Assembly (NCBI RefSeq): GCF_026898135.2
Contig: NZ_CP114035.2
Coordinates: 3,265,501 to 3,329,500 of the forward strand
Direction of reading: 5' to 3'
Length of the DNA: 64,000 nucleotides
Origin: Pseudomonas fortuita
Lineage (GTDB): Bacteria; Pseudomonadota; Gammaproteobacteria; Pseudomonadales; Pseudomonadaceae
Made by a program: the position numbers and the translations under genes. The number at the start of each line of letters is the position of its first letter. Position 1 is the first letter of the stretch. Positions 1 to 64,000 of this stretch are shown piece after piece. The notes under the pieces were generated by a model. That model searched no databases and had not been told where the DNA came from. It saw only the letters and a list, made by a program, of their open reading frames with translations.

Positions 1-326
1 CAATGCGCGTGGAAAACCGCCTGCCGGGCGCCGATGCCAACCCTTACCTGGCCATCGCTGCAAGCCTGCTGTGCGGCTATCTGGGCATGGTCGAACAGCT
101 CGATCCAAGCGCACCTGTGCAGGGCCGCGCCTACGAACGGCGCAACCTGCGCCTGCCGATCACCATCGAAGACGCCCTGCAGCACATGGAAGACTGCGAA
201 ACCGTGCAGCAGTACCTGGGCAAGCAGTTTGTCCAGGGCTATGTGGCGGTCAAACGTGCCGAGCATGAGAACTACAAGCGGGTCATCAGCTCCTGGGAGC
301 GTGAGTTCCTGATGATGAGCGTCTGA
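1..326 (+). CDS. Glutamine synthetase-family protein, C-terminal part (gamma-glutamylputrescine synthetase type)
   Basis: Only the last ~108 codons are present and the gene begins before the window. The residues NRLPGADANPYLAIAA match the conserved C-terminal catalytic stretch of class I glutamine synthetases and their GlnA-like relatives, which join an amine to the gamma-carboxyl of glutamate using ATP. The next two genes encode a putrescine-type binding protein and an amine oxidase of the PuuB kind. By context this is therefore more likely a gamma-glutamylpolyamine synthetase of putrescine catabolism than the housekeeping GlnA; that substrate is an inference. The stop codon is TGA at 324-326. 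Confidence 0.85.
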   Translation, partial: MRVENRLPGADANPYLAIAASLLCGYLGMVEQLDPSAPVQGRAYERRNLRLPITIEDALQHMEDCETVQQYLGKQFVQGYVAVKRAEHENYKRVISSWEREFLMMSV

Positions 327-1481
<1,155 letters not shown>

Positions 1482-1494
1482 GCCGAGAACGCCC

Positions 1495-2790
1495 ATGTCT
1501 TTCGATTCCCAACACACTGCTTCGTACTACGCTGCCACGGCACGCAACGCGGCGCCCTACCCAACCCTGGACGGCGAACTGACGGCTGATGTGTGCGTGG
1601 TCGGCGGCGGGCTGACCGGCGTCAACACCGCCCTGGAACTGGCTGAACGTGGCTTGTCGGTGGTGCTGCTGGAAGGCCGGCGCATTGGCTGGGGCGCCAG
1701 CGGGCGCAATGGCGGCCAGCTGATTCGCGGCATCGGCCATGACGTCAGCGGTTTCACCCGGCATGTCGGTCAGGATGGGGTGCGCTACCTCAAGCAGGCC
1801 GGCATCGATTCGGTGGCGCTGGTGGCCAGCCGCATCGCCCAGTACGGCATTGCCTGCGACCTGCGCTGGGGTTTCTGCGAACTGGCCAACACGCCTGAGC
1901 AGTTCGCCGCCTTCAAGGACGAGCAGGATGACCTGGCAGCGCTTGGCTATCGCCCTGAAACCCGCCTTGTAGGCCCTGGGCAGTTGCATGAAATTGTCGC
2001 CAGCGACCAGTACGCCGGCGGCCTGGTCGACATGGGTTCGGGCCACCTGCACCCGCTCGACCTGGTCCAGGGCGAAGCCCGTGCCGCCCATAGCCTGGGC
2101 GTGCGCATTTTCGAGCAAAGCCCCGTGCTGCGTATCGAGCACGGCCCGCGCGTGACCTTGCACACGGCCCGTGGCAAGGTGCGGGCAAGCAGCCTGGTGC
2201 TGGGCTGCAACGCTCACCTCGATGAACTGGAGCCGCGGCTGAGCGGCAAGGTGCTGCCAGCCGGCAGTTACGTGGTGGCCACCGAACCGTTGCCCGAACC
2301 GCTGGCGACCACACTGATCCCGCAGAACATGGCGCTGTGCGACCAGAAGGTCGGCCTGGACTACTACCGCCTCACGGCAGACCGCCGCCTGCTGTTCGGC
2401 GGGGCCTGCCACTACTCCGGCCGCGACCCCAAAGACATCGCCGCCTACATGCGGCCCAAAGTGCTGAAGGTGTTCCCGCAACTGGCCAACGTGCGCATTG
2501 ACTACCAGTGGGGCGGCATGATCGGCATCACCGCCAACCGCTTCCCCCAGGTCGGGCGCCTGAGCCAGCACCCTAATGTGTATTACGCCCAGGGTTATTC
2601 CGGGCACGGGCTGAACGTGACGCACTGGACGGCAAAACTGCTGGCCGAAAGCATCGCCCTCGGCCACAGCCAGGGCCTGGATGTGTTCAGCGCCGTGCCC
2701 CACCTGACGTTCCCTGGCGGCAAGGCGCTGCGCTCGCCGCTACTGGCACTGGGCATGCTGTGGTACCGGTTGCGCGAAGCGCTGGGTTGA
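1495..2790 (+). CDS. FAD-dependent amine oxidoreductase, gamma-glutamylputrescine oxidase-like (DAO family)
   Basis: The 431-residue protein carries an N-terminal dinucleotide-binding fold (CVVGGGLTGVNTALELA, residues ~31-47) followed by GWGASGRNGGQL, the flavin-binding motif of the DadA/PuuB/glycine-oxidase group. The C-terminal QGYSGHGLNVTH completes the FAD site. The family oxidises secondary or primary amines to imines with release of peroxide. It starts 13 bases after the binding-protein stop, so the two are probably co-transcribed. With the neighbouring synthetase-like gene it would make the second step of the gamma-glutamylated putrescine route. Exact substrate is inferred from context. 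Confidence 0.85.
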   Translation: MSFDSQHTASYYAATARNAAPYPTLDGELTADVCVVGGGLTGVNTALELAERGLSVVLLEGRRIGWGASGRNGGQLIRGIGHDVSGFTRHVGQDGVRYLKQAGIDSVALVASRIAQYGIACDLRWGFCELANTPEQFAAFKDEQDDLAALGYRPETRLVGPGQLHEIVASDQYAGGLVDMGSGHLHPLDLVQGEARAAHSLGVRIFEQSPVLRIEHGPRVTLHTARGKVRASSLVLGCNAHLDELEPRLSGKVLPAGSYVVATEPLPEPLATTLIPQNMALCDQKVGLDYYRLTADRRLLFGGACHYSGRDPKDIAAYMRPKVLKVFPQLANVRIDYQWGGMIGITANRFPQVGRLSQHPNVYYAQGYSGHGLNVTHWTAKLLAESIALGHSQGLDVFSAVPHLTFPGGKALRSPLLALGMLWYRLREALG

Positions 2791-2934
2791 GTGCGCTGCA
2801 AAGGACGCGGTGCCCGAGAGAAGGGGCGCCGCCACTTTTTCCGCTTTCCACAGGGGATTGAACTCGCCCACTGGCCAACTGTCGCGCACCTGCTAGCGTT
2901 GTTCTGGCCGACCTCTCATGGATGCGCCTTCATC

Positions 2935-3612
2935 ATGAAATCACTGCCTCGCATTACCCTGTTGTGCGCCGCACTGCTTGCCGTGGCCGCCTGCTCCAGC
3001 AATCGCGTGGACCCCAAGGATTATTCCGGCTTCCTCAAGGACTACAGCCGGTTGCAAGAAGCCAAGAGCCCGTCGGGTGACCCGGTGATGCGCTGGATCG
3101 ACCCCAAGGTCAATATCAACCAGTACAGCCAGGTGTTCATCGAGCCCAGCCAGTTCTACCCCAAGCCGCAGCCGACAGCGGTTATCTCGCAGCAGACGCT
3201 GCAGGAAATCACCCGCTACTTCAATGAAGCGCTGCGCCGTGAACTCGGTAGCGTGATGCCCTTGGCCAAGGGGCCCGGCCCGGGCGTGATCGTGGTGCGC
3301 CCGGCAATCACGGCGGTGTCCACCAGCAATGAAGGCCTCAAGCCCTATGAAGTGATCCCCATTGCGCTCATTTCGGCAGGTGTGAACACCGCCATGGGTG
3401 GACGTGACCAGGACGTGGATGTCGGCGTGGAGGCGGCGTTCCTGGACGGTGCCAGCCAGAAAGTGCTGGCCCAGGTGGTACGCAAAGGCGCGGGTCAGGA
3501 ACTGGAAAACGATACCCAGAAGCTGACCTTGAATGACGTCAAGCCGGTACTCGATGGCTGGGCCAAGGACATGCGGGCGAGCTTCATTGAAGCCAGGCAG
3601 AAAGCCCGCTAA
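2935..3612 (+). CDS. DUF3313-family lipoprotein
   Basis: The 225-residue product begins with a lipoprotein signal peptide: a positively charged start, a hydrophobic core and the lipobox LAVAAC with Cys at residue ~18, followed by Ser-Ser. The rest resembles DUF3313 proteins of unknown function, which are usually outer-membrane-anchored periplasmic lipoproteins. I chose ATG 2935 because it places the signal peptide at the true N-terminus; an upstream in-frame extension of 48 codons is arginine-rich and non-signal-like. It is separated from the oxidase by about 145 bases and followed by a REP pair, so it is probably its own transcript. Confidence 0.8.
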   Translation: MKSLPRITLLCAALLAVAACSSNRVDPKDYSGFLKDYSRLQEAKSPSGDPVMRWIDPKVNINQYSQVFIEPSQFYPKPQPTAVISQQTLQEITRYFNEALRRELGSVMPLAKGPGPGVIVVRPAITAVSTSNEGLKPYEVIPIALISAGVNTAMGGRDQDVDVGVEAAFLDGASQKVLAQVVRKGAGQELENDTQKLTLNDVKPVLDGWAKDMRASFIEARQKAR

Positions 3613-3631
3613 GGGCCGCCCGCACACAATA

Positions 3632-3750
3632 CTTGTGGGAGCGGCCTCGCGTCGCGAAAGGGCTGCGAGGCAGCCACAGGATTCAAGCCCTGATATACAA
3701 AGTGCTGGGGCCGCTTTGCGGCCCTTTCGCGACGCAAGGCCGCTCCCACA
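3632..3750. repeat. REP element pair (inverted)
   Basis: CTTGTGGGAGCGGCCTCGCG at 3632 and its inverted partner ending GCAAGGCCGCTCCCACA near 3750 flank a short spacer. This is the Pseudomonas putida-type repetitive extragenic palindrome, here between two convergent genes (lipoprotein and serine dehydratase). Confidence 0.85.
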
Positions 3751-3777
3751 TAAGACTGCATCGGCCGGTGAGTTTTC

Positions 3778-5154
3778 CTAGCACTCGACAAAGGCGACTG
3801 CCAGGCCGCCGCGCGAGGTCTCCTTGTAGTTGGCATGCATGTCCGCCCCGGTATCACGCATGGTGCGGATGACCCGGTCGAGCGAAATAAAGTGCTCGCC
3901 ATCGCCGCGCAACGCCATCTGCACCGCGTTGATCGCCTTCACCGCAGCAATCGCATTGCGCTCGATGCACGGCACCTGCACCAGGCCGCCAACCGGGTCG
4001 CACGTGAGCCCCAGGTTGTGTTCCAGGGCAATCTCGGCCGCGTTTTCCAGCTGCGGCGGCGTGGCACTCAACACCTGTGCAAGGCCGGCAGCGGCCATCG
4101 AACACGCCGAGCCCACCTCACCCTGGCAGCCGACCTCGGCACCGGAAATCGACGCGTTTTTCTTGCACAGTATGCCCACGGCCGCTGCCGCCAGCAGGAA
4201 GTCCACTACATCCGCATCGCAGGCGACCGGGTTGAATTTCATGTAATAGTGCAACACCGCCGGGATGATACCGGCCGCGCCGTTGGTGGGCGCGGTGACC
4301 ATGCGCCCGCCGGCGGCATTCTCCTCATTCACCGCCAGGGCGAACAGGTTGACCCATTCCATGGCGCTGAGCGTCGAACCAATCACGTTGGGCTTGCCCA
4401 GTTCCTGCAGGCTGCGGTGCAGCCGCGCGGCGCGGCGCTTGACGTGCAGCCCGCCAGGCAGGATGCCTTCGTTGCGCAGCCCGTTGTCAACGCACTCTTG
4501 CATCGCCGCCCAGATGCGCAGCAGGCCTTCACGTACTTGCGCCTCCGGGCGCCAGGCACATTCGTTGGCCATCATCAGCTGCGCCACGCTCAAGCCGTGG
4601 GCTTTGCACAAGGCCAGCAACTGGGCAGCACTGTCGAACTCATAAGGCAGCACAACAGTATGGGTTTCGCCTGCCGGGGCATCCAGTTCGCCCTGTTCAA
4701 CAATGAAGCCGCCACCTACCGAATAGTAGGTCTGCAGCAGCAGGCTGCTCTCCCCGTCCAGTGCTTCCAGGCTCATGGCATTGGGGTGGTAAGGCAGGCT
4801 CTCGTCGAGCAGCAGCAGGTCGCGGCCATACTCGAAAGCCACCGGGTGGCTGCCATCCAACATCAGGCAATGCTCCTGCAGCACCTGACCAACGCGCGAC
4901 TCGATGGTGGCCGGGTCTATGCGGTCCGGCCACTGGCCCATCAGGCCAAGCAGGCAGGCGCGATCGGTAGCGTGGCCAACCCCGGTGGCCGACAGCGAGC
5001 CATACAACCGCACTTCGACGCGCGACACCTGTGCCAGCAGCCCCTGCTCACGCAGGGCCTGGGCAAACGTCGCCGCTGCCCGCATCGGGCCGACGGTGTG
5101 GGAACTGGACGGCCCGATGCCGATTTTGAAAAGGTCGAAAACACTGATAGCCAT
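3778..5154 (-). CDS. sdaA: L-serine ammonia-lyase (iron-sulfur, single chain)
   Basis: The 458-residue enzyme converts L-serine to pyruvate and ammonia using a [4Fe-4S] cluster. Near the N-terminus is SVFDLFKIGIGPSSSHTVGP, the hallmark of the beta domain. The alpha domain carries the cluster-binding cysteines around GCQGEVGSACSMAAAG and CDPVGGLVQVPCIERNA. The last residue is Cys458. In the Legionella enzyme a C-terminal Cys at the same end folds into the active site and acts as an intrinsic inhibitor displaced by serine. ATG 5154 gives the family's usual MAISVFDLF start. A LysR gene reads away from it 147 bases upstream and is its likely regulator. Confidence 0.93.
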   Translation of the reverse strand: MAISVFDLFKIGIGPSSSHTVGPMRAAATFAQALREQGLLAQVSRVEVRLYGSLSATGVGHATDRACLLGLMGQWPDRIDPATIESRVGQVLQEHCLMLDGSHPVAFEYGRDLLLLDESLPYHPNAMSLEALDGESSLLLQTYYSVGGGFIVEQGELDAPAGETHTVVLPYEFDSAAQLLALCKAHGLSVAQLMMANECAWRPEAQVREGLLRIWAAMQECVDNGLRNEGILPGGLHVKRRAARLHRSLQELGKPNVIGSTLSAMEWVNLFALAVNEENAAGGRMVTAPTNGAAGIIPAVLHYYMKFNPVACDADVVDFLLAAAAVGILCKKNASISGAEVGCQGEVGSACSMAAAGLAQVLSATPPQLENAAEIALEHNLGLTCDPVGGLVQVPCIERNAIAAVKAINAVQMALRGDGEHFISLDRVIRTMRDTGADMHANYKETSRGGLAVAFVEC

Positions 5155-5301
5155 GCTAATGCCTGACCGTACCCTGATTTGAATCCACAGCACGGTTTAG
5201 TGAATGAAATTGAGCGGTATTGCGATTTTGCGCGATACTGACGCGCTGGCTCACGGATGACCAACGAATCTTTCTAAGCAAGCCTTTAGTGGTGCTAAAC
5301 G

Positions 5302-6243
5302 ATGCGACGACAACTCAATGGCCAGGTGTTTGTCTGGCTGCATGTATTCGCCTGTGCAGCCCGGCACCTGTCCTTTACCCGCTGCGCCGAAGAGCTGCAC
5401 ATCACCCCTGGCGCGGTCAGCCAGCAGATGCGCCAGCTGGAAGAACGCCTGGGTTACCGGCTGTTTCTGCGCCGCGCGCGCGGCGTGGAACTGAGTGCCG
5501 AAGGGCAACGCCTGGCCCAGACGGTGGCCGAGGCTTACGGCAGTATCGAGGCTGAACTGCTGCGCCTGGACGCCGGTGAAATACGCGGCACCTTGCGCGT
5601 GCGCTCGATTCCGTCATTTCTGGCCAAATGGCTTACCCCGCGCCTGCCACGCTTTCAGCAGCGGTATCCGGACATCGAGCTGCGCCTGGTGGCCGAAGAC
5701 AGCGCCCAGGCATTGACACCAGGCGATTTCGACCTGGCTATCGACCTGAATGATGGCAGCTACCCGGGGATGCTCTCGACACCGCTGCTGGACGAACAGA
5801 TTTTCCCGGTGTGCTCACCCACCCTGCTGCGCGGGCGCCCCCCCCTGCATGGGCCGGCGGACCTGGTGCACTACCCGCTGCTGCACGACATTACCGCCTG
5901 GCGGGGCAGCTCGGAGTATGCGGAGTGGGAGTTCTACCTGGACGGGATTGGCGCCGCCGGCCTGGATGTGCGGCGTGGACATACCTTCAACCGCAACCAC
6001 CTCACCATCGAGGCGGCAATTGCCGGTATTGGTGTAGCGATCGCCCGGCGCACACTGCTCAATGACGAACTGGAGCGCGGCGCGCTGATCGTGCCGTTTG
6101 GCGTGCCGATCGCCAACCACAAACGCTACGTGGTGCATTACCCGCCAGGCGGGTTGAACCAGCCGGGCGCGCGGGCGGTGCATGACTGGCTGGTGGAAGA
6201 GGCGCGAGGGTTCAGGGAGTTGCATCCGCTGAACAAGGAATAG
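5302..6243 (+). CDS. LysR-family transcriptional regulator next to serine dehydratase
   Basis: The 313-residue protein has an N-terminal winged helix-turn-helix (about residues 10-70; LSFTRCAEELHITPGAVSQQ, then LEERLGYRLFLR) and a C-terminal effector-binding domain typical of the GcvA/DsdC branch. It is transcribed divergently from sdaA, the classic arrangement for a LysR regulator and its target. Serine or a related amino acid is a plausible co-inducer, but that is inference. The intergenic 5155-5301 must hold both promoters; I could not pick out a convincing T-N11-A operator by eye. Confidence 0.85.
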   Translation: MRRQLNGQVFVWLHVFACAARHLSFTRCAEELHITPGAVSQQMRQLEERLGYRLFLRRARGVELSAEGQRLAQTVAEAYGSIEAELLRLDAGEIRGTLRVRSIPSFLAKWLTPRLPRFQQRYPDIELRLVAEDSAQALTPGDFDLAIDLNDGSYPGMLSTPLLDEQIFPVCSPTLLRGRPPLHGPADLVHYPLLHDITAWRGSSEYAEWEFYLDGIGAAGLDVRRGHTFNRNHLTIEAAIAGIGVAIARRTLLNDELERGALIVPFGVPIANHKRYVVHYPPGGLNQPGARAVHDWLVEEARGFRELHPLNKE

Positions 6244-6247
6244 AGGC

Positions 6248-6338
6248 TCTGTGGGAGCGGGCTTGCCCCGCGAACACCGGCCAAGCCGGTGCCATGCACC
6301 GCGTGCCTGCTATTGGCGGGACAAGCCCGCGCCCACAA
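6248..6338. repeat. REP element pair
   Basis: CTGTGGGAGCGGGCTTGCCC starts at 6249, and the inverted partner GGCGGGACAAGCCCGCGCCC lies at 6315-6334. A P. putida-type REP pair between the convergent LysR gene and the sugar transferase gene. Confidence 0.85.
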
Positions 6339-6363
6339 CACTGCTGCCGGGATTGCACTTTAA

Positions 6364-7785
6364 TTAATATGCCTGCTTACCGGTAAACGCATTCAACGTG
6401 CGTACCAGAATCACAAAATCCAGCCACAGCGACCAGTTGTTGATGTACTCGATGTCCGAGTCCACCCGCTGGATCATCTGCTCAATGTCCTTGGTCTCCC
6501 CCCTGAAACCGCGCACTTGCGCCAGGCCGGTCATGCCCGGCTTGATGTTGTGGCGGGCAAAGTAATCGACGATGTCCTGGGAATACAACGTGTCATGTTG
6601 CAACGCATGTGGCCGTGGCCCAACCAGCGACATTTCCCCGGTCAGCACGTTGAACAACTGTGGCAGTTCATCAAGGCTGGTACGGCGGATGAAGGCGCCA
6701 ATTTTAGTCAGCCGCGGGTCATTCTTCTGCGCCTGTTTAACCACGCCATTGTCCGGCTGGTGAACGTGCATGCTTCTGAACTTCCAGATACGGAACGACT
6801 CGCCCGTCCAGCCCGTGCGTTCCTGGCGGAAGAACACCGGCCCGCGACTGGTGAGTTTGATGGCCAGCGCAACGCCCAGCAATACAGGCGATGCACACAA
6901 CAGTATCAATGCCGCCAACACGCGGTCCTCGATATTTTTCAAGAACAGGCTCATGCCCGTCAACGGCGTTTCAGAAAGGGTCAGCACAGGAATGCCGGCG
7001 ATTTCCCGCACGCTGTGATTGATAAGGCGCAACGAAAATATATCCGGTACCCAGTTCACAGCGATGCATTTGTCGAGCAACTTGAAGTACACATCGTTGA
7101 TGACCTCTGAGCCCCCCAGCGGGGTCACCAGGTAGACGGTGCGAATGCCATGCCGGGCAACGATTTCATCCAGCTCTGCAATGTGCCCAAGCACGGGCAG
7201 GCGTTGCTTGCCCTCGGCACTTTCCTGCCCCTGTTCGCCGGCTTTGTCAGTCAGCACACACCCCAGCACCCGTTCGCCAAACCAGGGGTTGTTGCTGATC
7301 TTCTGGTAAAGAAAATTGGCCAGATCGCCGTTGCCGATAATCAGGGCGTTGTCCAGGCGCGCATGCGCGGTAAAGCGTTTTTGCAGTTCACGAACCGCAA
7401 AATGCAAGAACAACTGGGCAATATAACCAATGATAAACAACTGCACGACCAACAACCGGGAGTAGGTTTCACTCTGTTTGGTCAAAAACGCCATGACCAC
7501 AAGAAAACAGAACGTCGCCGACCACGCCTTGAACAGGCGGAACGCCTTGATCGAAAGGCCAACGTTGGTACGGTAGATTGCATAATGGTCGTAGATGACC
7601 GCCAGTGCGCCAATCAGCAACAGCAGCATGATTACATAATCGGAGGTAATGTAACCAAACTGGTCATAGATGAGGTACCAGGCAATACCGGTGACTGCAA
7701 TACCATCAAGCCCCGCCTGAATGGCGTTACTGACGCTGCTTCTTCTCTGGAGTAAGGAACGACTGCTTCTGGGTTCGAAAACCAT
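6364..7785 (-). CDS. Undecaprenyl-phosphate glucose phosphotransferase (WcaJ-like priming transferase)
   Basis: The 473-residue inner-membrane protein has several N-terminal membrane segments, a CoA-binding-like central domain (around INNPWFGERVLG and IRTVYLVTPLGG) and a C-terminal bacterial sugar-transferase domain. The last contains RRTSLDELPQLFNVLTGEMS and LVGPRPHALQHD, the signature of polyprenyl-phosphate hexose-1-phosphate transferases. It would load the first sugar onto undecaprenyl phosphate and start repeat-unit assembly. I chose ATG 7785 because GAGGT lies 5 bases upstream of it; ATG 7797 has no ribosome-binding site. It is the last gene of the minus-strand operon, with 156 bases before it that could hold a separate promoter. 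It matches the position of PP3142 in the pea locus as I remember it. Confidence 0.9.
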   Translation of the reverse strand: MVFEPRSSRSLLQRRSSVSNAIQAGLDGIAVTGIAWYLIYDQFGYITSDYVIMLLLLIGALAVIYDHYAIYRTNVGLSIKAFRLFKAWSATFCFLVVMAFLTKQSETYSRLLVVQLFIIGYIAQLFLHFAVRELQKRFTAHARLDNALIIGNGDLANFLYQKISNNPWFGERVLGCVLTDKAGEQGQESAEGKQRLPVLGHIAELDEIVARHGIRTVYLVTPLGGSEVINDVYFKLLDKCIAVNWVPDIFSLRLINHSVREIAGIPVLTLSETPLTGMSLFLKNIEDRVLAALILLCASPVLLGVALAIKLTSRGPVFFRQERTGWTGESFRIWKFRSMHVHQPDNGVVKQAQKNDPRLTKIGAFIRRTSLDELPQLFNVLTGEMSLVGPRPHALQHDTLYSQDIVDYFARHNIKPGMTGLAQVRGFRGETKDIEQMIQRVDSDIEYINNWSLWLDFVILVRTLNAFTGKQAY

Positions 7786-7941
7786 TTCAGACCTCATCTA
7801 TTTGAGCGTAGCAAGTGCCGTCCATCAAACATCAAGCCTTGAAAACAGCTTATTCAACGCCAGTGAAGCAGGATCGTGCAGCCCCCAAGCCACTGATCTC
7901 ACTGTAGCAGCCACCCGCCATCAGCGCGGATTTTGGCCGAT

Positions 7942-8700
7942 TCATAGGGTTCCACTGGCCGAATCGGCTGTCTTGCGGCACAGCAGGGTGCGCAGCAAGA
8001 ACAATGGGTTACCCACCACATAACGCATGAACAGGCGCTTCGGCTCGCGTAACAGCCGGTAGGCCCACTCGCCCCCCAAATGCCGCAGCCACTGCGGTGC
8101 CCGGCTGACCTTGCCACCCAGGAAATCCAGAATCGCCCCGCCGCACACAATCAGGCATGGCCCGCCGACAGCTGCCAACCTGGCCGCCACCGCTTCCTGC
8201 TTGGGCATGCCCATCCCCAGCACGATGAGCTCCGGTTGGCGCTCACGGACCAGTTGCAGGTAGGTGTCGATGCTGGCAAAGCCATCGTGGACCGATACCG
8301 GCACCACGCCAAACAACGCTTCGCTGCGTTGCACAGCCTGGTTCAGGTACGGTTGCTGCGTGCCCCAGAATGCTACCCGTCGTCCGCGGTATGCCTCCAT
8401 GAGGCTGGGAATGAAGTCGGTGCCATTCATGTTGAGCCCAGGCTCCAGGCCCAACCGGCGATAAAGGATCGCCATGCCAGAGCCGTCGCGCAACAGCACA
8501 TCGGCCGCCGACAACGCCTGGCAATACGCGCCGTCGCGCACCACCAGGTTCATTGCGTGGGCATTGACGAAGCCCAGTACGGTTGCAGAGTCCGGGGTGG
8601 CAAGCCTGTCGAGCAGGCGTTGCGCTGCGGCGCTGTCAGGCACCACCTCCAGCGTGTCGATAATACCCCGCCAGCGTTTCTGCCATTGCCACTGAGCCAT
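7942..8700 (-). CDS. WecG/TagA/CpsF-family glycosyltransferase
   Basis: The 252-residue protein carries LLRDGSGMAILYRRLG, NGTDFIPSLMEAY and VLGMGMPKQEAVAAR, the conserved motifs of the WecG/TagA family (GT26). These transfer a sugar, typically N-acetylmannosamine or its uronic acid, onto a polyprenyl-linked acceptor. Here it probably adds the second sugar after the priming transferase. Its start codon overlaps the stop of the upstream glycosyltransferase as ATGA (8698-8701 region), which indicates translational coupling. Confidence 0.88.
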   Translation of the reverse strand: MAQWQWQKRWRGIIDTLEVVPDSAAAQRLLDRLATPDSATVLGFVNAHAMNLVVRDGAYCQALSAADVLLRDGSGMAILYRRLGLEPGLNMNGTDFIPSLMEAYRGRRVAFWGTQQPYLNQAVQRSEALFGVVPVSVHDGFASIDTYLQLVRERQPELIVLGMGMPKQEAVAARLAAVGGPCLIVCGGAILDFLGGKVSRAPQWLRHLGGEWAYRLLREPKRLFMRYVVGNPLFLLRTLLCRKTADSASGTL

Positions 8701-9887
8701 CAGTCATCATCCCGTTTGGAGCGCACCCATTCGACCTGGCGCTTGATCAGGAACCCCAGGTACAGGGGGATTTTCCTTGCGGCGTAAAAAGGCGCGTACA
8801 GCAGCACGGAAAACGGGATCAGCTCACGGCAGAAGCGTGCCCACGCCAGCACAACGGCAAGGCCGAGCATGACCAGCGCAGCCAGTGCGATCCACGCAGG
8901 CGCCGCATGGCCTGACAGCAGGTAGGCCAGCCAGGTCACCAGGTTGAGCCCCAGCAACGCCAGCACCAGTAGCGCCAGCGGTGGCACCAGCAGGTCCAGG
9001 GTCATGGCCAGCAGGCTACCGTTGCGCTGGCGGATGGCGGCCAGCGCACGCTTGGGCGCATCCGCCAGCATCAAGCCCAGGTGGCCATGCTCCCAGCGGG
9101 TGCGCTGGCTGTTCATGCCTTGCTGGCTTGCAGGGAACTGGCTGGTGACCAACGCCTCGGGGCAGAACACCGGCGGCTTGCCCTGCTGGCACAGGTCCAG
9201 GCCCAGCTTTACATCCTCCACCAAGTGCCCATTGGCCAGGTTGATGAGGGCCAGGTCGTGCCAACCGAATGCCATGCCTGCCCCCATCAATTGGCACGGT
9301 AGCCCCAGCCGGGCCCAGCCACGCGGCCGTACCAGGTTCTTGACCCGCCAGGCAAACTCGGCCACCTGTACCTTCAGCCCGCTACCGGCGGGTGCGCGCA
9401 TCAGGTAAAGCGCCTGCACCGGGCGTTGGGCCTGGTGATAACGACGCGCCAGGCAGTCAATCGCCCCCTCGCCTACCTGGCAGTCGGCGTCCACCACAAT
9501 TACCACCTCGGGCGGCTGTTCGGCCAGGTGGCGTACGCCGAAGTCCAGCGCGTAGCCTTTGCCACGTAGCAACGTATCAAAGCGCTCCACCACCTCGGCG
9601 CCGGCCTCACGGGCCAGCCGCGCCGTGTCGTCCGTGCAGTTGTCGGCCACCACCAGCAAGCGGTCGCCTGGCAGCAACTGCGGGGTTACGCTCGCCAGCG
9701 TTGCACGAATGATCGCAGCCTCATCATGGGCCGGTACCAACACTGCCACCCGCGGACGCACGCTGACGCCCAAGGGCCGCGTGCGCGGCGGCAGGCAAGC
9801 CAGCAGCATCTGCAAGAAAAACACAGACACAGGCACAAAGGCGATCACCGCCAGCAGGCCCAGTAACCAACTCAATACACTCATCAT
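8700..9887 (-). CDS. Membrane-anchored family 2 glycosyltransferase
   Basis: The 395-residue protein has one N-terminal membrane helix, then a GT2 domain starting VAVLVPAHDEAAIIRATL with the metal-binding VIVVDADCQVG. Further on is QRTRWEHGHLG, similar to the QxxRW motif of processive synthases, then about three C-terminal helices around LDLLVPPLALLVLALLGLNL. This layout resembles cellulose/hyaluronan-synthase-like enzymes that use the cytoplasmic nucleotide-sugar pool. Two adjacent ATGs (9887, 9884) are possible starts and both overlap the upstream gene's stop. Confidence 0.85.
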   Translation of the reverse strand: MMSVLSWLLGLLAVIAFVPVSVFFLQMLLACLPPRTRPLGVSVRPRVAVLVPAHDEAAIIRATLASVTPQLLPGDRLLVVADNCTDDTARLAREAGAEVVERFDTLLRGKGYALDFGVRHLAEQPPEVVIVVDADCQVGEGAIDCLARRYHQAQRPVQALYLMRAPAGSGLKVQVAEFAWRVKNLVRPRGWARLGLPCQLMGAGMAFGWHDLALINLANGHLVEDVKLGLDLCQQGKPPVFCPEALVTSQFPASQQGMNSQRTRWEHGHLGLMLADAPKRALAAIRQRNGSLLAMTLDLLVPPLALLVLALLGLNLVTWLAYLLSGHAAPAWIALAALVMLGLAVVLAWARFCRELIPFSVLLYAPFYAARKIPLYLGFLIKRQVEWVRSKRDDD

Positions 9888-11086
9888 GCGGATGCCTTGA
9901 AATAGCCGGCCAGCTTGGCCGCCTCGGTGTCGATATCATGCCGTTGCAGCACGCGCTGGTAAGCCGCCTCGCCCATGCGCTGCAGCGCTTCGGCGGGTTG
10001 CGCAAGGCACTCGGCCATGGCCTGGGCCAGTTCCTCCACGGCGCCAGCGGGGAACAGCCAGCCGTTTTCGCCGGGGCGCACCAGCTCCGGGATACCCGCT
10101 ACATAGGTGGTCAATACGGGTCGGCGCAAGGCCATGGCCTCCATGATCACCACCGGCAGGCCCTCGGCGAAGCTGGGCAATACCAGCGCACGTGCGGCAA
10201 GAATTTCCTCGCGCACCTGTGCGCTGCTGATCCAGCCGGTGATGCGCACGTGCTGCTGCAAGCCATGACGGGTAATCAGAGCCTCGATTTGCTCGCGCAT
10301 CTCGCCGTCACCCGCCAGGACCAGTTCGAAGGCAATCGACTGCTGCGCAAGCTGACGCGCCGCCTCAAGCAGCAACAGCTGGCCTTTCTGTTCACAGAGC
10401 CGGCCGACGCACACCAGCTGCGGCACCGCCGGCACGTTGACCGGCGCCACCTCATGGAAACCTCGCTCCAGGCCACAATGCACCACTTTCACTTTGGCCC
10501 AGTGCTCGTGCGCCACCCAGCGAAACAGCTGGCTGCGCCCGTAGGAACTTACCGCTGCCACAAAAGCAGCACGCCGCACCTTCTCGCCCATGTGCAAGAA
10601 CTGCGGCTTGTCGAACTCCTCCGGCCCGTGCACGGTAAAGCTGTAGACGGGACCGCCCAGCAGGTGGGCCAGCATGACCACCTCGGTAGAGTTGGTGCCA
10701 AAATGGGCATGCACGTGCCTGGCCTCATCGGCCTGCAGCCACTGCAACAGCTGGCAGGCCTCAGCCAGGTACACCAGGTGGTACGGCCACGGGCGGTCAG
10801 CACGCCGGCCAAGGCGCATGGCCAGCCTCAAGGCCTGGAAAAAGCGCCGCGGTTGCGCGCGCAGCACCTGCAACGCAGGCGTCAGCAACCCTTTTATGCC
10901 GCCTTGCAATACATAACGGGTCCTGGCCCGCTCGGCCGTGTCCTCGGCATCCTGCAACTCGGCATCCCACCCCCGCAAGGCAAAGCGTCGTACCTCTACG
11001 CCCTGGCGCTCCAGCGCCAGTATCTCGCGGCGGATGAAACTGTGGCTGACCTTCGGGTACTGATTGATGAAGTAAGCGATGCGCAT
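9884..11086 (-). CDS. Glycosyltransferase family 4 (GT-B), colanic-acid-type
   Basis: The 400-residue protein starts MRIAYFINQYPKVSHSFIRRE, the N-terminal form of GT4 enzymes such as WcaL. Its C-terminal donor-binding half holds VGRLCEQKGQLLLLEAA and PSFAEGLPVVIMEAMA, which contains the E-x7-E motif. It should transfer a hexose from a nucleotide sugar onto the lipid-linked repeat unit in the cytoplasm. It overlaps the next gene downstream by four bases. Confidence 0.9.
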   Translation of the reverse strand: MRIAYFINQYPKVSHSFIRREILALERQGVEVRRFALRGWDAELQDAEDTAERARTRYVLQGGIKGLLTPALQVLRAQPRRFFQALRLAMRLGRRADRPWPYHLVYLAEACQLLQWLQADEARHVHAHFGTNSTEVVMLAHLLGGPVYSFTVHGPEEFDKPQFLHMGEKVRRAAFVAAVSSYGRSQLFRWVAHEHWAKVKVVHCGLERGFHEVAPVNVPAVPQLVCVGRLCEQKGQLLLLEAARQLAQQSIAFELVLAGDGEMREQIEALITRHGLQQHVRITGWISSAQVREEILAARALVLPSFAEGLPVVIMEAMALRRPVLTTYVAGIPELVRPGENGWLFPAGAVEELAQAMAECLAQPAEALQRMGEAAYQRVLQRHDIDTEAAKLAGYFKASA

Positions 11087-11135
11087 ACGAATCCAGATCC
11101 AAACCCGCTTGATGACCTACCTTCCCTGCCAACCC

Positions 11136-12146
11136 TCACTTCAGGCTGTCGACTACGGGCGGTTTGTCCACTGCCGATGCACTCACAGCAAATGCATCCC
11201 CCTGTTTTCCTTGTAGTCCAAGGTTGTGACTGCTGCTCGGCAATGCTGCCTGCAAGCGTGAGAAAACATCGTCGAGCATCGCCTGACGGCGGCGGTACAT
11301 CGCCCGCTTCTTTGCTGGAATGTCGCTTTCTGCCCGCTGCGCCGGGGCCAGCGGTACGGTGAAGAAGTCCGCCTGGTTCGAGGCGCTGGCGCCGTGTTCC
11401 TGCCAGATGACGTCATAGTTGGCCGCAAGGTCCTGGCCTTTGTCGCTGCCAAAATAAGCGTGCCGGTGGTGCCGGCAGGCATCGCTGACCGCATACAGGT
11501 GCGCGACACCCAACGCCCGGGCCAGGCACTTCAGCGCTTCGAGCACCAGGCTGCGCGGGCGCAGGCCCTCGAAGTCCTTGGTCAGGTCACGATAGATGGT
11601 CAGCGAGGTTTCACTGTCGATGCCCTTGTGGATGCCCTGCACGGCCCCGATGAACAGGTACAGCTCACCGTGGCTGCGGCTCAGGGTGAACGCCAGTGAA
11701 GCCACCCGCAGGTCGCCCTGAAACAGGTTCAGCACCAACTCGCCTTCTCGCTTGAACCAGATCGGCCGGTCCAGCACCAGGCTGCAGCCTGGCGAATGGC
11801 TGGACAGCTCGCACAGCGTCAGGCTTTCGTCCCGCCCCAGCAGTAACAGCGTCGGAAACTGACCGGCCATTACTTCAAAGTGCGAAGCGATCACCGCCAG
11901 GCGCTGCGGGGCTTCCCAGGATTTGCTGAGGTAAGGCCACTGCACCACACCGATGCAGTCCACGCCCAAGCGCTGTACACCTTGCTCACCCAACGCCGCC
12001 GTCATGCGCTGCATGAAGCCATGCAGCTCAGGCCATTGCCTGGCAATCTGCAGCATCAACTTGTACTTGTTGTTCAACGCCCGCAACGAGTAGCCCGGTT
12101 GCAAGGTAAACACGCTTTTCACGAGGGTGCCGAGCATCATGGTCAT
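11136..12146 (-). CDS. DUF535 (VirK/YbjX-like) family protein
   Basis: The 336-residue soluble protein resembles the VirK/YbjX (DUF535) family, for example in PGYSLRALNNKYKLMLQIAR, HGELYLFIGAVQGIHKG and a C-terminal YAVSDACRHHRHAYFG. Family members have been linked to surface or envelope traits in enterobacteria, but no biochemical activity is established. It lies inside the glycosyltransferase operon, three bases after the upstream stop. A second start at ATG 12140 has a better-placed GAGAG. Its role in polysaccharide formation is unknown. Confidence 0.8.
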   Translation of the reverse strand: MTMMLGTLVKSVFTLQPGYSLRALNNKYKLMLQIARQWPELHGFMQRMTAALGEQGVQRLGVDCIGVVQWPYLSKSWEAPQRLAVIASHFEVMAGQFPTLLLLGRDESLTLCELSSHSPGCSLVLDRPIWFKREGELVLNLFQGDLRVASLAFTLSRSHGELYLFIGAVQGIHKGIDSETSLTIYRDLTKDFEGLRPRSLVLEALKCLARALGVAHLYAVSDACRHHRHAYFGSDKGQDLAANYDVIWQEHGASASNQADFFTVPLAPAQRAESDIPAKKRAMYRRRQAMLDDVFSRLQAALPSSSHNLGLQGKQGDAFAVSASAVDKPPVVDSLK

Positions 12147-12149
12147 CTC

Positions 12150-13127
12150 TCACTTGTACTCGATCAAAGCCGATTTGCCGGCCGCGAAGCGGTGGCGCAA
12201 GAACTTCACCTGTCCGAGCATTTCCGGGAACTTGCCCAGCACCAGGAACACTGCCTGGAGCCAGTTTTCGCGCGCCGACTTACTACCACGGCGCGCCAGG
12301 CGCACGGCCTGCAGCGGGTAGATCAACAGCAAAAGCAGGCCCCAGCCACCCAGCAGCAGGCAGGCCAGCACGATTACCAAGGGTACGCCCAGGCCCCATA
12401 ACCAGGCCCGCCGCGACTCGCGCAACCAGTGTTGCTCGGGCGGCTGACCATGCAGGTAGGCCCCTTCGGCATAGGCATGGCCAGCACGCAGGCTGCGCCG
12501 CCACCACTGGCTGAAACGGGTCATGGCGGCGTCGTGCAAGGTCATCTCGGCGGCCAGGCGCCAGACTTTCCAGCCCTTGGCCCGCAAACGCACGCACAGC
12601 TCAGGCTCCTCACCGGCGATCAGCTCGGCGCGAAAGCCCCCGACAGCAGCAAACGCGTCTGCCCGCATCAGCGCATCACCACCGCACGCCTTGGCCTCAC
12701 CGATGGGGGTGTCCCACTCGAGGTCGCACAGCAGGTTGTACACCGAGCGTTCCGGGAAGCGCTCCCGCCGGCGACCGCACACCACCGCCACCTCGGGATG
12801 CTGGTCGAGAAACAGCTGCGCCGTGGCCAGCCAGTGGGCATCCACCTCGCAATCGCCATCAACAAACTGCACCAGTTGCATCGACGGCAGCAGCCGCTGC
12901 AAGGCGCTGAAACCTTCATTGCGCGCGCGGGCGGCGGTGAACGGGATGGCCATGTCCAGCGCCAATACCTCCACACCCAGGCTGCGGGCCAGCTGCAGCG
13001 AACTGTCGGTGGAGCCCGAGTCGACATACATGACCTTCCCAGCACCGTTTACCAGCGAGCGCAGGCAGCGCTCCAGGCGCGGGCCCTCGTTGCGGCCGAT
13101 GACCACCACACCGATTGCAGCCGCCAT
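12150..13127 (-). CDS. Glycosyltransferase family 2 with C-terminal membrane segments
   Basis: The 325-residue protein starts AAIGVVVIGRNEGPRLERCL, a GT-A fold nucleotide-binding start, and carries VQFVDGDCEVDAHWL with the metal-binding acidic cluster. A hydrophobic C-terminal region (GVPLVIVLACLLLGGWGLLL) anchors it in the membrane. I chose ATG 13127 because it begins the domain directly and lies five bases after the acetyltransferase stop; the in-frame extension upstream reads through that gene. It probably adds a side or backbone sugar of the repeat unit. Confidence 0.87.
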   Translation of the reverse strand: MAAAIGVVVIGRNEGPRLERCLRSLVNGAGKVMYVDSGSTDSSLQLARSLGVEVLALDMAIPFTAARARNEGFSALQRLLPSMQLVQFVDGDCEVDAHWLATAQLFLDQHPEVAVVCGRRRERFPERSVYNLLCDLEWDTPIGEAKACGGDALMRADAFAAVGGFRAELIAGEEPELCVRLRAKGWKVWRLAAEMTLHDAAMTRFSQWWRRSLRAGHAYAEGAYLHGQPPEQHWLRESRRAWLWGLGVPLVIVLACLLLGGWGLLLLLIYPLQAVRLARRGSKSARENWLQAVFLVLGKFPEMLGQVKFLRHRFAAGKSALIEYK

Positions 13128-13132
13128 GGGCG

Positions 13133-13657
13133 TCACTCGACGGGCGCCGTGGCAACTGGCTGCCTGGCCTTGATGGTGGCCGGCACCCCTACCGCCAGGC
13201 AATTGTCCGGCACATCGGCCAGCACCACGGCATTGGCGCCGATGATCACGTTGTTGCCAATACGAATGCTGCCCAGCACCTTGGCCCCGGTACCAATATC
13301 GACGTTGTTGCCAAACACCGGGGCAATCGGTTCATCGACATTCTTCAAGCCCACTACCACGCCGTTGCGGATACGGCAGTCATCGCCAAACCGGGCATAA
13401 CCACTGATGACGATGCCGCCAAAATGGTCGATGACGAAGTTGCGGCCAATCACCACTTCGCAGGGCAGTTCGATACCGGTGATGATCTGCACGAACTTGA
13501 ACAGCACCTTGTAGATCAGCGAGAAGAGTTTGCGCAGCAGTGCCGGGCGCACGGTGTAGCGCCAGCGGCCGAAGCGATACACCAGCAGTACCCAGAAGCC
13601 CTGCGCCCCCCAATCCCCGCCATGGGCGCGCAGGTCGGCACGAATATTCTCGAACAT
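13133..13657 (-). CDS. Serine O-acetyltransferase-like hexapeptide acetyltransferase
   Basis: The 174-residue protein has an N-terminal helical segment (MFENIRADLRAHGGDWG) and a left-handed beta-helix of hexapeptide repeats. The latter includes CEVVIGRNFVIDHFGGIVIS and IGTGAKVLGSIRIGNNVIIG, as in CysE-like acetyltransferases. Inside a polysaccharide operon it more likely O-acetylates a sugar or a sugar precursor than serine; that is inference. ATG 13657 follows AGGTAGGT and comes just after the upstream glycosyltransferase stop. Confidence 0.85.
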   Translation of the reverse strand: MFENIRADLRAHGGDWGAQGFWVLLVYRFGRWRYTVRPALLRKLFSLIYKVLFKFVQIITGIELPCEVVIGRNFVIDHFGGIVISGYARFGDDCRIRNGVVVGLKNVDEPIAPVFGNNVDIGTGAKVLGSIRIGNNVIIGANAVVLADVPDNCLAVGVPATIKARQPVATAPVE

Positions 13658-13665
13658 GGCTTTAC

Positions 13666-14622
13666 CTACCTTGTCGGTTGGCTGGCGTACCGGGTCTTGA
13701 ACAACAGTGACCAGGTCGCCCGGCAATGACGCCAGCAGGCCTGAATCGCGCCCCAGCCGCGTCGCTTCAACAGCGCCTTGAGTGCCAGCACCAGGTCACC
13801 CAGGGTGACCAGCGCCATGTGCAGGGCAAGGCCCGCCACCCCGTGATGCTTGCGGAAATACAACAGCTCGCTTTCGATCTGGTAGGACGAGATCTGCCGG
13901 CTGGCCGCCTCCAGCTCTGCCACCGACTTGGAGCTTTCGCCCCCGATGTGCACCACGGTGGTATGCGGGTAGAACACGACTTTCCAGCCGGCTGCCTTCA
14001 CCCGCTTGCAGTGGTCCACCTCTTCGTAATAAAGAAAATAACGCGGGTCGAACAGGCCCACCTTGTCCAGCACTTCGCGGCGCACCAGATAGAAGCAACC
14101 CGGTAACCAGTCACACTCGCGCACCGAGGCGTGGTCCCAGGTCATTTCATCGACCATCTTCAGCCCCGGGAAGAACCGCCCCAGCCCGGTACGCCCGACA
14201 AACACGTTGAGCGGCGTTGGGAAGTAGCGACAACTGGGCTGCAGATCGCCGTCGCGGCCTTCCAGGCGCACCCCTAGCACGCCGCACTCCGGGTGGGCGT
14301 CCATGTAGTCGAGGGTTTTTTGCAGGGAGTCGGCGGCAACGAAGGCATCGGTATTGAGCAGCAAGGCGTACTTGCCCTTCAGGTGCGCCAGCAACTGGTT
14401 ATTGGCCCGGCCGAAGCCCACGTTCTGCTTGTTGCTCAGCAGCAGTGCCTCGGGGCACACCTGGGCCATGCGCTGCACCGAGTCATCGCGCGATGCGTTG
14501 TCTACTACCAGGTAACTGGCCAGCCGCTCGCTGTCGGCCCGGCGCAGCGCATCGAACATCGGCTGCAGCAGCCCGGCGGTATTGAAGTTGACCACCATGA
14601 CATCCACTGGTTTGCTAGCCAT
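13666..14622 (-). CDS. Glycosyltransferase family 2 (rhamnosyltransferase-like)
   Basis: The 318-residue protein begins KPVDVMVVNFNTAGLLQPMF and has LLLNTDAFVAADSL in the nucleotide-sugar site and YYEEVDHCKRVKAAGWKVVF, the E-D-x-D style motif of WbbL/RfbF-type rhamnosyltransferases. I chose ATG 14622, preceded by GGGGACGG; an upstream TTG at 14637 is less likely. Its start overlaps the stop of the acyltransferase upstream by eight bases. Confidence 0.87.
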   Translation of the reverse strand: MASKPVDVMVVNFNTAGLLQPMFDALRRADSERLASYLVVDNASRDDSVQRMAQVCPEALLLSNKQNVGFGRANNQLLAHLKGKYALLLNTDAFVAADSLQKTLDYMDAHPECGVLGVRLEGRDGDLQPSCRYFPTPLNVFVGRTGLGRFFPGLKMVDEMTWDHASVRECDWLPGCFYLVRREVLDKVGLFDPRYFLYYEEVDHCKRVKAAGWKVVFYPHTTVVHIGGESSKSVAELEAASRQISSYQIESELLYFRKHHGVAGLALHMALVTLGDLVLALKALLKRRGWGAIQACWRHCRATWSLLFKTRYASQPTR

Positions 14623-15232
14623 TGTTGCCGTCCCCAAAGAAGTATTGCCGCCTTTGCGCCATCAACAGCGGTTCAACTTCCGGGTCGTAAGCGCCGTTGC
14701 GCTGTTTTACCAGTTCTATCCACGGGTAGCTTTCGCAACGCGCCTCGACCCGTTTGATCAGCTGCTCGGTGGTGCAGATGAACTGGGCCGGGTTGCCACC
14801 AAATACGGTGCCTGGCGGCACGTCCTTGGTCACCACCGCGCCGGCAGCCACGATCGATTCCGGGCCGATGGTCACGCGGGGCATGATGATCGCACCATGG
14901 CCGATGAAACAGTTGTCCTTGATATCAATGAAACCGACCGAATCCAGGTGCTTGCCAAAGCGATGTTCGATCAGCAAAACCACCCCGTCATGACCGATCA
15001 ACGTACAGTCGGACAGGCCCACGCTGTTACCGATACGTACCAGCGAAGGGTCAAGGAATTTACAGCCTGTATTGACGAAGAAATTGCTGCCAACTGAGTG
15101 AAAGTTACCCCATCGGGCGAGATAGGCCCCCCATTCAAGACCAGAAGGGTTGCAGAACCTCCTGTAGAACTTGCCCCCGCGCCCGGTTGCATGGGCATAG
15201 TGCGCCACTGCCTTGCGTATCCATCCCTTCAT
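14615..15232 (-). CDS. Left-handed beta-helix acyltransferase (WbbJ/CatB-like)
   Basis: The 205-residue protein has a clear hexapeptide-repeat domain: VGLSDCTLIGHDGVVLLIE, DIKDNCFIGHGAIIMPRVTI and SIVAAGAVVTKDVPPGTVF, ending FGGNPAQFI. This matches the O-acetyltransferases of surface polysaccharides. It is the second acetyltransferase of the operon, so the polymer may be acetylated at two positions. ATG 15232 is the first start that does not run into the arginine-rich non-domain extension. Confidence 0.82.
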   Translation of the reverse strand: MKGWIRKAVAHYAHATGRGGKFYRRFCNPSGLEWGAYLARWGNFHSVGSNFFVNTGCKFLDPSLVRIGNSVGLSDCTLIGHDGVVLLIEHRFGKHLDSVGFIDIKDNCFIGHGAIIMPRVTIGPESIVAAGAVVTKDVPPGTVFGGNPAQFICTTEQLIKRVEARCESYPWIELVKQRNGAYDPEVEPLLMAQRRQYFFGDGNNG

Positions 15233-15336
15233 ACTGCCTGGCCTCGCGATCTGAACAATCTGGAGTGTCCTGAGGCGTTCCGGTCTCGTTCTTCTAGGTG
15301 CTGACCGCAGCGCACTCAACCCGTGTACAACCTGCT

Positions 15337-16803
15337 TCACGCAGCGGCGCCGCTGGCCGCTCTCATCTTGGTATCGAGGTGGTCGGCCAGCCGCACGGCA
15401 AACTGCAACAGGGGCATGGTCGGGTTTGAGGCGCCACCTTTGGCAAAGATACTGCTGCCGGCGACATAAAGATTCTCGGTACCGAACACCTTGCAATTGG
15501 CATCCACAACGCCGAACTGCGGCGAGGCAGCCATGCGTGTGGTGCCCATGTGGTGGGCGTGCGGTGCCATCTTCAGTGGTATCGAAGTGTCGTAGACAAA
15601 GTCGTTAAGCTTGACGAAGCCCAGGTCCATGTCGGCGAACTGCTTGGCCAGTTCGCTGCCAATGCACTTGATGGTGTGTCGGTCATCGGCGCTCAGCGCC
15701 CAGTTGACATTGACCTTGGCCACCCCCAGTGCGTCCTGCTCGTCAAGCAGCGAGATGCGACTGTGCAGGTTGGGGAACTGCTCGATCATGGTGCTGATCA
15801 CGCCGTCGCCGGGGCAGCTGAACTTGGCGACGAAGGCGATCTTGCCGGCAACCCCCATGTCACAGGCCAGGTTCTCCAGAAAATGCTTGACCTCGGCAGT
15901 GCGGCCATACGTCTGCACATCGGCCAGCAACGCGGCAGTGACATTGCCTTTACCGGCCTTGTACTCGTCGACAAAGGCATCGGTGGTGTAGTACTGGCGC
16001 GGCTCCGGGTCCTGCCCGGACCTCAGGATGAACGTGCCCAGGTCGATGTTGAGGTGCTCCATGAAACACCCGCCGACCAGCCCTTCCTTGTTCACCACGC
16101 CTGCCGCCACCAGCGTGTGGCTGTTGAGCAACTGCCGGGCATTTTCGATGGCACCGGTGGCCAGAATGAAGTTTCTGGCCACCAGGCGCTGACGATTGCG
16201 CTCGTAGTCGGATAGCACCACCGCAGTCAGATGGCCAGAGCCTTTGTCGAATTCCAGGTCTACGCAGTTGCAGTTGATGAAAACGTCCAGGCCTTTGGTC
16301 TGCTCCAGTGCCGTGGCGTACTTTTGCGCAAAGCGTGTGGGCGTGCTGAGCAGAAAGCGGTCCGCCTCGAAGTCACCGCCATCCAGGCCGGTGTTCATCG
16401 CACGAAAATCCGCGCCGGGTGGCAGGTCGACGATGTCCATGGCTGCCGGCAGGTAGCCCTCGATCTCCGCATAAGGAATAGGCCAACCCGGCAAGTCACC
16501 TGGCGGGCCCACGGTAAAGTCCGACGGGGTGAATGGCCGGCAACGGCCAGCCCAGTGGTTGGAGGTGCCCCCCAGATAACGCAGGCGGGTCTCCTCGGCA
16601 TACAGCTCCAGGCCCGTAGATGCGCACGCGTACAACCCTTGCGAGTGCGGCGCATACTCGCGCCCCCCGCCTTCGGCGAGCAATACGTTCCAGCCGGCGG
16701 CGGCCAGGCGCAAGCCCAACGTGATACCCGCCGGGCCGGCACCGATGATGCAAAAATCGTAGTCGTCGCGCAGCGCCTTCTGCTGCTGAAAGTCCTTGAT
16801 CAT
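15337..16803 (-). CDS. GMC-family FAD oxidoreductase
   Basis: The 488-residue flavoprotein has an N-terminal FAD site (DYDFCIIGAGPAGITLGL) and the C-terminal GMC domain with HHMGTTRMA and GGASNPTMPLLQFAV, which supply the catalytic His and Asn of glucose-methanol-choline oxidoreductases. It lacks its own signal peptide. A 64-residue Tat-signal microprotein ends in ATGA overlap with its start at 16800-16803, so the two are translationally coupled. In a polysaccharide operon it might oxidise a sugar hydroxyl of the repeat unit or of a precursor, but the substrate is unknown. Confidence 0.87.
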   Translation of the reverse strand: MIKDFQQQKALRDDYDFCIIGAGPAGITLGLRLAAAGWNVLLAEGGGREYAPHSQGLYACASTGLELYAEETRLRYLGGTSNHWAGRCRPFTPSDFTVGPPGDLPGWPIPYAEIEGYLPAAMDIVDLPPGADFRAMNTGLDGGDFEADRFLLSTPTRFAQKYATALEQTKGLDVFINCNCVDLEFDKGSGHLTAVVLSDYERNRQRLVARNFILATGAIENARQLLNSHTLVAAGVVNKEGLVGGCFMEHLNIDLGTFILRSGQDPEPRQYYTTDAFVDEYKAGKGNVTAALLADVQTYGRTAEVKHFLENLACDMGVAGKIAFVAKFSCPGDGVISTMIEQFPNLHSRISLLDEQDALGVAKVNVNWALSADDRHTIKCIGSELAKQFADMDLGFVKLNDFVYDTSIPLKMAPHAHHMGTTRMAASPQFGVVDANCKVFGTENLYVAGSSIFAKGGASNPTMPLLQFAVRLADHLDTKMRAASGAAA

Positions 16804-16994
16804 GCTGGCTCGTTCCGGAAATAACGGGAAGGCAATACCCAACCGTTGATCACCACGAACCCAGGCTGCTCGACAGGTTTGCCTGCAACGGACGCCGAGA
16901 CGCCAAACACCGCGCCACCCACACCGAGCAAGACACAACTCTGGAGAAAGCCTCTACGGCCCAACTGCGCAGTACAAAAAGTGAGCTTCCCCAT
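16800..16994 (-). CDS. Tat-signal microprotein coupled to the GMC oxidoreductase
   Basis: The 64-residue product carries a twin-arginine motif GRRGFLQ (residues 12-18), a weak hydrophobic core (VLLGVGGAVFGVSA) and a likely cleavage site after SVAG, leaving only about 25 residues including GFVVINGWVLPSRYF. Its TGA stop overlaps the oxidoreductase ATG. ATG 16994 is the start closest to the Tat motif; ATG 17015 and GTG 17033 are also in frame, the last lying six bases after the flippase stop. I do not recognise a family for the mature part. A carrier subunit that lets the flavoprotein travel through Tat is an attractive but unproven role. Confidence 0.65.
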   Translation of the reverse strand: MGKLTFCTAQLGRRGFLQSCVLLGVGGAVFGVSASVAGKPVEQPGFVVINGWVLPSRYFRNEPA

Positions 16995-17039
16995 GATCCC
17001 GTGACCCGTACCCATGAAAGTTGCACCCAGCACGCTGCT

Positions 17040-18416
17040 TCAAAGCCAGTTGAAAAAGGCCGTGAGCAACGCTCCGCACAGCGCCCCGACCAGCAGCATC
17101 GGCAGCACCACCAGCTCACGCTTGAGGCTGAACATACCCAGTTTGCAGTTCACATACACGACCAGCACCAGTGTCGGCACGGCATGCAGGGCAACCCCCC
17201 AGATCGCCCACTCCACACCACCAATCGCCAGCAATAGCGGTAGCAGCCCCCACAGCGAGACCAGGCGGATGATGTTGTCCATGGCCTGGTACTTGGTCAG
17301 GCCAAGGGCAATCCACACCTGATGAGCCAATGTATAGCGCATTACGATGAACGACAGCGAAAGAATTGCCAGCATAGGGCCAGCTTCACGGTAGCGATCG
17401 TCGTACATCCAGCCAATCAGCAGCGGGCTGGCGGTCAGGAAACCACCACAGATGAACAGCACCAGCAGGTCGACCAGCAGGCGAAAGCGGTGATAAAGCG
17501 CTGTCAGGCGTTCCTTGTCGTCGGCCCGGGCTGCTTCACTGAAAGCGGGCAGCGCCACCGCCCCGACAATTTTCATCAGCGCGGTCTGCACCGCGCCAAG
17601 GATCAGCACGGCAATCGAATACACCCCCAGTTGCGCCGCCGACATGCTGGCGCCAAACCAGATGCGGTCGCCGTACATGGCCAGCACGCCGACCATCGAC
17701 GACAACAGGATCCAGCGGCCAAACACGATCAACTCAGTCAGCGCCGTACGGTCCCAGCGCAGGTGATTGTTCGGCCCCTCCAGGGCGGTATGCCCCAGCA
17801 CGGTCCAGGCTACGGCCGACACCAGGCCGGAGATCACCAGGGCCCAGATCGAATGGGTCAGCAAGCCCAGCACCAGCATCACCACCAGGCCGGCCACCTG
17901 CGAGGCCAGGTCGACCAGCACCACGCGCTTCTGTTGGAAAGTTCTTACAGCCACATCTATCTTGGTGGACTGGAAACCCCAGATGGCCGCCGACAGCCCG
18001 GTTACCGCCAGCACCATCGGCAGTACCGGGGCGGCGTAGGTAGAGTCCGCCGGCCACAGTTCCGCCAGTTGGGCCAACCAGGCGCCCAGGGCCAGCAGCA
18101 GGGTCAGGGCAAACAACAGGAAGCCGCGAATGATCTGCACGGTCCAGGCGGTGTTGAGAAAATCCGGGTCGTCACCACGGTGACTCTGGATGATGTTCTG
18201 GCGCAGGCCGACATCGGAAAGCAGATGCAGGAGTACCGAAACGGTGGTGGCGATGACCATCACCCCGAACATTTCCGGCAGCAGCAAGCGGGCCATGATC
18301 AGATTGCCGCCCAGGCGCATCACCTGAGAAGCCACCTGCGAGACCAGGTTCCACGACCCGGCCCTCAGGGCCCGGTTGCGCAGGCTCGCAGCGGCTGACA
18401 CATCAATCGACGGCAT
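17040..18416 (-). CDS. Oligosaccharide flippase (Wzx-like, MOP superfamily)
   Basis: The 458-residue protein has about 12 predicted membrane segments. It begins RAGSWNLVSQVASQVMRLGGNLIMARLL, broken here for length, with the typical LLxPEMFGVM turn of the polysaccharide synthesis/RfbX group. It should flip the completed lipid-linked repeat unit to the periplasmic face for polymerisation. It is the first gene of the minus-strand operon and is divergent from the polymerase gene across a 95-base region that probably holds both promoters. Position matches PP3132 of the pea locus as I recall it. Confidence 0.9.
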   Translation of the reverse strand: MPSIDVSAAASLRNRALRAGSWNLVSQVASQVMRLGGNLIMARLLLPEMFGVMVIATTVSVLLHLLSDVGLRQNIIQSHRGDDPDFLNTAWTVQIIRGFLLFALTLLLALGAWLAQLAELWPADSTYAAPVLPMVLAVTGLSAAIWGFQSTKIDVAVRTFQQKRVVLVDLASQVAGLVVMLVLGLLTHSIWALVISGLVSAVAWTVLGHTALEGPNNHLRWDRTALTELIVFGRWILLSSMVGVLAMYGDRIWFGASMSAAQLGVYSIAVLILGAVQTALMKIVGAVALPAFSEAARADDKERLTALYHRFRLLVDLLVLFICGGFLTASPLLIGWMYDDRYREAGPMLAILSLSFIVMRYTLAHQVWIALGLTKYQAMDNIIRLVSLWGLLPLLLAIGGVEWAIWGVALHAVPTLVLVVYVNCKLGMFSLKRELVVLPMLLVGALCGALLTAFFNWL

Positions 18417-18511
18417 GACTTCAATCTCTGACTGATTGGCTAAAAGTCACTATAGTTTCAATTAGCCACGATGCTAGCCGTTGCCCACCAAGGGAAAGGT
18501 GTACATAGCCG
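18417..18511. promoter_or_regulatory. Divergent control region between flippase and polymerase genes
   Basis: This 95-base region is AT-richer than its surroundings. It holds an inverted repeat GGCTAA (18438-18443) and TTAGCC (18461-18466) around the palindrome ACTATAGT (18449-18456), which could serve as a -10 on either strand. AGGGAAAGG at 18491-18499 is the nearest ribosome-binding-like stretch for the polymerase ATG at 18512. Promoter assignment is by eye. Confidence 0.4.
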
Positions 18512-20038
18512 ATGCCTGAACATTTTCGTGCGTTGATCGTCATCCTGTTTTTGGCGAGCGTGGTCTTCCTGATGGCGCGGCGGCCTGCCACCGACCTCAT
18601 TGCGCTCAGCGATTACAAGCGCAGGCGCAATCTTTGGTTTGTGCTGACGGTGCTGGCCTTTGTCTCGCACAGCTTCTGGCTGTATCTGGGGGCGGGCGCG
18701 GTCATCCTGTTGCTTGCCGGGCGCCGTGAGCACAACCCCATGGCGCTGTTCTACATGCTGCTGTTCCTGATTCCGCCGGCATCGGTGCAGGTGCCCGGGT
18801 TCGGCGTGGTCAACTATCTGGTTGACCTGAACCATATCCGCCTGCTCACCCTCTGCGTGCTGCTGCCGGCCGCGCTGCAACTGCGGCGGCAAGCTGACAC
18901 GTTGCGGTTCGGCCGCACCTGGGCCGACAGGCTGCTGGCCGCCGGCCTGGTGTTGATGAGCGTGCTGTACCTTCGCGAAACCACCCTCACCGACACCCTG
19001 CGCCAGGCGCTGTACCTGTACGTCGACGTATTCCTGCCGTATTACGTGGCCAGCCGTGGGCTGCGCCAGATCAGCGACTTCAAGGACACCCTGTTGGCCT
19101 TCGTGCTAACCGCTTTCGTCATGGCGCTGATCGCCGTGGCCGAATATGTGCGCCACTGGCTGCTGTACAGCGCCCTGATCGACGCCATGGGCGTGCCATG
19201 GAGCATGTCCGGTTACCTCAGCCGCGGCGGCGCGCTGCGGGCCAGCGTCACCACCGGCCAGGCGATTGCCCTGGGTTATGTGATGAGCGTGGCCATCGGC
19301 CTGTTCCTGTTCGTGCAGGGTTATGTGCAACGCCCGCTGCACAAGGCCATGGGCGCCCTGCTGCTGGCCGCCGGGCTGTTCGCGCCGTTGTCACGTGGGC
19401 CGTGGATCGGGGTCGTGGTCATCGTGGTGGTGTTCATTGCCATGGGCAAAGGCGCGGTCAGGCGCCTGGCGCTGCTCGGCGCGGCTGGCATGCTGGCGCT
19501 GCCCTTGCTGACCGTCGTGCCGGGCGGCGACAAGGTGCTGGACCTGCTGCCTTACATCGGCAACATCGAAAAAGAGAACATCACTTACCGCGAGCGGCTG
19601 ATGGACAACTCCTGGATCGTCATCCAGCGCAACCCGCTGTTCGGCTCGTTCGACTTCCGCAACACCCCGGAAATGCAGTCGATGATCCAGGGCGAAGGCA
19701 TCATCGACATCGTCAACACCTACATCAACCTGGCGCTGCGGGTCGGGCTGGTCGGGCTCGGTCTGTTCGTCGCCTTCTTTGCCGTGGTGTTGAGGGGCAT
19801 CCGCAGGGCCATGCTCAGTTTTCCCGACAAGGATGACGAACGACGACAGCTGGGGCGGGTGCTGCTGGCAACGCTGATCGGCATTCTGGTGATCATCTTC
19901 ACCGTCAGCAGCATCACCTTCATCCCGGTGGTGTACTGGTCAATCGCAGGGCTGGGCGTGGCCTACATCCAGATGGTCCGCCGGCTGAACAGCAGCCCGG
20001 TCATGGAACTGGCCGAACCCGACCTACAACCCAGGTAA
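18512..20038 (+). CDS. O-antigen ligase/polymerase-family membrane protein (Wzy-like)
   Basis: The 508-residue protein is almost entirely hydrophobic, with some 10-12 membrane segments and a large periplasmic loop around YIGNIEKENITYRERLMDN. That region is characteristic of the Wzy_C/O-antigen ligase superfamily. It would polymerise flipped repeat units in the periplasm. It is transcribed away from the flippase and its TAA overlaps the ATG of the next gene by one base, so polymerase and glycoside hydrolase are made together. Confidence 0.85.
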   Translation: MPEHFRALIVILFLASVVFLMARRPATDLIALSDYKRRRNLWFVLTVLAFVSHSFWLYLGAGAVILLLAGRREHNPMALFYMLLFLIPPASVQVPGFGVVNYLVDLNHIRLLTLCVLLPAALQLRRQADTLRFGRTWADRLLAAGLVLMSVLYLRETTLTDTLRQALYLYVDVFLPYYVASRGLRQISDFKDTLLAFVLTAFVMALIAVAEYVRHWLLYSALIDAMGVPWSMSGYLSRGGALRASVTTGQAIALGYVMSVAIGLFLFVQGYVQRPLHKAMGALLLAAGLFAPLSRGPWIGVVVIVVVFIAMGKGAVRRLALLGAAGMLALPLLTVVPGGDKVLDLLPYIGNIEKENITYRERLMDNSWIVIQRNPLFGSFDFRNTPEMQSMIQGEGIIDIVNTYINLALRVGLVGLGLFVAFFAVVLRGIRRAMLSFPDKDDERRQLGRVLLATLIGILVIIFTVSSITFIPVVYWSIAGLGVAYIQMVRRLNSSPVMELAEPDLQPR

Positions 20039-22644
20039 TGTCAATGAACGTGCTCACCCTGCGTCATTTCGTGCGCCTTACGGCCATTTCCGGCCTGGCC
20101 CTGCTGCCGTTGACCGGCTGGGGGTCAGACTGGCAGGTCAGTGTCGATGAGCAAAATGGCTTGCCTACCGTGACACGCGGCGGCGGCCCGGTGATGAAAG
20201 CCAAGTTCGACTTCTGGGCAGCCAACTGGAGCTGGACCGGCTTTTACACCGACTTCAAGGTCAATGGCCCCTACCAGTACACACTGTTGGGCAAGAACAA
20301 GGAGCTGGACTTTGACCTGAAGGCGGATATCCGCAAGGAACAGGCACAAACCCTGAGCTGGGCATTCGACCTCAACGCCCACAGCCGCCAGGCCGGGGTG
20401 ATGGGCGGCGGCATGGTGTTCCAGTTCGACCCGGCGCAGATTGCGGGCGACATGGGCGCCCCGCAACTGCTGCCCGACAACCGCGGCTGGTCGTGGGGCA
20501 AGGCCGACCAGGGCCGGCGTGTCGAGATGCGCTTCGATCCGCCACTGGCCAAGGTCTATTTCGAGCGCGGCAACCCGTCCGAGCTGCGTGCGTTTCTCTA
20601 CAAAGACCCGATAAGCGCCGGCCGCCAGCAGCTCAAGGCGGTGCTCAACGTTACCGGCGACATCGAACTGGGTCCTACGCCCACCGAGCGTTTCGGCCTG
20701 GCCGACCCCGCCACCTGGCCCGATGACCAGCTGGACTGGCGCACCTCGCCAGTGGACCTGTCGTTCCTCAATGCGGCAGAAAAGCCCGCCGGCAAGCGCG
20801 GCTTCGTCAAGGCAGTCGGCGAACAGTTGATGTTTGAAGACAACACCCCGGTGCGCTTCTGGGGTACCAACCTGTCTGCCTACTCGCTGTTCAAGAGCCC
20901 CGACGACGAAATTCGCCAACAGGCCAAGCGCCTGTCGGCATTGGGCTTCAACCTGGTGCGCCTGCACCACCACGATTCGCCGTGGGTGAGCCCGAACGTA
21001 TTTGGCGACGGCACCCTGGTGCGCGATACCCAGCAACTTAGCGCCGAGTCGCTGCGCAAGCTCGACCTGTGGATCAAGGCACTCAAGGACGAAGGCATCT
21101 ACATCTGGCTGGACATGCACGTGCAACGTGCGTTTACCGCCAACGACAACATTGATGACTTCGGTGAGCTGCCCGAGAAGGAAGGTCGCGTCGACCTGAA
21201 GGGTTACGCCTACGTGAACGACAGTATCCAGAAAGCGATGAAGCGGTTCGCCGAGCAGTACCTGACCCATGTGAATGAATACACCGGCCTGGCTTACAAA
21301 GACGACCCCGCCATCGCCGCCGTGCTGATCACCAACGAAAACGATCTCACCCAGCACTACGGTAACGCACTGATGCCGAACAAGGATGTACCGCGCCACA
21401 GCGAACGCTACATGGCCGCAGCCAAAGCGTTCGCCAGGCAGCATGACCTTCCCGCCGACCTTACCTGGCGCGCCTGGGAGCATGGCCCGTCGAAGCTGTT
21501 CCTGAACGACCTGGAGCAGCGCTTCAACGCCGACATGATCGCCCACCTGCGCGGCCTGGGCGTGAAAGTGCCGATCGCCACCACCAGCACCTGGGGCGGC
21601 AATGGCCTGAGTGCACTGCCGGCGCTGACCGCAGGCGATGTCGTCGATGCCCACAGCTACGGCGCCATTGGCCAGCTGGAGAAGAACCCGTTGACCAGCG
21701 ACGGCATGATCGACTGGATCGCCGCCGCCCAGGTGGTCGGCAAACCGCTAACCGTCACCGAGTGGAACGCCGAACCGTTCCCGCTGCCCGACCGCCATTC
21801 TTTGCCGCTGTATGTAGCCGGCACCGCCAGCCATCAAGGCTGGGACGCCATGATGCAGTACGCGTACAGCCAGCAAGGGTTCAACCCGGGCTGGCGCACG
21901 GCGGACAACTGGCACGCGTACAACGACCCGGCGATGATCGCCACCCTGCCCGCTGCCGCCCTGCTCTACCGCCGTGCGGACGTCAAGCCGGCAACTACCC
22001 GCTACGTATTCGCACCAACGCCCGCCACCCTCTACAACCAGGAGATCACCCCGCGCAGTTCGGTACTGTTGCGCACAGCCATGGAAAAGGGCCAACTGCA
22101 GATTGCCCTGCCGCCAACACCAGAACTGCCGTGGCTGAAACCTGCCGCCATCCCCTCTGGCGCGCAAGTGCTTCAGGACCCGGGGCAATCGCTACTGGCC
22201 GCCGATGCCACTGAATCGGTCACCGACACCGGCGAGCTCAAGCGCAACTGGCAACAAGGCATCTACACCATCGATACGCCACTGACCCAGGCCGCCACCG
22301 GCTGGCTGGGTGGCCGCTCGATCAGCCTGGGGGCCGTTCAGCTACAGACAAAAACGCCTTACGCCAGCGTCGCGGTACAGAGCCTGGACGGCAAGCCCTT
22401 GGGCCAGTCGCGTGAGCTGCTGCTGTCACTGGGGACACGTGCCATGCCCAAGGCCGATGACAAGACGCCGTTCAACGTCGAACCGCTTGAAGGCAGCGTG
22501 ATCATCAAGGCACCTGCCGGCCTCAAACTGTTCGCCCGCGATGCACAGGCGCAGCTGAAGACACTGCCGGTGGCGTACAAGGATGGGCATTACAGCATTA
22601 CCTTCGACAGCAACTACATGTCCAACTGGCTGTTCTTGAAATAG
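20038..22644 (+). CDS. Secreted clan-A glycoside hydrolase, large
   Basis: The 868-residue protein has a signal peptide (hydrophobic LTAISGLALLPLTGW, cleavage near residue 30), an N-terminal ~240-residue beta-rich region, a (beta/alpha)8 barrel at about 270-620 and a C-terminal beta domain. Barrel motifs include LVRLHHHDSPW, LITNENDLTQ with the expected acid/base Glu434, and LTVTEWNAEP with the expected nucleophile Glu575. This is the pattern of GH5-like clan-A enzymes that cut beta-linked polysaccharides. Coupled to the polymerase, it probably trims or releases the polymer in the periplasm. Linkage specificity cannot be read from sequence. Confidence 0.82.
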   Translation: MSMNVLTLRHFVRLTAISGLALLPLTGWGSDWQVSVDEQNGLPTVTRGGGPVMKAKFDFWAANWSWTGFYTDFKVNGPYQYTLLGKNKELDFDLKADIRKEQAQTLSWAFDLNAHSRQAGVMGGGMVFQFDPAQIAGDMGAPQLLPDNRGWSWGKADQGRRVEMRFDPPLAKVYFERGNPSELRAFLYKDPISAGRQQLKAVLNVTGDIELGPTPTERFGLADPATWPDDQLDWRTSPVDLSFLNAAEKPAGKRGFVKAVGEQLMFEDNTPVRFWGTNLSAYSLFKSPDDEIRQQAKRLSALGFNLVRLHHHDSPWVSPNVFGDGTLVRDTQQLSAESLRKLDLWIKALKDEGIYIWLDMHVQRAFTANDNIDDFGELPEKEGRVDLKGYAYVNDSIQKAMKRFAEQYLTHVNEYTGLAYKDDPAIAAVLITNENDLTQHYGNALMPNKDVPRHSERYMAAAKAFARQHDLPADLTWRAWEHGPSKLFLNDLEQRFNADMIAHLRGLGVKVPIATTSTWGGNGLSALPALTAGDVVDAHSYGAIGQLEKNPLTSDGMIDWIAAAQVVGKPLTVTEWNAEPFPLPDRHSLPLYVAGTASHQGWDAMMQYAYSQQGFNPGWRTADNWHAYNDPAMIATLPAAALLYRRADVKPATTRYVFAPTPATLYNQEITPRSSVLLRTAMEKGQLQIALPPTPELPWLKPAAIPSGAQVLQDPGQSLLAADATESVTDTGELKRNWQQGIYTIDTPLTQAATGWLGGRSISLGAVQLQTKTPYASVAVQSLDGKPLGQSRELLLSLGTRAMPKADDKTPFNVEPLEGSVIIKAPAGLKLFARDAQAQLKTLPVAYKDGHYSITFDSNYMSNWLFLK

Positions 22645-22749
22645 GGCATAGGGCCATCTACGCTCAGGTCACCTGTAGCTGATCATCCCACCTGCACGTT
22701 TCAGGGACGGTTCACTGCGTCTGTAAACAGCAGATTCCAGGAGGTGCGG

Positions 22750-23724
22750 ATGAAATTTCTGGTAGTGGGTGGCGCGGGCTACATTGGCTCGCACATGGTC
22801 AAGCACCTGCTCGGTGCCGGCCATGAGGTAGTGGTGGCGGACCTGGTTTGGCCTGGCCCCGGCATCCAGTGGGCCAAGCTCGATATCGCCGACGAAGCGG
22901 CCCTGGACGTGCTGTTCGGCGTTTGTCATTTCGACGCCGTGTTCCACTTCGCCTCGTTCATCCAGGTGGGCGAGTCGGTCAGCGCACCCGGCAAGTACTA
23001 CCAGAACAACGTTGCAGCCACCCTGGCCTTGCTGCAGGCCATGGTGAATGCGGGTATCAGGCATCTGGTGTTTTCTTCCAGTGCCGCCGTTTACGGCAAC
23101 CCGCAGTACGTGCCGATTGATGAAGCGCACGTCAAAGGGCCGATCAACCCCTACGGGCTGAGCAAATGGATGGTCGAGCAGATTCTCGAGGACTTCGACC
23201 GGGCGTATGGCTTGAAGTCGGTATGCCTGCGTTACTTCAATGCCGCCGGTGCCGACCCGGATGGCCAGCTGGGTGAACGCCACGAGCCGGAAACCCACCT
23301 GATCCCGCTGATCCTGCAGGCCGCCTCTGGCCGGCATGAGGCGGTAACGGTATTTGGCCGGGATTACGATACCCCGGATGGCACCTGTATCCGCGACTAC
23401 GTGCATGTGGCCGATCTGGCATCGGCGCATGCGTTGGCGGTGGACTATTTACTGGCGGGTGGCGAGCGCACTGCTTTCAACCTGGGCAATGGCCTGGGCT
23501 TTTCGGTGCAGCAGGTGATCGATACAGCCCGGGCGGTGACCGGGCGGCACATCAATGCCCTTGACGCGCCGCGCCGTGCCGGCGACCCGCCACGGCTGGT
23601 GGCGGATGCAAGCAAGGCGCTGCAGGTGCTGGGCTGGCGGCCGGAGTTTGCTTCGCTGGAGCAGATTGTGCGGCATGCGTGGCAGTGGGAGTTGCAGTAT
23701 CCCTGGAGCCTGCATCAGCGCTGA
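22750..23724 (+). CDS. galE: UDP-glucose 4-epimerase
   Basis: The 324-residue enzyme interconverts UDP-glucose and UDP-galactose with bound NAD. It begins MKFLVVGGAGYIGSH with the Rossmann glycine motif, has FSSSAAVYG (Ser109-111) and the catalytic pair Tyr135/Lys139 in NPYGLSKW, and LRYFNAAGADPDGQLGE further on. AGGAGG at 22739-22744 lies five bases before ATG 22750, which decides the start over the GTG at 22744. It follows the hydrolase by 105 bases and probably supplies galactose for the exopolysaccharide. Confidence 0.94.
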   Translation: MKFLVVGGAGYIGSHMVKHLLGAGHEVVVADLVWPGPGIQWAKLDIADEAALDVLFGVCHFDAVFHFASFIQVGESVSAPGKYYQNNVAATLALLQAMVNAGIRHLVFSSSAAVYGNPQYVPIDEAHVKGPINPYGLSKWMVEQILEDFDRAYGLKSVCLRYFNAAGADPDGQLGERHEPETHLIPLILQAASGRHEAVTVFGRDYDTPDGTCIRDYVHVADLASAHALAVDYLLAGGERTAFNLGNGLGFSVQQVIDTARAVTGRHINALDAPRRAGDPPRLVADASKALQVLGWRPEFASLEQIVRHAWQWELQYPWSLHQR

Positions 23725-23732
23725 GATCTATG

Positions 23733-23751
23733 GGGGCTGCAAAGCAGCCCC
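23733..23751. terminator. Hairpin between convergent galE and kinase genes
   Basis: GGGGCTGC-AAA-GCAGCCCC is a perfect 8-bp stem in the 40-base gap between two convergent genes. On the + strand AAAATTT follows, not a clean T-run, so it is a weak terminator candidate for galE and possibly for both directions. Confidence 0.5.
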
Positions 23752-23764
23752 AAAATTTCGAACC

Positions 23765-24571
23765 TTAATAATAGGTTCGCGGCTGCTCGTCAGCCTTGTT
23801 CAGTACCGTCCCGATCAGGTTCACCGTGGCCAGGTGATGCAGGCAGTCCTCGATTTCCTTCTTGTTGTTCATCCCGTTGGCCACCACCAGCAGCACACAA
23901 TCAAACTTGGGTATCACGGTGATCGCATCGTCAGAGCTGAGCAACGGCGGCAAATCGAAAATGCAGATGCGCGACTCGTAGCGGTTGCGCAAATCGCTGA
24001 TCAGGTTGTTCACCTTGGGCGACGACAGCATCTCGGTCGACATCGGCACCGGCACCCGCGTCGGCAGCACCACGAAGCGTGGCAAAGTCGGGTTGACCAG
24101 GCACTCCTGCAGCTCGGCCTTGTCCGTCAGGAACTCGTTCAGCGCCTGCTCCATGGGCAGGCCCAGACAGCTGCCGACCTTGGGCCGGCGCAGGTCGAAA
24201 TCCACCAGCAAGGCAGTTTTGGTGGTGTGGTGAGCGATACTCATGGCCAGGTTGATCGCCAGCACGGTCTTGCCGGCCTCAGGCGTTGGCGAGGTGATGG
24301 CCAGGGTCCGCCAGCCATTCTCCTCCATGGCCCTGAGCACCTGCGTGCGCAGCAGGTCGATGGGCCCGTTCATGTTGGAGTTCTTGTTGTACGCCACGAT
24401 GCGGTGGCGCTCAAGGTGGTCAGCCCGCAGCGGCACGACTTTGGTATTCACATAGTCGAACTGCCCAGGCACCTCCGCCAGAGCCGTGCCGGGGGGAGGT
24501 GATAAAGCCTGAGGGGTACCCGGGGTAACCTGGTGAATATTGTTGCCAACAGCCGGCTTGGTCCTGTCCAT
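23765..24571 (-). CDS. CpsD/CapB-type BY-kinase (polysaccharide tyrosine autokinase, separate cytoplasmic chain)
   Basis: The 268-residue protein has Walker A SPTPEAGKT (94-102), Walker A' LLVDFDLRR (121-129) and Walker B CIFDLPPLL, the three motifs of bacterial tyrosine kinases. Its C-terminus is PRTYY, a minimal tyrosine tail where many homologues have a longer cluster. It would phosphorylate itself and control chain length by cycling on and off the Wzz-like partner encoded immediately upstream, as in Gram-positive CapA/CapB pairs; the two reading frames are only 11 bases apart. ATG 24571 follows AGGGAAAG; GTG 24574 is a weaker alternative. Confidence 0.87.
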   Translation of the reverse strand: MDRTKPAVGNNIHQVTPGTPQALSPPPGTALAEVPGQFDYVNTKVVPLRADHLERHRIVAYNKNSNMNGPIDLLRTQVLRAMEENGWRTLAITSPTPEAGKTVLAINLAMSIAHHTTKTALLVDFDLRRPKVGSCLGLPMEQALNEFLTDKAELQECLVNPTLPRFVVLPTRVPVPMSTEMLSSPKVNNLISDLRNRYESRICIFDLPPLLSSDDAITVIPKFDCVLLVVANGMNNKKEIEDCLHHLATVNLIGTVLNKADEQPRTYY

Positions 24572-24582
24572 CACTGCTTTCC

Positions 24583-26145
24583 CTATGCAAACCGAGATAT
24601 GACCTTGAACAACAGCACATCCAGTGGCATGTAGAAGACGTGCACCAGCACTACCATGATAGCTACCAACGCCAGTGCCGCCAGGATCAGCCAGTTCCGC
24701 CAGCGTTTGCGCCTGGCCACGTCCGCTCTGGTATCGATGTAGGACACTGCCACCAGTACCCGTTTGCCCAGCAGGTTTTCCAGCGCACCGACGCCGCGCA
24801 CGCGCTGGTTGAGCATTTCCAGCAGCATCACCAAGGCACCACCGCCTGCCGGTGCCAGCACCAGGCCCAGCGCCGCGATCTTCTTGCGGTTAGGCTTGAT
24901 CGGTTTTTCAGGCATCAGCGGTGGCTCCAGCAGTACAAAGCGCTCGGCCTTGTTCTCCTGCTCCAGGCTTTCGGTAATTTTAGCGCCCATTTCCTTGGCG
25001 CGGATTTCTTCGTATTTCTTGCGCGCGTTATCGTGGTCACGCATCAACGTCACCAAGCCACGCTCGACTTGCGGCGCCTCGAGGATCTCGGCCTCGTAGC
25101 CTTCCATCTTTCGGGTCAGCTCGCGCTTCTGATCGGCCAGCGAGCTGATACGTTCCTGGGCCGCGCTCATCTTGGCCCGGACGCGCGCCACGTCGAGGCT
25201 GACCGTGGACGTCGTGGCCGTACGCCCACCACTGGCTTCCAACGCCTGGATCTTGCGCTTGATCGCCACCACATCCGGGTGGGCATCCTTGTAGCGGGTC
25301 AGCAACCGGGCGTACTCGGCTTTAAGGCTCGGCAGGTCCTGAGCCTGGTCAGCACTGGCTGGCTTGCTGCCCTCGGTAACCTTGGTAGCAAGGCCAGCAT
25401 TGGCCGCAGACAGTTCCAGCTCCAGGTAGCGCAGTTCTTCCTGGGCAGCCTTGTAGTCACGGTCAACTTCGCGGAACTCCAGCTCCGAACGCGAGAGCAT
25501 GTTCATGCGCAGGGTCTGGTGCTCTGGCAAGGCATTGGCGTGGGCCTGCTTGAAGTCGGCCAGCTGGTTTTCCAGGCTGGCCAGTTCCGCGCCCAGCTTG
25601 TTAGCCTCCTGGGTAAGAAACTCGGTGGTTTCGTTGGCCCGCTCGGTGCGCTGCTTGAGGTTTTCGTTGAGGAACAGCGTGACCAGTTCGTCGGCCACTT
25701 CCTTGGCGACTTGCGCCTGCTTGTGTTCGAAGGACACATTGAACGCAACCGTCGCCTCGCCCCGCCCGCGCACGAACGTGGTGAGGGTTTCGACCACGAT
25801 GGCATTGCGCATCTGGTCGATCTTGTCGGACTCGCTCAAGCGCTTGTCGGCGAACAGGTTGTACTTGTCGATGATGCGCAGCAGGTTCTCGCGCGTCATC
25901 ACCCGCTGGCGAATCACCTCGATGCGCTCATCGGCAAAGCTGGTGGTGTTGGTCGATACCAGCTCAGGGGAAATCTGTTGCGATTCCACGAGAATGGTGC
26001 CGGTCGACTGGTAAATCGGCGGCACCATCAACGCGACAGCCACGGTCGCGGCAAGTATGACTACGGCACTCACCCCTAACACCAGGGCCCTGTCCTTGAT
26101 AATGGCGATGTAATCTCTGATGGAGAGTTCGTAGTCAGACTTCAT
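24583..26145 (-). CDS. GumC/Wzz-family polysaccharide chain-length and co-polymerase protein
   Basis: The 520-residue inner-membrane protein has an N-terminal membrane helix (about 20-42, LGVSAVVILAATVAVALM), a long periplasmic coiled-coil region rich in Glu, Lys and Ala (about 150-400), then PEKPIKPNRKKIAALGLVLA, the proline-rich segment before the second membrane region, and a last helix near 485-505. It lacks the kinase domain, which is on the next gene. It would set polymer length and link the inner-membrane machinery to the Wza-like exporter. AGGTGG precedes the ATG. Confidence 0.9.
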   Translation of the reverse strand: MKSDYELSIRDYIAIIKDRALVLGVSAVVILAATVAVALMVPPIYQSTGTILVESQQISPELVSTNTTSFADERIEVIRQRVMTRENLLRIIDKYNLFADKRLSESDKIDQMRNAIVVETLTTFVRGRGEATVAFNVSFEHKQAQVAKEVADELVTLFLNENLKQRTERANETTEFLTQEANKLGAELASLENQLADFKQAHANALPEHQTLRMNMLSRSELEFREVDRDYKAAQEELRYLELELSAANAGLATKVTEGSKPASADQAQDLPSLKAEYARLLTRYKDAHPDVVAIKRKIQALEASGGRTATTSTVSLDVARVRAKMSAAQERISSLADQKRELTRKMEGYEAEILEAPQVERGLVTLMRDHDNARKKYEEIRAKEMGAKITESLEQENKAERFVLLEPPLMPEKPIKPNRKKIAALGLVLAPAGGGALVMLLEMLNQRVRGVGALENLLGKRVLVAVSYIDTRADVARRKRWRNWLILAALALVAIMVVLVHVFYMPLDVLLFKVISRFA

Positions 26146-26164
26146 TGGGCCACCTGCCTGAAGT

Positions 26165-27280
26165 TCAGATGTCGGGGTACCTGTACGTCAACGTCAAACC
26201 AACGATCGTCGCGGTTGCATCGGGCGCTCGGTCCTGTTGCCGTTCCTTGTACATGAGCGACAGGCGCAAGTCCCAGTACGGTGAAAACTGGCGGCTGGCC
26301 CAAACGCTGTAAGTCTGCAGTGTGTTAGGGCTCTGCCCTTTGCTGTCTTGCCAGGCCGCGTCAGCGCCCACCCGCGCCAGTTCGGTAACGGCATAACTCC
26401 ACACGCCACGCACCTGGTCCAGCTCGGCGAAACCGCCTTCGGCACTGGCCACCGTGCTGCGCTCGGCGGTCAGGCTGGCGTCGGCGCGCGTGCCGGTGTA
26501 CAGCAATGCCACCCCACCCTCCCCGCGTCGGCCGCCGCCGTCGCCAGACACCTGGTTGACGCCAATGTGGGCATCGGCACTCAGGCCTTCGGCAAGCTGG
26601 TACTTGATACCGACTGCCGGGGTGTAGCTGTTGGAGGCGGTCGCGGTAAGGTCCTGCTCGGGCTCATAGCGGCGGGCACCGAAACGGGAATACACATCGG
26701 CCCGTTCGCTCCAGGCGTAGGTCCAGGTGAATACGTTTGCCAGTTCGTCGTAGCCCGTCAGCGAGCTGATGTCATAACGGGCACGGTTGTACGTGGTTTC
26801 GTTGCTCAGGGTGCTACGCTCGGTCACCGCCTGGCTCCAGTTGCCGGTCAGGGTGTAGAGCTTTTGCGTACCGTCAGTGGTGATGACCCCGGTATCCAGC
26901 ACCGTCCCCGACAGCGTCGAGCTTTCGTTGTAACGTGCCACCAGCCCGAAACGCCCACGCTCGGTGGTGCGCTGCCAGCCCAGGCTGATATCGGGGTCCT
27001 CACGGTCATCTACCACATCCGTGTCGGACGAGCGCAACACATGCATGCCCAGCCCCAACCTCAGTTCATCCTGATCGAAGGTACCGATCAGGGTGTAATC
27101 CGGCGCGATGATCGTGCGCGTTACACCCTTTTCCCCCGATGTCAGCAACAAAGGGTTGCTGTCATATTCAACGGATGTCGGTACCACCACCGTAGACTGC
27201 CAATTTGCCGCCAGTACCACGTCCGTAAACGGCAAGACAATGATTGCCGTTGCAATTCTTGTTGTTCTGAGAAGAGGCAT
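26165..27280 (-). CDS. Predicted outer-membrane beta-barrel protein of the exopolysaccharide export operon
   Basis: The 371-residue protein has an N-terminal signal peptide (IATAIIVLPFTDVVLAA) and then a repeated alternation of polar and hydrophobic residues with strand-like stretches such as VEYDSNPLLL, GRFGLVARYNESSTL and YWDLRLSLMYKERQQ. It ends with Tyr-Arg-Tyr-Pro-Asp-Ile, near the aromatic end expected of barrels. The SVEYDSNPLL start is common in exosortase/EPS-associated barrel proteins. It sits between the Wza-like and GumC-like genes and could be an outer-membrane porin for the polymer. Function is inferred. Confidence 0.75.
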   Translation of the reverse strand: MPLLRTTRIATAIIVLPFTDVVLAANWQSTVVVPTSVEYDSNPLLLTSGEKGVTRTIIAPDYTLIGTFDQDELRLGLGMHVLRSSDTDVVDDREDPDISLGWQRTTERGRFGLVARYNESSTLSGTVLDTGVITTDGTQKLYTLTGNWSQAVTERSTLSNETTYNRARYDISSLTGYDELANVFTWTYAWSERADVYSRFGARRYEPEQDLTATASNSYTPAVGIKYQLAEGLSADAHIGVNQVSGDGGGRRGEGGVALLYTGTRADASLTAERSTVASAEGGFAELDQVRGVWSYAVTELARVGADAAWQDSKGQSPNTLQTYSVWASRQFSPYWDLRLSLMYKERQQDRAPDATATIVGLTLTYRYPDI

Positions 27281-27304
27281 TAAGTGTTCTTATTAAAGGC
27301 AAGA

Positions 27305-27862
27305 TCAAGGAACGACCAGCGTGTCGCCAGCCTGAAGTTGGATGTTGGTGGACATGTCCCGCCCAGACACCAGGTCCTTATATCGCACGGGCAGGATCTT
27401 TTGGGAAGCGCCAGTGCCGCGGACCACCTTGATATCGCTTTCGTCAGCAAACTTGTCCAGCCCGCCCGACATGCTCAGCGCCTGAAGCACTGCGGTAGGG
27501 CCCGCCATTTGCACGGGGCCCGGCTTGATCACTTTGCCTTGTACATAGACCAGGTTGCCGGCGATGCTCTTGACGACAACGCTGACGTTTGGGTCGGGGA
27601 GGAATTTGTCGAGTTTGGCAGCCACTTGCTTTTCAACTGCCGTTACATCCAGGCCGGCAACATTGATGCGCCCGGCCAAGGGGAAGGTGATGCTGCCATC
27701 GGGGAGTACGGTGGCTTCTTGACGCAGGCTGTCTTCCTGCCACACCGAAACCATTACCACATCACCAGGGCTGAGCAGGTAAGCCGTACCACTCTGATCG
27801 GCGTTGCCAGCACTGGACCACACGGCCAGCACGCAGAATGCGGCAATCAATGAACGCATCAT
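27305..27862 (-). CDS. Polysaccharide export protein (Wza/GumB-like OPX)
   Basis: The 185-residue protein has a signal peptide (SLIAAFCVLAVWSSAGNA) and the polysaccharide-export domain starting YLLSPGDVVMVSVWQE, followed by SLBB-type beta-grasp sequence VYVQGKVIKPGPVQMAG. It is shorter than E. coli Wza and lacks the C-terminal outer-membrane helix, like GumB-type exporters, which may use the beta-barrel made by the next gene. There is no lipobox. GGAGG lies seven bases before ATG 27862 (a second ATG follows at once). Confidence 0.9.
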   Translation of the reverse strand: MMRSLIAAFCVLAVWSSAGNADQSGTAYLLSPGDVVMVSVWQEDSLRQEATVLPDGSITFPLAGRINVAGLDVTAVEKQVAAKLDKFLPDPNVSVVVKSIAGNLVYVQGKVIKPGPVQMAGPTAVLQALSMSGGLDKFADESDIKVVRGTGASQKILPVRYKDLVSGRDMSTNIQLQAGDTLVVP

Positions 27863-28127
27863 GAGGGTCCCTCCGGCCAAATGGCCCGAAAAAGAGCACT
27901 GAATGAGAACAGCACACCAACTCTCGCTCCGCTTCGCGGCTTGAACCCACCGCGATGGCCTCGACCTTCCTGGAGGCCCCAACCTTGACGCCGTACATGT
28001 GGGCTGCAGTGCCCTGCAACCAAGGCCTTTGAAGGGCTACTGGGAATATAGCAACGGTTGGGAAATTCACAAGCCAGCCCCCGGCTTGCAACAACCTGCG
28101 CTCGCTTTGACAGGGAGCGGGTCAGGC
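27863..28127 (-). other. Long untranslated gap between the microprotein and the export gene
   Basis: These 265 bases separate the 58-residue microprotein from the Wza-like gene. No convincing coding frame, REP or T-tailed hairpin is visible. An in-frame extension of the export gene exists for 40 codons but has poor codon use and no signal-like start. The length suggests an mRNA leader or a second promoter. Confidence 0.4.
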
Positions 28128-28304
28128 TCAGATTTTTCTTCTGTTGGCGACCAGTACAAAGCCGACAACAGCGAAGGCCAATAACCAGCCGGCGGTTGAA
28201 ACAGGAATGATACTGTTTTGATTCACATACGAATCTGCCGCACGCGCAGCCCCACTCAGCAACACCAGCAAGAACATCGATTTGATAATCAGAGTCGTGC
28301 GCAT
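28128..28304 (-). CDS. Small membrane-anchored protein with PEP-CTERM-like tail
   Basis: A 58-residue ORF with an excellent ribosome-binding site (AGGAGG five bases before ATG 28304). It has a signal peptide (IIKSMFLLVLLSGAARA, residues 6-22), a ~13-residue polar segment DSYVNQNSIIPVS, one membrane helix TAGWLLAFAVVGFVLVA and a basic end NRRKI. The order proline/valine turn, Gly-Trp, helix, Arg-Arg-Lys resembles the C-terminal sorting tails of PEP-CTERM proteins, though the PEP motif itself is absent. It is the first gene behind the probable promoter of the export operon. Its function is unknown. Confidence 0.75.
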   Translation of the reverse strand: MRTTLIIKSMFLLVLLSGAARAADSYVNQNSIIPVSTAGWLLAFAVVGFVLVANRRKI

Positions 28305-28371
28305 ACGCCCCTCCTGAAATGAGGAAAATCAATTAGTTATTTGCACAGTATGGCGGGAGTTGTTTCGCTGT

Positions 28372-28407
28372 TGACTTGAGCTTATGGGCACAATGACACT
28401 ACGTCAA
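28372..28407 (-). promoter_or_regulatory. Candidate sigma-70 promoter of the export operon
   Basis: On the minus strand TTGACG (28407-28402) is followed after 17 bases by TAAGCT (28384-28379), predicting a transcript start near 28372 and a ~68-base leader before the microprotein ATG. The -35 is near consensus and the -10 is weak. Assigned by eye. Confidence 0.45.
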
Positions 28408-28416
28408 TGATCCGAC
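28403..28416 (+). promoter_or_regulatory. FleQ-like box overlapping the export promoter
   Basis: GTCAATGATCCGAC matches about 10 of 13 defined positions of the published FleQ consensus GTCaNTAAAtTGAC, with both GTC/GAC ends intact. It overlaps the -35 of the candidate promoter. FleQ with c-di-GMP controls biofilm matrix genes in Pseudomonas. Binding here is inferred. Confidence 0.4.
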
Positions 28417-28552
28417 ACCATAATAAAATTCAATGGGCGATGGCGGTATTCGTCAAAATACCGACATGCAAAAGATGCAAAGGCGGGCTGATGCGATGGC
28501 GGCTGCGTTTCACGGATGAGAACACAGGTAGGGCGTGCCCTGCCCCGTGGTT

Positions 28553-29095
28553 TTATTCGTCTGCGTGGTGAACCACGACCAGCAATTGCGCCGGCTGGGC
28601 ACCTACCGAGCGCAGTCGATGCGGTGTCTGGGCGTTGAAATGCAAGGCATCACCCTGCTCCAGCAGCACCCGTTCGTTCATGAAATCCACCTCCACCTGG
28701 CCGGCGTGCACGAACAGGAATTCCTCGCCTTGGTGTTCCTTGAACGTGGGGTCGCTGAACTCGGACGGCGGCTGGATCAGGAACGGCAACAGGCTGCGCT
28801 GCCCGACCTGGCTGGTCAGGGCTGCATAGCCAGGCCCTTGCCCGTCGCCTACCAGGGCCTGGCGTTCGCCGTGGCGCACCAGGCTGTAGCGGCTCGGGCC
28901 AGCCTGCTCTTCGGCGAACAACTCTTCGACATTCACGTTCAACGCCCGGGCCAGCTTTAGCGCGGCAGCAATCGAGGGTGTATTCAGGCCGCGCTCGACC
29001 TTGGACAGATAGCTTTTGGTCATGCCGGTCTTTTCGGCCAGCATTTCCAGGGTCATTCCCAGTTTCTTACGCAGCAGTTTCAATCGGATAGACAT
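28553..29095 (-). CDS. XRE-cupin transcriptional regulator
   Basis: The 180-residue protein joins an N-terminal helix-turn-helix (residues ~1-60: LKLLRKKLGMTLEMLAEKTG, then MTKSYLSKVERGLNTPS) with a C-terminal cupin sensor (around GEEFLFVHAGQVEVDFMNER and LHFNAQTPHRLRSVG). Such regulators often act on nearby catabolic or polyamine genes. It lies downstream of atoE on the same strand but behind a REP pair. A perfect 17-base palindrome 15 bases before its start suggests it represses itself. Confidence 0.88.
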   Translation of the reverse strand: MSIRLKLLRKKLGMTLEMLAEKTGMTKSYLSKVERGLNTPSIAAALKLARALNVNVEELFAEEQAGPSRYSLVRHGERQALVGDGQGPGYAALTSQVGQRSLLPFLIQPPSEFSDPTFKEHQGEEFLFVHAGQVEVDFMNERVLLEQGDALHFNAQTPHRLRSVGAQPAQLLVVVHHADE

Positions 29096-29110
29096 GTGAC
29101 GCGGGTTTCC

Positions 29111-29127
29111 CAGGCTGAGTCAGCCTG
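29111..29127. promoter_or_regulatory. Perfect 17-base palindrome, likely operator of the XRE-cupin gene
   Basis: CAGGCTGA-G-TCAGCCTG is a perfect palindrome lying 15 bases upstream of the XRE-cupin start codon, a position suited to autorepression. It is outside the REP repeat that follows. Confidence 0.5.
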
Positions 29128-29158
29128 ACCATGATACGTGGACTGCCGGCGAAATGCT

Positions 29159-29265
29159 GGGGCTGCTTTGCAGCCCATCGCGGGCAAGCCAGGTTCCACA
29201 CATACAGCGTCAGCCGGGCCTGTGGGAGCTGGCTTGCCGGCGATGGGCCGCACAGCGGCCCTGCC
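29159..29265. repeat. REP element pair
   Basis: Two inverted REP-type units (GGGGCTGCTTTGCAGCCCAT near 29159 and CTGTGGGAGCTGGCTTGCCG near 29220) lie directly after the atoE stop. The core is GTGGGAGCTGGCTTGCC, a variant of the more frequent GTGGGAGCGGG form. Confidence 0.8.
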
Positions 29266-29266
29266 T

Positions 29267-30685
29267 TCATGGCATCACAGGCGGTACGTATTGCAGCGTC
29301 GTACCCAGCGCCCACAGCAACACCAGCACCAACGGCACATGCACCAGCAACTGCACGAACGAGAAGCCGATCAGGTCACGCGCCTTGAGCCCCAGTACGC
29401 CCAGCAGCGGCAGCATGTAGAACGGGTTGATCAGGTTCGGCAAGGCTTCGGCAGCGTTATAGATCTGCACCGCCCAGCCCAGGTGGTACTGCAGGTCGTT
29501 GGCCACCAGCATCACGTACGGTGCTTCGATGATCCACTTGCCACCGCCCGAAGGGATGAAGAAGCCCAAAACGGCCGAGTACACTCCCATCAGCACGGCA
29601 TAGGTGTCGTGGGTGGCAATCTGGGTGAAAAACAGCGAAATATGGTGGGCCAGCGTCTGTTCATCGACGCCCTTCACCTGGGTGAGAATGGCAGCGATGG
29701 ACCCGTACAACGGGAACTGGATCAGCACACCCGTGGTGGTCGGTACGGCGCGCGCCACAGCGTCCAGAAAGCTGCGTGGGCGCCAGTGCAGCAAGGCGCC
29801 GAGCATGATGAACAACAGGTTGTAGGTGTTCAGCCCGGAGATCGCGGTAATCGCCGGCTTGGTGGCGAACTCCTGGTAGAGCCAACCAGCGGCCAGGGCC
29901 ACCAGCAGCAAGATCAGGATCGGGCTGTGCTCCAGCCACTCACCCGGGCGCGTGCGCTGCGGTGCAGGTGGCGCTGTGAAGCTGGGGTCGACGCCGCAGT
30001 CTTCGGCACTGCGCGCGCTGTTCGGGCCAGGGGCCGTGGCATAGGCGATTACCAGCGAGACCAGCACCAACGCCAACAGCATCACGCCGGACTGCCAGAG
30101 GAAGATGGTTTCAGTGAACGGGATTACCCCGGTAATCGACAGGATGGACGGTGGCAGGCTGGCCGGGTTGGCCTGCAGTTGCGCTGCCGACGATGACAAG
30201 CCCAGCGCCCACACTGCACCCAGGCCCAGGTAGGCGGCCGCGCCAGCGGCGCGGTAGTCCATCTTGAGTTCGGTGCGCCGCGCCAGGGCGCGTACCAGCA
30301 GGCCCCCGAACACCAGCGACAGGCCCCAGTTGAGCAAGGAAGCCAGCATCGAAATCAGGGCTACCCAGCACACTGCCGAGCGACCATTGCCGGGGATACG
30401 CGCCAGGCGATCAATCAGCCGCGCGGCCGGAGGCGAGCTGGCCACGACATAACCGCCAATGACCACGAAGGCCATCTGCATGGTAAACGGGATCAGGCTC
30501 CAGAAACCGTCACCAAAGGCCTTGGCAGTGTCGGTCGGTTTGGCGCCCATGGCCAGGGCACCGATACACACCAGCAGCACCGCCAGGGCGGCGAACACCC
30601 AGGAATCGGGGAACCAGCGTTCGGCCCAGTTGGAGCAGCGCAAGGCAAAGCGCGCAGAACGGCTGTCTTGGATTTCAGCGGCCAC
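29267..30685 (-). CDS. atoE: Short-chain fatty acid transporter, AtoE family
   Basis: The 472-residue integral membrane protein has about 12 hydrophobic segments and family sequence such as FGDGFWSLIPFTMQMAFVVI, LNWGLSLVFGGLLVRALARR and FFIPSGGGKWIIEAPYVM. AtoE proteins bring in acetoacetate or butyrate-type acids. I chose GTG 30685, which has AAGGA eight bases upstream, over a TTG start 42 bases earlier. It sits downstream of the CoA-transferase genes on the same strand, separated by a REP pair, so uptake and activation are genetically linked. Confidence 0.88.
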   Translation of the reverse strand: MAAEIQDSRSARFALRCSNWAERWFPDSWVFAALAVLLVCIGALAMGAKPTDTAKAFGDGFWSLIPFTMQMAFVVIGGYVVASSPPAARLIDRLARIPGNGRSAVCWVALISMLASLLNWGLSLVFGGLLVRALARRTELKMDYRAAGAAAYLGLGAVWALGLSSSAAQLQANPASLPPSILSITGVIPFTETIFLWQSGVMLLALVLVSLVIAYATAPGPNSARSAEDCGVDPSFTAPPAPQRTRPGEWLEHSPILILLLVALAAGWLYQEFATKPAITAISGLNTYNLLFIMLGALLHWRPRSFLDAVARAVPTTTGVLIQFPLYGSIAAILTQVKGVDEQTLAHHISLFFTQIATHDTYAVLMGVYSAVLGFFIPSGGGKWIIEAPYVMLVANDLQYHLGWAVQIYNAAEALPNLINPFYMLPLLGVLGLKARDLIGFSFVQLLVHVPLVLVLLWALGTTLQYVPPVMP

Positions 30686-30736
30686 AGTTGAATTCCTTTT
30701 ATTGGTTTTATCGGATAAATCAGCCAAAACACAAAA

Positions 30737-30839
30737 CCCCTGTAGGAGCAGCCTTGTGCTGCGAAGCGGCCAGTACAGACAAACATTACATGAATGCCTG
30801 CACTGGCCCCTTCGCAGCCCAAGGCTGCTCCTACAGGGG
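30737..30839. repeat. Inverted repeat (REP-like pair)
   Basis: CCCCTGTAGGAGCAGCCTTG at 30737 and CAAGGCTGCTCCTACAGGGG ending at 30839 are near-perfect inverted copies around a ~40-base spacer. This is the CTGTAGGAGC-type Pseudomonas repeat, between atoA and atoE. Confidence 0.85.
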
Positions 30840-30859
30840 AATGTATGAAGCCCGTTGAA

Positions 30860-31516
30860 TCAGAAGGTCATTTCCTTCACGTCATCCGGCACGATCAACT
30901 TGCCGGCGGTTTTCGCGATGATCTCTTCAACGCTTACCCCCGGCGCGGTTTCGCGCAGGATGAAGGCGCCGTCTTCGATTTCCAGGTAGGCCAGGTCGGT
31001 CAGCACCTTGCGGATGCAGCCGGCGCCGGTCAGCGGCAGGCTGCAGTGTGGCAGCAGTTTGGACTCACCGTCCTTGGAGGCATGGGTCATGGTGACGATG
31101 ATGTTCTCGGCGCCAGCCACCAGGTCCATTGCACCGCCCATGCCCTTCACCAGCTTGCCCGGGATCATCCACGAGGCGATGTTGCCTTGCACGTCGACCT
31201 CGAAGGCACCCAGCACGGTGAGGTCGACGTGGCCACCCCGGATCATGGCGAACGACTGTGCCGAATCGAAGATCGAGGCGCCGCGGCGGGCGGTGACGGT
31301 TTGCTTGCCGGCGTTGATCATGTCGGCATCGAGGGTGCTTTCGGTCGGGAATTCGCCCATGCCGAGCAGGCCGTTTTCTGATTGCAGCATCACATCCATA
31401 TCGGCGGGTACGTAGTTCGCTACCAGGGTAGGAATGCCAATGCCCAGGTTGACGTAGTAGCCGTCCTTCAGTTCACGTGCGACGCGTTGCGCCATCTGTT
31501 CGCGGGTCAGTGCCAT
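30860..31516 (-). CDS. atoA: 3-oxoacid CoA-transferase subunit B
   Basis: The 218-residue beta subunit contains QSENGLLGMG with Glu47, the residue that forms the glutamyl-CoA intermediate of family I CoA-transferases, and the N-terminal GYYVNLGIGIPTLVANY. With the alpha subunit encoded just upstream it moves CoA from succinyl- or acetyl-CoA to acetoacetate or another short acid. Neighbouring atoE supports a short-chain acid. It begins 35 bases after the alpha-subunit stop. Confidence 0.92.
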   Translation of the reverse strand: MALTREQMAQRVARELKDGYYVNLGIGIPTLVANYVPADMDVMLQSENGLLGMGEFPTESTLDADMINAGKQTVTARRGASIFDSAQSFAMIRGGHVDLTVLGAFEVDVQGNIASWMIPGKLVKGMGGAMDLVAGAENIIVTMTHASKDGESKLLPHCSLPLTGAGCIRKVLTDLAYLEIEDGAFILRETAPGVSVEEIIAKTAGKLIVPDDVKEMTF

Positions 31517-31551
31517 GGTCAGGGTCTCTTTGTTGTTCTGGTGGATGGCGC

Positions 31552-32250
31552 TCAGGCCTTGACGGTGCGCTTTTCGATGCGTTTTTCGAAGGTGCCGACG
31601 ATGACACGGTCCACATAGATGCCCGGGGTGTGAATTTCGCTGGGCAACAGCACGCCGGGTTCGACGATCTCTTCCACTTCGACCACAGTGATCTTGCCGG
31701 CGGTGGCCGCCAGCGGATTGAAGTTTTGCGCAGTATTGCGGTACACCACATTGCCGTAGTGGTCAGCCTTCCAGCCCTTGACGATGGCGAAGTCACCGGT
31801 AATGGCTTCTTCGAGGATGTACTTGCGGCCCTTGAACTCGCGCACTTCCTTGCCCTCTGCAACCGGGGTGCCGTAGCCGGTGGCGGTGTAGAACGCCGGG
31901 ATCCCGGCGCCGCCGGCACGCATCTTCTCAGCCAGGGTGCCCTGCGGGGTCAGCTCCACGTCCAGCTCACCACTGAGCAGCTGGCGTTCGAATTCGGCGT
32001 TCTCGCCCACATAGGAGGCAATCATCTTGCGAATCTGACGATCTTCCAGCAACACGCCCAGGCCAAAGCCGTCAACGCCGCAGTTGTTCGACACCACGGT
32101 CAAGCCTTTGACGCCGCGTCGCTTGATTTCGCTGATGAGGTTTTCCGGGATGCCGCACAGGCCAAAACCACCGGCCAGTACTGTCATGTTGTCGGTCAGG
32201 CCTTCAAGGGCCTGTTCATAGGTTGCAACGCGCTTGTCCAGTCCGGCCAT
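31552..32250 (-). CDS. atoD: 3-oxoacid CoA-transferase subunit A
   Basis: The 232-residue alpha subunit carries [18 protein letters not shown], the CoA-binding glycine motif of family I CoA-transferases, and [22 protein letters not shown] 32250 gives the usual [15 protein letters not shown] start and follows AAGGCGG; an earlier in-frame ATG would add a 34-residue unrelated tail. A LysR gene is divergent 140 bases away and probably controls the set. Confidence 0.92.
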
Positions 32251-32390
32251 GCTGATCCGCCTTTTGTAGTTGTAGAACCGACGAGGCTGTCGGTGAGCGT
32301 GTGCAGACATCTTCACCGCACGCGACTGATTTGTTAATTTTGTTTTCGTCATCGATTGATAACTTTTACAAAACAGACAATAGGCCTGTC

Positions 32391-33296
32391 ATGAACGTCA
32401 AGCAACTGCGTGCCTTTGTCGCCGTGGCCAAGTACCAGAGCTTTGCCCAGGCCGGGGAACACCTGCATATCTCGCAACCCGCCCTGAGCCTGACCATCAA
32501 GGCCCTGGAAGAGAACCTCGGCGGCGCCCTGCTCAGCCGCACCACGCGCAGCGTCAGCCTGACCGCCGAGGGCGAAGTGTTGCTGCCGCTGGCGCGGCGC
32601 CTGCTGGCAGACTGGGACGACACGGAAGAGATGCTGCGCCAACGCTTCACCTTGCAACTGGGCCGTGTGTCGGTGGCGGCCATGCCGGCCTTCGCCGGCA
32701 ACCTGCTGCCCCACTCGCTCAAGGTATTTCGCCAGTGCTACCCCAAGGTCAATGTCACGGTGCATGACGTGATCAACGAACAGGTGCTGGAACTGGTACG
32801 CCATCGCCGCGTCGAATTGGGCATCGGCTTCGAGCCGGACAACATCGACGGGCTGGACTTCCACCCGTTGTACCTGGACCGCTTTGTCGCGGTGGTACCC
32901 GCAGACTCGCCTTTGGCGCTGCTGCCACAGGTCAGTTGGGCACAGCTGATGGCCGAGGACTTCGTGGCGCTGCAACGCCCTTCGGCGGTACGCCTGCTGA
33001 TGGAGCAGAATGTGGCCGCCCACCACGGCAAACTGGCCGTGGCTTTCGAGAGCCACCAACTGGCAACCATCGGCCGGATGGTCGCCAGCGGCCTGGGGGT
33101 CAGTGCCGTACCGGCGCTGTGCATCAACCAGATGCAGGAACTCGGCGCCCGCTGCGTCACCCTGGTGGAGCCCACGGTCGAGCGGCGCATCGGCGTGATT
33201 GCCCTCAGCGAACACAAGCTTTCCACTGCAGCGCAAGCGCTGCTTGAGGTTGTGCTTTCCAATACCCGCATCCGGGAGGTGACATGCGTTACGTGA
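32391..33296 (+). CDS. LysR-family transcriptional regulator, divergent from atoD
   Basis: The 301-residue protein begins MNVKQLRAFVAVAKYQSFAQ with the LysR winged helix-turn-helix (to about residue 60) and has a typical substrate-binding domain. It is divergent from the CoA-transferase operon and its last 13 bases overlap the aldo/keto reductase start, so it is likely to control one or both. The inducer is not evident. Confidence 0.87.
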   Translation: MNVKQLRAFVAVAKYQSFAQAGEHLHISQPALSLTIKALEENLGGALLSRTTRSVSLTAEGEVLLPLARRLLADWDDTEEMLRQRFTLQLGRVSVAAMPAFAGNLLPHSLKVFRQCYPKVNVTVHDVINEQVLELVRHRRVELGIGFEPDNIDGLDFHPLYLDRFVAVVPADSPLALLPQVSWAQLMAEDFVALQRPSAVRLLMEQNVAAHHGKLAVAFESHQLATIGRMVASGLGVSAVPALCINQMQELGARCVTLVEPTVERRIGVIALSEHKLSTAAQALLEVVLSNTRIREVTCVT

Positions 33297-34105
33297 AACT
33301 GGCAGGTTCGAGCGTTCCGGCCATCGGCCAGGGCACTTGGTACATGGGCGAGGACCCTGGCCGCAAAGCCGCCGAGGTGGCGGCGTTGCAACAGGGCATT
33401 GAGTTGGGCCTGAGCCTGATCGACACCGCTGAGATGTACGCCGAAGGTGGGGCGGAAGACGTGGTTGGCCAAGCCATTGCCGGGCGCCGCGACCAAGTGT
33501 TTCTGGTCAGCAAGGTGTACCCGCACAATGCCGGCCGACGCAGTATGGCGGCCGCCTGCGAGCGCAGCCTCACACGCCTGGGTACCGACTGCATCGACCT
33601 GTACCTGCTGCACTGGCGTGGCCAGCACCCGCTGGAAGAAACCGTCGAAGCCTTCGAGCATTTGCGCGAACAAGGCAAGATCAAGCGCTGGGGCGTGTCC
33701 AACTTCGACCTCGACGACCTGCGCGAACTGCACAACCCTGACTGCGCCACCAACCAGGTGCTGTACAACCCGGCTCAGCGTGGCATCGAGTTCGACTTGC
33801 TGCCGTGGTGCGAAAAGCGCGCGTTGCCGACCATGGCCTACTGCCCGCTGGCCCAGGCCGGGCGCTTGCTGCAGCACCCGGTGCTGGCAGAAATCGCCGA
33901 GCGCCATGGCGCCACGCCAGCCCAGGTCAGCCTGGCCTGGGTGACCCGTAATGACGGAGTGATCGCCATCCCCAAGGCCGTGGCGCCCGAGCATGTGCGG
34001 CTGAATGCAGCCGCAGGTGCGCTGACCTTGAACAGCGAAGACCTTCGGGCAATCGACCGGGCGTTCCCGGCACCGACGCGCAAGCAGCGGTTGGCGATGG
34101 TGTAA
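33284..34105 (+). CDS. Aldo/keto reductase
   Basis: The 273-residue protein has the AKR catalytic residues in order: SLIDTAEMYAEGGAED (Asp, Tyr), FLVSKVYPHNAG (Lys) and DLYLLHWRGQHPLEE (His), with C-terminal VIAIPKAVAPEHV for NADPH binding. It reduces an aldehyde or ketone. Its GGAGGTG ribosome-binding site lies within the end of the LysR gene, so the two are co-transcribed. Confidence 0.88.
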   Translation: MRYVKLAGSSVPAIGQGTWYMGEDPGRKAAEVAALQQGIELGLSLIDTAEMYAEGGAEDVVGQAIAGRRDQVFLVSKVYPHNAGRRSMAAACERSLTRLGTDCIDLYLLHWRGQHPLEETVEAFEHLREQGKIKRWGVSNFDLDDLRELHNPDCATNQVLYNPAQRGIEFDLLPWCEKRALPTMAYCPLAQAGRLLQHPVLAEIAERHGATPAQVSLAWVTRNDGVIAIPKAVAPEHVRLNAAAGALTLNSEDLRAIDRAFPAPTRKQRLAMV

Positions 34106-34157
34106 CTGGCGAGCGGTGAATCGTCTTTATCTTGCCAATCTGAAAGCGTGAGCGGCC

Positions 34158-34247
34158 CCTGTGGGAGCGGGTTTACCCGCGAAGAAGGCAACACGGTGGA
34201 TGGCACGGGCTTCGCCCGTGTTCGCGGGTGAACCCGCTCCCACAAGG
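34158..34247. repeat. REP element pair
   Basis: CCTGTGGGAGCGGGTTTACC at 34158 and the inverted GGTGAACCCGCTCCCACAAG ending near 34247 flank GGCACGGGCTTCGCCCGTG. P. putida-type REP between the convergent aldo/keto reductase and dnaE2 genes. Confidence 0.87.
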
Positions 34248-34284
34248 AATACGCGAGCATCACGGCTTTTGGTAGGGCCGGGGG

Positions 34285-37200
34285 TTAGTGGAAATCCCGG
34301 CTGCGCACATCCAGCCCTTGCAGCAACGGGGTCACATCCTCCAGCCGCCGTGCTATCAGGTGCCGCACGCCGTTCTCCTGCTCCAGCCGCCCACTCACCT
34401 TGAGCAGCTGCGCCCCCACCAGCGCCCGCCGCTGCCGTTCGGCAATGTCCCGCCACACCACCACGTTGACCATCCCGTGCTCGTCTTCCAGGGTGACGAA
34501 GGTCACTCCGCTGGCTGTCTGGGGCCGTTGCCGCCCCACCACCAACCCGGCCACGGCAATGTTGTCGCCATGCTCGACACCCTGCAGCTCGCTGGAGCTG
34601 CGACACCCCAGCGCCCTCAGGCGTGAGCGCAACAGTGCCAGCGGATGCGGCCCCAGCGTTGTGCCCAGCGCCTGGTAATCGGCCATCAGGTCTTCGCCTA
34701 CGGTGGGCACAGGCAAGTCCACTGGCGTTTCAGGCACCGCTTGCACATCAGTGAACAGCGGCAGCTGCGGCTGCACCGCCGCCACCTGCCAGCGTGCCTG
34801 GTGACGATCGCTGGCCAAGGCTCGCAGCGCCCCGCCATCGGCCAGCCGGGCTCGGGCCCGTGCGTCGAGCCCGGCACGCAGGCACAGGTCCTCGACATCG
34901 CGCCATGGCCGTTGAGCCCTCGCCTGCTCCAGCCGCCTGGCATCAGCCTCAGCCAACCCGCGCACCAGGCGCAAACCCATGCGAATGGCCAATGTGCCTT
35001 GAGCATCAGGCTCGAGGGTACAGTCCCATTCGCTGTGGCAGACATCTACCGGCCGCACCTCGATACCCTGGCGCCGGGCCTCTTGCAGCAACTGGTCAGG
35101 GCTATAGAAGCCCATGGGCCAGCTGTTGACCAGCGCGCAGGTGAAGATCGCCGGTTCATGGCACTTCAGCCAACTGCTGGCATAACACAGCAAGGCAAAG
35201 CTGGCCGCGTGCGACTCCGGGAAGCCATAGCTGCCAAAACCCTTGATCTGCTCGAAAATGCGTTCGGCAAACGCCAGTTCGTATCCATTGCGCAGCATGC
35301 CTCGCACCAGCCGCTCGCGGTGCGGGTCCAGGCCCCCGTGGCGTTTCCAGGCCGCCATGCTGCGCCGAAGCTGGTCGGCCTCGCCCGGTGTGTAGTCGGC
35401 GGCAACCATGGCCAGCTCCATTACCTGCTCCTGGAACAGCGGCACGCCCAAGGTCCGCTCAAAGACTTCCTTGAGCTGCGGTGAGGGATAAGTGACGGGC
35501 TCCTGCTTCAGCCGCCGGCGCAGGTACGGGTGCACCATGTCACCCTGGATCGGCCCAGGGCGCACAATCGCCACTTCGATGACCAGGTCATAGAAGGTCT
35601 TGGGCTGCAGCCGAGGCAGCATGGCCATTTGCGCACGCGACTCGATCTGGAACACCCCCATGGTCTCGGCACGGCTGATCATCGCGTAGGTGGCCGGGTC
35701 TTCGCTGGGGATGGTGGCAAGGGTCAGGTGCTGGCCCCGATGGCGCTGCAGCAAGTCGAAGCAGCGGCGCAAGGCACTGAGCATGCCCAGCGCCAGCACA
35801 TCGACCTTGAGCAGGCCGACCATGTCCAGGTCGTCCTTGTCCCACTGGATGACCGTGCGCTCCGCCATCGCGGCATTCTCCACCGGCACCAGCTGGTCGA
35901 GCGGTTGCTGGGAGATGACAAAGCCGCCCGGGTGCTGCGACAGGTGCCGGGGGAAGCCGATCAGCTCGCCCGCCAGCACCAGTACCCGCCGCAGTGAAGG
36001 GCTGCTGGCCTCAAAGCCGGCTTCGGCCAAGCGCTGGTCATCGGGAATACGGTCGCTCCAGCGACCACAGCATTTTGCCAAGGCATCCACCTGGTCCACC
36101 GGCAAACCCAATACCCGCGCCACATCGCGCACAGCCCCGGCGGCGTGGTAGGTGTTGACCACCGCCGTCAGCGCCGCACGATGCCGGCCATAGCGTCGAA
36201 ACACATACTGGATCACTTCTTCGCGCCGATCGTGCTCGAAGTCCACGTCAATATCCGGCGGCTCGTTGCGTTCACGCGACAGGAAGCGCTCGAACAGCAG
36301 GCGATGCTGCAGGGGGTCGAGCTCGGTAATGCCCAGCACGAAACACACCACCGAATTGGCCGCCGAGCCGCGGCCCTGACACAGAATGCCTTGGCTGCGG
36401 GCGAAGGCGACAATGTCATGCACGGTCAGAAAGTAGCTTTCGTAACCGAGTTCCTCGATCAGCGCCAACTCCGTGGCGAGCACTTCGCGCACCTTGTCAC
36501 CCGGCCCGTCTGGCCAGCGTAACGGCAACCCCTGTTCGCACAGTTCACGCAACCAGCCTGCCGGGGTATGGCCCTGGGGCACCAGTTCGCGCGGGTACTG
36601 GTATTGCAGCTGGCTCAGGTCAAACTGGCAGCGCCCGGCAATGGCCAGGGTCTCGGCCAGCAGGTCGGCAGGATAGAGTTCGCCCAGCTGTGCCTGGCTG
36701 CGCAGGTGCCGCTCGCCATTGGCAAACAGAAAACGCCCGGCCTCGGCTACCTGGCAATGCTGGCGGATGGCAGTCATGCAATCCTGCAAGGCACGCCGAC
36801 CGCGCACATGCATGTGCACATCGCCACAGGCCACGGCGCGGATACCCAGTTCAGCGGCCAGGCCACGCAAGTGCTGCAGACGCTGGGTATCGTCACTGCC
36901 TCGATGCAGGTGCACCGCCAGCCACAAGCGCTCGCTGAACACACTGCGTAACCACTCCCCGGTGGCCATATCGGCGCAGTCATCGGCCACCCATAGCGCC
37001 AGCAAGCCTTGATGGTGCTGCTGCAGGTCGTCGCGAAACAGCTGGTACTCGCCCTTTTGCGCCCGCCGCCGGGCCCGGGTGATCAACGCGCACAAGCTCT
37101 GGTAACCGGCCAGGTTCTCGACCAGCAGCACCAGCTTGGGGCCTTCTTGCAGCCGCACCTCACTGCCTACGATCAGCCGCAGCTGATGGGCCTTGGCGGC

Positions 37201-37365
37201 CTGCCAGGCCCTGACGATGCCGGCCAGGGTGCACTCGTCAGTGACAGCCAGGGCCTGGTAGCCTTGTTCGCGTGCACGCCTGAACAGCTCGTCAGCGCTC
37301 GACGCCCCGCGCTGGAAGCTGAAGTTGGACAAGCAATGCAACTCGGCATAACCCGGCGTGCTCAT
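34285..37365 (-). CDS. dnaE2: Error-prone DNA polymerase III alpha-like subunit
   Basis: The 1026-residue polymerase has an N-terminal PHP domain ([17 protein letters not shown]), the C-family catalytic aspartates in [17 protein letters not shown], further palm/finger motifs such as [18 protein letters not shown], and a C-terminal OB-fold ([14 protein letters not shown] to VNVVVWRD). It lacks the extended C-terminus of DnaE1. DnaE2 performs damage-induced mutagenic synthesis together with ImuA and ImuB. ATG 37365 overlaps the imuB stop (ATGA), giving a lexA2-imuA-imuB-dnaE2 operon. Confidence 0.95.
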
Positions 37366-38780
37366 GCGAACCAGCCCTGCAGCCACAGCGGGCCGGCCTG
37401 GCCGAGGTCGCGGTAGGCCCAGCCGCGCAGGCCGTCACGGGTTTCGATGCGGTAGTAGTCCCGGCGCACGTCGCCGCCATCCCACCAGCCCGACTCGATG
37501 CGTTCGGCCTGGCCCTGTACCTGGTAGCTGCTGGCGTCCAGCGCCATCGGGGCTGGCAGCAGCCAGCCCGGGCGACTGCCCGGAGCCACCGTCATACTGC
37601 CTTGGGCGCCTTGCTCGGTCAGCTGCCAGGCGCACTCGGGGCGGTGATCGGCTGCCGCGCTCAGCCCCTTGACGGCCTCATCCCCCAGGCGAGCGCGCAG
37701 CCGCTCGCGCAATTGTTCCCAGGGTTGTGCCTGCTGCGCGCGTGGGTCGAACAACGCCTGATGCTGCGGTACAAAGGGCGGCAGGTCTTCGGCAACCAGC
37801 CGCAGGTTGCGTACAGGGGCGGGAATGCGCAGCGGCTCCAGGCGCCCACGGGCCAGTTCGAACAGCATGGCGGCATCGCGTTCGGCCGCCAGCAGGCCTA
37901 CCTGCAGCAGGGTATCAGGCCCTTCGGCATGTTCCAGGTGCAGGCAAAAACGCTGCACGCCACAGTCGCGCCCGGCGAGGAAAGCGGCAAGGTCGTTGAG
38001 CATACGCCGCAGCGGAAACAACAACGCCTGGTGCGACTCAACGTCGAAGTTCAGCTCCAGCCGGGTTTCGAAGCGGTCCGGTGGCTGGTAGAAGTCCAGC
38101 CCCGCATTGCGCAGGCCAAGCAACTGGTCGAGGTGCAACTGCACCTGGGCCGAAAAGCGCCGGGCCACTGTATCGCGCGGCAAGGCCAGTACCTGGCCCA
38201 ACTGCCGCAGGCCCATGCGGGCAAACGCCTCGGCGGCATCTGCCGGCAGGCCGATACGGGTGATGGGCATGCCCAGCAGTGCCGCACGGGTGGCGTCGGC
38301 GTCGCTCAAGGCCAAGCCATCATGACCATTGGCAAGCATGCGCGCCGCTACCGGGTTACTGGCCAGGACGATGCGTTGACGCAGCCCCAAATCTGCCAGC
38401 TCCTGGCGCAGGCGTGCCTCGAACAACGGCCAGGGGCCGAACAGTTGCAGGCTGGACCCCACTTCCAGGAGCAAAGCCCGCGGGTAATGCAGGCTGACCT
38501 GGGCACTGAAGCGATAGGCCCAGGCTGCCAGCAATTGCTGAACCTGCTCGATGCGCCTGGGGTCGGCTTCGACGCAAGTAAAACCCTCTGCCAGGGCACG
38601 TGCCGCCGTAAGGGTCTGCCCTGCCCGCAACCCGAGTGCAGCCGCTGCGGGGCTGACCGCTTGCAATACCCGACGTTGGCTAGGCCCGCCAACCAGCACC
38701 AAGGGTGTGTCGGGGTCGTCACGCTCCCGCAGGACGGTGTCCAGCGCCAGCTGCGGGAGCAGGATGCAGGCCCAAAGCAT
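37362..38780 (-). CDS. imuB: ImuB, Y-family polymerase-like scaffold of the mutasome
   Basis: The 472-residue protein has the N-terminal palm/finger order of Y-family polymerases ([55 protein letters not shown]) but the catalytic acidic residues are not recognisable, as in other ImuB proteins. ImuB binds the beta clamp, ImuA and DnaE2. It starts six bases after imuA and ends in overlap with dnaE2. Confidence 0.93.
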
Positions 38781-38786
38781 GGGGCA

Positions 38787-39407
38787 TCAGCCCCGCCCAG
38801 GGCAGGCGATGGGCAGCGCCGGTGGCATGCCGCCCCGGCTTTTCAGCACACGCCACTGTGCCGGACGGGTGTCGACGGCAACGCGCAGTGCTGCTGGCGA
38901 GGGGTTGTGTGCTGCCTGATGCGGCCGGCAGGCGAATGCCAGCGCCTGGCCGGTTTCTGCGGCCACCTGCAAACGCCGCAAGGCACGGTCATCGGCACGT
39001 TCAGGCCAGCACAGCACCGCCGCGCAACTGCCCGAGCGCAGGCACTGTTCGGCGGCCCACAGGGCATCGGCGGGGGCGGCGTCCACCTGCACCAGCCAGC
39101 GCAGGTCCACCCCCGCTGCCTGCCAGGCCGGTGCGTAAGGAATGAAGGGCGGCGCCACCAGCACCACCCGGCTGCCGTCGGCGCTAAGCCGCGCCAGTGT
39201 GGGCCATAGCAGTTGCAACTCGCCGCAACCGGGGTTGGCCAGCAGCAACTCGCTGAGTGCCGCCGCCGGCCAGCCACCTTCAGGCAGGCGCGCGTCGAGG
39301 GCAGCATGACCGGTCGGCTGCAACCCCAGTGGCCGTGCCTGGGCCTGCCGCCCGCGCCAGACACGGCGCTGGTCGAGCAGCCTGTCGAGGTCGACCACCG
39401 CGCCCAT
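38787..39407 (-). CDS. imuA: ImuA, RecA/SulA-like mutasome protein
   Basis: The 206-residue protein is a short RecA-fold relative (GHAALDARLPEGGWPAAALSE, VVLVAPPFIPYAPAW, AVLCWPERADDRALRRL) matching ImuA, sometimes annotated SulA-like. It takes part in translesion mutagenesis with ImuB and DnaE2. Its ATG overlaps the lexA2 TGA by four bases. Confidence 0.92.
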   Translation of the reverse strand: MGAVVDLDRLLDQRRVWRGRQAQARPLGLQPTGHAALDARLPEGGWPAAALSELLLANPGCGELQLLWPTLARLSADGSRVVLVAPPFIPYAPAWQAAGVDLRWLVQVDAAPADALWAAEQCLRSGSCAAVLCWPERADDRALRRLQVAAETGQALAFACRPHQAAHNPSPAALRVAVDTRPAQWRVLKSRGGMPPALPIACPGRG

Positions 39408-40015
39408 CAGTCACGCCTCAGCAAGCCGCAGAACACGCCTTCGATGAAAAACGCCTGGTCGGGTTTCACATCGATGGGTGCATAGGCCGGGTTGCGTGGC
39501 AACAGCCGGTACCCGCTGCCCAGGCGTTGCAGGCGCTTGATGGTCACTTCGCCGTCCAGGCGCGCCACCACGATCTGGCCATCGCGGGCGTCGGCCTGTT
39601 GAAGGATGCCGACCAGATCACCGTCGAAGATGCCGTCGTCGATCATCGAATCGCCACGCACTTTAAGCAGGTAGTCAGGGGTGCGACGGAACAGGCTGGG
39701 GTCGAGCAGGAGCTGTTCGTGGATATCCAGGTCCGGACCAATGGGGGCACCTGCCGCCACTTGGCCCAGTACCGGCACTTCCAGGATTTCCGGCCGGCGC
39801 AGCGGTTCGGCCAGGCGAATGCCCCGCGCCTGGTTGGGCGTGACATCAATGTAACCGGCCTGGCACAGGGCGGTAATGTGCTTGCGCGCGACGCTGCGCG
39901 AGGCAAAACCGAAGCGCGTGGCGATATCGGCCAGGCTCGGTGGCTGGCTGTGCTCGGCAATGCGCTCGCGGATGAATTCGAAAATGGCGCGGCGTTTGGG
40001 GGTAAGAGTGTCCAT
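39407..40015 (-). CDS. lexA2: LexA-type SOS repressor, second copy (LexA2)
   Basis: The 202-residue repressor has an N-terminal winged helix (TPKRRAIFEFIRERIAEHSQ) and the self-cleaving C-terminal domain: cleavage bond Ala88-Gly89 in QVAAGAP, Ser123 in GDSMIDDG and Lys160 in VTIKRL. It heads the imuA-imuB-dnaE2 operon, the position known for the second LexA of Pseudomonas putida. ATG 40015 gives the standard MDTLTPKRRA start; ATG 40024 is also in frame. A GTAC-N4-GTGC operator lies directly upstream, implying autoregulation and SOS induction of the whole mutasome. Confidence 0.93.
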   Translation of the reverse strand: MDTLTPKRRAIFEFIRERIAEHSQPPSLADIATRFGFASRSVARKHITALCQAGYIDVTPNQARGIRLAEPLRRPEILEVPVLGQVAAGAPIGPDLDIHEQLLLDPSLFRRTPDYLLKVRGDSMIDDGIFDGDLVGILQQADARDGQIVVARLDGEVTIKRLQRLGSGYRLLPRNPAYAPIDVKPDQAFFIEGVFCGLLRRD

Positions 40016-40018
40016 GGA

Positions 40019-40030
40019 GCACATTTGTAC
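40019..40030 (-). promoter_or_regulatory. LexA2 operator GTAC-N4-GTGC
   Basis: On the minus strand GTACAAATGTGC fits exactly the LexA2 box GTAC-N4-GTGC reported for P. putida, as I remember it. It ends four bases before lexA2 ATG 40015 and contains the alternative ATG 40024, so bound repressor would block the start of the operon. Confidence 0.65.
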
Positions 40031-40116
40031 TCTTTTCGGAGCACGCTGAACAGCCCCCTTTGTCGCCAGCATTGGTTATGATCCCAAGGCTTGTGTTTTC
40101 TTGATCTGGATACCCC

Positions 40117-40773
40117 ATGCTCACCGCCCTGTTGTTCGACCTCGACGGAACCCTCACCGACACCGATACCCTGCACCTGCAGGCCTTTCGCCAACTGCTG
40201 CGTGAGCATGACGGCCGCGAACTGAGCCAGGCGCAGTTCGATGCCCAGGTCAGTGGCCGCGCCAACGGCGAGTTGTTCGCCGAGCTGTTCAGCGGCGCGA
40301 GCGTCGAACAGTGCCGGGCACTGGCCGATCGCAAGGAGGCGCTGTTTCGCGACTTGTCGCCATGTCTTGACCCGATGCCAGGCCTTTTGCGCCTGCTTGC
40401 GCATGCCAAGGCCTATGACATCGGCATGTGCGTGGTGACCAACGCACCGCGGCTGAACGCCGAACACATGCTGAATGCCATGGGCCTTGGGCAGCATTTC
40501 GAGCATGTGCTGGTAGCCGAGGAGCTGGCGCGGCCCAAGCCAGACCCGCTGCCCTACCTCACCGGCCTGCAGCAACTGGGCGCCGAGGCCGGCCAGGCGC
40601 TGGCCTTCGAGGATTCATTGCCGGGGGTTGCGGCCGCCAGTGGCGCGGGGATATTTACCGTGGGCGTGGCGACGACACAGACGCCGCAGCGGTTGCTGGA
40701 GGCGGGTGCCAGGCTGGTCGTGAATGATTTCAATGACCCGGCATTGTGGGCGTTGATCGAGCGTATGGCTTGA
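40117..40773 (+). CDS. HAD-superfamily phosphatase/phosphomutase
   Basis: The 218-residue protein has HAD motif I LLFDLDGTLTDTD (Asp8, Asp10), motif III in ELARPKPDPLPYL and motif IV in LAFEDSLPGVAAA, with an alpha-helical cap between residues ~20 and 85. This is the subfamily of beta-phosphoglucomutase, phosphoglycolate phosphatase and related sugar phosphatases. Substrate cannot be assigned. It is divergent from lexA2. Confidence 0.88.
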   Translation: MLTALLFDLDGTLTDTDTLHLQAFRQLLREHDGRELSQAQFDAQVSGRANGELFAELFSGASVEQCRALADRKEALFRDLSPCLDPMPGLLRLLAHAKAYDIGMCVVTNAPRLNAEHMLNAMGLGQHFEHVLVAEELARPKPDPLPYLTGLQQLGAEAGQALAFEDSLPGVAAASGAGIFTVGVATTQTPQRLLEAGARLVVNDFNDPALWALIERMA

Positions 40774-40780
40774 GGTGTGG

Positions 40781-41024
40781 GGTGTGTTTGAGATCGAGCG
40801 CCGCCCGCGCGGCGCATCGCGAGCTGCGCCCGCTCCTACGTTTGTTTCGGGCCAGTAACACCTGCGCCAACGCGCGCGACCGCCCTGTTCGTACGACACG
40901 ATATCGAGCCATGCACCAACGCGTTCGCGCGCAAATCCCACAGGATTAATTGGCCCGGAACAAACGTAGGCGCGAGCGCAGCTCGCGATGCGCCGCGCGG
41001 GCGGCGCTCGATCTCAAACACCCC
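40781..41024. repeat. Long inverted repeat, 74-base arms
   Basis: Arm 1 (40781-40854) and arm 2 (40951-41024) are inverted copies with 70 of 74 bases identical. Each arm contains the inner palindrome GCGCCGCCCGCGCGGCGC. The 96-base spacer has no coding frame. It lies between the HAD and MdcR-like genes and looks like a second class of extragenic palindrome, different from the REP elements elsewhere. Confidence 0.85.
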
Positions 41025-41056
41025 ATAACTCTATCGCCATACTCACCCAGGCCCCC

Positions 41057-41968
41057 ATGCTCATCGACGAAGAACTGACCCTCAAAAAGCTGGAAACCTT
41101 TCTTGCCTTCATGCGCACGGGCAACCTCGGCCGCGCGGCGGTTGAGTTGTCCACCAGCGCCGTGAGCGTGCACCGGGCCATCCACTCACTGGAAAGCGCC
41201 TTGCGCTGCCCGTTGTTCAAGCACGAAGGCCGCCAGCTGATCCCGCTGGAAAGCGCCTACGTGCTGGAAAAGAAAGCCCGGCAATTGATCCTGGACGCCG
41301 AGCAGATGGTCCGCCAGACCCGTGAAGCCGCCGGCTTCTACGCCGAGCGTTTCCGCCTGGGCGCACTCTACTCGCTGACGGTGAAGACCGTGCCCAAACT
41401 GGTCATGGGGCTGAAACTGCGCCGCAGCGAGCTGAACATCGACCTTACCCTGGGCTCCAACGTCGACCTGCTGCAGCGCCTGAAAAACCACGAGCTGGAA
41501 GCTATCCTTGTGTCGCTCGACGACAGCATCAGCGACCCGGCATGCGAGCAACTGCCGCTGTTCTCCGATGATATCTTCCTTGCTGTGCCCACCGACTCGC
41601 CTTTCGCCGGGCAGGCCGAGGTGGACCTGGCCGACCTCGCCGACTCCACCTTCATCACCCTGACCCAGGGCTTCGCCACCCACCGCGATGGCGCGCGGGT
41701 GTTCCAGCAGGCCGGCTTCGAGCCCAAGGTGGCCATGCAGGTGAACGACATCTTCACCCTGCTGAGCATGGTCAGCTCGGGCGTGGGCTTTGCCCTGCTG
41801 CCCGGGCGCATTGCGGCGGTGTACGAAAACCGCGTCAGGCTGATTGCCTTGAAGCCGCAATACCGCTTGCAGCAACATATAGGCGTGGTGTTCCTGAAGG
41901 CTAGGGAGCGGGAGCCGAACCTGCTGGCGCTGCTGGCGGAGTGCCGGATGTACAGCCTTGAGCGTTAA
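41057..41968 (+). CDS. LysR-family regulator, MdcR-like
   Basis: The 303-residue protein begins MLIDEELTLKKLETFLAFMR and continues TSAVSVHRAIHSLESALRCP, which closely resembles MdcR, the activator of malonate decarboxylase operons. No mdc gene is in this window, so it may control genes elsewhere or have been recruited by the neighbouring cluster. Its 3' end overlaps the convergent MFS gene by 68 bases. ATG 41057 gives the standard start of the subfamily; an earlier start lies inside the inverted repeat. Confidence 0.82.
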   Translation: MLIDEELTLKKLETFLAFMRTGNLGRAAVELSTSAVSVHRAIHSLESALRCPLFKHEGRQLIPLESAYVLEKKARQLILDAEQMVRQTREAAGFYAERFRLGALYSLTVKTVPKLVMGLKLRRSELNIDLTLGSNVDLLQRLKNHELEAILVSLDDSISDPACEQLPLFSDDIFLAVPTDSPFAGQAEVDLADLADSTFITLTQGFATHRDGARVFQQAGFEPKVAMQVNDIFTLLSMVSSGVGFALLPGRIAAVYENRVRLIALKPQYRLQQHIGVVFLKAREREPNLLALLAECRMYSLER

Positions 41969-43286
41969 ACCGTAGCGCAGCATTGCGCCCCTGCAGCCAT
42001 ACCGCCAATGCCGCCAGCCCGGCAGGGATCAGCAATGATGCAAACACTTGCGCAAAGCTCCAGCCCAATGCCAGCATCTGAGCCCCGGCGAAGGCGCTGA
42101 GCACGGCACCAATGCGCCCAATGCCGCTCATCCAGCTGGCCCCGGTTGCCCGTGCCTCAGTGGGGTAAAAAGCTGCGGCCAATGCATTCATGCCAACGCT
42201 TGCGCCATTCAGCCCAAAGCCCACGGCGCAGGCAATGGCGCACAGCCAGGCGAAATCCCCCACCACCTGGCCAATCGTGAAAATCACCGCACCACTGAAC
42301 AGAAAAGTCAGCATCAATACGCGCTGAGGGTTACAGCGGTCCATGGCCCAGCCTACTGAAATCGCCCCTGCCGGCCCGCCAATCTGGAAGCAGGCCGTGA
42401 CAATGGCTGCTTCGGACACCGAAAAACCACCGCCCTCCTTCACCAGCGTCGGCAGCCAGCCGCTGAACAGGTAGACCAGGAACAGCGCCAGCACATAGCC
42501 AGCCCAGAGCATGCAGGTACCAAAACGATAGCGCTGCGAGAGGATGGTGCCAATCGCACCGTCAGTGCCCTGGCGCTTGGCGGGCATGACGAACGTACTG
42601 TCGGCGTTGACATGGTCGGGGGCCAGGCGGCGGACAATGGCCAGAATGCGCTGGCGATCTGCGCCCTTGCTGACCAGGAAGGTGACCGACTCTGGCAGGC
42701 GCCAGTACAGCAGCGGCAAGACCAGCAGCGGCAACACCCCGCCCAGCACCAGCACACTGCGCCAACCCAGGTTGGGTATCATCCAGGCGCTGACGAAACC
42801 ACCCATCGCTGCCCCCAGGGAGAACCCGCAGAACGCCAGTGTGATCAGCAGCGAGCGGCTGCGCGCCGGGGCGTACTCGCTGACCAGGGTGCTGGCATTG
42901 GGCATTGCAGCCCCCAGGCCCAGGCCAGTAAGAAAGCGCAGCACGACCAAGGTTTCCAGGTTCGGGGAAAAAGCCGAGGCCAGGGTCCAGATGCCGAACA
43001 GCAGCACGCTGTACAGCAATACTGCCTTGCGTCCGTAGCGGTCAGCCAAGGGGCCGGCGATCAAAGCGCCAAGGGCCAGGCCGATCAGCGCTGCGCTCAA
43101 AACCGGGCCCAGGCTTTGCGCGCCCAGGCCCCAGTCGCTTTTCAGTTGGGGGGCAATGAAGCCGATGATGGCCACATCCAGGCCGTCCAGGGCGATGATC
43201 AGAAAGCCGAGGAACACCACCCATTTCTGGTAACGGCCGATGGGTTGCTGGTCGATCAGTTGGCGCACGTCGAGTGTGTTGTTCAT
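41901..43286 (-). CDS. MFS transporter, aromatic acid:H+ symporter type (AAHS)
   Basis: The 461-residue protein has 12 predicted membrane segments with AAHS features: FLIIALDGLDVAIIGFIAPQ in helix 1 (the DGxD motif), GPLADRYGRKAVLL in loop 2-3 and FYPTEARATGASWMSGIGR near helix 11. Relatives import protocatechuate, 4-hydroxybenzoate and similar acids. AGGTG precedes ATG 43286. It is the last gene of an SDR-FAD-NIPSNAP operon, so it probably imports the substrate or exports an intermediate. The C-terminal tail is encoded opposite the end of the LysR gene. Confidence 0.88.
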   Translation of the reverse strand: MNNTLDVRQLIDQQPIGRYQKWVVFLGFLIIALDGLDVAIIGFIAPQLKSDWGLGAQSLGPVLSAALIGLALGALIAGPLADRYGRKAVLLYSVLLFGIWTLASAFSPNLETLVVLRFLTGLGLGAAMPNASTLVSEYAPARSRSLLITLAFCGFSLGAAMGGFVSAWMIPNLGWRSVLVLGGVLPLLVLPLLYWRLPESVTFLVSKGADRQRILAIVRRLAPDHVNADSTFVMPAKRQGTDGAIGTILSQRYRFGTCMLWAGYVLALFLVYLFSGWLPTLVKEGGGFSVSEAAIVTACFQIGGPAGAISVGWAMDRCNPQRVLMLTFLFSGAVIFTIGQVVGDFAWLCAIACAVGFGLNGASVGMNALAAAFYPTEARATGASWMSGIGRIGAVLSAFAGAQMLALGWSFAQVFASLLIPAGLAALAVWLQGRNAALRFNAQGCTSGTPPAAPAGSAPAP

Positions 43287-43323
43287 GGGTATCACCTGTT
43301 GTTGTTTTTATGACGGTGTTTCG

Positions 43324-43340
43324 GGGCCGCGTTGCGGCCC
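43324..43340. other. Hairpin between NIPSNAP and MFS genes
   Basis: GGGCCGC-GTT-GCGGCCC forms a perfect 7-bp stem in the 74-base gap and is not followed by a T-run on the minus strand. It may be a degenerate REP half and could modulate downstream MFS expression. Confidence 0.4.
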
Positions 43341-43360
43341 AATCGCCGGCACAGCCAACA

Positions 43361-43690
43361 TCACTGCCTGTCGAGACTATGTAGAGAGACAGGCCTTAGG
43401 ATCCGGGTTTCCTGCGCCAACACCAGGTCACGGGTGGCATGCAGATAAGCGGCAAAATCCGGGTCGGCATCCCGCGCCGCGCTGCGCTTTTCAAAGTCAT
43501 CCAGGCTGTCATAACCCCACAGGTGCACCACCTGGTTCAGCGGCCCGATGCTGCTGGTGTAGAACGCCAGCGGTGCGCCGAGGTGGCGCAGCAAGATCGG
43601 CATCGCCAACTGGTCGAAGGCTTCGATAAAGGCCGCCATGCAGCGCGGGCGAATGGTGTAGATGCGGTGATCGACCACAGCCTTGTCCAT
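43361..43690 (-). CDS. NIPSNAP-family protein
   Basis: The 109-residue protein matches the NIPSNAP ferredoxin-like fold (VVDHRIYTIRPRCMAAFIEA, HLWGYDSLDDFEKRSAARDA). These small proteins often accompany catabolic operons, but their role is unclear; some act on small organic acids. ATG 43690 overlaps the stop of the FAD dehydrogenase (ATGA), which ties it to that enzyme. Confidence 0.87.
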   Translation of the reverse strand: MDKAVVDHRIYTIRPRCMAAFIEAFDQLAMPILLRHLGAPLAFYTSSIGPLNQVVHLWGYDSLDDFEKRSAARDADPDFAAYLHATRDLVLAQETRILRPVSLHSLDRQ

Positions 43691-45408
43691 CACGCTACCT
43701 CCCGCGCATTGCTCGCTGCCGCCAGCCCCTGCTCGACACCTGCCAGGTGGCGGCCGGTGATGTAGCCAAAGGTCATGATCGGCCCCAAGGTAATGCCGGC
43801 ACCGGGGTAGTTGCCGCCCATGATGCTGGCGCGGTCATTACCCACCGCATACAGCCCTTCGATGGCTTGCCCGTCGGCGGCCAGCACTTCGCCGACCACG
43901 CTGGTGCGCAGCCCGTCGAAGGTGCCCAGATCGCCCATGATGACCTTCACGGCAAAGTAAGGCCCCTCGCCCACCGGCGCCACGCACGGATTGGGCTGTT
44001 GCTGAGGGTCGGCCAGGTAGCGGTTGAAGCTGTTACTGCCGCGGCCGTATTGGCGGTCCTCGCCCTGCACTGCGCCTAGGTTGTAATCGCGCACGGTCCG
44101 CTCCAGCCCTTGCGCATCGATGCCGGCCTTGCCTGCCAGCTCGGCCAAGGTCTTGCCCTTGAGCAGGTAACCGTTACGCAGCAATGGCCCCAGTGGCATT
44201 GGTGCAGGTTTGGCAAAGCCCAGGCCGTACTTGGCCAGCGTACGGCGGTCGCACACCAGCCACATGGCGGTTTCTGCCTGGCCGGCGCAGGCTTCGATCA
44301 GCGCTGCGCCCACGTCGTGGTAGGAGTTGGACTCGTTGGTGAAACGCCGGCCAGAGCGCAATACACCGATCACGCCCGGCTTGTAGCGGTCCAGCAGATG
44401 CGGAAAGGCGATGTATCGCCCGCCACCCACCGGCACCTTCGACACCGGCATCCAGGCAGCTGGCGCTTGCAGGCGTATATCGACCTTGGCACCCAACGCC
44501 TCCGCCATGCGGGCACCATCGCCGGTATTACCCGCTGGCACCGGGGAAAAATGCTCACCGCCACGGCGCACATGCGGGTAGGCCTGGCGCAACCGCTGCA
44601 AGTCATGGGAGAACCCGCCACAGGCCAGCACCACCCCGCGGCGTGCCTGAATACGCAGTTCGCTGTCGCCTTGCCCGGCCAGTACCCCCACCACCCGCCC
44701 ACCGTCGCGCAGCAGCTGCCGCGCCGGGGTGCCGGTGAGAATCGGGATGCCAAGGTCCAGCGCCGAGCGCACCAGGCGCGCCGCCAAGGCATTGCCGCTG
44801 GTCACCTGGGTACCGCGGCGATACAGGGCCAGCTCCTTCAGGTGGGTGAGCAGGCGCCTGGCCACGTACACGAACGAGGTCAACGAGCGGGTGACGTTGA
44901 AGAAGTGCTTGAGGTCGGCATTCGACGAGTTGAACATCATGCCGATGAAGGTGATGGTCTTCAGCGGCGGGCGCAGGCGTGCCATGTCCGGCCCCAGGCC
45001 ACGGATGTCGTAAGGTGCGGCCAGTATCGAACGGCCCACATCGACGCCCCCTTCGACTTGTGGGTGATAGTCGGGGTACAGCGTGGGCACGAACTTCACG
45101 GCGGTTTCCCGCTCGAAAAAGTCCACCATCTGCGGCCCGTAGCGCAAGAACGCCTCGACCCCGGCCGCGTCAAAGCAGGCCCCGGTTTCGTTGCGCAGGT
45201 AGGTCATGGCCGCCTCGGGGCTGTCGTTGCCAGCGTGCCGGTTGCCAGGCACCCACAACACACCGCCGGAAAACGCCGTGGTACCGCCAAAGCAGTCGTC
45301 CTTTTCGATGACGATAACGTCAAGGCCCTGCTTCTTTGCAGTAATGGCAGTCGCCAGGCCACCCGCACCCGCCCCGACCACCAGCACATCGCAGTTACGT
45401 GTGGTCAT
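43690..45408 (-). CDS. FAD-dependent dehydrogenase, 3-ketosteroid-dehydrogenase/fumarate-reductase-like
   Basis: The 572-residue flavoprotein starts DVLVVGAGAGGLATAITAKK, followed by CFGGTTAFSGGVLWVPGN, the pattern of the KstD/fumarate reductase superfamily. A later GVVLACGGFSHD and the C-terminal GLYAVGNDRASIMGGNYPG with GAGITLGPIMTFGY bind FAD. Relatives desaturate cyclic ketones or reduce enoates. Substrate is not evident. It overlaps both neighbours by four bases, so SDR, dehydrogenase and NIPSNAP protein are made in step. Confidence 0.87.
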   Translation of the reverse strand: MTTRNCDVLVVGAGAGGLATAITAKKQGLDVIVIEKDDCFGGTTAFSGGVLWVPGNRHAGNDSPEAAMTYLRNETGACFDAAGVEAFLRYGPQMVDFFERETAVKFVPTLYPDYHPQVEGGVDVGRSILAAPYDIRGLGPDMARLRPPLKTITFIGMMFNSSNADLKHFFNVTRSLTSFVYVARRLLTHLKELALYRRGTQVTSGNALAARLVRSALDLGIPILTGTPARQLLRDGGRVVGVLAGQGDSELRIQARRGVVLACGGFSHDLQRLRQAYPHVRRGGEHFSPVPAGNTGDGARMAEALGAKVDIRLQAPAAWMPVSKVPVGGGRYIAFPHLLDRYKPGVIGVLRSGRRFTNESNSYHDVGAALIEACAGQAETAMWLVCDRRTLAKYGLGFAKPAPMPLGPLLRNGYLLKGKTLAELAGKAGIDAQGLERTVRDYNLGAVQGEDRQYGRGSNSFNRYLADPQQQPNPCVAPVGEGPYFAVKVIMGDLGTFDGLRTSVVGEVLAADGQAIEGLYAVGNDRASIMGGNYPGAGITLGPIMTFGYITGRHLAGVEQGLAAASNAREVA

Positions 45409-46232
45409 GCGCGTACCCCCTCAAAGCCTGGCCGCGGGATCAGCGCCATGGGCATGCTCTCGAGCCCCCCATCCACGGTCAGCTCTGCACCATTGATGTA
45501 GTCGGCGCGCTGGCTGGCCAGGAACAGCACAGCGTCGGCGATATCCTGTGGTTCACCAATACGCTGGTTGGCCGTCATGGCGCTGCGCTGGCGTTCGATT
45601 TGCGGGTCGGCATAAAACGCGGCAGACAAGGGAGTGCGGATCAACCCTGGGCAGACTGCGTTGCTGCGCACACCTCGTGGCCCCCATTCCACGGCAATCT
45701 GGCGCGACAGCATGCTGACCCCGGCCTTGGCCGCACTGTAGGCACCGCTATTGGGTTGCGGGTAATGCGCGGCGATCGAGGCCACGTGCACCATACGGCC
45801 TCGGCCACGGGCCAGCATCGAACGGCCGAAGGCCTGGGCACACACCAGGTAGCCCGTGAGGTTGACCGCCAGCACCTGGTTCCATTGCTCCAGGCTCAGC
45901 ACGTCCAGCGCGCCGGGGCGCAGCACGCTGGCATTGTTGACCAGTACATCGCAGCGCCCGTGCAGCGCCTGAACCTGGGCTGCGGCCTGCTCCACGCTGG
46001 CCGGGTCGGCGATGTCGCAGCCCAAGGCGCTGACCTCTCCGACACTGTGTTCGCCCAAGGTGGCGGCCAGTTCACGGCATTTGTCCAGGTCCCGGTCCAG
46101 CAGCACCACATGGGCCTGCTGTGCGACCAGGGCGCCGGCCAGCGCCGCGCCAATACCACCGGCGGCACCGGTTACCACGCATACGGCCGAATCCAGGCCC
46201 AGCCATTGAGAGGGGATCTTGTTGTTGTGCAT
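45405..46232 (-). CDS. Short-chain dehydrogenase/reductase
   Basis: The 275-residue SDR has the cofactor motif CVVTGAAGGIGAALA near the N-terminus, VNNASVLRPG, the catalytic Ser in HVASIAAHYPQ and Tyr/Lys in YSAAKAGV, ending IRTPLSAAFY and ELTVDGG. It oxidises an alcohol or reduces a ketone with NAD(P). It is the first gene of the operon and lies 177 bases from a divergent AraC regulator. Confidence 0.9.
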   Translation of the reverse strand: MHNNKIPSQWLGLDSAVCVVTGAAGGIGAALAGALVAQQAHVVLLDRDLDKCRELAATLGEHSVGEVSALGCDIADPASVEQAAAQVQALHGRCDVLVNNASVLRPGALDVLSLEQWNQVLAVNLTGYLVCAQAFGRSMLARGRGRMVHVASIAAHYPQPNSGAYSAAKAGVSMLSRQIAVEWGPRGVRSNAVCPGLIRTPLSAAFYADPQIERQRSAMTANQRIGEPQDIADAVLFLASQRADYINGAELTVDGGLESMPMALIPRPGFEGVRA

Positions 46233-46298
46233 GCTGCTCTCCAGAGTGTCGCTTCATCTGGGCCACAGCCTAGGGCCGGCAGGCACACCGGCAGAATG

Positions 46299-46335
46299 GA
46301 CAAAACCTGCAACCAGCCCCACATTCCCGACAAAA
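46299..46335. promoter_or_regulatory. Direct repeats, candidate AraC-family operator
   Basis: GACAAAA occurs at 46299-46305 and again at 46329-46335, exactly 30 bases apart (about three helical turns), each followed by a CCTGC within 11 bases. Two direct half-sites on one face of DNA are typical of AraC-family binding. They lie in the divergent region between the SDR operon and the AraC gene. Confidence 0.4.
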
Positions 46336-46409
46336 TTCGTCCTGCCGCCTGAAGCCTGCAGGCAGCTGTGGCACAGTAACCAGGTACCGAACAGAACAAT
46401 TACAACAAC

Positions 46410-47282
46410 ATGAACAAGATCCCCAACTACGCCCTGTATGGTGAAACCGCCCGACCGGTGTGGCACGAAGCCCTGCATGTGGAACAGATCTCCCAACGTT
46501 CTGGCGCACATAACTGGGAAATTGCCGCGCACCGTCATGAAGGCTTGCTGCAACTGCTGTACCTGCAGAGCGGCGGCGGTGAGGTGCTGTTCGACAGTGA
46601 CCGGCTCCAGGTGCAGGCACCCTGCGTGGTGTATGTACCGGCGCAAGTGGTGCATGGTTTCCATTGGGCCGGCCAGGTCGAGGGCCTGGTGATCACCGCC
46701 GCCCAGCACCCACTGGAAAGCATTGCCCAGGTGCTGGCACCCAACCTGCTGGCGCAGGTGCGCAAACCTCAGGTGATCGCACTGCCTTCGTGGGCAGCCG
46801 ACGAAGACCCGTTGCTGCCGCTGTGCATGGCCTTGCGCGAGGAGTACCACAACCGCGCCCGTGAGCATGTGGCCTGCAGCATGGCCCTGCTGCTGACGCT
46901 GCTGATCCAGGTACTGCGCCATGAACCGCACATGCCCGAGGGTGGGCACCGCCCAGTGTCAAGGCGCAGCCAGCAGCTGACCGCTTTGCGTGAATTGGTG
47001 GACATGCACTACCGCGCGCACTGGCCACTGGCGGACTACGCTGCCGAGCTCGGCATGACCCTGGCGACACTGGGGCGGTTGTGTCAGGAGCACCTGGGCA
47101 TGACGCCCATGAACGTGATCAATGCCCGGCTGGTACTGGAAGCCAAGCGCATGCTGGGGCATTCAAGCCTGAGCGTGAAAGAGATCGCCCATGAGCTGGG
47201 GTTTGCCGATGTAGGGTATTTCAGCCGGTTCTTTCGCAAGCATGCGGGGGTGAGCCCTAGCGGGTTTCGGGAGGGCCAGTGA
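46410..47282 (+). CDS. AraC-family regulator, PobR-like
   Basis: The 290-residue protein has an N-terminal cupin-like sensor (NWEIAAHRHEGLLQLLYL) and a C-terminal double helix-turn-helix (LADYAAELGMTLATLGRLCQ and LSVKEIAHELGFADVGYFSR then FFRKHAGVSPSGFR). It resembles PobR, which senses hydroxybenzoate. It is divergent from the SDR-FAD-NIPSNAP-MFS operon and is the likely activator of it. No clear Shine-Dalgarno is visible before ATG 46410. Confidence 0.87.
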   Translation: MNKIPNYALYGETARPVWHEALHVEQISQRSGAHNWEIAAHRHEGLLQLLYLQSGGGEVLFDSDRLQVQAPCVVYVPAQVVHGFHWAGQVEGLVITAAQHPLESIAQVLAPNLLAQVRKPQVIALPSWAADEDPLLPLCMALREEYHNRAREHVACSMALLLTLLIQVLRHEPHMPEGGHRPVSRRSQQLTALRELVDMHYRAHWPLADYAAELGMTLATLGRLCQEHLGMTPMNVINARLVLEAKRMLGHSSLSVKEIAHELGFADVGYFSRFFRKHAGVSPSGFREGQ

Positions 47283-47337
47283 CATCTGCCGGCTTTTGCT
47301 GTGGCCTGCACTGGCCTCTTCGCAGCACAGGTCAGCA

Positions 47338-48111
47338 CTAGCCCGCCAAGGCCCGCTGCACATCGTCTACCGTGGTCGCCAGGCTGCTCAGGTGCAAATT
47401 CATTACTCGTTCCACCGGTGCCTGATCCAGCGGCCAGTGCAAGGCAATGCTCCCGGCCAGGCGCCCTTCGGCGTGCACCGGCAGCGCAATGGCGCGGATC
47501 AGGAACGGCAAACGCACCGGGTACTCCCAGTACCCTTCGGTGCGCTGGCCAAAGCCCTTGTGCGCGTCTTCTTCGATGTTGCGCAGCACCGTGTCATCGC
47601 GCAGCCGCTCATGGGCCGCCAGGCGTTGCACTTCATCGACCGCCAGCTCACCCAGGCAGGCCCGCCCCATTGCCGAGTGAAACAGGCTGGCATGGTGCCC
47701 GACGATCTGGCAGGTATGCGGGTACCGCTTGCGCAATACCTGAGGGATGGCGCTTTCCATCACCTCCAGCCGCTCGCCGTCGAAACACGACAGGTCCACC
47801 ACCAGCCCGGTGCGCTCGCTCAGGTCCAGCAGCAGCGGTGCAGCACTTTCCACCAGCCGCCGCTTGAAGCGCATCTGCCGGTCACCGAACAGCCGCCGTG
47901 CGCACAGGCGATAACGCCGGTCGCTGAGGCCACGGTAGACCCAGCCCTGCTCCTGCAAGGTGGCGAGCATGCGCGAGGCCGTGGCCTTGGGCAGGCCGGT
48001 GAGGTAATGCAATTCTTCCAGGCCCAGTGCCTGATGCTCGCCCAGCAGGTCGACGATGGCCAGTGCGCGCTCCACCGAACGCACACCGCCACTGTCTGCC
48101 GTAATGCCCAT
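47338..48111 (-). CDS. IclR-family transcriptional regulator
   Basis: The 257-residue protein has an N-terminal winged helix (SVERALAIVDLLGEHQALGLEE and TGLPKATASRMLATL, broken for length) and the IclR effector domain (GLVVDLSCFDGERLEVME, CLGELAVDEVQRLA). GGGAGGT precedes the ATG. It is the last gene of the M20-MHS-amidase operon and probably represses or activates it. Confidence 0.88.
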   Translation of the reverse strand: MGITADSGGVRSVERALAIVDLLGEHQALGLEELHYLTGLPKATASRMLATLQEQGWVYRGLSDRRYRLCARRLFGDRQMRFKRRLVESAAPLLLDLSERTGLVVDLSCFDGERLEVMESAIPQVLRKRYPHTCQIVGHHASLFHSAMGRACLGELAVDEVQRLAAHERLRDDTVLRNIEEDAHKGFGQRTEGYWEYPVRLPFLIRAIALPVHAEGRLAGSIALHWPLDQAPVERVMNLHLSSLATTVDDVQRALAG

Positions 48112-48179
48112 GGGTATGACCTCCCTGTAGCTGGATGGTCAGCATAGCCAGCAAGAACCGCGCCTGCCCAGTGCTTTCA

Positions 48180-49634
48180 TCAGGCCAGCAGGCACGGTGG
48201 CGGGCGCCGCTCAACCCACCGGGTCAGCTGTTCATGGGCGTACGCCAGTTGCAACACCGCATGGTCGGCCTGGGCCGGGCCTATGATTTGCAGGCCCATG
48301 GGCAAACCGTCGCTGTTGAAACCGACCGGTACGCTGATGCTGGGTAAACCGGCCAGGGTCGGCCCGATCACCACCTCCATCCAGCGATGGTAGGTGTCCA
48401 TCGCCCGGCCCCCAACGGCCGTCGGCCACGCCAGTTTTGCATCGAAAGGGAACACCTGGGCGGACGGCAACAGCAGGTAGTCGTAACGTTCGAACAGGTG
48501 TGCCAAGGCGCGGTACCAGTCACTGCGGTCCAGCGACGCCTGGTACAGCGAGGCCGCGCTCAGTTGCAAGGCGCCCTCTACCTCCCACTGTGCTTCGGGC
48601 TTGAGCAAGGCGCGCCTGGCTGGGTCGGCATAGGCCGCGCCAAGGTTGCCGTGCACCAGGAAGTGGCGGTGGGTGAGCCAGCATTGCCACAAGCGCGCCG
48701 GGTCGAATGCCGGTTGGCAAGCCTCCACCCGGCAACCCAGTTCGGCGAAATCGGCCAACGCTGCTTCACACAGGCCCATCACCCCGCCATCCATCGGCAG
48801 GTAACCGTTGTAGTCACCCAGCCAGCCAACCCGCACACCCCGAAAATCGCGCTGCAGCCCTGCAGCGAAATCGCGGCGGCCCTCGCTCAGCGACAGCGGC
48901 ACCCGTGCATCAACGCCTGCCTGGGTCGACAACAGCCGCGCCACATCCACCACGCTGCGCCCCATCGGCCCTTCGGTAGCCAGCTGCTGCACGAACAGTT
49001 CGGGTGCCGGACCATGGGGCACACGGCCCTGCGAAGGGCGCAGGCCGAACACATTGTTGAACGCCGCCGGGTTGCGCAGCGAGCCCATCATGTCGCTGCC
49101 GTCAGCCACCGGCAGCAGGCGCATGGCCAGCGCCGCTGCCGCCCCGCCACTGCTGCCGCCGGCCACCCGCTGCGGGTCGTAGGCATTGGTGGTGGTACCG
49201 AACAGGGTGTTATAGGTTTGCGAACCGAGACCGAACTCTGGCACGTTACTTTTGCCAACGATCAGCGCCCCGCTCGCCCGCACCCGCGCCACACTGATGG
49301 CGTCATGCTCAGGTATCTGTTCGGCGAATAAGGGCGAGCCCAGGGTGGTGCGCAGCCCGGCAGTGGCAGCCAGGTCCTTGATCGCTTGTGGCATGCCGTG
49401 CATCCAGCCGCGGGAATGGCCCCGCTTCAGCTCGCAGTCACGTTCATCGGCCTCAGCCAACACTGCCTCGGCCGGGCGCAGCGACACCAGTGCGTTAACC
49501 TGCGGGTTGCAGCGCTCGATGTGCGCGAGATAAGCCTGCATCACCTCCCGGCACGATACCTGGCGGGCATGGATGGCCTGGGACAAGGCTTCGGCATCGA
49601 GGGCAACGATGGGGTCGATGGCTAACGGCTTCAC
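48180..49634 (-). CDS. Amidase, amidase-signature family
   Basis: The 484-residue enzyme carries the amidase signature: catalytic Lys in MPQAIKDLAATAG, then GGSSGGAAAALAMRLLPVAD with GSSGG and the downstream SDMMGSLRNPAAFNN, which holds the cis-Ser and nucleophile Ser. It hydrolyses an amide to acid and ammonia. I chose GTG 49634, which has GGAG seven to eight bases upstream and overlaps the transporter stop as GTGA; the in-frame extension further upstream lies inside that gene. Confidence 0.9.
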   Translation of the reverse strand: MKPLAIDPIVALDAEALSQAIHARQVSCREVMQAYLAHIERCNPQVNALVSLRPAEAVLAEADERDCELKRGHSRGWMHGMPQAIKDLAATAGLRTTLGSPLFAEQIPEHDAISVARVRASGALIVGKSNVPEFGLGSQTYNTLFGTTTNAYDPQRVAGGSSGGAAAALAMRLLPVADGSDMMGSLRNPAAFNNVFGLRPSQGRVPHGPAPELFVQQLATEGPMGRSVVDVARLLSTQAGVDARVPLSLSEGRRDFAAGLQRDFRGVRVGWLGDYNGYLPMDGGVMGLCEAALADFAELGCRVEACQPAFDPARLWQCWLTHRHFLVHGNLGAAYADPARRALLKPEAQWEVEGALQLSAASLYQASLDRSDWYRALAHLFERYDYLLLPSAQVFPFDAKLAWPTAVGGRAMDTYHRWMEVVIGPTLAGLPSISVPVGFNSDGLPMGLQIIGPAQADHAVLQLAYAHEQLTRWVERRPPPCLLA

Positions 49635-50941
49635 GGTTTTACTCCAAGGTTGAAAGTGGTGGGCTTGCCTGCCCGGGGTGCTTCTTTCAGGCAATAGGTA
49701 CCCAACAGCGTCAGCAGGCAGGCGAACAGCACGTAGAACGACGGTGCGACCGGGGTACCGAGTACCTTGGTAAGCCAGGTGACGATCAACGGGGCAAAGC
49801 CACCGAACACCATCACCGCCACGTTATAGGCCACCGATACCCCGGTGGAGCGCACCTCGACCGGGAACTGCTCGGCCAGGGCGGTCGGCGCCGGGCCAAA
49901 GAAGCCGCCGATGGCGGTGCACAACAGCAGCTGCATCACCAGCAGCCGCTCCACGGATGGCGCGGCGGCCACCCACACATACAGCGGGTAGACCATTATG
50001 AAGAACGCCAGGGTAAAGGCCATCAGCACGGGGCGGCGCCCCAGGCGGTCAGACAACGCGCCGGACAGCGGAATGACCACGGTCATCAGCCCCACGGCCA
50101 GCATCTGCACCAAAAGCACCTGGTCCAGTGGCAGCCCGAGGTTCTTGTGGGCGAAGGTCGGCATGTTCACCAGCACCACGTAGAACGACACCGTAGCGCC
50201 ACAGGCCAGGCCCATCGATACCAGCAGGCTGCGCCGATGCTCACGCAGTACTTGCCACAGGCTGGGCGACTGGCCCTTGGCCTGGCGGCGCGCCTCGACG
50301 AACTCCTCGGGCTCTTCCATATGCTTGCGAATCCACAGCCCCACCGGGCCGATCAGCAGGCCGAGCACGAACGGGATCCGCCAGCCCCAGCTGTCCAGCG
50401 CCTCAGGCGAACACCAGTGCGTCACCAGGGCCACCATCGCCGCCCCGGAAAACACCGCCAGGCACTGCCCTACCAATTGCCACGAGCCATACAGGCCCTT
50501 GCGGTGGGCCGGCGCGCTTTCCACCAGGAACGCCGTGGCACTGGCGTACTCGCCACCGGTGGCAAACCCTTGCAGCATGCGCGCCACCACGATCAGCAGC
50601 GGCGCGGCCATGCCGATGGCCAGGTAGTCGGGGGCAAAGGCGATCATGGCAATCGACACGGTCATCAGGCGGATGATCATCTGCATGGCCGCCTTGCGGC
50701 CCTTGCGATCGGAATACATGCCCAGCAACACGCCGCCCACCGGGCGCATGAAAAAGCCCACGCCAAAGGTGGCCAGGGCCATCAGCAGCGAGGCGTACTC
50801 GTCGTCGGACGGGAAAAACTGCCGGGCAATGATGCTGGCCAGAAAGCCGTACACGATAAAGTCGTACCACTCCAGGGCGTTGCCGATAACGGCGGCCACC
50901 ACTTGCCGGGTACGCGACACGCCAGTGCTCGAAGTCTGCAT
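49631..50941 (-). CDS. MFS transporter, metabolite:H+ symporter (MHS) family
   Basis: The 436-residue protein has 12 predicted helices and MHS landmarks: VIGNALEWYDFIVYGFLASI in helix 1, GGVLLGMYSDRKGRKAAMQ in loop 2-3, LQGFATGGEYASATAFLVE in helix 4. Relatives carry citrate, proline-betaine, shikimate or ketoglutarate. ATG 50941 follows GGAG. With a hydrolase on each side it probably imports the amide-containing substrate. Confidence 0.9.
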   Translation of the reverse strand: MQTSSTGVSRTRQVVAAVIGNALEWYDFIVYGFLASIIARQFFPSDDEYASLLMALATFGVGFFMRPVGGVLLGMYSDRKGRKAAMQMIIRLMTVSIAMIAFAPDYLAIGMAAPLLIVVARMLQGFATGGEYASATAFLVESAPAHRKGLYGSWQLVGQCLAVFSGAAMVALVTHWCSPEALDSWGWRIPFVLGLLIGPVGLWIRKHMEEPEEFVEARRQAKGQSPSLWQVLREHRRSLLVSMGLACGATVSFYVVLVNMPTFAHKNLGLPLDQVLLVQMLAVGLMTVVIPLSGALSDRLGRRPVLMAFTLAFFIMVYPLYVWVAAAPSVERLLVMQLLLCTAIGGFFGPAPTALAEQFPVEVRSTGVSVAYNVAVMVFGGFAPLIVTWLTKVLGTPVAPSFYVLFACLLTLLGTYCLKEAPRAGKPTTFNLGVKP

Positions 50942-51021
50942 AGGAAACACTCCACACAATGATTGGGTGATCGCCCAGGCGCGATCGCGCCCGGGTTCCA
51001 GCGGCAGTCGTCAAAAGGCAG

Positions 51022-52197
51022 TCAGGCGGGCGCGAGCCATCGCTCTGCCAGCGCGCCCCAGTAGGCGGCACCGGTCAGCAGGATCTCGTCGTTGAAGTCG
51101 TAGGCCGGGTTGTGCACCATCGGCCGCGATACACCATTGCCGATGAACAGGTAGGCACCTGGGCAGCGCTGCAGCATCCAGGCGAAGTCCTCGCTGCCCA
51201 TGAGCTTGCGGGTGTTGCCATCCACCGCCTCGGCACCGAGCAACTCCACCCCCACCTGGGTGGCAAAGGCATTTTCTGCGGCATGGTTGACCAGCACCGG
51301 GTAGGCCGGGCGGTGTTCGATGCTGGCACGGCAGCCAAAGCTTTCGGCCTGACTGACGATGATCGCCCGCACCCGCTCCAGGGTCTGCGCCCGCACCTCG
51401 GCGTTCAGCGCACGCAGGCTAAGGCGTAGCAGCGCCTGTTGGGGAATCACGTTGGCCGCTTCGCCGGCCTGCAAGGCACCGACGGTGACCACCGCAGCCT
51501 CCTGCGCATCGATGTTGCGCGCCACCACGGTTTGCAGCGCCATTACCACACTGGCCGCTGCCACCAGCGGGTCTACGGTCAGGTGCGGCATCGAGCCATG
51601 GCCGCCCACCCCGTCGAGGGTCACCGTGAGCAGGTCTTGCGAGGCCATCATCGGCCCCTCGCGAAAACCAAGATGCCCGGCCGGCAGCCCGGGCATGTTG
51701 TGCATGCCGAACAGCGCATCGCAGGGGAAGCGTTCCAGCAGGCCGTCCGCCAGCATCGCCTCGGCACCGCCCTGGCCCTCCTCGGCCGGCTGGAAGATCA
51801 GCGTCAGCGTGCCGTCGAACTGCCGGGTTGCCGCCAGGTAGCGCGCCGCCCCCAGCAGCATGGTGGTGTGCCCGTCATGGCCACAGGCGTGCATGCAACC
51901 TTGGTGCTGGCTGCTGTAGGCCGCGCCCGTTGCTTCGTGTATGGGCAGCGCGTCCATGTCGGCGCGCAAGCCCAGCCGGCGTGGGCTGCTGCCATTGCGC
52001 AGCACACCGACCACACCGGTCTTGCCGATGCCGGTGTGCACTTCATAGCCCCACTGCGCCAGCAGACGGGCGACCAGCGCCGAGGTGCGGCTCTCTTCAA
52101 AACCCAGTTCCGGGTGGGCGTGGATATCGTGACGGATCGTGTGCAGGTCGCTGGCCACGTCGTCAAGCCAGGCCAGGATGTGCTGATGTCGGGACAT
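51022..52197 (-). CDS. M20-family amidohydrolase (hippurate hydrolase/aminoacylase-like)
   Basis: The 391-residue zinc enzyme has the M20D motifs GLRADMDALPIHEATG, MHACGHDGHTTMLLGAA, FQPAEEGQGGAEAML and SEDFAWMLQRCPGAY. It hydrolyses N-acyl or N-aromatic acyl amino acids. AGGAG sits seven bases before ATG 52197. It is the first gene of the operon with the MHS transporter, amidase and IclR regulator, which suggests stepwise hydrolysis of a diamide or an N-acyl amino-acid amide; that is inference. Confidence 0.9.
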   Translation of the reverse strand: MSRHQHILAWLDDVASDLHTIRHDIHAHPELGFEESRTSALVARLLAQWGYEVHTGIGKTGVVGVLRNGSSPRRLGLRADMDALPIHEATGAAYSSQHQGCMHACGHDGHTTMLLGAARYLAATRQFDGTLTLIFQPAEEGQGGAEAMLADGLLERFPCDALFGMHNMPGLPAGHLGFREGPMMASQDLLTVTLDGVGGHGSMPHLTVDPLVAAASVVMALQTVVARNIDAQEAAVVTVGALQAGEAANVIPQQALLRLSLRALNAEVRAQTLERVRAIIVSQAESFGCRASIEHRPAYPVLVNHAAENAFATQVGVELLGAEAVDGNTRKLMGSEDFAWMLQRCPGAYLFIGNGVSRPMVHNPAYDFNDEILLTGAAYWGALAERWLAPA

Positions 52198-52319
52198 GTA
52201 GAGTCTCCTCGCGCGGGTGGTTTCCCGTTCTTGTTGTTTGCCTTGAGGTCACGACGGCTAAGGCAGGTCGTGCTTGGCTGACAGATAAGCGCGAGGCGGG
52301 ATGAAGCACAATCGAATCT

Positions 52320-52338
52320 GGTTTCACACCGTGGAACC
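52320..52338. promoter_or_regulatory. Inverted repeat GGTTTCAC-ACC-GTGGAACC
   Basis: An 8-bp inverted repeat with one mismatch and a 3-base centre lies between the divergent M20 and uvrA2-type genes, 123 bases from the first and 63 from the second. Its size and shape fit an IclR-type operator, so the IclR regulator at the end of the M20 operon is one candidate binder. Confidence 0.35.
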
Positions 52339-52400
52339 GAAAGGGTCGAAATTGCTGTTACCTTGGGGCTCACTGCTCAGCCACAGCCAAGGACTGCGTC

Positions 52401-54917
52401 ATGCCTTCACGCCCAACCTCCCCCAGCGGCTTCGTCCGCGTACGCGGTGCCCGCGAGCACAACCTGAAGAACATCGATGTGGATGTTCCACGCGATGCCT
52501 TGGTGGTATTCACTGGCGTCTCCGGCTCGGGCAAGTCCTCGCTGGCCTTTTCCACGCTTTATGCCGAAGCCCAGCGCCGCTACTTCGAGTCGGTGGCGCC
52601 CTATGCCCGGCGCCTTATCGATCAGGTTGGCGTGCCCGACGTCGATGCCATCGACGGCCTGCCGCCGGCGGTAGCCCTGCAGCAGCAACGCGGCACGCCA
52701 AGCGCACGTTCCTCGGTGGGCAGCGTAACCACCTTGTCCAGCTCGATCCGTATGCTGTACTCGCGCGCCGGCCACTACCCGGACGGGCAAGCGATGCTGT
52801 ACGCCGAGGACTTTTCGCCGAATACGCCCCAGGGCGCCTGCCCAGAGTGCCATGGCTTGGGCCGGGTCTACGAGGTGACCGAAGCAACCATGGTCCCCGA
52901 CCCGTCGCTGACCATCCGCGAGCGTGCGGTGGCGGCGTGGCCCATGGCCTGGCAAGGCCAGAACCAGCGCGACATCCTGGTGACGTTGGGTTATGACGTT
53001 GACATTCCCTGGCGCGACCTGCCGCAGGCGCAGCGCGACTGGATCCTGTTCACCGAGGACACGCCCACCGCCCCCGTTTATGCCGGCCTGACCCCGGCGC
53101 AAACCCGTGAAGCGCTAAAGCGCAAACAGGAGCCCAGCTACCAGGGCACGTTCATGGGCGCCCGACGGTACGTGCTGCATACCTTCATGCACTCGCAAAG
53201 CGCACAGATGCGCAAGCGCGTGGCTCAATACATGCGCCCCAGCCCCTGCCCGCTGTGCCAGGGCAAACGCCTGAAACGCGAAGCGCTGGGCGTGACCTTT
53301 GCCGGGCTGGATATCGCCGAGCTGTCGCACCTGTCATTGCAAGCGCTGGCCGAGGTATTTCGCAAGGTGGCAGCAGCGGGCTACCTGACACACCAGCAAG
53401 ACGAGCTGACCCTGGAAAAGCGCCTGGCAGCCCAACGCATCGCAAACGAGTTGCTCGAACGCATCGATACCCTGCTCGACCTTGGCCTCGGCTACCTGGC
53501 CCTGGAGCGCAGCACCCCGACCTTGTCTTCTGGTGAACTGCAACGCCTGCGCCTGGCCACCCAGCTGAATTCGCAGCTGTTCGGCGTGATCTACGTACTC
53601 GACGAGCCTTCGGCCGGCTTGCACCCTGCCGACAGCGAAGCGCTGTTCGAAGCCCTGCAGCGCCTGAAGCACGCGGGCAACTCGGTGTATGTGGTGGAGC
53701 ACGACCTGGACACCATGCGCCGCGCCGACTGGCTGGTGGATGTAGGGCCAGCTGCCGGCGAGCATGGCGGCACCATTCTCTACAGCGGCCCGCCCGCAGG
53801 CCTGGCCGAGGTCGAGCCGTCGCGCACCCGCGCCTACCTGTTCAGTGCCCCGGCCCGGACCACGCGTGAACCCCGGCAGGCCCGCGACTGGCTGAAGCTT
53901 GAAGGCATCACCCGCAACAACCTGCACAACGTCAGCGCCGCCTTCCCGCTTGGCTGCTTTACCGCCGTCACCGGTATTTCCGGCTCGGGCAAGTCCAGCC
54001 TGGTCAGCCAGGCCCTGCTGGAACTGGTGGGCGCGCACCTGGGCCATGCCGAGCAGCGCAGCGAAGCCGAAGAGCAAAGCCTGGAAGACGCACCTGAACT
54101 GGCCAGCAGCGGCCATGTGAGTGCGGGCCTTGGCAGCATCAAGCGCCTGGTGCAGGTCGACCAGAAACCGATCGGCCGCACGCCACGCTCCAACCTGGCT
54201 ACCTACACGGGCCTGTTCGACCATGTGCGCAAGCTGTTCGCTGCCACAGACCAGGCCAAGGCCAAGGGCTTCGACGCCGGGCGCTTTTCCTTCAATGTTG
54301 CCAAGGGCCGTTGCGCCAACTGCGAGGGCGAAGGTTTCGTCAGCGTCGAGCTGCTGTTCATGCCCAGTGTCTACGCACCTTGCCCCACCTGTCATGGCGC
54401 CCGCTACAACCCCGAAACCCTGGCGGTGAGCTGGCAAGGCATGAACATCGCCCAAGTGCTGCAACTGACGGTCGACCAGGCCCTGCAGGTATTTGCCGAA
54501 CAGCCCCCGGCGCGCCGGTGCTTGCAAGTGCTTCAGGATATCGGCTTGGGCTACCTGCGCCTGGGCCAACCGGCCACCGAACTGTCCGGTGGCGAAGCGC
54601 AGCGCATCAAGCTGGCCACCGAACTGCAGCGCACGGCCCGTGGGGCAACCCTGTACGTGCTGGATGAGCCCACCAATGGCTTGCACCCGCAAGACATCGA
54701 CCGGCTGCTGGTGCAATTGAACCGCCTGGTCGAAGCCGGGCACAGCGTGGTGGTGGTCGAACATGACATGCGCGTGGTGGCGCAGAGCGACTGGGTGATC
54801 GACATCGGGCCAGGGGCCGGAGACGCCGGGGGCAAAGTAGTGGTCAGCGGGCCGCCCAAGGTTGTGGCCGCGTGTGCCGACAGCCGCACAGCGGCGTTCT
54901 TGGCCAAAGCCTTGTAG
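52401..54917 (+). CDS. UvrA2-type excinuclease ATPase (class II UvrA)
   Basis: The 838-residue protein is about 100 residues shorter than housekeeping UvrA. It has two ABC modules: Walker A GVSGSGKS (39-46) and [13 protein letters not shown], signatures [13 protein letters not shown] and [13 protein letters not shown], Walker [15 protein letters not shown] and [13 protein letters not shown]. Zinc-binding cysteine pairs [22 protein letters not shown] and CPTCHG are present. Class II UvrA proteins lack the UvrB-binding region and are often linked to antibiotic or toxin resistance. It precedes an EmrAB-like pump on the same strand. Confidence 0.9.
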
Positions 54918-54993
54918 CACCTGCGCATCGCCATCACAAAAACCAAAGGATGCACCTAGCAGCACCAACCGCCGCTCAAGTACAGTCTGTCCC

Positions 54994-56643
54994 ATGGACA
55001 AATACGCCCCTCGCCAGTGGCTCCCCCACGAAAAACCCAGCCTGCCGGGCTCGCCCTCCACGCCTCTGCATTCGCCAGCCAAGCGCCTGGCCTACGGCGT
55101 GGTTGGCCTGCTGGTGGCAATTACCGGTGGCCTGGGCAACGCGCTGGTCACCGCCAACCTGGTGTTCCTGCAGGGCGCCCTGGGTGCGACCACGGCAGAA
55201 ATGGCCTGGCTACCGGCCGCCTACGTCATGACCAACGTGTCCATGAACCTGCTGTTGGTGAAATTCCGCCAGCAGTTCGGCCTGCGCGCGTTCACCGAAG
55301 TGTTCCTGGTGCTGTATGCCTTGGTCACTTTCGCCCACCTGCTGGTCAACGATCTCAGCTCGGCCATTGCCGTGCGTGCGGCCCACGGCATGGTCGGCGC
55401 AGCGCTCAGCTCGCTGGGGCTGTACTACATGATTCAGGCGTTCCCCGCCAAATGGCGGCTGAAGGCCATGGTACTGGGCCTGGGCGCCTCGCAGCTGGCG
55501 CTGCCGCTGGCGCGGATTTTTTCCGAAGACTTGCTGCAGATCGCCGAATGGCGTGGCCTGTACCTGTTCGAACTGGGCCTGGCGCTGACTGCGCTGGGGT
55601 GCGTACTGATGCTCAAGCTGCCGCCCGGTGACCGCTTCAAGACGTTCGAACCACTGGATTTTCTCACCTTTACACTGATGGCCAGCGGCACCGCCCTGCT
55701 CTGCGCGGCGCTGTCGCTGGGGCGCATAGACTGGTGGCTGGAGGCGCCGTGGATCGGCGTGGCACTGGCGGCATCGATCGCGCTGATCTTCACAGGCCTG
55801 GCCATCGAGCACAACCGCCGCAACCCGTTGCTGATGACCCACTGGCTGGGCAGCGGTGCAATCATTCGCCTGGCCCTGTGTGTGGTACTGATCCGCATGG
55901 TCACGTCCGAACAGTCCACCGGTGCGGTCGGTTTCCTGCAGGTACTCAACATGGGCAGCGAGCAGATGCGCACGCTGTACTGGATCATGCTGCTGGGTGC
56001 GGTGGCTGGCCTGGCCAGCAGTGCCCTGACCATCAACCCCAACCACTTGGTGATCCCGCTGTTCGTCTCGCTACTGGCCATGGCCACAGGCGCGTTCATG
56101 GACAGCAGCTCCAGCAACCTCACCCGCCCGGCACAAATGTACTTCAGCCAGTTCCTGCTGGCGTTCGGCAGCACCTTTTTCCTCGGCCCTTCGATGGCAC
56201 TGGGCATCAGCCATGTGCGCGCCAACCCGCGCAATCTGGTGAGCTTTTCGGTGCTGTTTGGCATCTGCAACAACCTCGGCGGCCTGATTGGCGCGGCACT
56301 GCTGGGCACCTTCCAGACCTGGCGCGAAAAGTTTCATTCAAGCCACCTGATGGACCGCCTCAGCTACCTTGAACCGTTGGTGACCAGCCGCGTTCAAAGC
56401 GGTGGCGCCGGCTACGGCGGCTTGCTCGCCGACCCGGCCATGCGCAACGAAGCTGGCATGCGTGTGCTGGCCAATGCCGCCACCCGCGAGGCGAATGTCA
56501 TGGCCTATAACGATGTGTTCGTGCTGATCGGCAGCATCGCTATCCTGACCATGGTCTGGATCTGCATCCGCAGCACCTGGCTCTGGTACGCAAGGCGCCA
56601 GACCACTTCCACCGACTCCACCCCCGGCACGCCCATCCGATGA
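54994..56643 (+). CDS. EmrB-like MFS drug efflux pump (DHA2/14-TMS type)
   Basis: The 549-residue protein has about 14 predicted membrane segments and EmrB-like layout (LLVAITGGLGNALVTANLVF, WLPAAYVMTNVSMNLLLVKF, a large last periplasmic region HSSHLMDRLSYLEPLVTSRV). The periplasmic loop before the last helix is typical of EmrB partners of membrane-fusion proteins. It overlaps the HlyD-type gene by four bases (ATGA). ATG 54994 avoids a non-membrane extension that overlaps the UvrA2 gene. Substrate unknown. Confidence 0.85.
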   Translation: MDKYAPRQWLPHEKPSLPGSPSTPLHSPAKRLAYGVVGLLVAITGGLGNALVTANLVFLQGALGATTAEMAWLPAAYVMTNVSMNLLLVKFRQQFGLRAFTEVFLVLYALVTFAHLLVNDLSSAIAVRAAHGMVGAALSSLGLYYMIQAFPAKWRLKAMVLGLGASQLALPLARIFSEDLLQIAEWRGLYLFELGLALTALGCVLMLKLPPGDRFKTFEPLDFLTFTLMASGTALLCAALSLGRIDWWLEAPWIGVALAASIALIFTGLAIEHNRRNPLLMTHWLGSGAIIRLALCVVLIRMVTSEQSTGAVGFLQVLNMGSEQMRTLYWIMLLGAVAGLASSALTINPNHLVIPLFVSLLAMATGAFMDSSSSNLTRPAQMYFSQFLLAFGSTFFLGPSMALGISHVRANPRNLVSFSVLFGICNNLGGLIGAALLGTFQTWREKFHSSHLMDRLSYLEPLVTSRVQSGGAGYGGLLADPAMRNEAGMRVLANAATREANVMAYNDVFVLIGSIAILTMVWICIRSTWLWYARRQTTSTDSTPGTPIR

Positions 56644-57773
56644 CCGACGACACCCGCACCACGACCACCAACGCCATCGCCGAAACCCCGGAAGGCACCA
56701 CACCGCCCAGCGAGCCCACCAGCCCGACGCGTTCGCGGCGGGTGCGCATCCTGTCGACGATCAGCTTCGCCTGCGTGGCCTTGGCCGGCATCCTGCTGGT
56801 GCTGTATGCCTGGCGCCTGCCGCCGTTCGGCAGCGCCATCGAAAGTACCGAAAATGCCTTGGTGCGCGGCCAGGTGACCATCATTGGCCCGCAGCTCAGT
56901 GGTTACATCGTCGATGTGCCGGTGCACGACTTTCAGTTCGTCAAGACCGGTGACTTGCTGGTGCAACTGGACGACCGCATCTACACGCAGCGCCTGGCCC
57001 AGGCCATCGCCCAACTGCAGCAACAGCAGGCGGCCCTGGCCAACAACCTGCAGCAGCGTAACAGCGCCGAAGCCACCATCGCCCAGCGTCAGGCGGCCAT
57101 CGGCGATGCGGCGGCCCAGGCAGCCAAGGCCAAAGCCGACCTTGGCCGCAACCAGGCGCTGGTCAATGACGGCTCTGTGTCGCGCCGTGACCTGGACCTG
57201 GCCCGTGCCAGCGAAGCCGCTGCCGTCGCCAGCCTGGCCCAGGCCAAGGCGGCGCTGGAAATCGCTCGCCAAGACCGGGAAACGGTGGTGGTCAACCGGG
57301 CCGCGTTACAAGCTTCGGTAGAGAATGCCAAGGCGGCGGTGGAGCTGGCGCGCATCGACCTCGACAACACCCGGGTCACCGCCCCGCGCGACGGCCAGCT
57401 GGGGCAGATCGGCACGCGCCTGGGGGCTTATGTGAATTCCGGCGCGCAGTTGATGGCCCTGGTACCCGACACCCTGTGGGTGATTGCCAACATGAAGGAA
57501 ACCCAGATGGCCAATGTACGCATCGGCCAACCGGTGAGCTTCACCGTGGATGCGCTCAACCACCTGAAGCTACAGGGGCATGTACAGCAGATCTCGCCAG
57601 CAACCGGCTCGGAGTTCGCCTTGCTGCAAGCGGACAATGCCACCGGCAACTTCGTCAAGATTGCCCAGCGTATTCCGGTGCGCATTACCGTGGATGCCGA
57701 CCAGCCGGAAGCCAGGCACCTGCGGCCGGGGATGTCGGTAGTGGTCAGTATCGATACCCGTAGCCAGGATTGA
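56640..57773 (+). CDS. EmrA/HlyD-family membrane fusion protein
   Basis: The 377-residue protein has one N-terminal membrane helix (ISFACVALAGILLVLYAW), a split biotinyl-lipoyl domain (VPVHDFQFVKTGDLLVQLDD and LGAYVNSGAQLMALVPD), a central coiled coil rich in Gln and Ala (about residues 115-230) and a C-terminal beta domain ending RHLRPGMSVVVSID. It would bridge the EmrB-like pump to an outer-membrane TolC. No TolC gene is in the window. Confidence 0.9.
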   Translation: MTDDTRTTTTNAIAETPEGTTPPSEPTSPTRSRRVRILSTISFACVALAGILLVLYAWRLPPFGSAIESTENALVRGQVTIIGPQLSGYIVDVPVHDFQFVKTGDLLVQLDDRIYTQRLAQAIAQLQQQQAALANNLQQRNSAEATIAQRQAAIGDAAAQAAKAKADLGRNQALVNDGSVSRRDLDLARASEAAAVASLAQAKAALEIARQDRETVVVNRAALQASVENAKAAVELARIDLDNTRVTAPRDGQLGQIGTRLGAYVNSGAQLMALVPDTLWVIANMKETQMANVRIGQPVSFTVDALNHLKLQGHVQQISPATGSEFALLQADNATGNFVKIAQRIPVRITVDADQPEARHLRPGMSVVVSIDTRSQD

Positions 57774-57786
57774 TGTGTTCGCGGCC

Positions 57787-57882
57787 GGCCTCTTCGCGGG
57801 GCAAGCCCGCTCCCACAGAGACTGCACAGCTTTCAAAGGCTGCGCTGGACCTGTGGGAGCGGGCTTGCCCCGCGAAGAGGCC
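57787..57882. repeat. REP element pair
   Basis: The 32-base arms at 57787-57818 and 57851-57882 are perfect inverted copies (GGCCTCTTCGCGGGGCAAGC ... and GCTTGCCCCGCGAAGAGGCC). P. putida-type REP between the convergent HlyD-type and AEC genes. Confidence 0.9.
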
Positions 57883-57891
57883 AGAACAGGC

Positions 57892-58767
57892 TTACATCCA
57901 CCAGGCCAGCACCACCGGCAACCAGACAAACGAAAGCACCGTCGAACACATCACCAGGTTCGCCACCTGCTCCGGCTCACGATTGGCCCGCACCGCCATC
58001 AGGTAGTTGAACACAGCAACCGGCATCGCCGACTGTACCACCAGTACCGCGTGCTCAAGGTTGTCCATGCCTAGCGCCGCCCCCACTGCCCAGCCCATCG
58101 CAGCCCCCAGGCCAATGCGCAAGCCGCCCAGCAACAGGCCGCTGCCCACGTGACGCAGGCGAATGCTGGCCAGCGACACCCCCAGGGTCAGCAACATCAG
58201 CGGAATGGTCATGCCGCCGAGCAAATCTGCAGTGTTTGCCAGCCAGCGCGGTAGCTCGAAATCGAGAAAGATGATGGGCATGGCGCCGGCCAGGCTGATG
58301 ACAATAGGGTTGCGCAGCAGCGCCTTGAGCGAAGCCGCTGTGCCAGAGATGGCCATGCCGATGGTGAACTGCACGATCGACAAGGTCAGGAAAAACGCCA
58401 CGGCCAGTGCCAGGCCGTGCTCACCGAAGGCATACAAGCTGATCGGCAGGCCCATATTGCCCGTATTAGGAAACATGAACGCCGGCAGCAGTACCCGCCA
58501 ATGCATGCCCGAAGCACGACACACCAGCAAGGCGACCAAGGCCATGCCCAGGGTGCACAGCAGGCAAGCCAAGGCCATGCTGGTGAAGGCGTCAGGGTTC
58601 AGCTCGGTGCGACTGAGGGTGGACAGCACCAGCGACGGGGTACCGACAGTCATCACGACCCGGGCGATGAAATCGGTGGGGTAGTCCAGGCCCTTGCGGG
58701 CCCAGGCAAAGCCGATGCCGGCGACGATGAAGACCGGGGCCAGGACTGCGAACAGCGACGCGAACAT
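57892..58767 (-). CDS. AEC-family transporter (auxin efflux carrier/malonate transporter-like)
   Basis: The 291-residue membrane protein has about 10 hydrophobic segments. Family features are PVFIVAGIGFAWARKG at the N-terminus, FMFPNTGNMGLPISLYAFGE with the conserved Asn-Thr-Gly-Asn-Met, and a C-terminal repeat VVQSAMPVAVFNYLMAVR. AEC carriers export or import organic acids such as malonate. ATG 58767 follows AAGGAAGG; earlier in-frame starts add a hydrophilic extension. Confidence 0.87.
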   Translation of the reverse strand: MFASLFAVLAPVFIVAGIGFAWARKGLDYPTDFIARVVMTVGTPSLVLSTLSRTELNPDAFTSMALACLLCTLGMALVALLVCRASGMHWRVLLPAFMFPNTGNMGLPISLYAFGEHGLALAVAFFLTLSIVQFTIGMAISGTAASLKALLRNPIVISLAGAMPIIFLDFELPRWLANTADLLGGMTIPLMLLTLGVSLASIRLRHVGSGLLLGGLRIGLGAAMGWAVGAALGMDNLEHAVLVVQSAMPVAVFNYLMAVRANREPEQVANLVMCSTVLSFVWLPVVLAWWM

Positions 58768-59180
58768 GATGGGCCTTCCTTGGGGTGGGTTCAGCATTAT
58801 GCAGCAGTCCGTGAGATGGCCGGGGCTGCACAGCGGCGCCAAGATGTCTGCCCAAGACACGTTCATGTCGCCCTTGGACTGCGGCGTCTCGTCGCATACC
58901 CGTGCCCCTTGGGCAAAAGCTTCCAAGCCCGTAGAATCCCGCTTCCTTTTCGCCCGTCGCCTTGAACGGTGGCAACCCGCAGCAATGACAGAGTCCGTGC
59001 CTGAACACATGAACGCACATGTGAAATAGGCTCAACCCTCCCCGCCCGGCCCATTCCCAAAGGGTCCAGCGGTTGAGTCTTGCCCAGGTCGCATCCGTGT
59101 CGCCACTCGCCCCTTATCGGGTCGAGCCGGTGTGCGCGTCCGAGAAGGCGCTCATTCCGCTCATCCAACTAGAGGTTTGT
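58768..59180. other. 413-base gap with divergent promoters and one hairpin
   Basis: No gene is supported in this gap between the divergent AEC and MFS genes. It contains GGCTCAACC (59029-59037) and GGTTGAGTC (59071-59079), an imperfect-by-one-wobble 9-bp stem around a C-rich 33-base loop, and CACATGAACGCACATGTG (58999-59022 region). The rest shows no REP or coding frame. Confidence 0.45.
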
Positions 59181-60473
59181 ATGTCTCCGCGTTTGCTGGC
59201 CATGGCGCTGGCGCCCCTGCTCGGGCTGTTCATCATTGCCTTGGGCAACGGCTTCATGTCTTCCCTGACTACCCTGCGCCTGGGCGCTGCCGGTGAGTCG
59301 GCCACCACCATCGGCGTCGTCTCGTCCACCTACTTCCTAGGCCTGACCCTGGGCGCCATCTTCAACGACCGGCTGATCTTGCGCATCGGCCATATCCGCG
59401 CCTACACAAGCTTCGCTTCGCTGATCGGCGCGACCATCCTGCTGCAGGGGCTGTTCTACGACGTCACCTGGTGGTCGGTGCTGCGCCTGATCAACGGGTG
59501 GGCGGCAGTCGGCGTGTTCCTGGTGATCGAAAGCTGGCTGCTGCTGGCCGGCGATGCAAAAATCCGCGGCCGCCTGCTGGCGCTGTACATGATCGCCTTC
59601 TACGGCGCCGGGGTGATTGCCCAGGCAGGCCTTGGCGAAATCACCCAGCTTGGCGACACCGCACCCTTCATGCTGGCTGGGGTACTGGCTGCCCTGTCGG
59701 TACTGCCCATCGTGATCCTCCCGCGGGTATCGCCACTGCTGGACCAGGTCGAACCCCTCAAACCCCGCCAATTGTTGGGTGTGGCACCGTCTGGCCTGGT
59801 TGGCTGCTTTGGTTCGGGGGTGGCGATTGCCGGCATTTATGCCCTGCTGCCGCTGTACCTGCAGCGCATCGGCCTGGCCGTGGGCGAGGTCGGCAACATG
59901 ATGGCCTGGGTGATCCTCGGCGCCATGCTGCTGCAATACCCGGTGGGCCGCTGGTCCGACCGCAAGGATCGCCAGGATGTGCTGATTGCCCTGGCTGCAC
60001 TGTGCGTGGTGTTGTCGCTGGTCACAGTATTCCTGCCGTCGGACTCGTTCCTGCTGCCGGCCATGCTGTTCCTGCTGGGTGGTGGCGTGTTCACGCTGTA
60101 CCCGGTGGCGGTCAGCCATGCGGCCGACCGCGCGCCTTCCGACGCGCTGGTACCGATGATTCAAGGCTTGTTGTTGATCAACTCACTGGGTTCGGCCATG
60201 GCGCCGGTGGCCATTTCGCCCATGATGACCGAGTTTGGCGAGGCCGGGTTGTTCTGGGCCTTTGCCGTGGTCAACCTGGCCATGGTGTGCTTTTTCATGT
60301 GGCGACGCGGCAAGCGCCCGGCCGCAGAGCACCCGGCACCGTTCACCGCTTCGACCACCTTCTCGCCAACCGGCGCCGAGCTGCGGGTAACCGAAGACCT
60401 GATGCATGCGGCGCAGGAGCATCCGCCGCTGGATCCCGTGGAAAGCCCGGCGCAACGCTCAGAGCCTGTCTGA
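59181..60473 (+). CDS. MFS transporter, YcaD-like
   Basis: The 430-residue protein has 12 predicted helices and resembles YcaD-type MFS proteins: FIIALGNGFMSSLTTLRLGA, GVVSSTYFLGLTLGAIFNDR, INGWAAVGVFLVIESWLL and MIAFYGAGVIAQAGLGEI. The substrate of this family is not established. AGAGGT precedes ATG 59181. A hydrophilic ~55-residue C-terminal tail rich in Pro, Glu and Ala follows the last helix. Confidence 0.87.
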   Translation: MSPRLLAMALAPLLGLFIIALGNGFMSSLTTLRLGAAGESATTIGVVSSTYFLGLTLGAIFNDRLILRIGHIRAYTSFASLIGATILLQGLFYDVTWWSVLRLINGWAAVGVFLVIESWLLLAGDAKIRGRLLALYMIAFYGAGVIAQAGLGEITQLGDTAPFMLAGVLAALSVLPIVILPRVSPLLDQVEPLKPRQLLGVAPSGLVGCFGSGVAIAGIYALLPLYLQRIGLAVGEVGNMMAWVILGAMLLQYPVGRWSDRKDRQDVLIALAALCVVLSLVTVFLPSDSFLLPAMLFLLGGGVFTLYPVAVSHAADRAPSDALVPMIQGLLLINSLGSAMAPVAISPMMTEFGEAGLFWAFAVVNLAMVCFFMWRRGKRPAAEHPAPFTASTTFSPTGAELRVTEDLMHAAQEHPPLDPVESPAQRSEPV

Positions 60474-60547
60474 ATCCGTTGCCGACTCCTTGTGGGAGGC
60501 CACTCATCCCTTATAGGTTGTGCTGTCACGCAGAGAACAGTGGCTGG

Positions 60548-60636
60548 TGTGGGGGCGGGCTTGTCCCGCGAAGCAGGCAACGCTGTGTATGGCACCGGCT
60601 TTGCCGGTGTTCCCGGGGCAAGCCCGCTCCCACAGA
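60548..60636. repeat. REP element pair
   Basis: GTGGGGGCGGGCTTGTCCCG near 60549 and GGGGCAAGCCCGCTCCCACA ending near 60636 form an inverted REP pair around GGCACCGGCTTTGCCGGTG. It lies between the MFS gene and the small secreted protein gene. Confidence 0.88.
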
Positions 60637-60718
60637 GTGACCACTCGTCGCCCGAAAGGCACACCTGCCCTGACGCGCAGCCAAACGAATGACAGATCAT
60701 CCGCCAAGGAGACCCTCC

Positions 60719-61027
60719 ATGATCCGCATTCGCTCTCTCTCCCTGTGCCTGGCGCTCGCGCTGGCCAGCCTCACCGGTACCACCTTTGCTGCCACCGACA
60801 CCAACACCGACAGCCGTCCGCAAACCGACCAGTCTGGCGGCAAGACCGCCGGTGACGACAGCAGCGTCAACAGCCCCGGCAGTGGCCAGGACAACGACAG
60901 CAGCGACACCGGCAGCAACAGCGATGCCGCCGACGGGGCCAGCGGCGGTTCGAACAGCACGGGCGAGGCGACAGGCTCTGGCGCCGGGCACACCGGCGGC
61001 ACCGCCGAGGACCAGGACAGCCACTGA
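60719..61027 (+). CDS. Small secreted, disordered Ser/Gly/Asp-rich protein
   Basis: The 102-residue product has a signal peptide (SLSLCLALALASLTGTTFA, cleavage near residue 25). The rest is low-complexity: Ser, Gly, Asp, Thr, Asn and Ala, with no aromatic residues and almost no hydrophobic ones, ending EDQDSH. AAGGAG precedes ATG 60719. I do not recognise a family. The strong acidic, disordered composition suggests a periplasmic buffering, ion-binding or surface role, but nothing in the sequence proves one. Confidence 0.75.
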   Translation: MIRIRSLSLCLALALASLTGTTFAATDTNTDSRPQTDQSGGKTAGDDSSVNSPGSGQDNDSSDTGSNSDAADGASGGSNSTGEATGSGAGHTGGTAEDQDSH

Positions 61028-61074
61028 GGCACGCCTCGGCTACACTGCGCCCAAAGCCCTGCCAAGGATTCGCC

Positions 61075-61626
61075 ATGAACGTCAAACCCTGGCTGCTCGC
61101 CGCCCTGCTGCCCTGCACAGCCTTGGCAAGCAGTAGCAACCAAGGGGCGCTGTCGATCAGTTCCTCGTCATTCACTGATGGGGGCGTGATCGCCCTGCAG
61201 CAGGTCGGGCAGGACCCGGCCTGCGGCGCAGGCGAGGAGCGCACCCCGCAACTGAGTTGGAACAACCTGCCCGCAGGTACCCAGTCGCTCGCGCTGATCA
61301 TGTTCGACCCGGACGGCGGCAAGGGTATCGGCGTGGTGCACTGGGTCGCGTACAACATTGACCCGGAGCACGATGGGCTCAAGGAAGGCATGGCCGGGCT
61401 CAGTGGGCAATACGTGACTGTGGGGCGCAACTCGCGGGGCACCCTCAGCTACCGAGGCCCCTGCCCACCCGCTGGCGACAACCCGCACCATTACGCACTG
61501 ACGCTCATTGCCACAGACCTGCCCTTGGGCACGCTTCCCGAGGGACTGGACCGCAGCGGTCTGTTGCAGTTGCTGCAAGGCCACGCATTAGGGGCGCAGA
61601 GCCTGATCGGGCGCTACGGCCATTGA
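61075..61626 (+). CDS. YbhB/YbcL-family PEBP (Raf-kinase-inhibitor-like) protein
   Basis: The 183-residue protein has a signal peptide (WLLAALLPCTALA) and the PEBP fold motifs QLSWNNLPAGTQSLALIMFD with the DPD that follows, VVHWVAYNIDP and YRGPCPPAGDNPHHYALTL. Bacterial YbhB proteins bind small ligands and their role is unclear. It is followed at once by the promoter region of the aromatic leader. Confidence 0.9.
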   Translation: MNVKPWLLAALLPCTALASSSNQGALSISSSSFTDGGVIALQQVGQDPACGAGEERTPQLSWNNLPAGTQSLALIMFDPDGGKGIGVVHWVAYNIDPEHDGLKEGMAGLSGQYVTVGRNSRGTLSYRGPCPPAGDNPHHYALTLIATDLPLGTLPEGLDRSGLLQLLQGHALGAQSLIGRYGH

Positions 61627-61672
61627 ACCATCCAGTACAAAAACAAATGATCGAGCTCATAGCATTTATCCA

Positions 61673-61702
61673 TTGAATGGCCCGGTGAAACTGAAGTAAG
61701 CT
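61673..61702 (+). promoter_or_regulatory. Candidate promoter of the aromatic leader transcript
   Basis: TTGAAT (61673-61678) and TAAGCT (61697-61702) are separated by 18 bases, predicting a start near 61710, just before the leader's ribosome-binding site GGAG at 61717-61720. Both boxes are moderate matches, assigned by eye. Confidence 0.35.
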
Positions 61703-61726
61703 CGGGCTCATTCACTGGAGAGCAAC

Positions 61727-61846
61727 ATGCCAAATCACACCCGCAACCACGCCAACCACACCGGTCGCAAACTGCGCCCTGTGCTGGCCGTTGCCGGCTG
61801 CGTGGCACCTGCCAGCTATTACTTCGGGTATTGGTTTAGCCACTAG
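61727..61846 (+). CDS. Aromatic-rich leader peptide upstream of DAHP synthase
   Basis: A 39-codon ORF with GGAG six bases before its ATG. Its last nine residues are YYFGYWFSH: codons 31-37 read Tyr-Tyr-Phe-Gly-Tyr-Trp-Phe, then Ser-His-stop (61844-61846). Six of these nine residues are aromatic. A series of alternative stems and a terminator begin at the stop codon itself. This is the form of a regulatory leader peptide whose translation senses charged tRNA for aromatic amino acids. A genuine tiny membrane protein is a less likely alternative. Confidence 0.75.
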   Translation: MPNHTRNHANHTGRKLRPVLAVAGCVAPASYYFGYWFSH

Positions 61847-61940
61847 GCGCCGATACCCACACGGCGCCCACCTTCGAGGGGCCGCCGAACATGAGAATAC
61901 TCAAACCCCCGGTCGGCTCCCCGACCGGGGGTTTTGCTTT
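61846..61940 (+). promoter_or_regulatory. Attenuator: competing stems and terminator after the leader peptide
   Basis: Segment 1 GGCGCCG (61846-61852) pairs with segment 2 CGGCGCC (61862-61868). Segment 2 can instead pair with segment 3 (GGCGCCC with GGGCCGCC at 61879-61886). Segment 3 GGGGCCGCCG (61878-61887) can instead pair with CGGTCGGCTCC (61910-61920), which disrupts the terminator. A ribosome stalled at the aromatic codons leaves 1:2 free to form, so 3 pairs with the terminator arm and transcription continues. A ribosome at the stop codon covers segment 1, so 2:3 forms and the terminator folds. Structures drawn by hand. Confidence 0.65.
61903..61940 (+). terminator. Intrinsic terminator (attenuator arm)
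   Basis: AAACCCCCGGTCGG (61903-61916), loop CTCC, and CCGACCGGGGGTTT (61921-61934) make a perfect 14-bp stem followed by TGCTTTT. It lies 57 bases after the leader stop codon and 243 bases before the aroF start. Confidence 0.85.
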
Positions 61941-61982
61941 TCAGGCCTTTGAACAACACCGATTCACATTGAGGACAGATTC

Positions 61983-62132
61983 ATGAACTACGCCACTTAT
62001 TACGACGCAAACACCTATGCCTGGCGATTTAGCCAATCCCGTTCGGGCCAGCCTGCCGCCTCCGATCGGTCCTCAACAGGTGGCAATGCAGCAGCCAATA
62101 CGAATTCAACGATCTGTCGAACACCTCGATAG
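61983..62132 (+). CDS. Second short aromatic-rich ORF, in frame with aroF
   Basis: A 49-codon ORF with GAGG eight bases before its ATG. It begins MNYATYYDANTYAWRF: four Tyr, one Trp and one Phe in the first 16 codons. The rest (to CRTPR) has weak codon bias and ends in TAG 48 bases before the aroF ATG, in the same reading frame. It could be a second leader that controls aroF translation or simply a non-functional ORF. The hairpin TGCCGCCT (62054-62061)/AGGTGGCA (62078-62085) lies inside it; no T-run follows. Confidence 0.5.
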   Translation: MNYATYYDANTYAWRFSQSRSGQPAASDRSSTGGNAAANTNSTICRTPR

Positions 62133-62180
62133 GGCCGACAGCGCGGGCCTGAACCCGCCGTCCGCCCAGGGAAAAACGCC

Positions 62181-63242
62181 ATGCAAGCTTCCAACCTCGC
62201 CCTGCCCCTGACTCAGCCGCAAGCAGCCAACACCACGGTCAGCAAGCGCCTGCCCAGCCCGCACCTGCTCAAGCAACAGATGCCGCTGTCCAGTGAACTG
62301 GCCCAGCAAGTCCAGGCCCACCGCCAGGCCATCCGCAACATCCTCGAAGGCCGCGACGAGCGCCTGCTGGTAATCGTCGGCCCGTGCTCGATCCACGACC
62401 CACGCTCGGCGCTGGAATACGCCGACCGCCTGGCCGCCCTCAGCCGCGAAGTCGGTGACAAGCTGCTGCTGGTGATGCGCGCCTACGTCGAAAAACCGCG
62501 TACTACCGTCGGCTGGAAAGGTCTGGCCTACGACCCACACCTGGATGGCAGCGACGACATGCACTCGGGTATTGCCTTGTCCCGCGGGCTGATGCTGAGC
62601 ATGATCGAACGTGGCCTGCCGGTGGCCACCGAGCTGCTGCAACCGATGGCCGCCGGCTACTTCGACGACCTGCTGGCCTGGGCCGCAATTGGCGCACGCA
62701 CTACCGAATCGCAAATTCACCGCGAAATGGTCAGTGGCCTGGAACTGCCGGTCGGGTTCAAGAACGGCACCGACGGCGGCATTTCCATCGCCACCGACGC
62801 CATGCGCAGCGCAGCCCACCCGCACCGCCACTTCGGCATGGATGCGCAGGGCCACCCGGCAATCATCGAAACCCTGGGCAACCCGGACACGCACTTGGTA
62901 CTGCGCGGTGGCCACAAAGGGCCCAACTACGATGCCAACAGCATCGCCATGGCCCGTCAGGCATTGGCCAAGGTTGGCGTTCAGGCGCGCATCATGGTCG
63001 ATTGCAGCCACGCCAACAGCGGCAAGGACCCGGCTCGTCAGCCGGCGGTGTTCAACGATGTGCTGGAGCAACGCCTGGCAGGCGATCGCTCGATCGTTGG
63101 CGTGATGATCGAGGGGCACCTGTTCGACGGCTGCCAGGCGCTGGGCAAGGGTGCACTGAAGTACGGCGTTTCGATCACCGACGGCTGCCTGGGCTGGGCC
63201 TCGACCGAAACCTTGTTGCGTGAGGCTGCACTAAAACTGTGA
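62181..63242 (+). CDS. aroF: 3-deoxy-7-phosphoheptulonate (DAHP) synthase, class I
   Basis: The 353-residue enzyme joins phosphoenolpyruvate and erythrose 4-phosphate, the first step of the shikimate pathway. It has the class I motifs VIVGPCSIHDPRSAL, RAYVEKPRTTVGWKGL, GFKNGTDGG, LRGGHKGPNYD and MVDCSHANSGKD. AGGGA precedes ATG 62181. It lies behind an aromatic leader and attenuator, so its expression should rise when charged aromatic tRNA falls. Whether its feedback inhibitor is Tyr, Trp or Phe cannot be settled here; the Tyr-rich leaders favour Tyr. Symbol is used for the class. Confidence 0.93.
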   Translation: MQASNLALPLTQPQAANTTVSKRLPSPHLLKQQMPLSSELAQQVQAHRQAIRNILEGRDERLLVIVGPCSIHDPRSALEYADRLAALSREVGDKLLLVMRAYVEKPRTTVGWKGLAYDPHLDGSDDMHSGIALSRGLMLSMIERGLPVATELLQPMAAGYFDDLLAWAAIGARTTESQIHREMVSGLELPVGFKNGTDGGISIATDAMRSAAHPHRHFGMDAQGHPAIIETLGNPDTHLVLRGGHKGPNYDANSIAMARQALAKVGVQARIMVDCSHANSGKDPARQPAVFNDVLEQRLAGDRSIVGVMIEGHLFDGCQALGKGALKYGVSITDGCLGWASTETLLREAALKL

Positions 63243-63321
63243 GCCGAAGGTTGCGAGCCTGGCGAGACATACCCCAAGCAAGTGCGCTAGGCTTGCGTTT
63301 TTACCCCAAGGAGCAGTACCC

Positions 63322-63603
63322 ATGGCCCGTGCAACCGCCCGCCACATCCTGGTCAGCAGCGAAGAGAAATGCAACGAACTGAAAACCCAGATCGAAGCAG
63401 GCGCCGACTTCGCTGAAATCGCCAAAGCCAACTCGACCTGCCCGTCCAGCCGTCAGGGCGGTGACCTGGGCTCGTTCGGCCCAGGCCAGATGGTCAAGGA
63501 GTTCGACACCGTGGTGTTCAGCGCCCCGGTCAACACCGTGCAAGGCCCGGTGAAGACCCAGTTCGGCTACCACCTGCTGGAAGTGACCAGCCGCCAGGAC
63601 TGA
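63322..63603 (+). CDS. ppiC: Parvulin-type peptidyl-prolyl isomerase
   Basis: The 93-residue protein is a single cytoplasmic parvulin domain: ARATARHILVSSEEKCNEL, then GGDLGSFGPGQMVKEFD and VKTQFGYHLLEVTSRQ, as in E. coli PpiC. AAGGAG precedes ATG 63322. It lies 79 bases after aroF and could share its transcript. Confidence 0.95.
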   Translation: MARATARHILVSSEEKCNELKTQIEAGADFAEIAKANSTCPSSRQGGDLGSFGPGQMVKEFDTVVFSAPVNTVQGPVKTQFGYHLLEVTSRQD

Positions 63604-63627
63604 TTCTCCCTCCCGGTGATCAGACCC

Positions 63628-63717
63628 CCTGTGGGAGCGGGTTTACCCGCGAAGAGGCCAGACCAGACAACCTCGTTGCCTGCTCCGACGCATTCGCGGG
63701 TAAACCCGCTCCCACAA
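63628..63717. repeat. REP element pair directly before a peptide-binding gene
   Basis: CCTGTGGGAGCGGGTTTACC at 63628 and its inverted GGTAAACCCGCTCCCACAAG ending near 63717. The second arm ends only a few bases from the possible starts of the next gene. Confidence 0.88.
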
Positions 63718-63744
63718 GTATTGTGGGGGCTTGTGTTTTCGTGC

Positions 63745-64000
63745 ATGGGCTTTACCGTCCATGCCGCTCCCAGCCACGCCCTCACCGTCTACGACGAAGC
63801 CCCCCGCTACGCCCCCAACTTCCAGCATTTCGACTACGTAAACCCCGACGCCCCCAAGGGCGGCATCCTGCGCCGCTCGGCCATCGAGATCGGCCAGTTC
63901 GACCATATTTTGCCGTACATCGACAAAGGCATCGGCGTCAGCGAGGTCGACGGCCTGCTGTACGCGCCACTGGCCGTACGCTCGTTCGATGAACCCTATA
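63745..64000 (+). CDS. Extracellular solute-binding protein family 5 (peptide/nickel ABC transporter), N-terminal part
   Basis: The frame is open to the window end. It reads ALTVYDEAPRYAPNFQHFDY, then NPDAPKGGILRRSAIEIG and DKGIGVSEVDGLLYAPLAVR, typical of YejA-like oligopeptide-binding proteins. The ATG at 63745 (MGFTVHAAPSHA) leaves almost no signal peptide. In-frame TTG 63721 or GTG 63733 would restore a hydrophobic start (WGLVFSCMGFTVHAA) with cleavage after VHA, but without the usual basic residues. The true start is uncertain. No downstream permease genes are visible yet. Confidence 0.75.
   Translation, partial: MGFTVHAAPSHALTVYDEAPRYAPNFQHFDYVNPDAPKGGILRRSAIEIGQFDHILPYIDKGIGVSEVDGLLYAPLAVRSFDEPY

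Follow-up and report, generated by a model that had tools for sequence, protein, structure and literature searches.

P15 as the probable 3' part of a ribosome-mediated aroF attenuator sensing three aromatic amino acids in Pseudomonas

Several well-described leaders convert the position of a ribosome on a short open reading frame (ORF) into control of the gene that follows. The his operon attenuator of enterobacteria (Rfam RF00514, His_leader) contains codons for the end product of its pathway and is laid out in six segments, which form two alternating cascades of pairings ending in a terminator. The enterobacterial pheA and trp leaders carry their aromatic codons in the 5' arm of the first stem and a terminator before the gene, each of them reading a single amino acid, while in translational attenuators such as ermC, which respond to a drug, ribosome position on a short leader ORF exposes the next start.

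In addition to these systems, Rfam lists P15 (RF00627) as a Pseudomonas small RNA (sRNA). P15 is reported to be among the sRNAs detected by Livny et al. (PMC2375449), and its function was called unknown in 2017 (PMC5627042). The main text of an attenuator survey contains none of the terms 'P15', 'aromatic' or 'DAHP' (PMC2965389), and that of a P. aeruginosa transcriptome study does not mention P15 (PMC3460626). Within the literature searched, which covered few subscription journals, neither an assignment of P15 or its leader to attenuation, nor a function of P15, nor an account of the second leader ORF (ORF2) treated below was found. Here, we argue that the RNA at 61727-61934 of a Pseudomonas fortuita window (the whole stretch of 64,000 nucleotides that was analysed) is most probably a ribosome-mediated transcription attenuator of aroF which jointly senses the supply of Tyr, Phe and Trp, and that P15 is its 3' part.

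Anatomy and conservation of the leader

A preliminary description of the locus had named a 39-codon leader ORF ending in YYFGYWFSH and, downstream, the first enzyme of aromatic synthesis, and both identifications hold (Table 1): the ORF, here called ORF1, is present behind a Shine-Dalgarno (SD) sequence, and the aroF product matches the class I DAHP synthase profile NF009395 with 525.2 bits (cut-off 343). The genome's other match to AroF is a second DAHP synthase paralog located elsewhere and 54% identical, so that the leader stands before only one of the two copies. No sigma-70-like promoter was matched upstream of the leader under a strict consensus. The gene 5' of the leader (61075-61626) encodes a protein of the YbhB/YbcL (phosphatidylethanolamine-binding) family. 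Further out, at 60548-60633 and 63620-63734, imperfect palindromes with arms of the GGGCGGGCTTG/CAAGCCCGCTCCC and GGGAGCGGGTTTACCCGCG types give weak Rfam matches to microRNA families of animals and plants; we take them to be probably repetitive extragenic palindromes rather than microRNAs.

Table 1. Features of the aroF leader region, in coordinates of the window
Feature	Position	Strand	Basis or remark
Leader ORF1 Shine-Dalgarno, ggagag	61717..61722	+	sequence; SD-like sequence before most homologous ORF1s
Leader ORF1, 39 codons, MPNH...SYYFGYWFSH*	61727..61846	+	ORF list; homologous leader peptides; site frequencies
ORF1 aromatic run, Y Y F G Y W F	codons 31-37	+	
Rfam RF00627 (P15) match, 109.7 bits (gathering 70)	61813..61931	+	covariance model
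Segment 1, GGG TAT TGG codons (Gly Tyr Trp), GGGTATTGG	61826..61834	+	partner 61850-61858
Segment 2, GGCGCCG (partner segment 3), overlapped by CCGATACCC (partner segment 1)	61846..61858	+	
Segment 3, CGGCGCCC	61862..61869	+	partner segment 2 (antiterminator state) or 4 (terminator state)
Segment 4, GGGGCCGCCG	61878..61887	+	partner segment 3 or terminator 5' arm 61910-61920
Intrinsic terminator, segments 5 and 6, 14 pairs, then TGCTTTTCAG	61903..61934	+	terminator scan
ORF2 Shine-Dalgarno, gagga	61971..61975	+	sequence
Second leader ORF (ORF2), 49 codons, MNYATYYDANTYAWRFSQSRSGQPAASDRSSTGG...CRTPR*	61983..62132	+	
Near-invariant TGG CGA TTT AGC (Trp-Arg-Phe-Ser) in ORF2	62022..62033	+	TGGCG could pair with 62177-62181
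H-type pseudoknot candidate within ORF2	62039..62084	+	S1 62039-62046:62062-62069; S2 62055-62060:62079-62084
aroF, class I 3-deoxy-7-phosphoheptulonate (DAHP) synthase	62181..63242	+	profile match

The leader peptide recurs among relatives, with homologs in all 30 loci of a first set and in further loci, and leader, stop codon and terminator return in every readable one of the 90 P15 loci fetched, 89 in all (the exception, L088, is truncated by a contig end), which is more than chance. While the N-terminal half of ORF1 is free to vary across these loci, its C-terminal end is constant. Conservation of the aromatic run had been named in advance as a point on which the attenuator proposal could fail, and the run is in fact preserved, since all 89 readable loci have Y-W-[FY]-S at a constant position. 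Within G-Y-W-F-S, Tyr, Trp and Ser are invariant and Phe is found in 88/89 loci, the residue ahead of Y-W-[FY]-S being Gly in 87 and Ala in two. The three sites preceding the Gly are aromatic in 81, 87 and 88 of the 89 loci, with Phe and Tyr exchanging at each of them (F58/Y23, Y62/F25 and F63/Y25). Selection on the run thus appears to favour aromatic codons as a class over any particular amino acid, as a sensor of general aromatic supply would predict.

The same description had proposed a set of mutually exclusive stems, one of them opened by the stop codon, that lead to a 14-bp terminator with a T-rich tail and include an antiterminator. All of these parts were recovered. The terminator has its 14 pairs, and a scan of 61600-62200 gave three terminator-like sites, which overlap, compared with 0.5 in shuffled sequence; the antiterminator between segment 4 and the terminator 5' arm comprises 10 pairs with one bulge; and the G of TAG begins the stem 61846-61852:61862-61868. 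The three stems proposed correspond to 2:3, 3:4 and 4:5 of the present numbering, but a further stem, 1:2, in which the Gly-Tyr-Trp codons pair with sequence after the stop codon, had been overlooked, although it is already drawn in Rfam's P15 consensus. The conserved segments can therefore be arranged into two alternative cascades, 1:2/3:4/5:6 for the terminator state and 2:3/4:5 for the antiterminator state.

In a hand-picked alignment of 68 of the 90 P15 loci, the pairs of the terminator state are kept in 97.0% of cells, compared with 37-61% when the strands are slid, and those of the antiterminator state in 88.6%, compared with 20-50%. The check by alignment and covariation that had been suggested for the stems thus came out favourably for pair retention but not for covariation: changes on both sides affect only 3 and 2 pairs, respectively, and pair types are no more numerous in either state than in shuffles. 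Covariation is scant because most columns of the region hardly vary. Support for the putative six-segment model comes more from conservation and folding than from covariation, and falls short of proof. Taken together, the region has the parts of an attenuator, namely, at the sequence level, a short leader ORF with an SD-like sequence before aroF, a run of end-product codons near the end of the ORF that is conserved across the 89 loci, and mutually exclusive segments that include an intrinsic terminator.

Ribosome position was modelled by folding transcripts that end 4 bases past the terminator 5' arm and masking the RNA up to 12 bases, the ribosome footprint used, from the first base of the A-site codon. 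The mean probability of upstream sequestration of the terminator arm over the 90 loci is 0.55-0.60 when the A site is at the Gly codon or at either of the two codons preceding it, and 0.53, 0.53 and 0.52 at the Tyr, Trp and Phe codons, where it exceeds 0.35 in 90/90 loci each. It then declines to 0.49 at Ser (88/90 loci above 0.35), 0.33 at His (40/90) and 0.26 at the stop codon (30/90); without a ribosome, it is 0.30 (35/90). The predicted switch point consequently falls after the last aromatic codon and before the stop codon, and sequestration is higher at Trp than at the stop codon in 87/90 loci. When the stretch from the Trp-stall mask to the arm was shuffled in 30 of the loci, this difference fell from the observed 0.213 to 0.022, and none of 20 shuffled sets reached the observed value.

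An aromatic stall had been expected to favour the antiterminator and a ribosome at the stop codon the terminator, which agrees with the folding results across loci but only weakly at the window's own locus (L022), where sequestration is 0.54 at Trp and still 0.45 at the stop codon, owing to a long 4:5 helix. In this equilibrium model, the antiterminator is retained at the stop codon in 30/90 loci, the window's included, and in these loci the terminator state would depend on kinetic trapping, with 3:4 arising first as the RNA is transcribed.

The mechanism proposed is as follows. With plentiful charged aromatic tRNAs, the ribosome would reach the stop codon or leave, and segment 2 would be either covered or paired with segment 1, allowing 3:4 and then the 5:6 terminator to form. 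A ribosome stalled on the Tyr, Phe or Trp codons would instead cover segment 1, so that 2:3 could form and segment 4 pair with the terminator 5' arm; by this 4:5 pairing, transcription would proceed into aroF. By its anatomy and conservation, transcription attenuation at ORF1 is very likely, and we infer that ORF1 is translated, that ribosomes stall on it and that the locus responds in vivo. A sensor that holds codons for all three aromatics in one run fits an enzyme which commits carbon to all three.

Linkage to one aroF paralog and other roles for P15

P15 was found in 34 of 57 genomes drawn as relatives and in 244 of 298 genomes of the family, representing 14 of 19 genera, and in 0/14 control genomes. 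In 87/87 loci that could be oriented by the Gly-Tyr-Trp codon motif (the other three of the 90 fetched, L088-L090, were oriented by eye), aroF lies 3' of P15, at 62-100% identity. In genomes called P15-less by a search with Infernal's stricter filters, the sole protein matching the window's AroF is the 51-55% identical paralog; this applies to 21/21 examined, consisting of 20 of the 54 in the 298-genome draw and one from the 57-genome draw. Upstream of the second paralog, no ORF with an aromatic cluster was seen in 21 of 22 regions (those of the 21 genomes and the window's second copy), the exception, L111, having two short chance-like ORFs. Leader and aroF paralog thus come and go together. 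Near one second paralog (L113), an Rfam match to the P14 sRNA (106.1 bits; positions 576-720, minus strand) lies on the same strand, about 0.8 kb past the gene's 3' end.

This linkage bears directly on the reading under which P15 is listed, that of a trans-acting sRNA with its own promoter and terminator, whose place before aroF would be incidental. The Rfam entry favours it, as does a higher level of P15 RNA reported in an hfq mutant of P. fluorescens (PMC5627042). Yet the place of P15 is not independent of a neighbouring gene, with aroF downstream in every oriented locus and no P15 match in any of the 21 genomes examined that lack that aroF paralog, and its 5' part consists of codons in which one aromatic is exchanged for another. 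We therefore hold a purely trans-acting sRNA to be highly improbable, although the terminated leader may have a dual role and also act in trans. The reported detection of P15 RNA in relatives is compatible with a terminated leader. The very high conservation of the RNA sequence might point to a metabolite-binding riboswitch in place of a leader read by ribosomes, and such a function was suggested from synteny with a TPP riboswitch (PMC2527527). However, conservation tracks an ORF complete with SD, start, stop and aromatic codons, no riboswitch family was matched in Rfam, and ribosome position suffices for the predicted switch, which makes a riboswitch exceedingly improbable. Under the attenuator reading, P15 would move from 'sRNA gene' to 'cis-regulatory leader', with a concrete and testable function.

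Related leaders extend beyond the range of the Rfam model. In a wider survey with AroF as query, which took the best 80 named loci among the matches listed, both ORFs were found in 64/64 non-halophile loci by a loose motif test and in 60/64 under a stricter filter for SD and aromatic density; in the four loci that failed (L151, L159, L173 and L181), both ORFs are nonetheless readable. The 16 halophile loci among these 80, from Halomonas, Chromohalobacter, Salinicola, Halotalea, Franzmannia, Onishia and Cobetia, which we take to be of the Halomonadaceae type, have ORF1 in 16/16 and ORF2 in 12/16, the four without ORF2 being Salinicola. Three halophile loci scored for P15 gave 49.8 (L182), 27.2 and 26.6 bits, all below the cut-off. 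A locus of another family (L207) reached 64.5 bits before aroF, also below the cut-off; by eye, it has the leader and lacks ORF2. In two genomes of yet another family of the order, a single aromatic leader ORF precedes aroF (FFWWFGYGFYFS in L209 and SWWFGYGFYFS in L210), with a terminator-like hairpin in between; ORF2 is absent.

The second leader ORF and its pseudoknot

Between terminator and aroF, all 90 fetched P15 loci contain ORF2 (defined by WRF, WRY or, once, GRF), which has its own SD and an N-terminus rich in aromatics (YY..Y.WRF). Among 49 sequences picked for a length of 50 and WRF at codon 15, codons 15-17 read TGG CGA TTT in 49/49; CGA and TTT are absent from the codons of the window's aroF. 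Near the end of the ORF, at 62115-62123 (TGTCGAACA), the codons TGT CGA ACA are invariant in 49, 49 and 47 of the 49. No pairing partner was found for these codons or for the CGA and TTT of codons 16 and 17. Codons 2-14 show a dN/dS of about 0.42 in the same 49 sequences, which indicates mild purifying selection on the protein. No Pfam or NCBIfam family matched ORF2 above the cut-off, and the named ones among its 42 database relatives are all hypothetical or uncharacterised. Past the ORF2 stop and ahead of the aroF SD, a GCGGG...CCCGC hairpin occupies 62141-62158, and several relatives have hairpin-like sequence at this place.

Behind the TGGCGATTTAGC block, some members of the window's genus and the halophiles carry two helices that cross, at a constant distance from the block and without gaps. 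Among 75 distinct long-form sequences, which were selected with motifs covering one strand of each helix and from which L070 was removed by hand as a short-form false match, 98.4% of cells pair, compared with 13.5-53.3% when slid; in the window itself, 62042:62066 of S1 is mismatched. Double-change cells number 9 against 0.8 in shuffles (0/500), further pair types 10 against 6.5 (0/500), and pairs with a double change 2 against 0.7 (27/500), one S1 column pair that pairs in just 12/75 being excluded from the count. The double changes are confined to S1, while S2 is backed by conservation and one-side changes. The element has the two crossing helices and the covariation that characterize an H-type pseudoknot. 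The unfiltered 173 ORF2 loci are bimodal, with 116 keeping 11-13 of 13 pairs, 54 keeping 2-7 and three keeping 9-10, and a shorter ORF2 lacking the pseudoknot is the usual form in other members of Pseudomonas, among them L023, L028 and L029, and in the other Pseudomonadaceae genera examined. A covariance model of the pseudoknot matched 13 of 293 genomes of the order: five of the window's genus (its own included), seven of one other family, which by eye show both leaders, and one false match (L206), which by eye is not before aroF. Rfam has no match at this position. Neither Rfam nor the literature searched describes the structured element formed by ORF2 and its pseudoknot, which belongs to a pathway exploited for aromatic production.

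A contact between ORF2 and the aroF start may be indicated by complementarity. Across the 90 loci, the predicted pairing of the ORF2 Trp segment with the aroF SD/start averages -12.07 kcal/mol, compared with -11.31 (sd 0.15) when starts are swapped among loci (0/5000), with -4.2 to -6.7 for windows 12-45 bases upstream of the start and with -7.4 to -10.5 for those 9-45 bases downstream. In 31 non-redundant loci (those of the 90 with start regions less than 75% identical), the values are -12.96 against -11.69 kcal/mol (sd 0.34) for swapped starts (0/5000), -9.78 for shuffled start regions and -11.25 for a stretch inside aroF. The pairing register varies among loci, reaching 14 pairs across the start codon in L019, and few loci pair strongly. 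The own start is better than the mean foreign start in 18/31 loci, and leaving out the best three loci lets 96/3000 permutations do as well, the best five 665/3000; over all 90 loci, the own start ranks at 0.51 on average, no better than chance.

Two other routes to control were rejected. General exposure of the aroF SD is not a sufficient mechanism, the predicted changes being too small: masking ORF2 codons raises the accessibility of the aroF start only from 0.504 to 0.553 (90 loci), and 11 halophile loci (with the start of L191 set too early) show no consistent change, with 0.42 without and 0.38-0.49 with a ribosome. In 6 of the 11, ORF2 ends at most 7 bases from the aroF start or overlaps it. 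A programmed frameshift at TGG CGA TTT AGC ahead of the pseudoknot fits in spacing, but no slippery site was recognized for a shift forwards or backwards, and ahead of its start the aroF frame stays open for just 16 codons (369 aa compared with 353).

Two readings of ORF2 are weighed against these data. If ORF1 alone regulates, ORF2 would either encode a small protein or serve as a passive spacer whose translation shields some 250 nt ahead of aroF from Rho. The mild purifying selection speaks for this, as do the barely altered start accessibility, with its inconsistency in halophiles, and the locus-specific complementarity that is gone without the best five loci; the invariant TGG CGA TTT, the covarying pseudoknot and a complementarity of the Trp segment to aroF starts beyond that of shuffled ones speak against it, leaving it slightly short of an even chance. 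Alternatively, we hypothesize that ORF2 may control aroF translation. The resulting two-tier sensor, in which ORF1 would decide on transcription and ORF2, through its codons, pseudoknot and start-pairing segment, on translation, and which would be older than the Pseudomonadaceae, is a new and plausible but tentative reading, to which we give clearly less than an even chance; our confidence in it was lowered somewhat because the start pairing rests on few loci. Its presence in halophiles would place the arrangement before the Pseudomonadaceae, transfer being the alternative.

Comparison with known leaders

The proposed aroF attenuator would be a variation on a known mechanism. With the his attenuator it shares end-product codons and two alternating cascades ending in a terminator, but it would read three amino acids and precedes the gene for the first enzyme of its pathway; against RF00514 itself, the window gives a chance-level score only (20.7 bits against a cut-off of 49, E 3.5). 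ORF2 resembles translational attenuators such as ermC in that ribosome position on a short leader ORF could expose the next start. It differs in that its signal would be amino-acid starvation instead of a drug, in the conserved pseudoknot inside the ORF and in its place behind a transcription attenuator, and its predicted exposure effect is weak. As a member of RF00627, clearing the gathering threshold, the window departs from the family's typing as a gene (sRNA), since P15 is here the 3' part of a cis leader whose ORF starts 86 bases upstream. From the enterobacterial pheA and trp leaders, which likewise place aromatic codons in the 5' arm of the first stem and a terminator before the gene, the window is set apart by joining Tyr, Phe and Trp, of which those leaders read one amino acid each, in a single run, and by a second aromatic leader ORF that follows the terminator.
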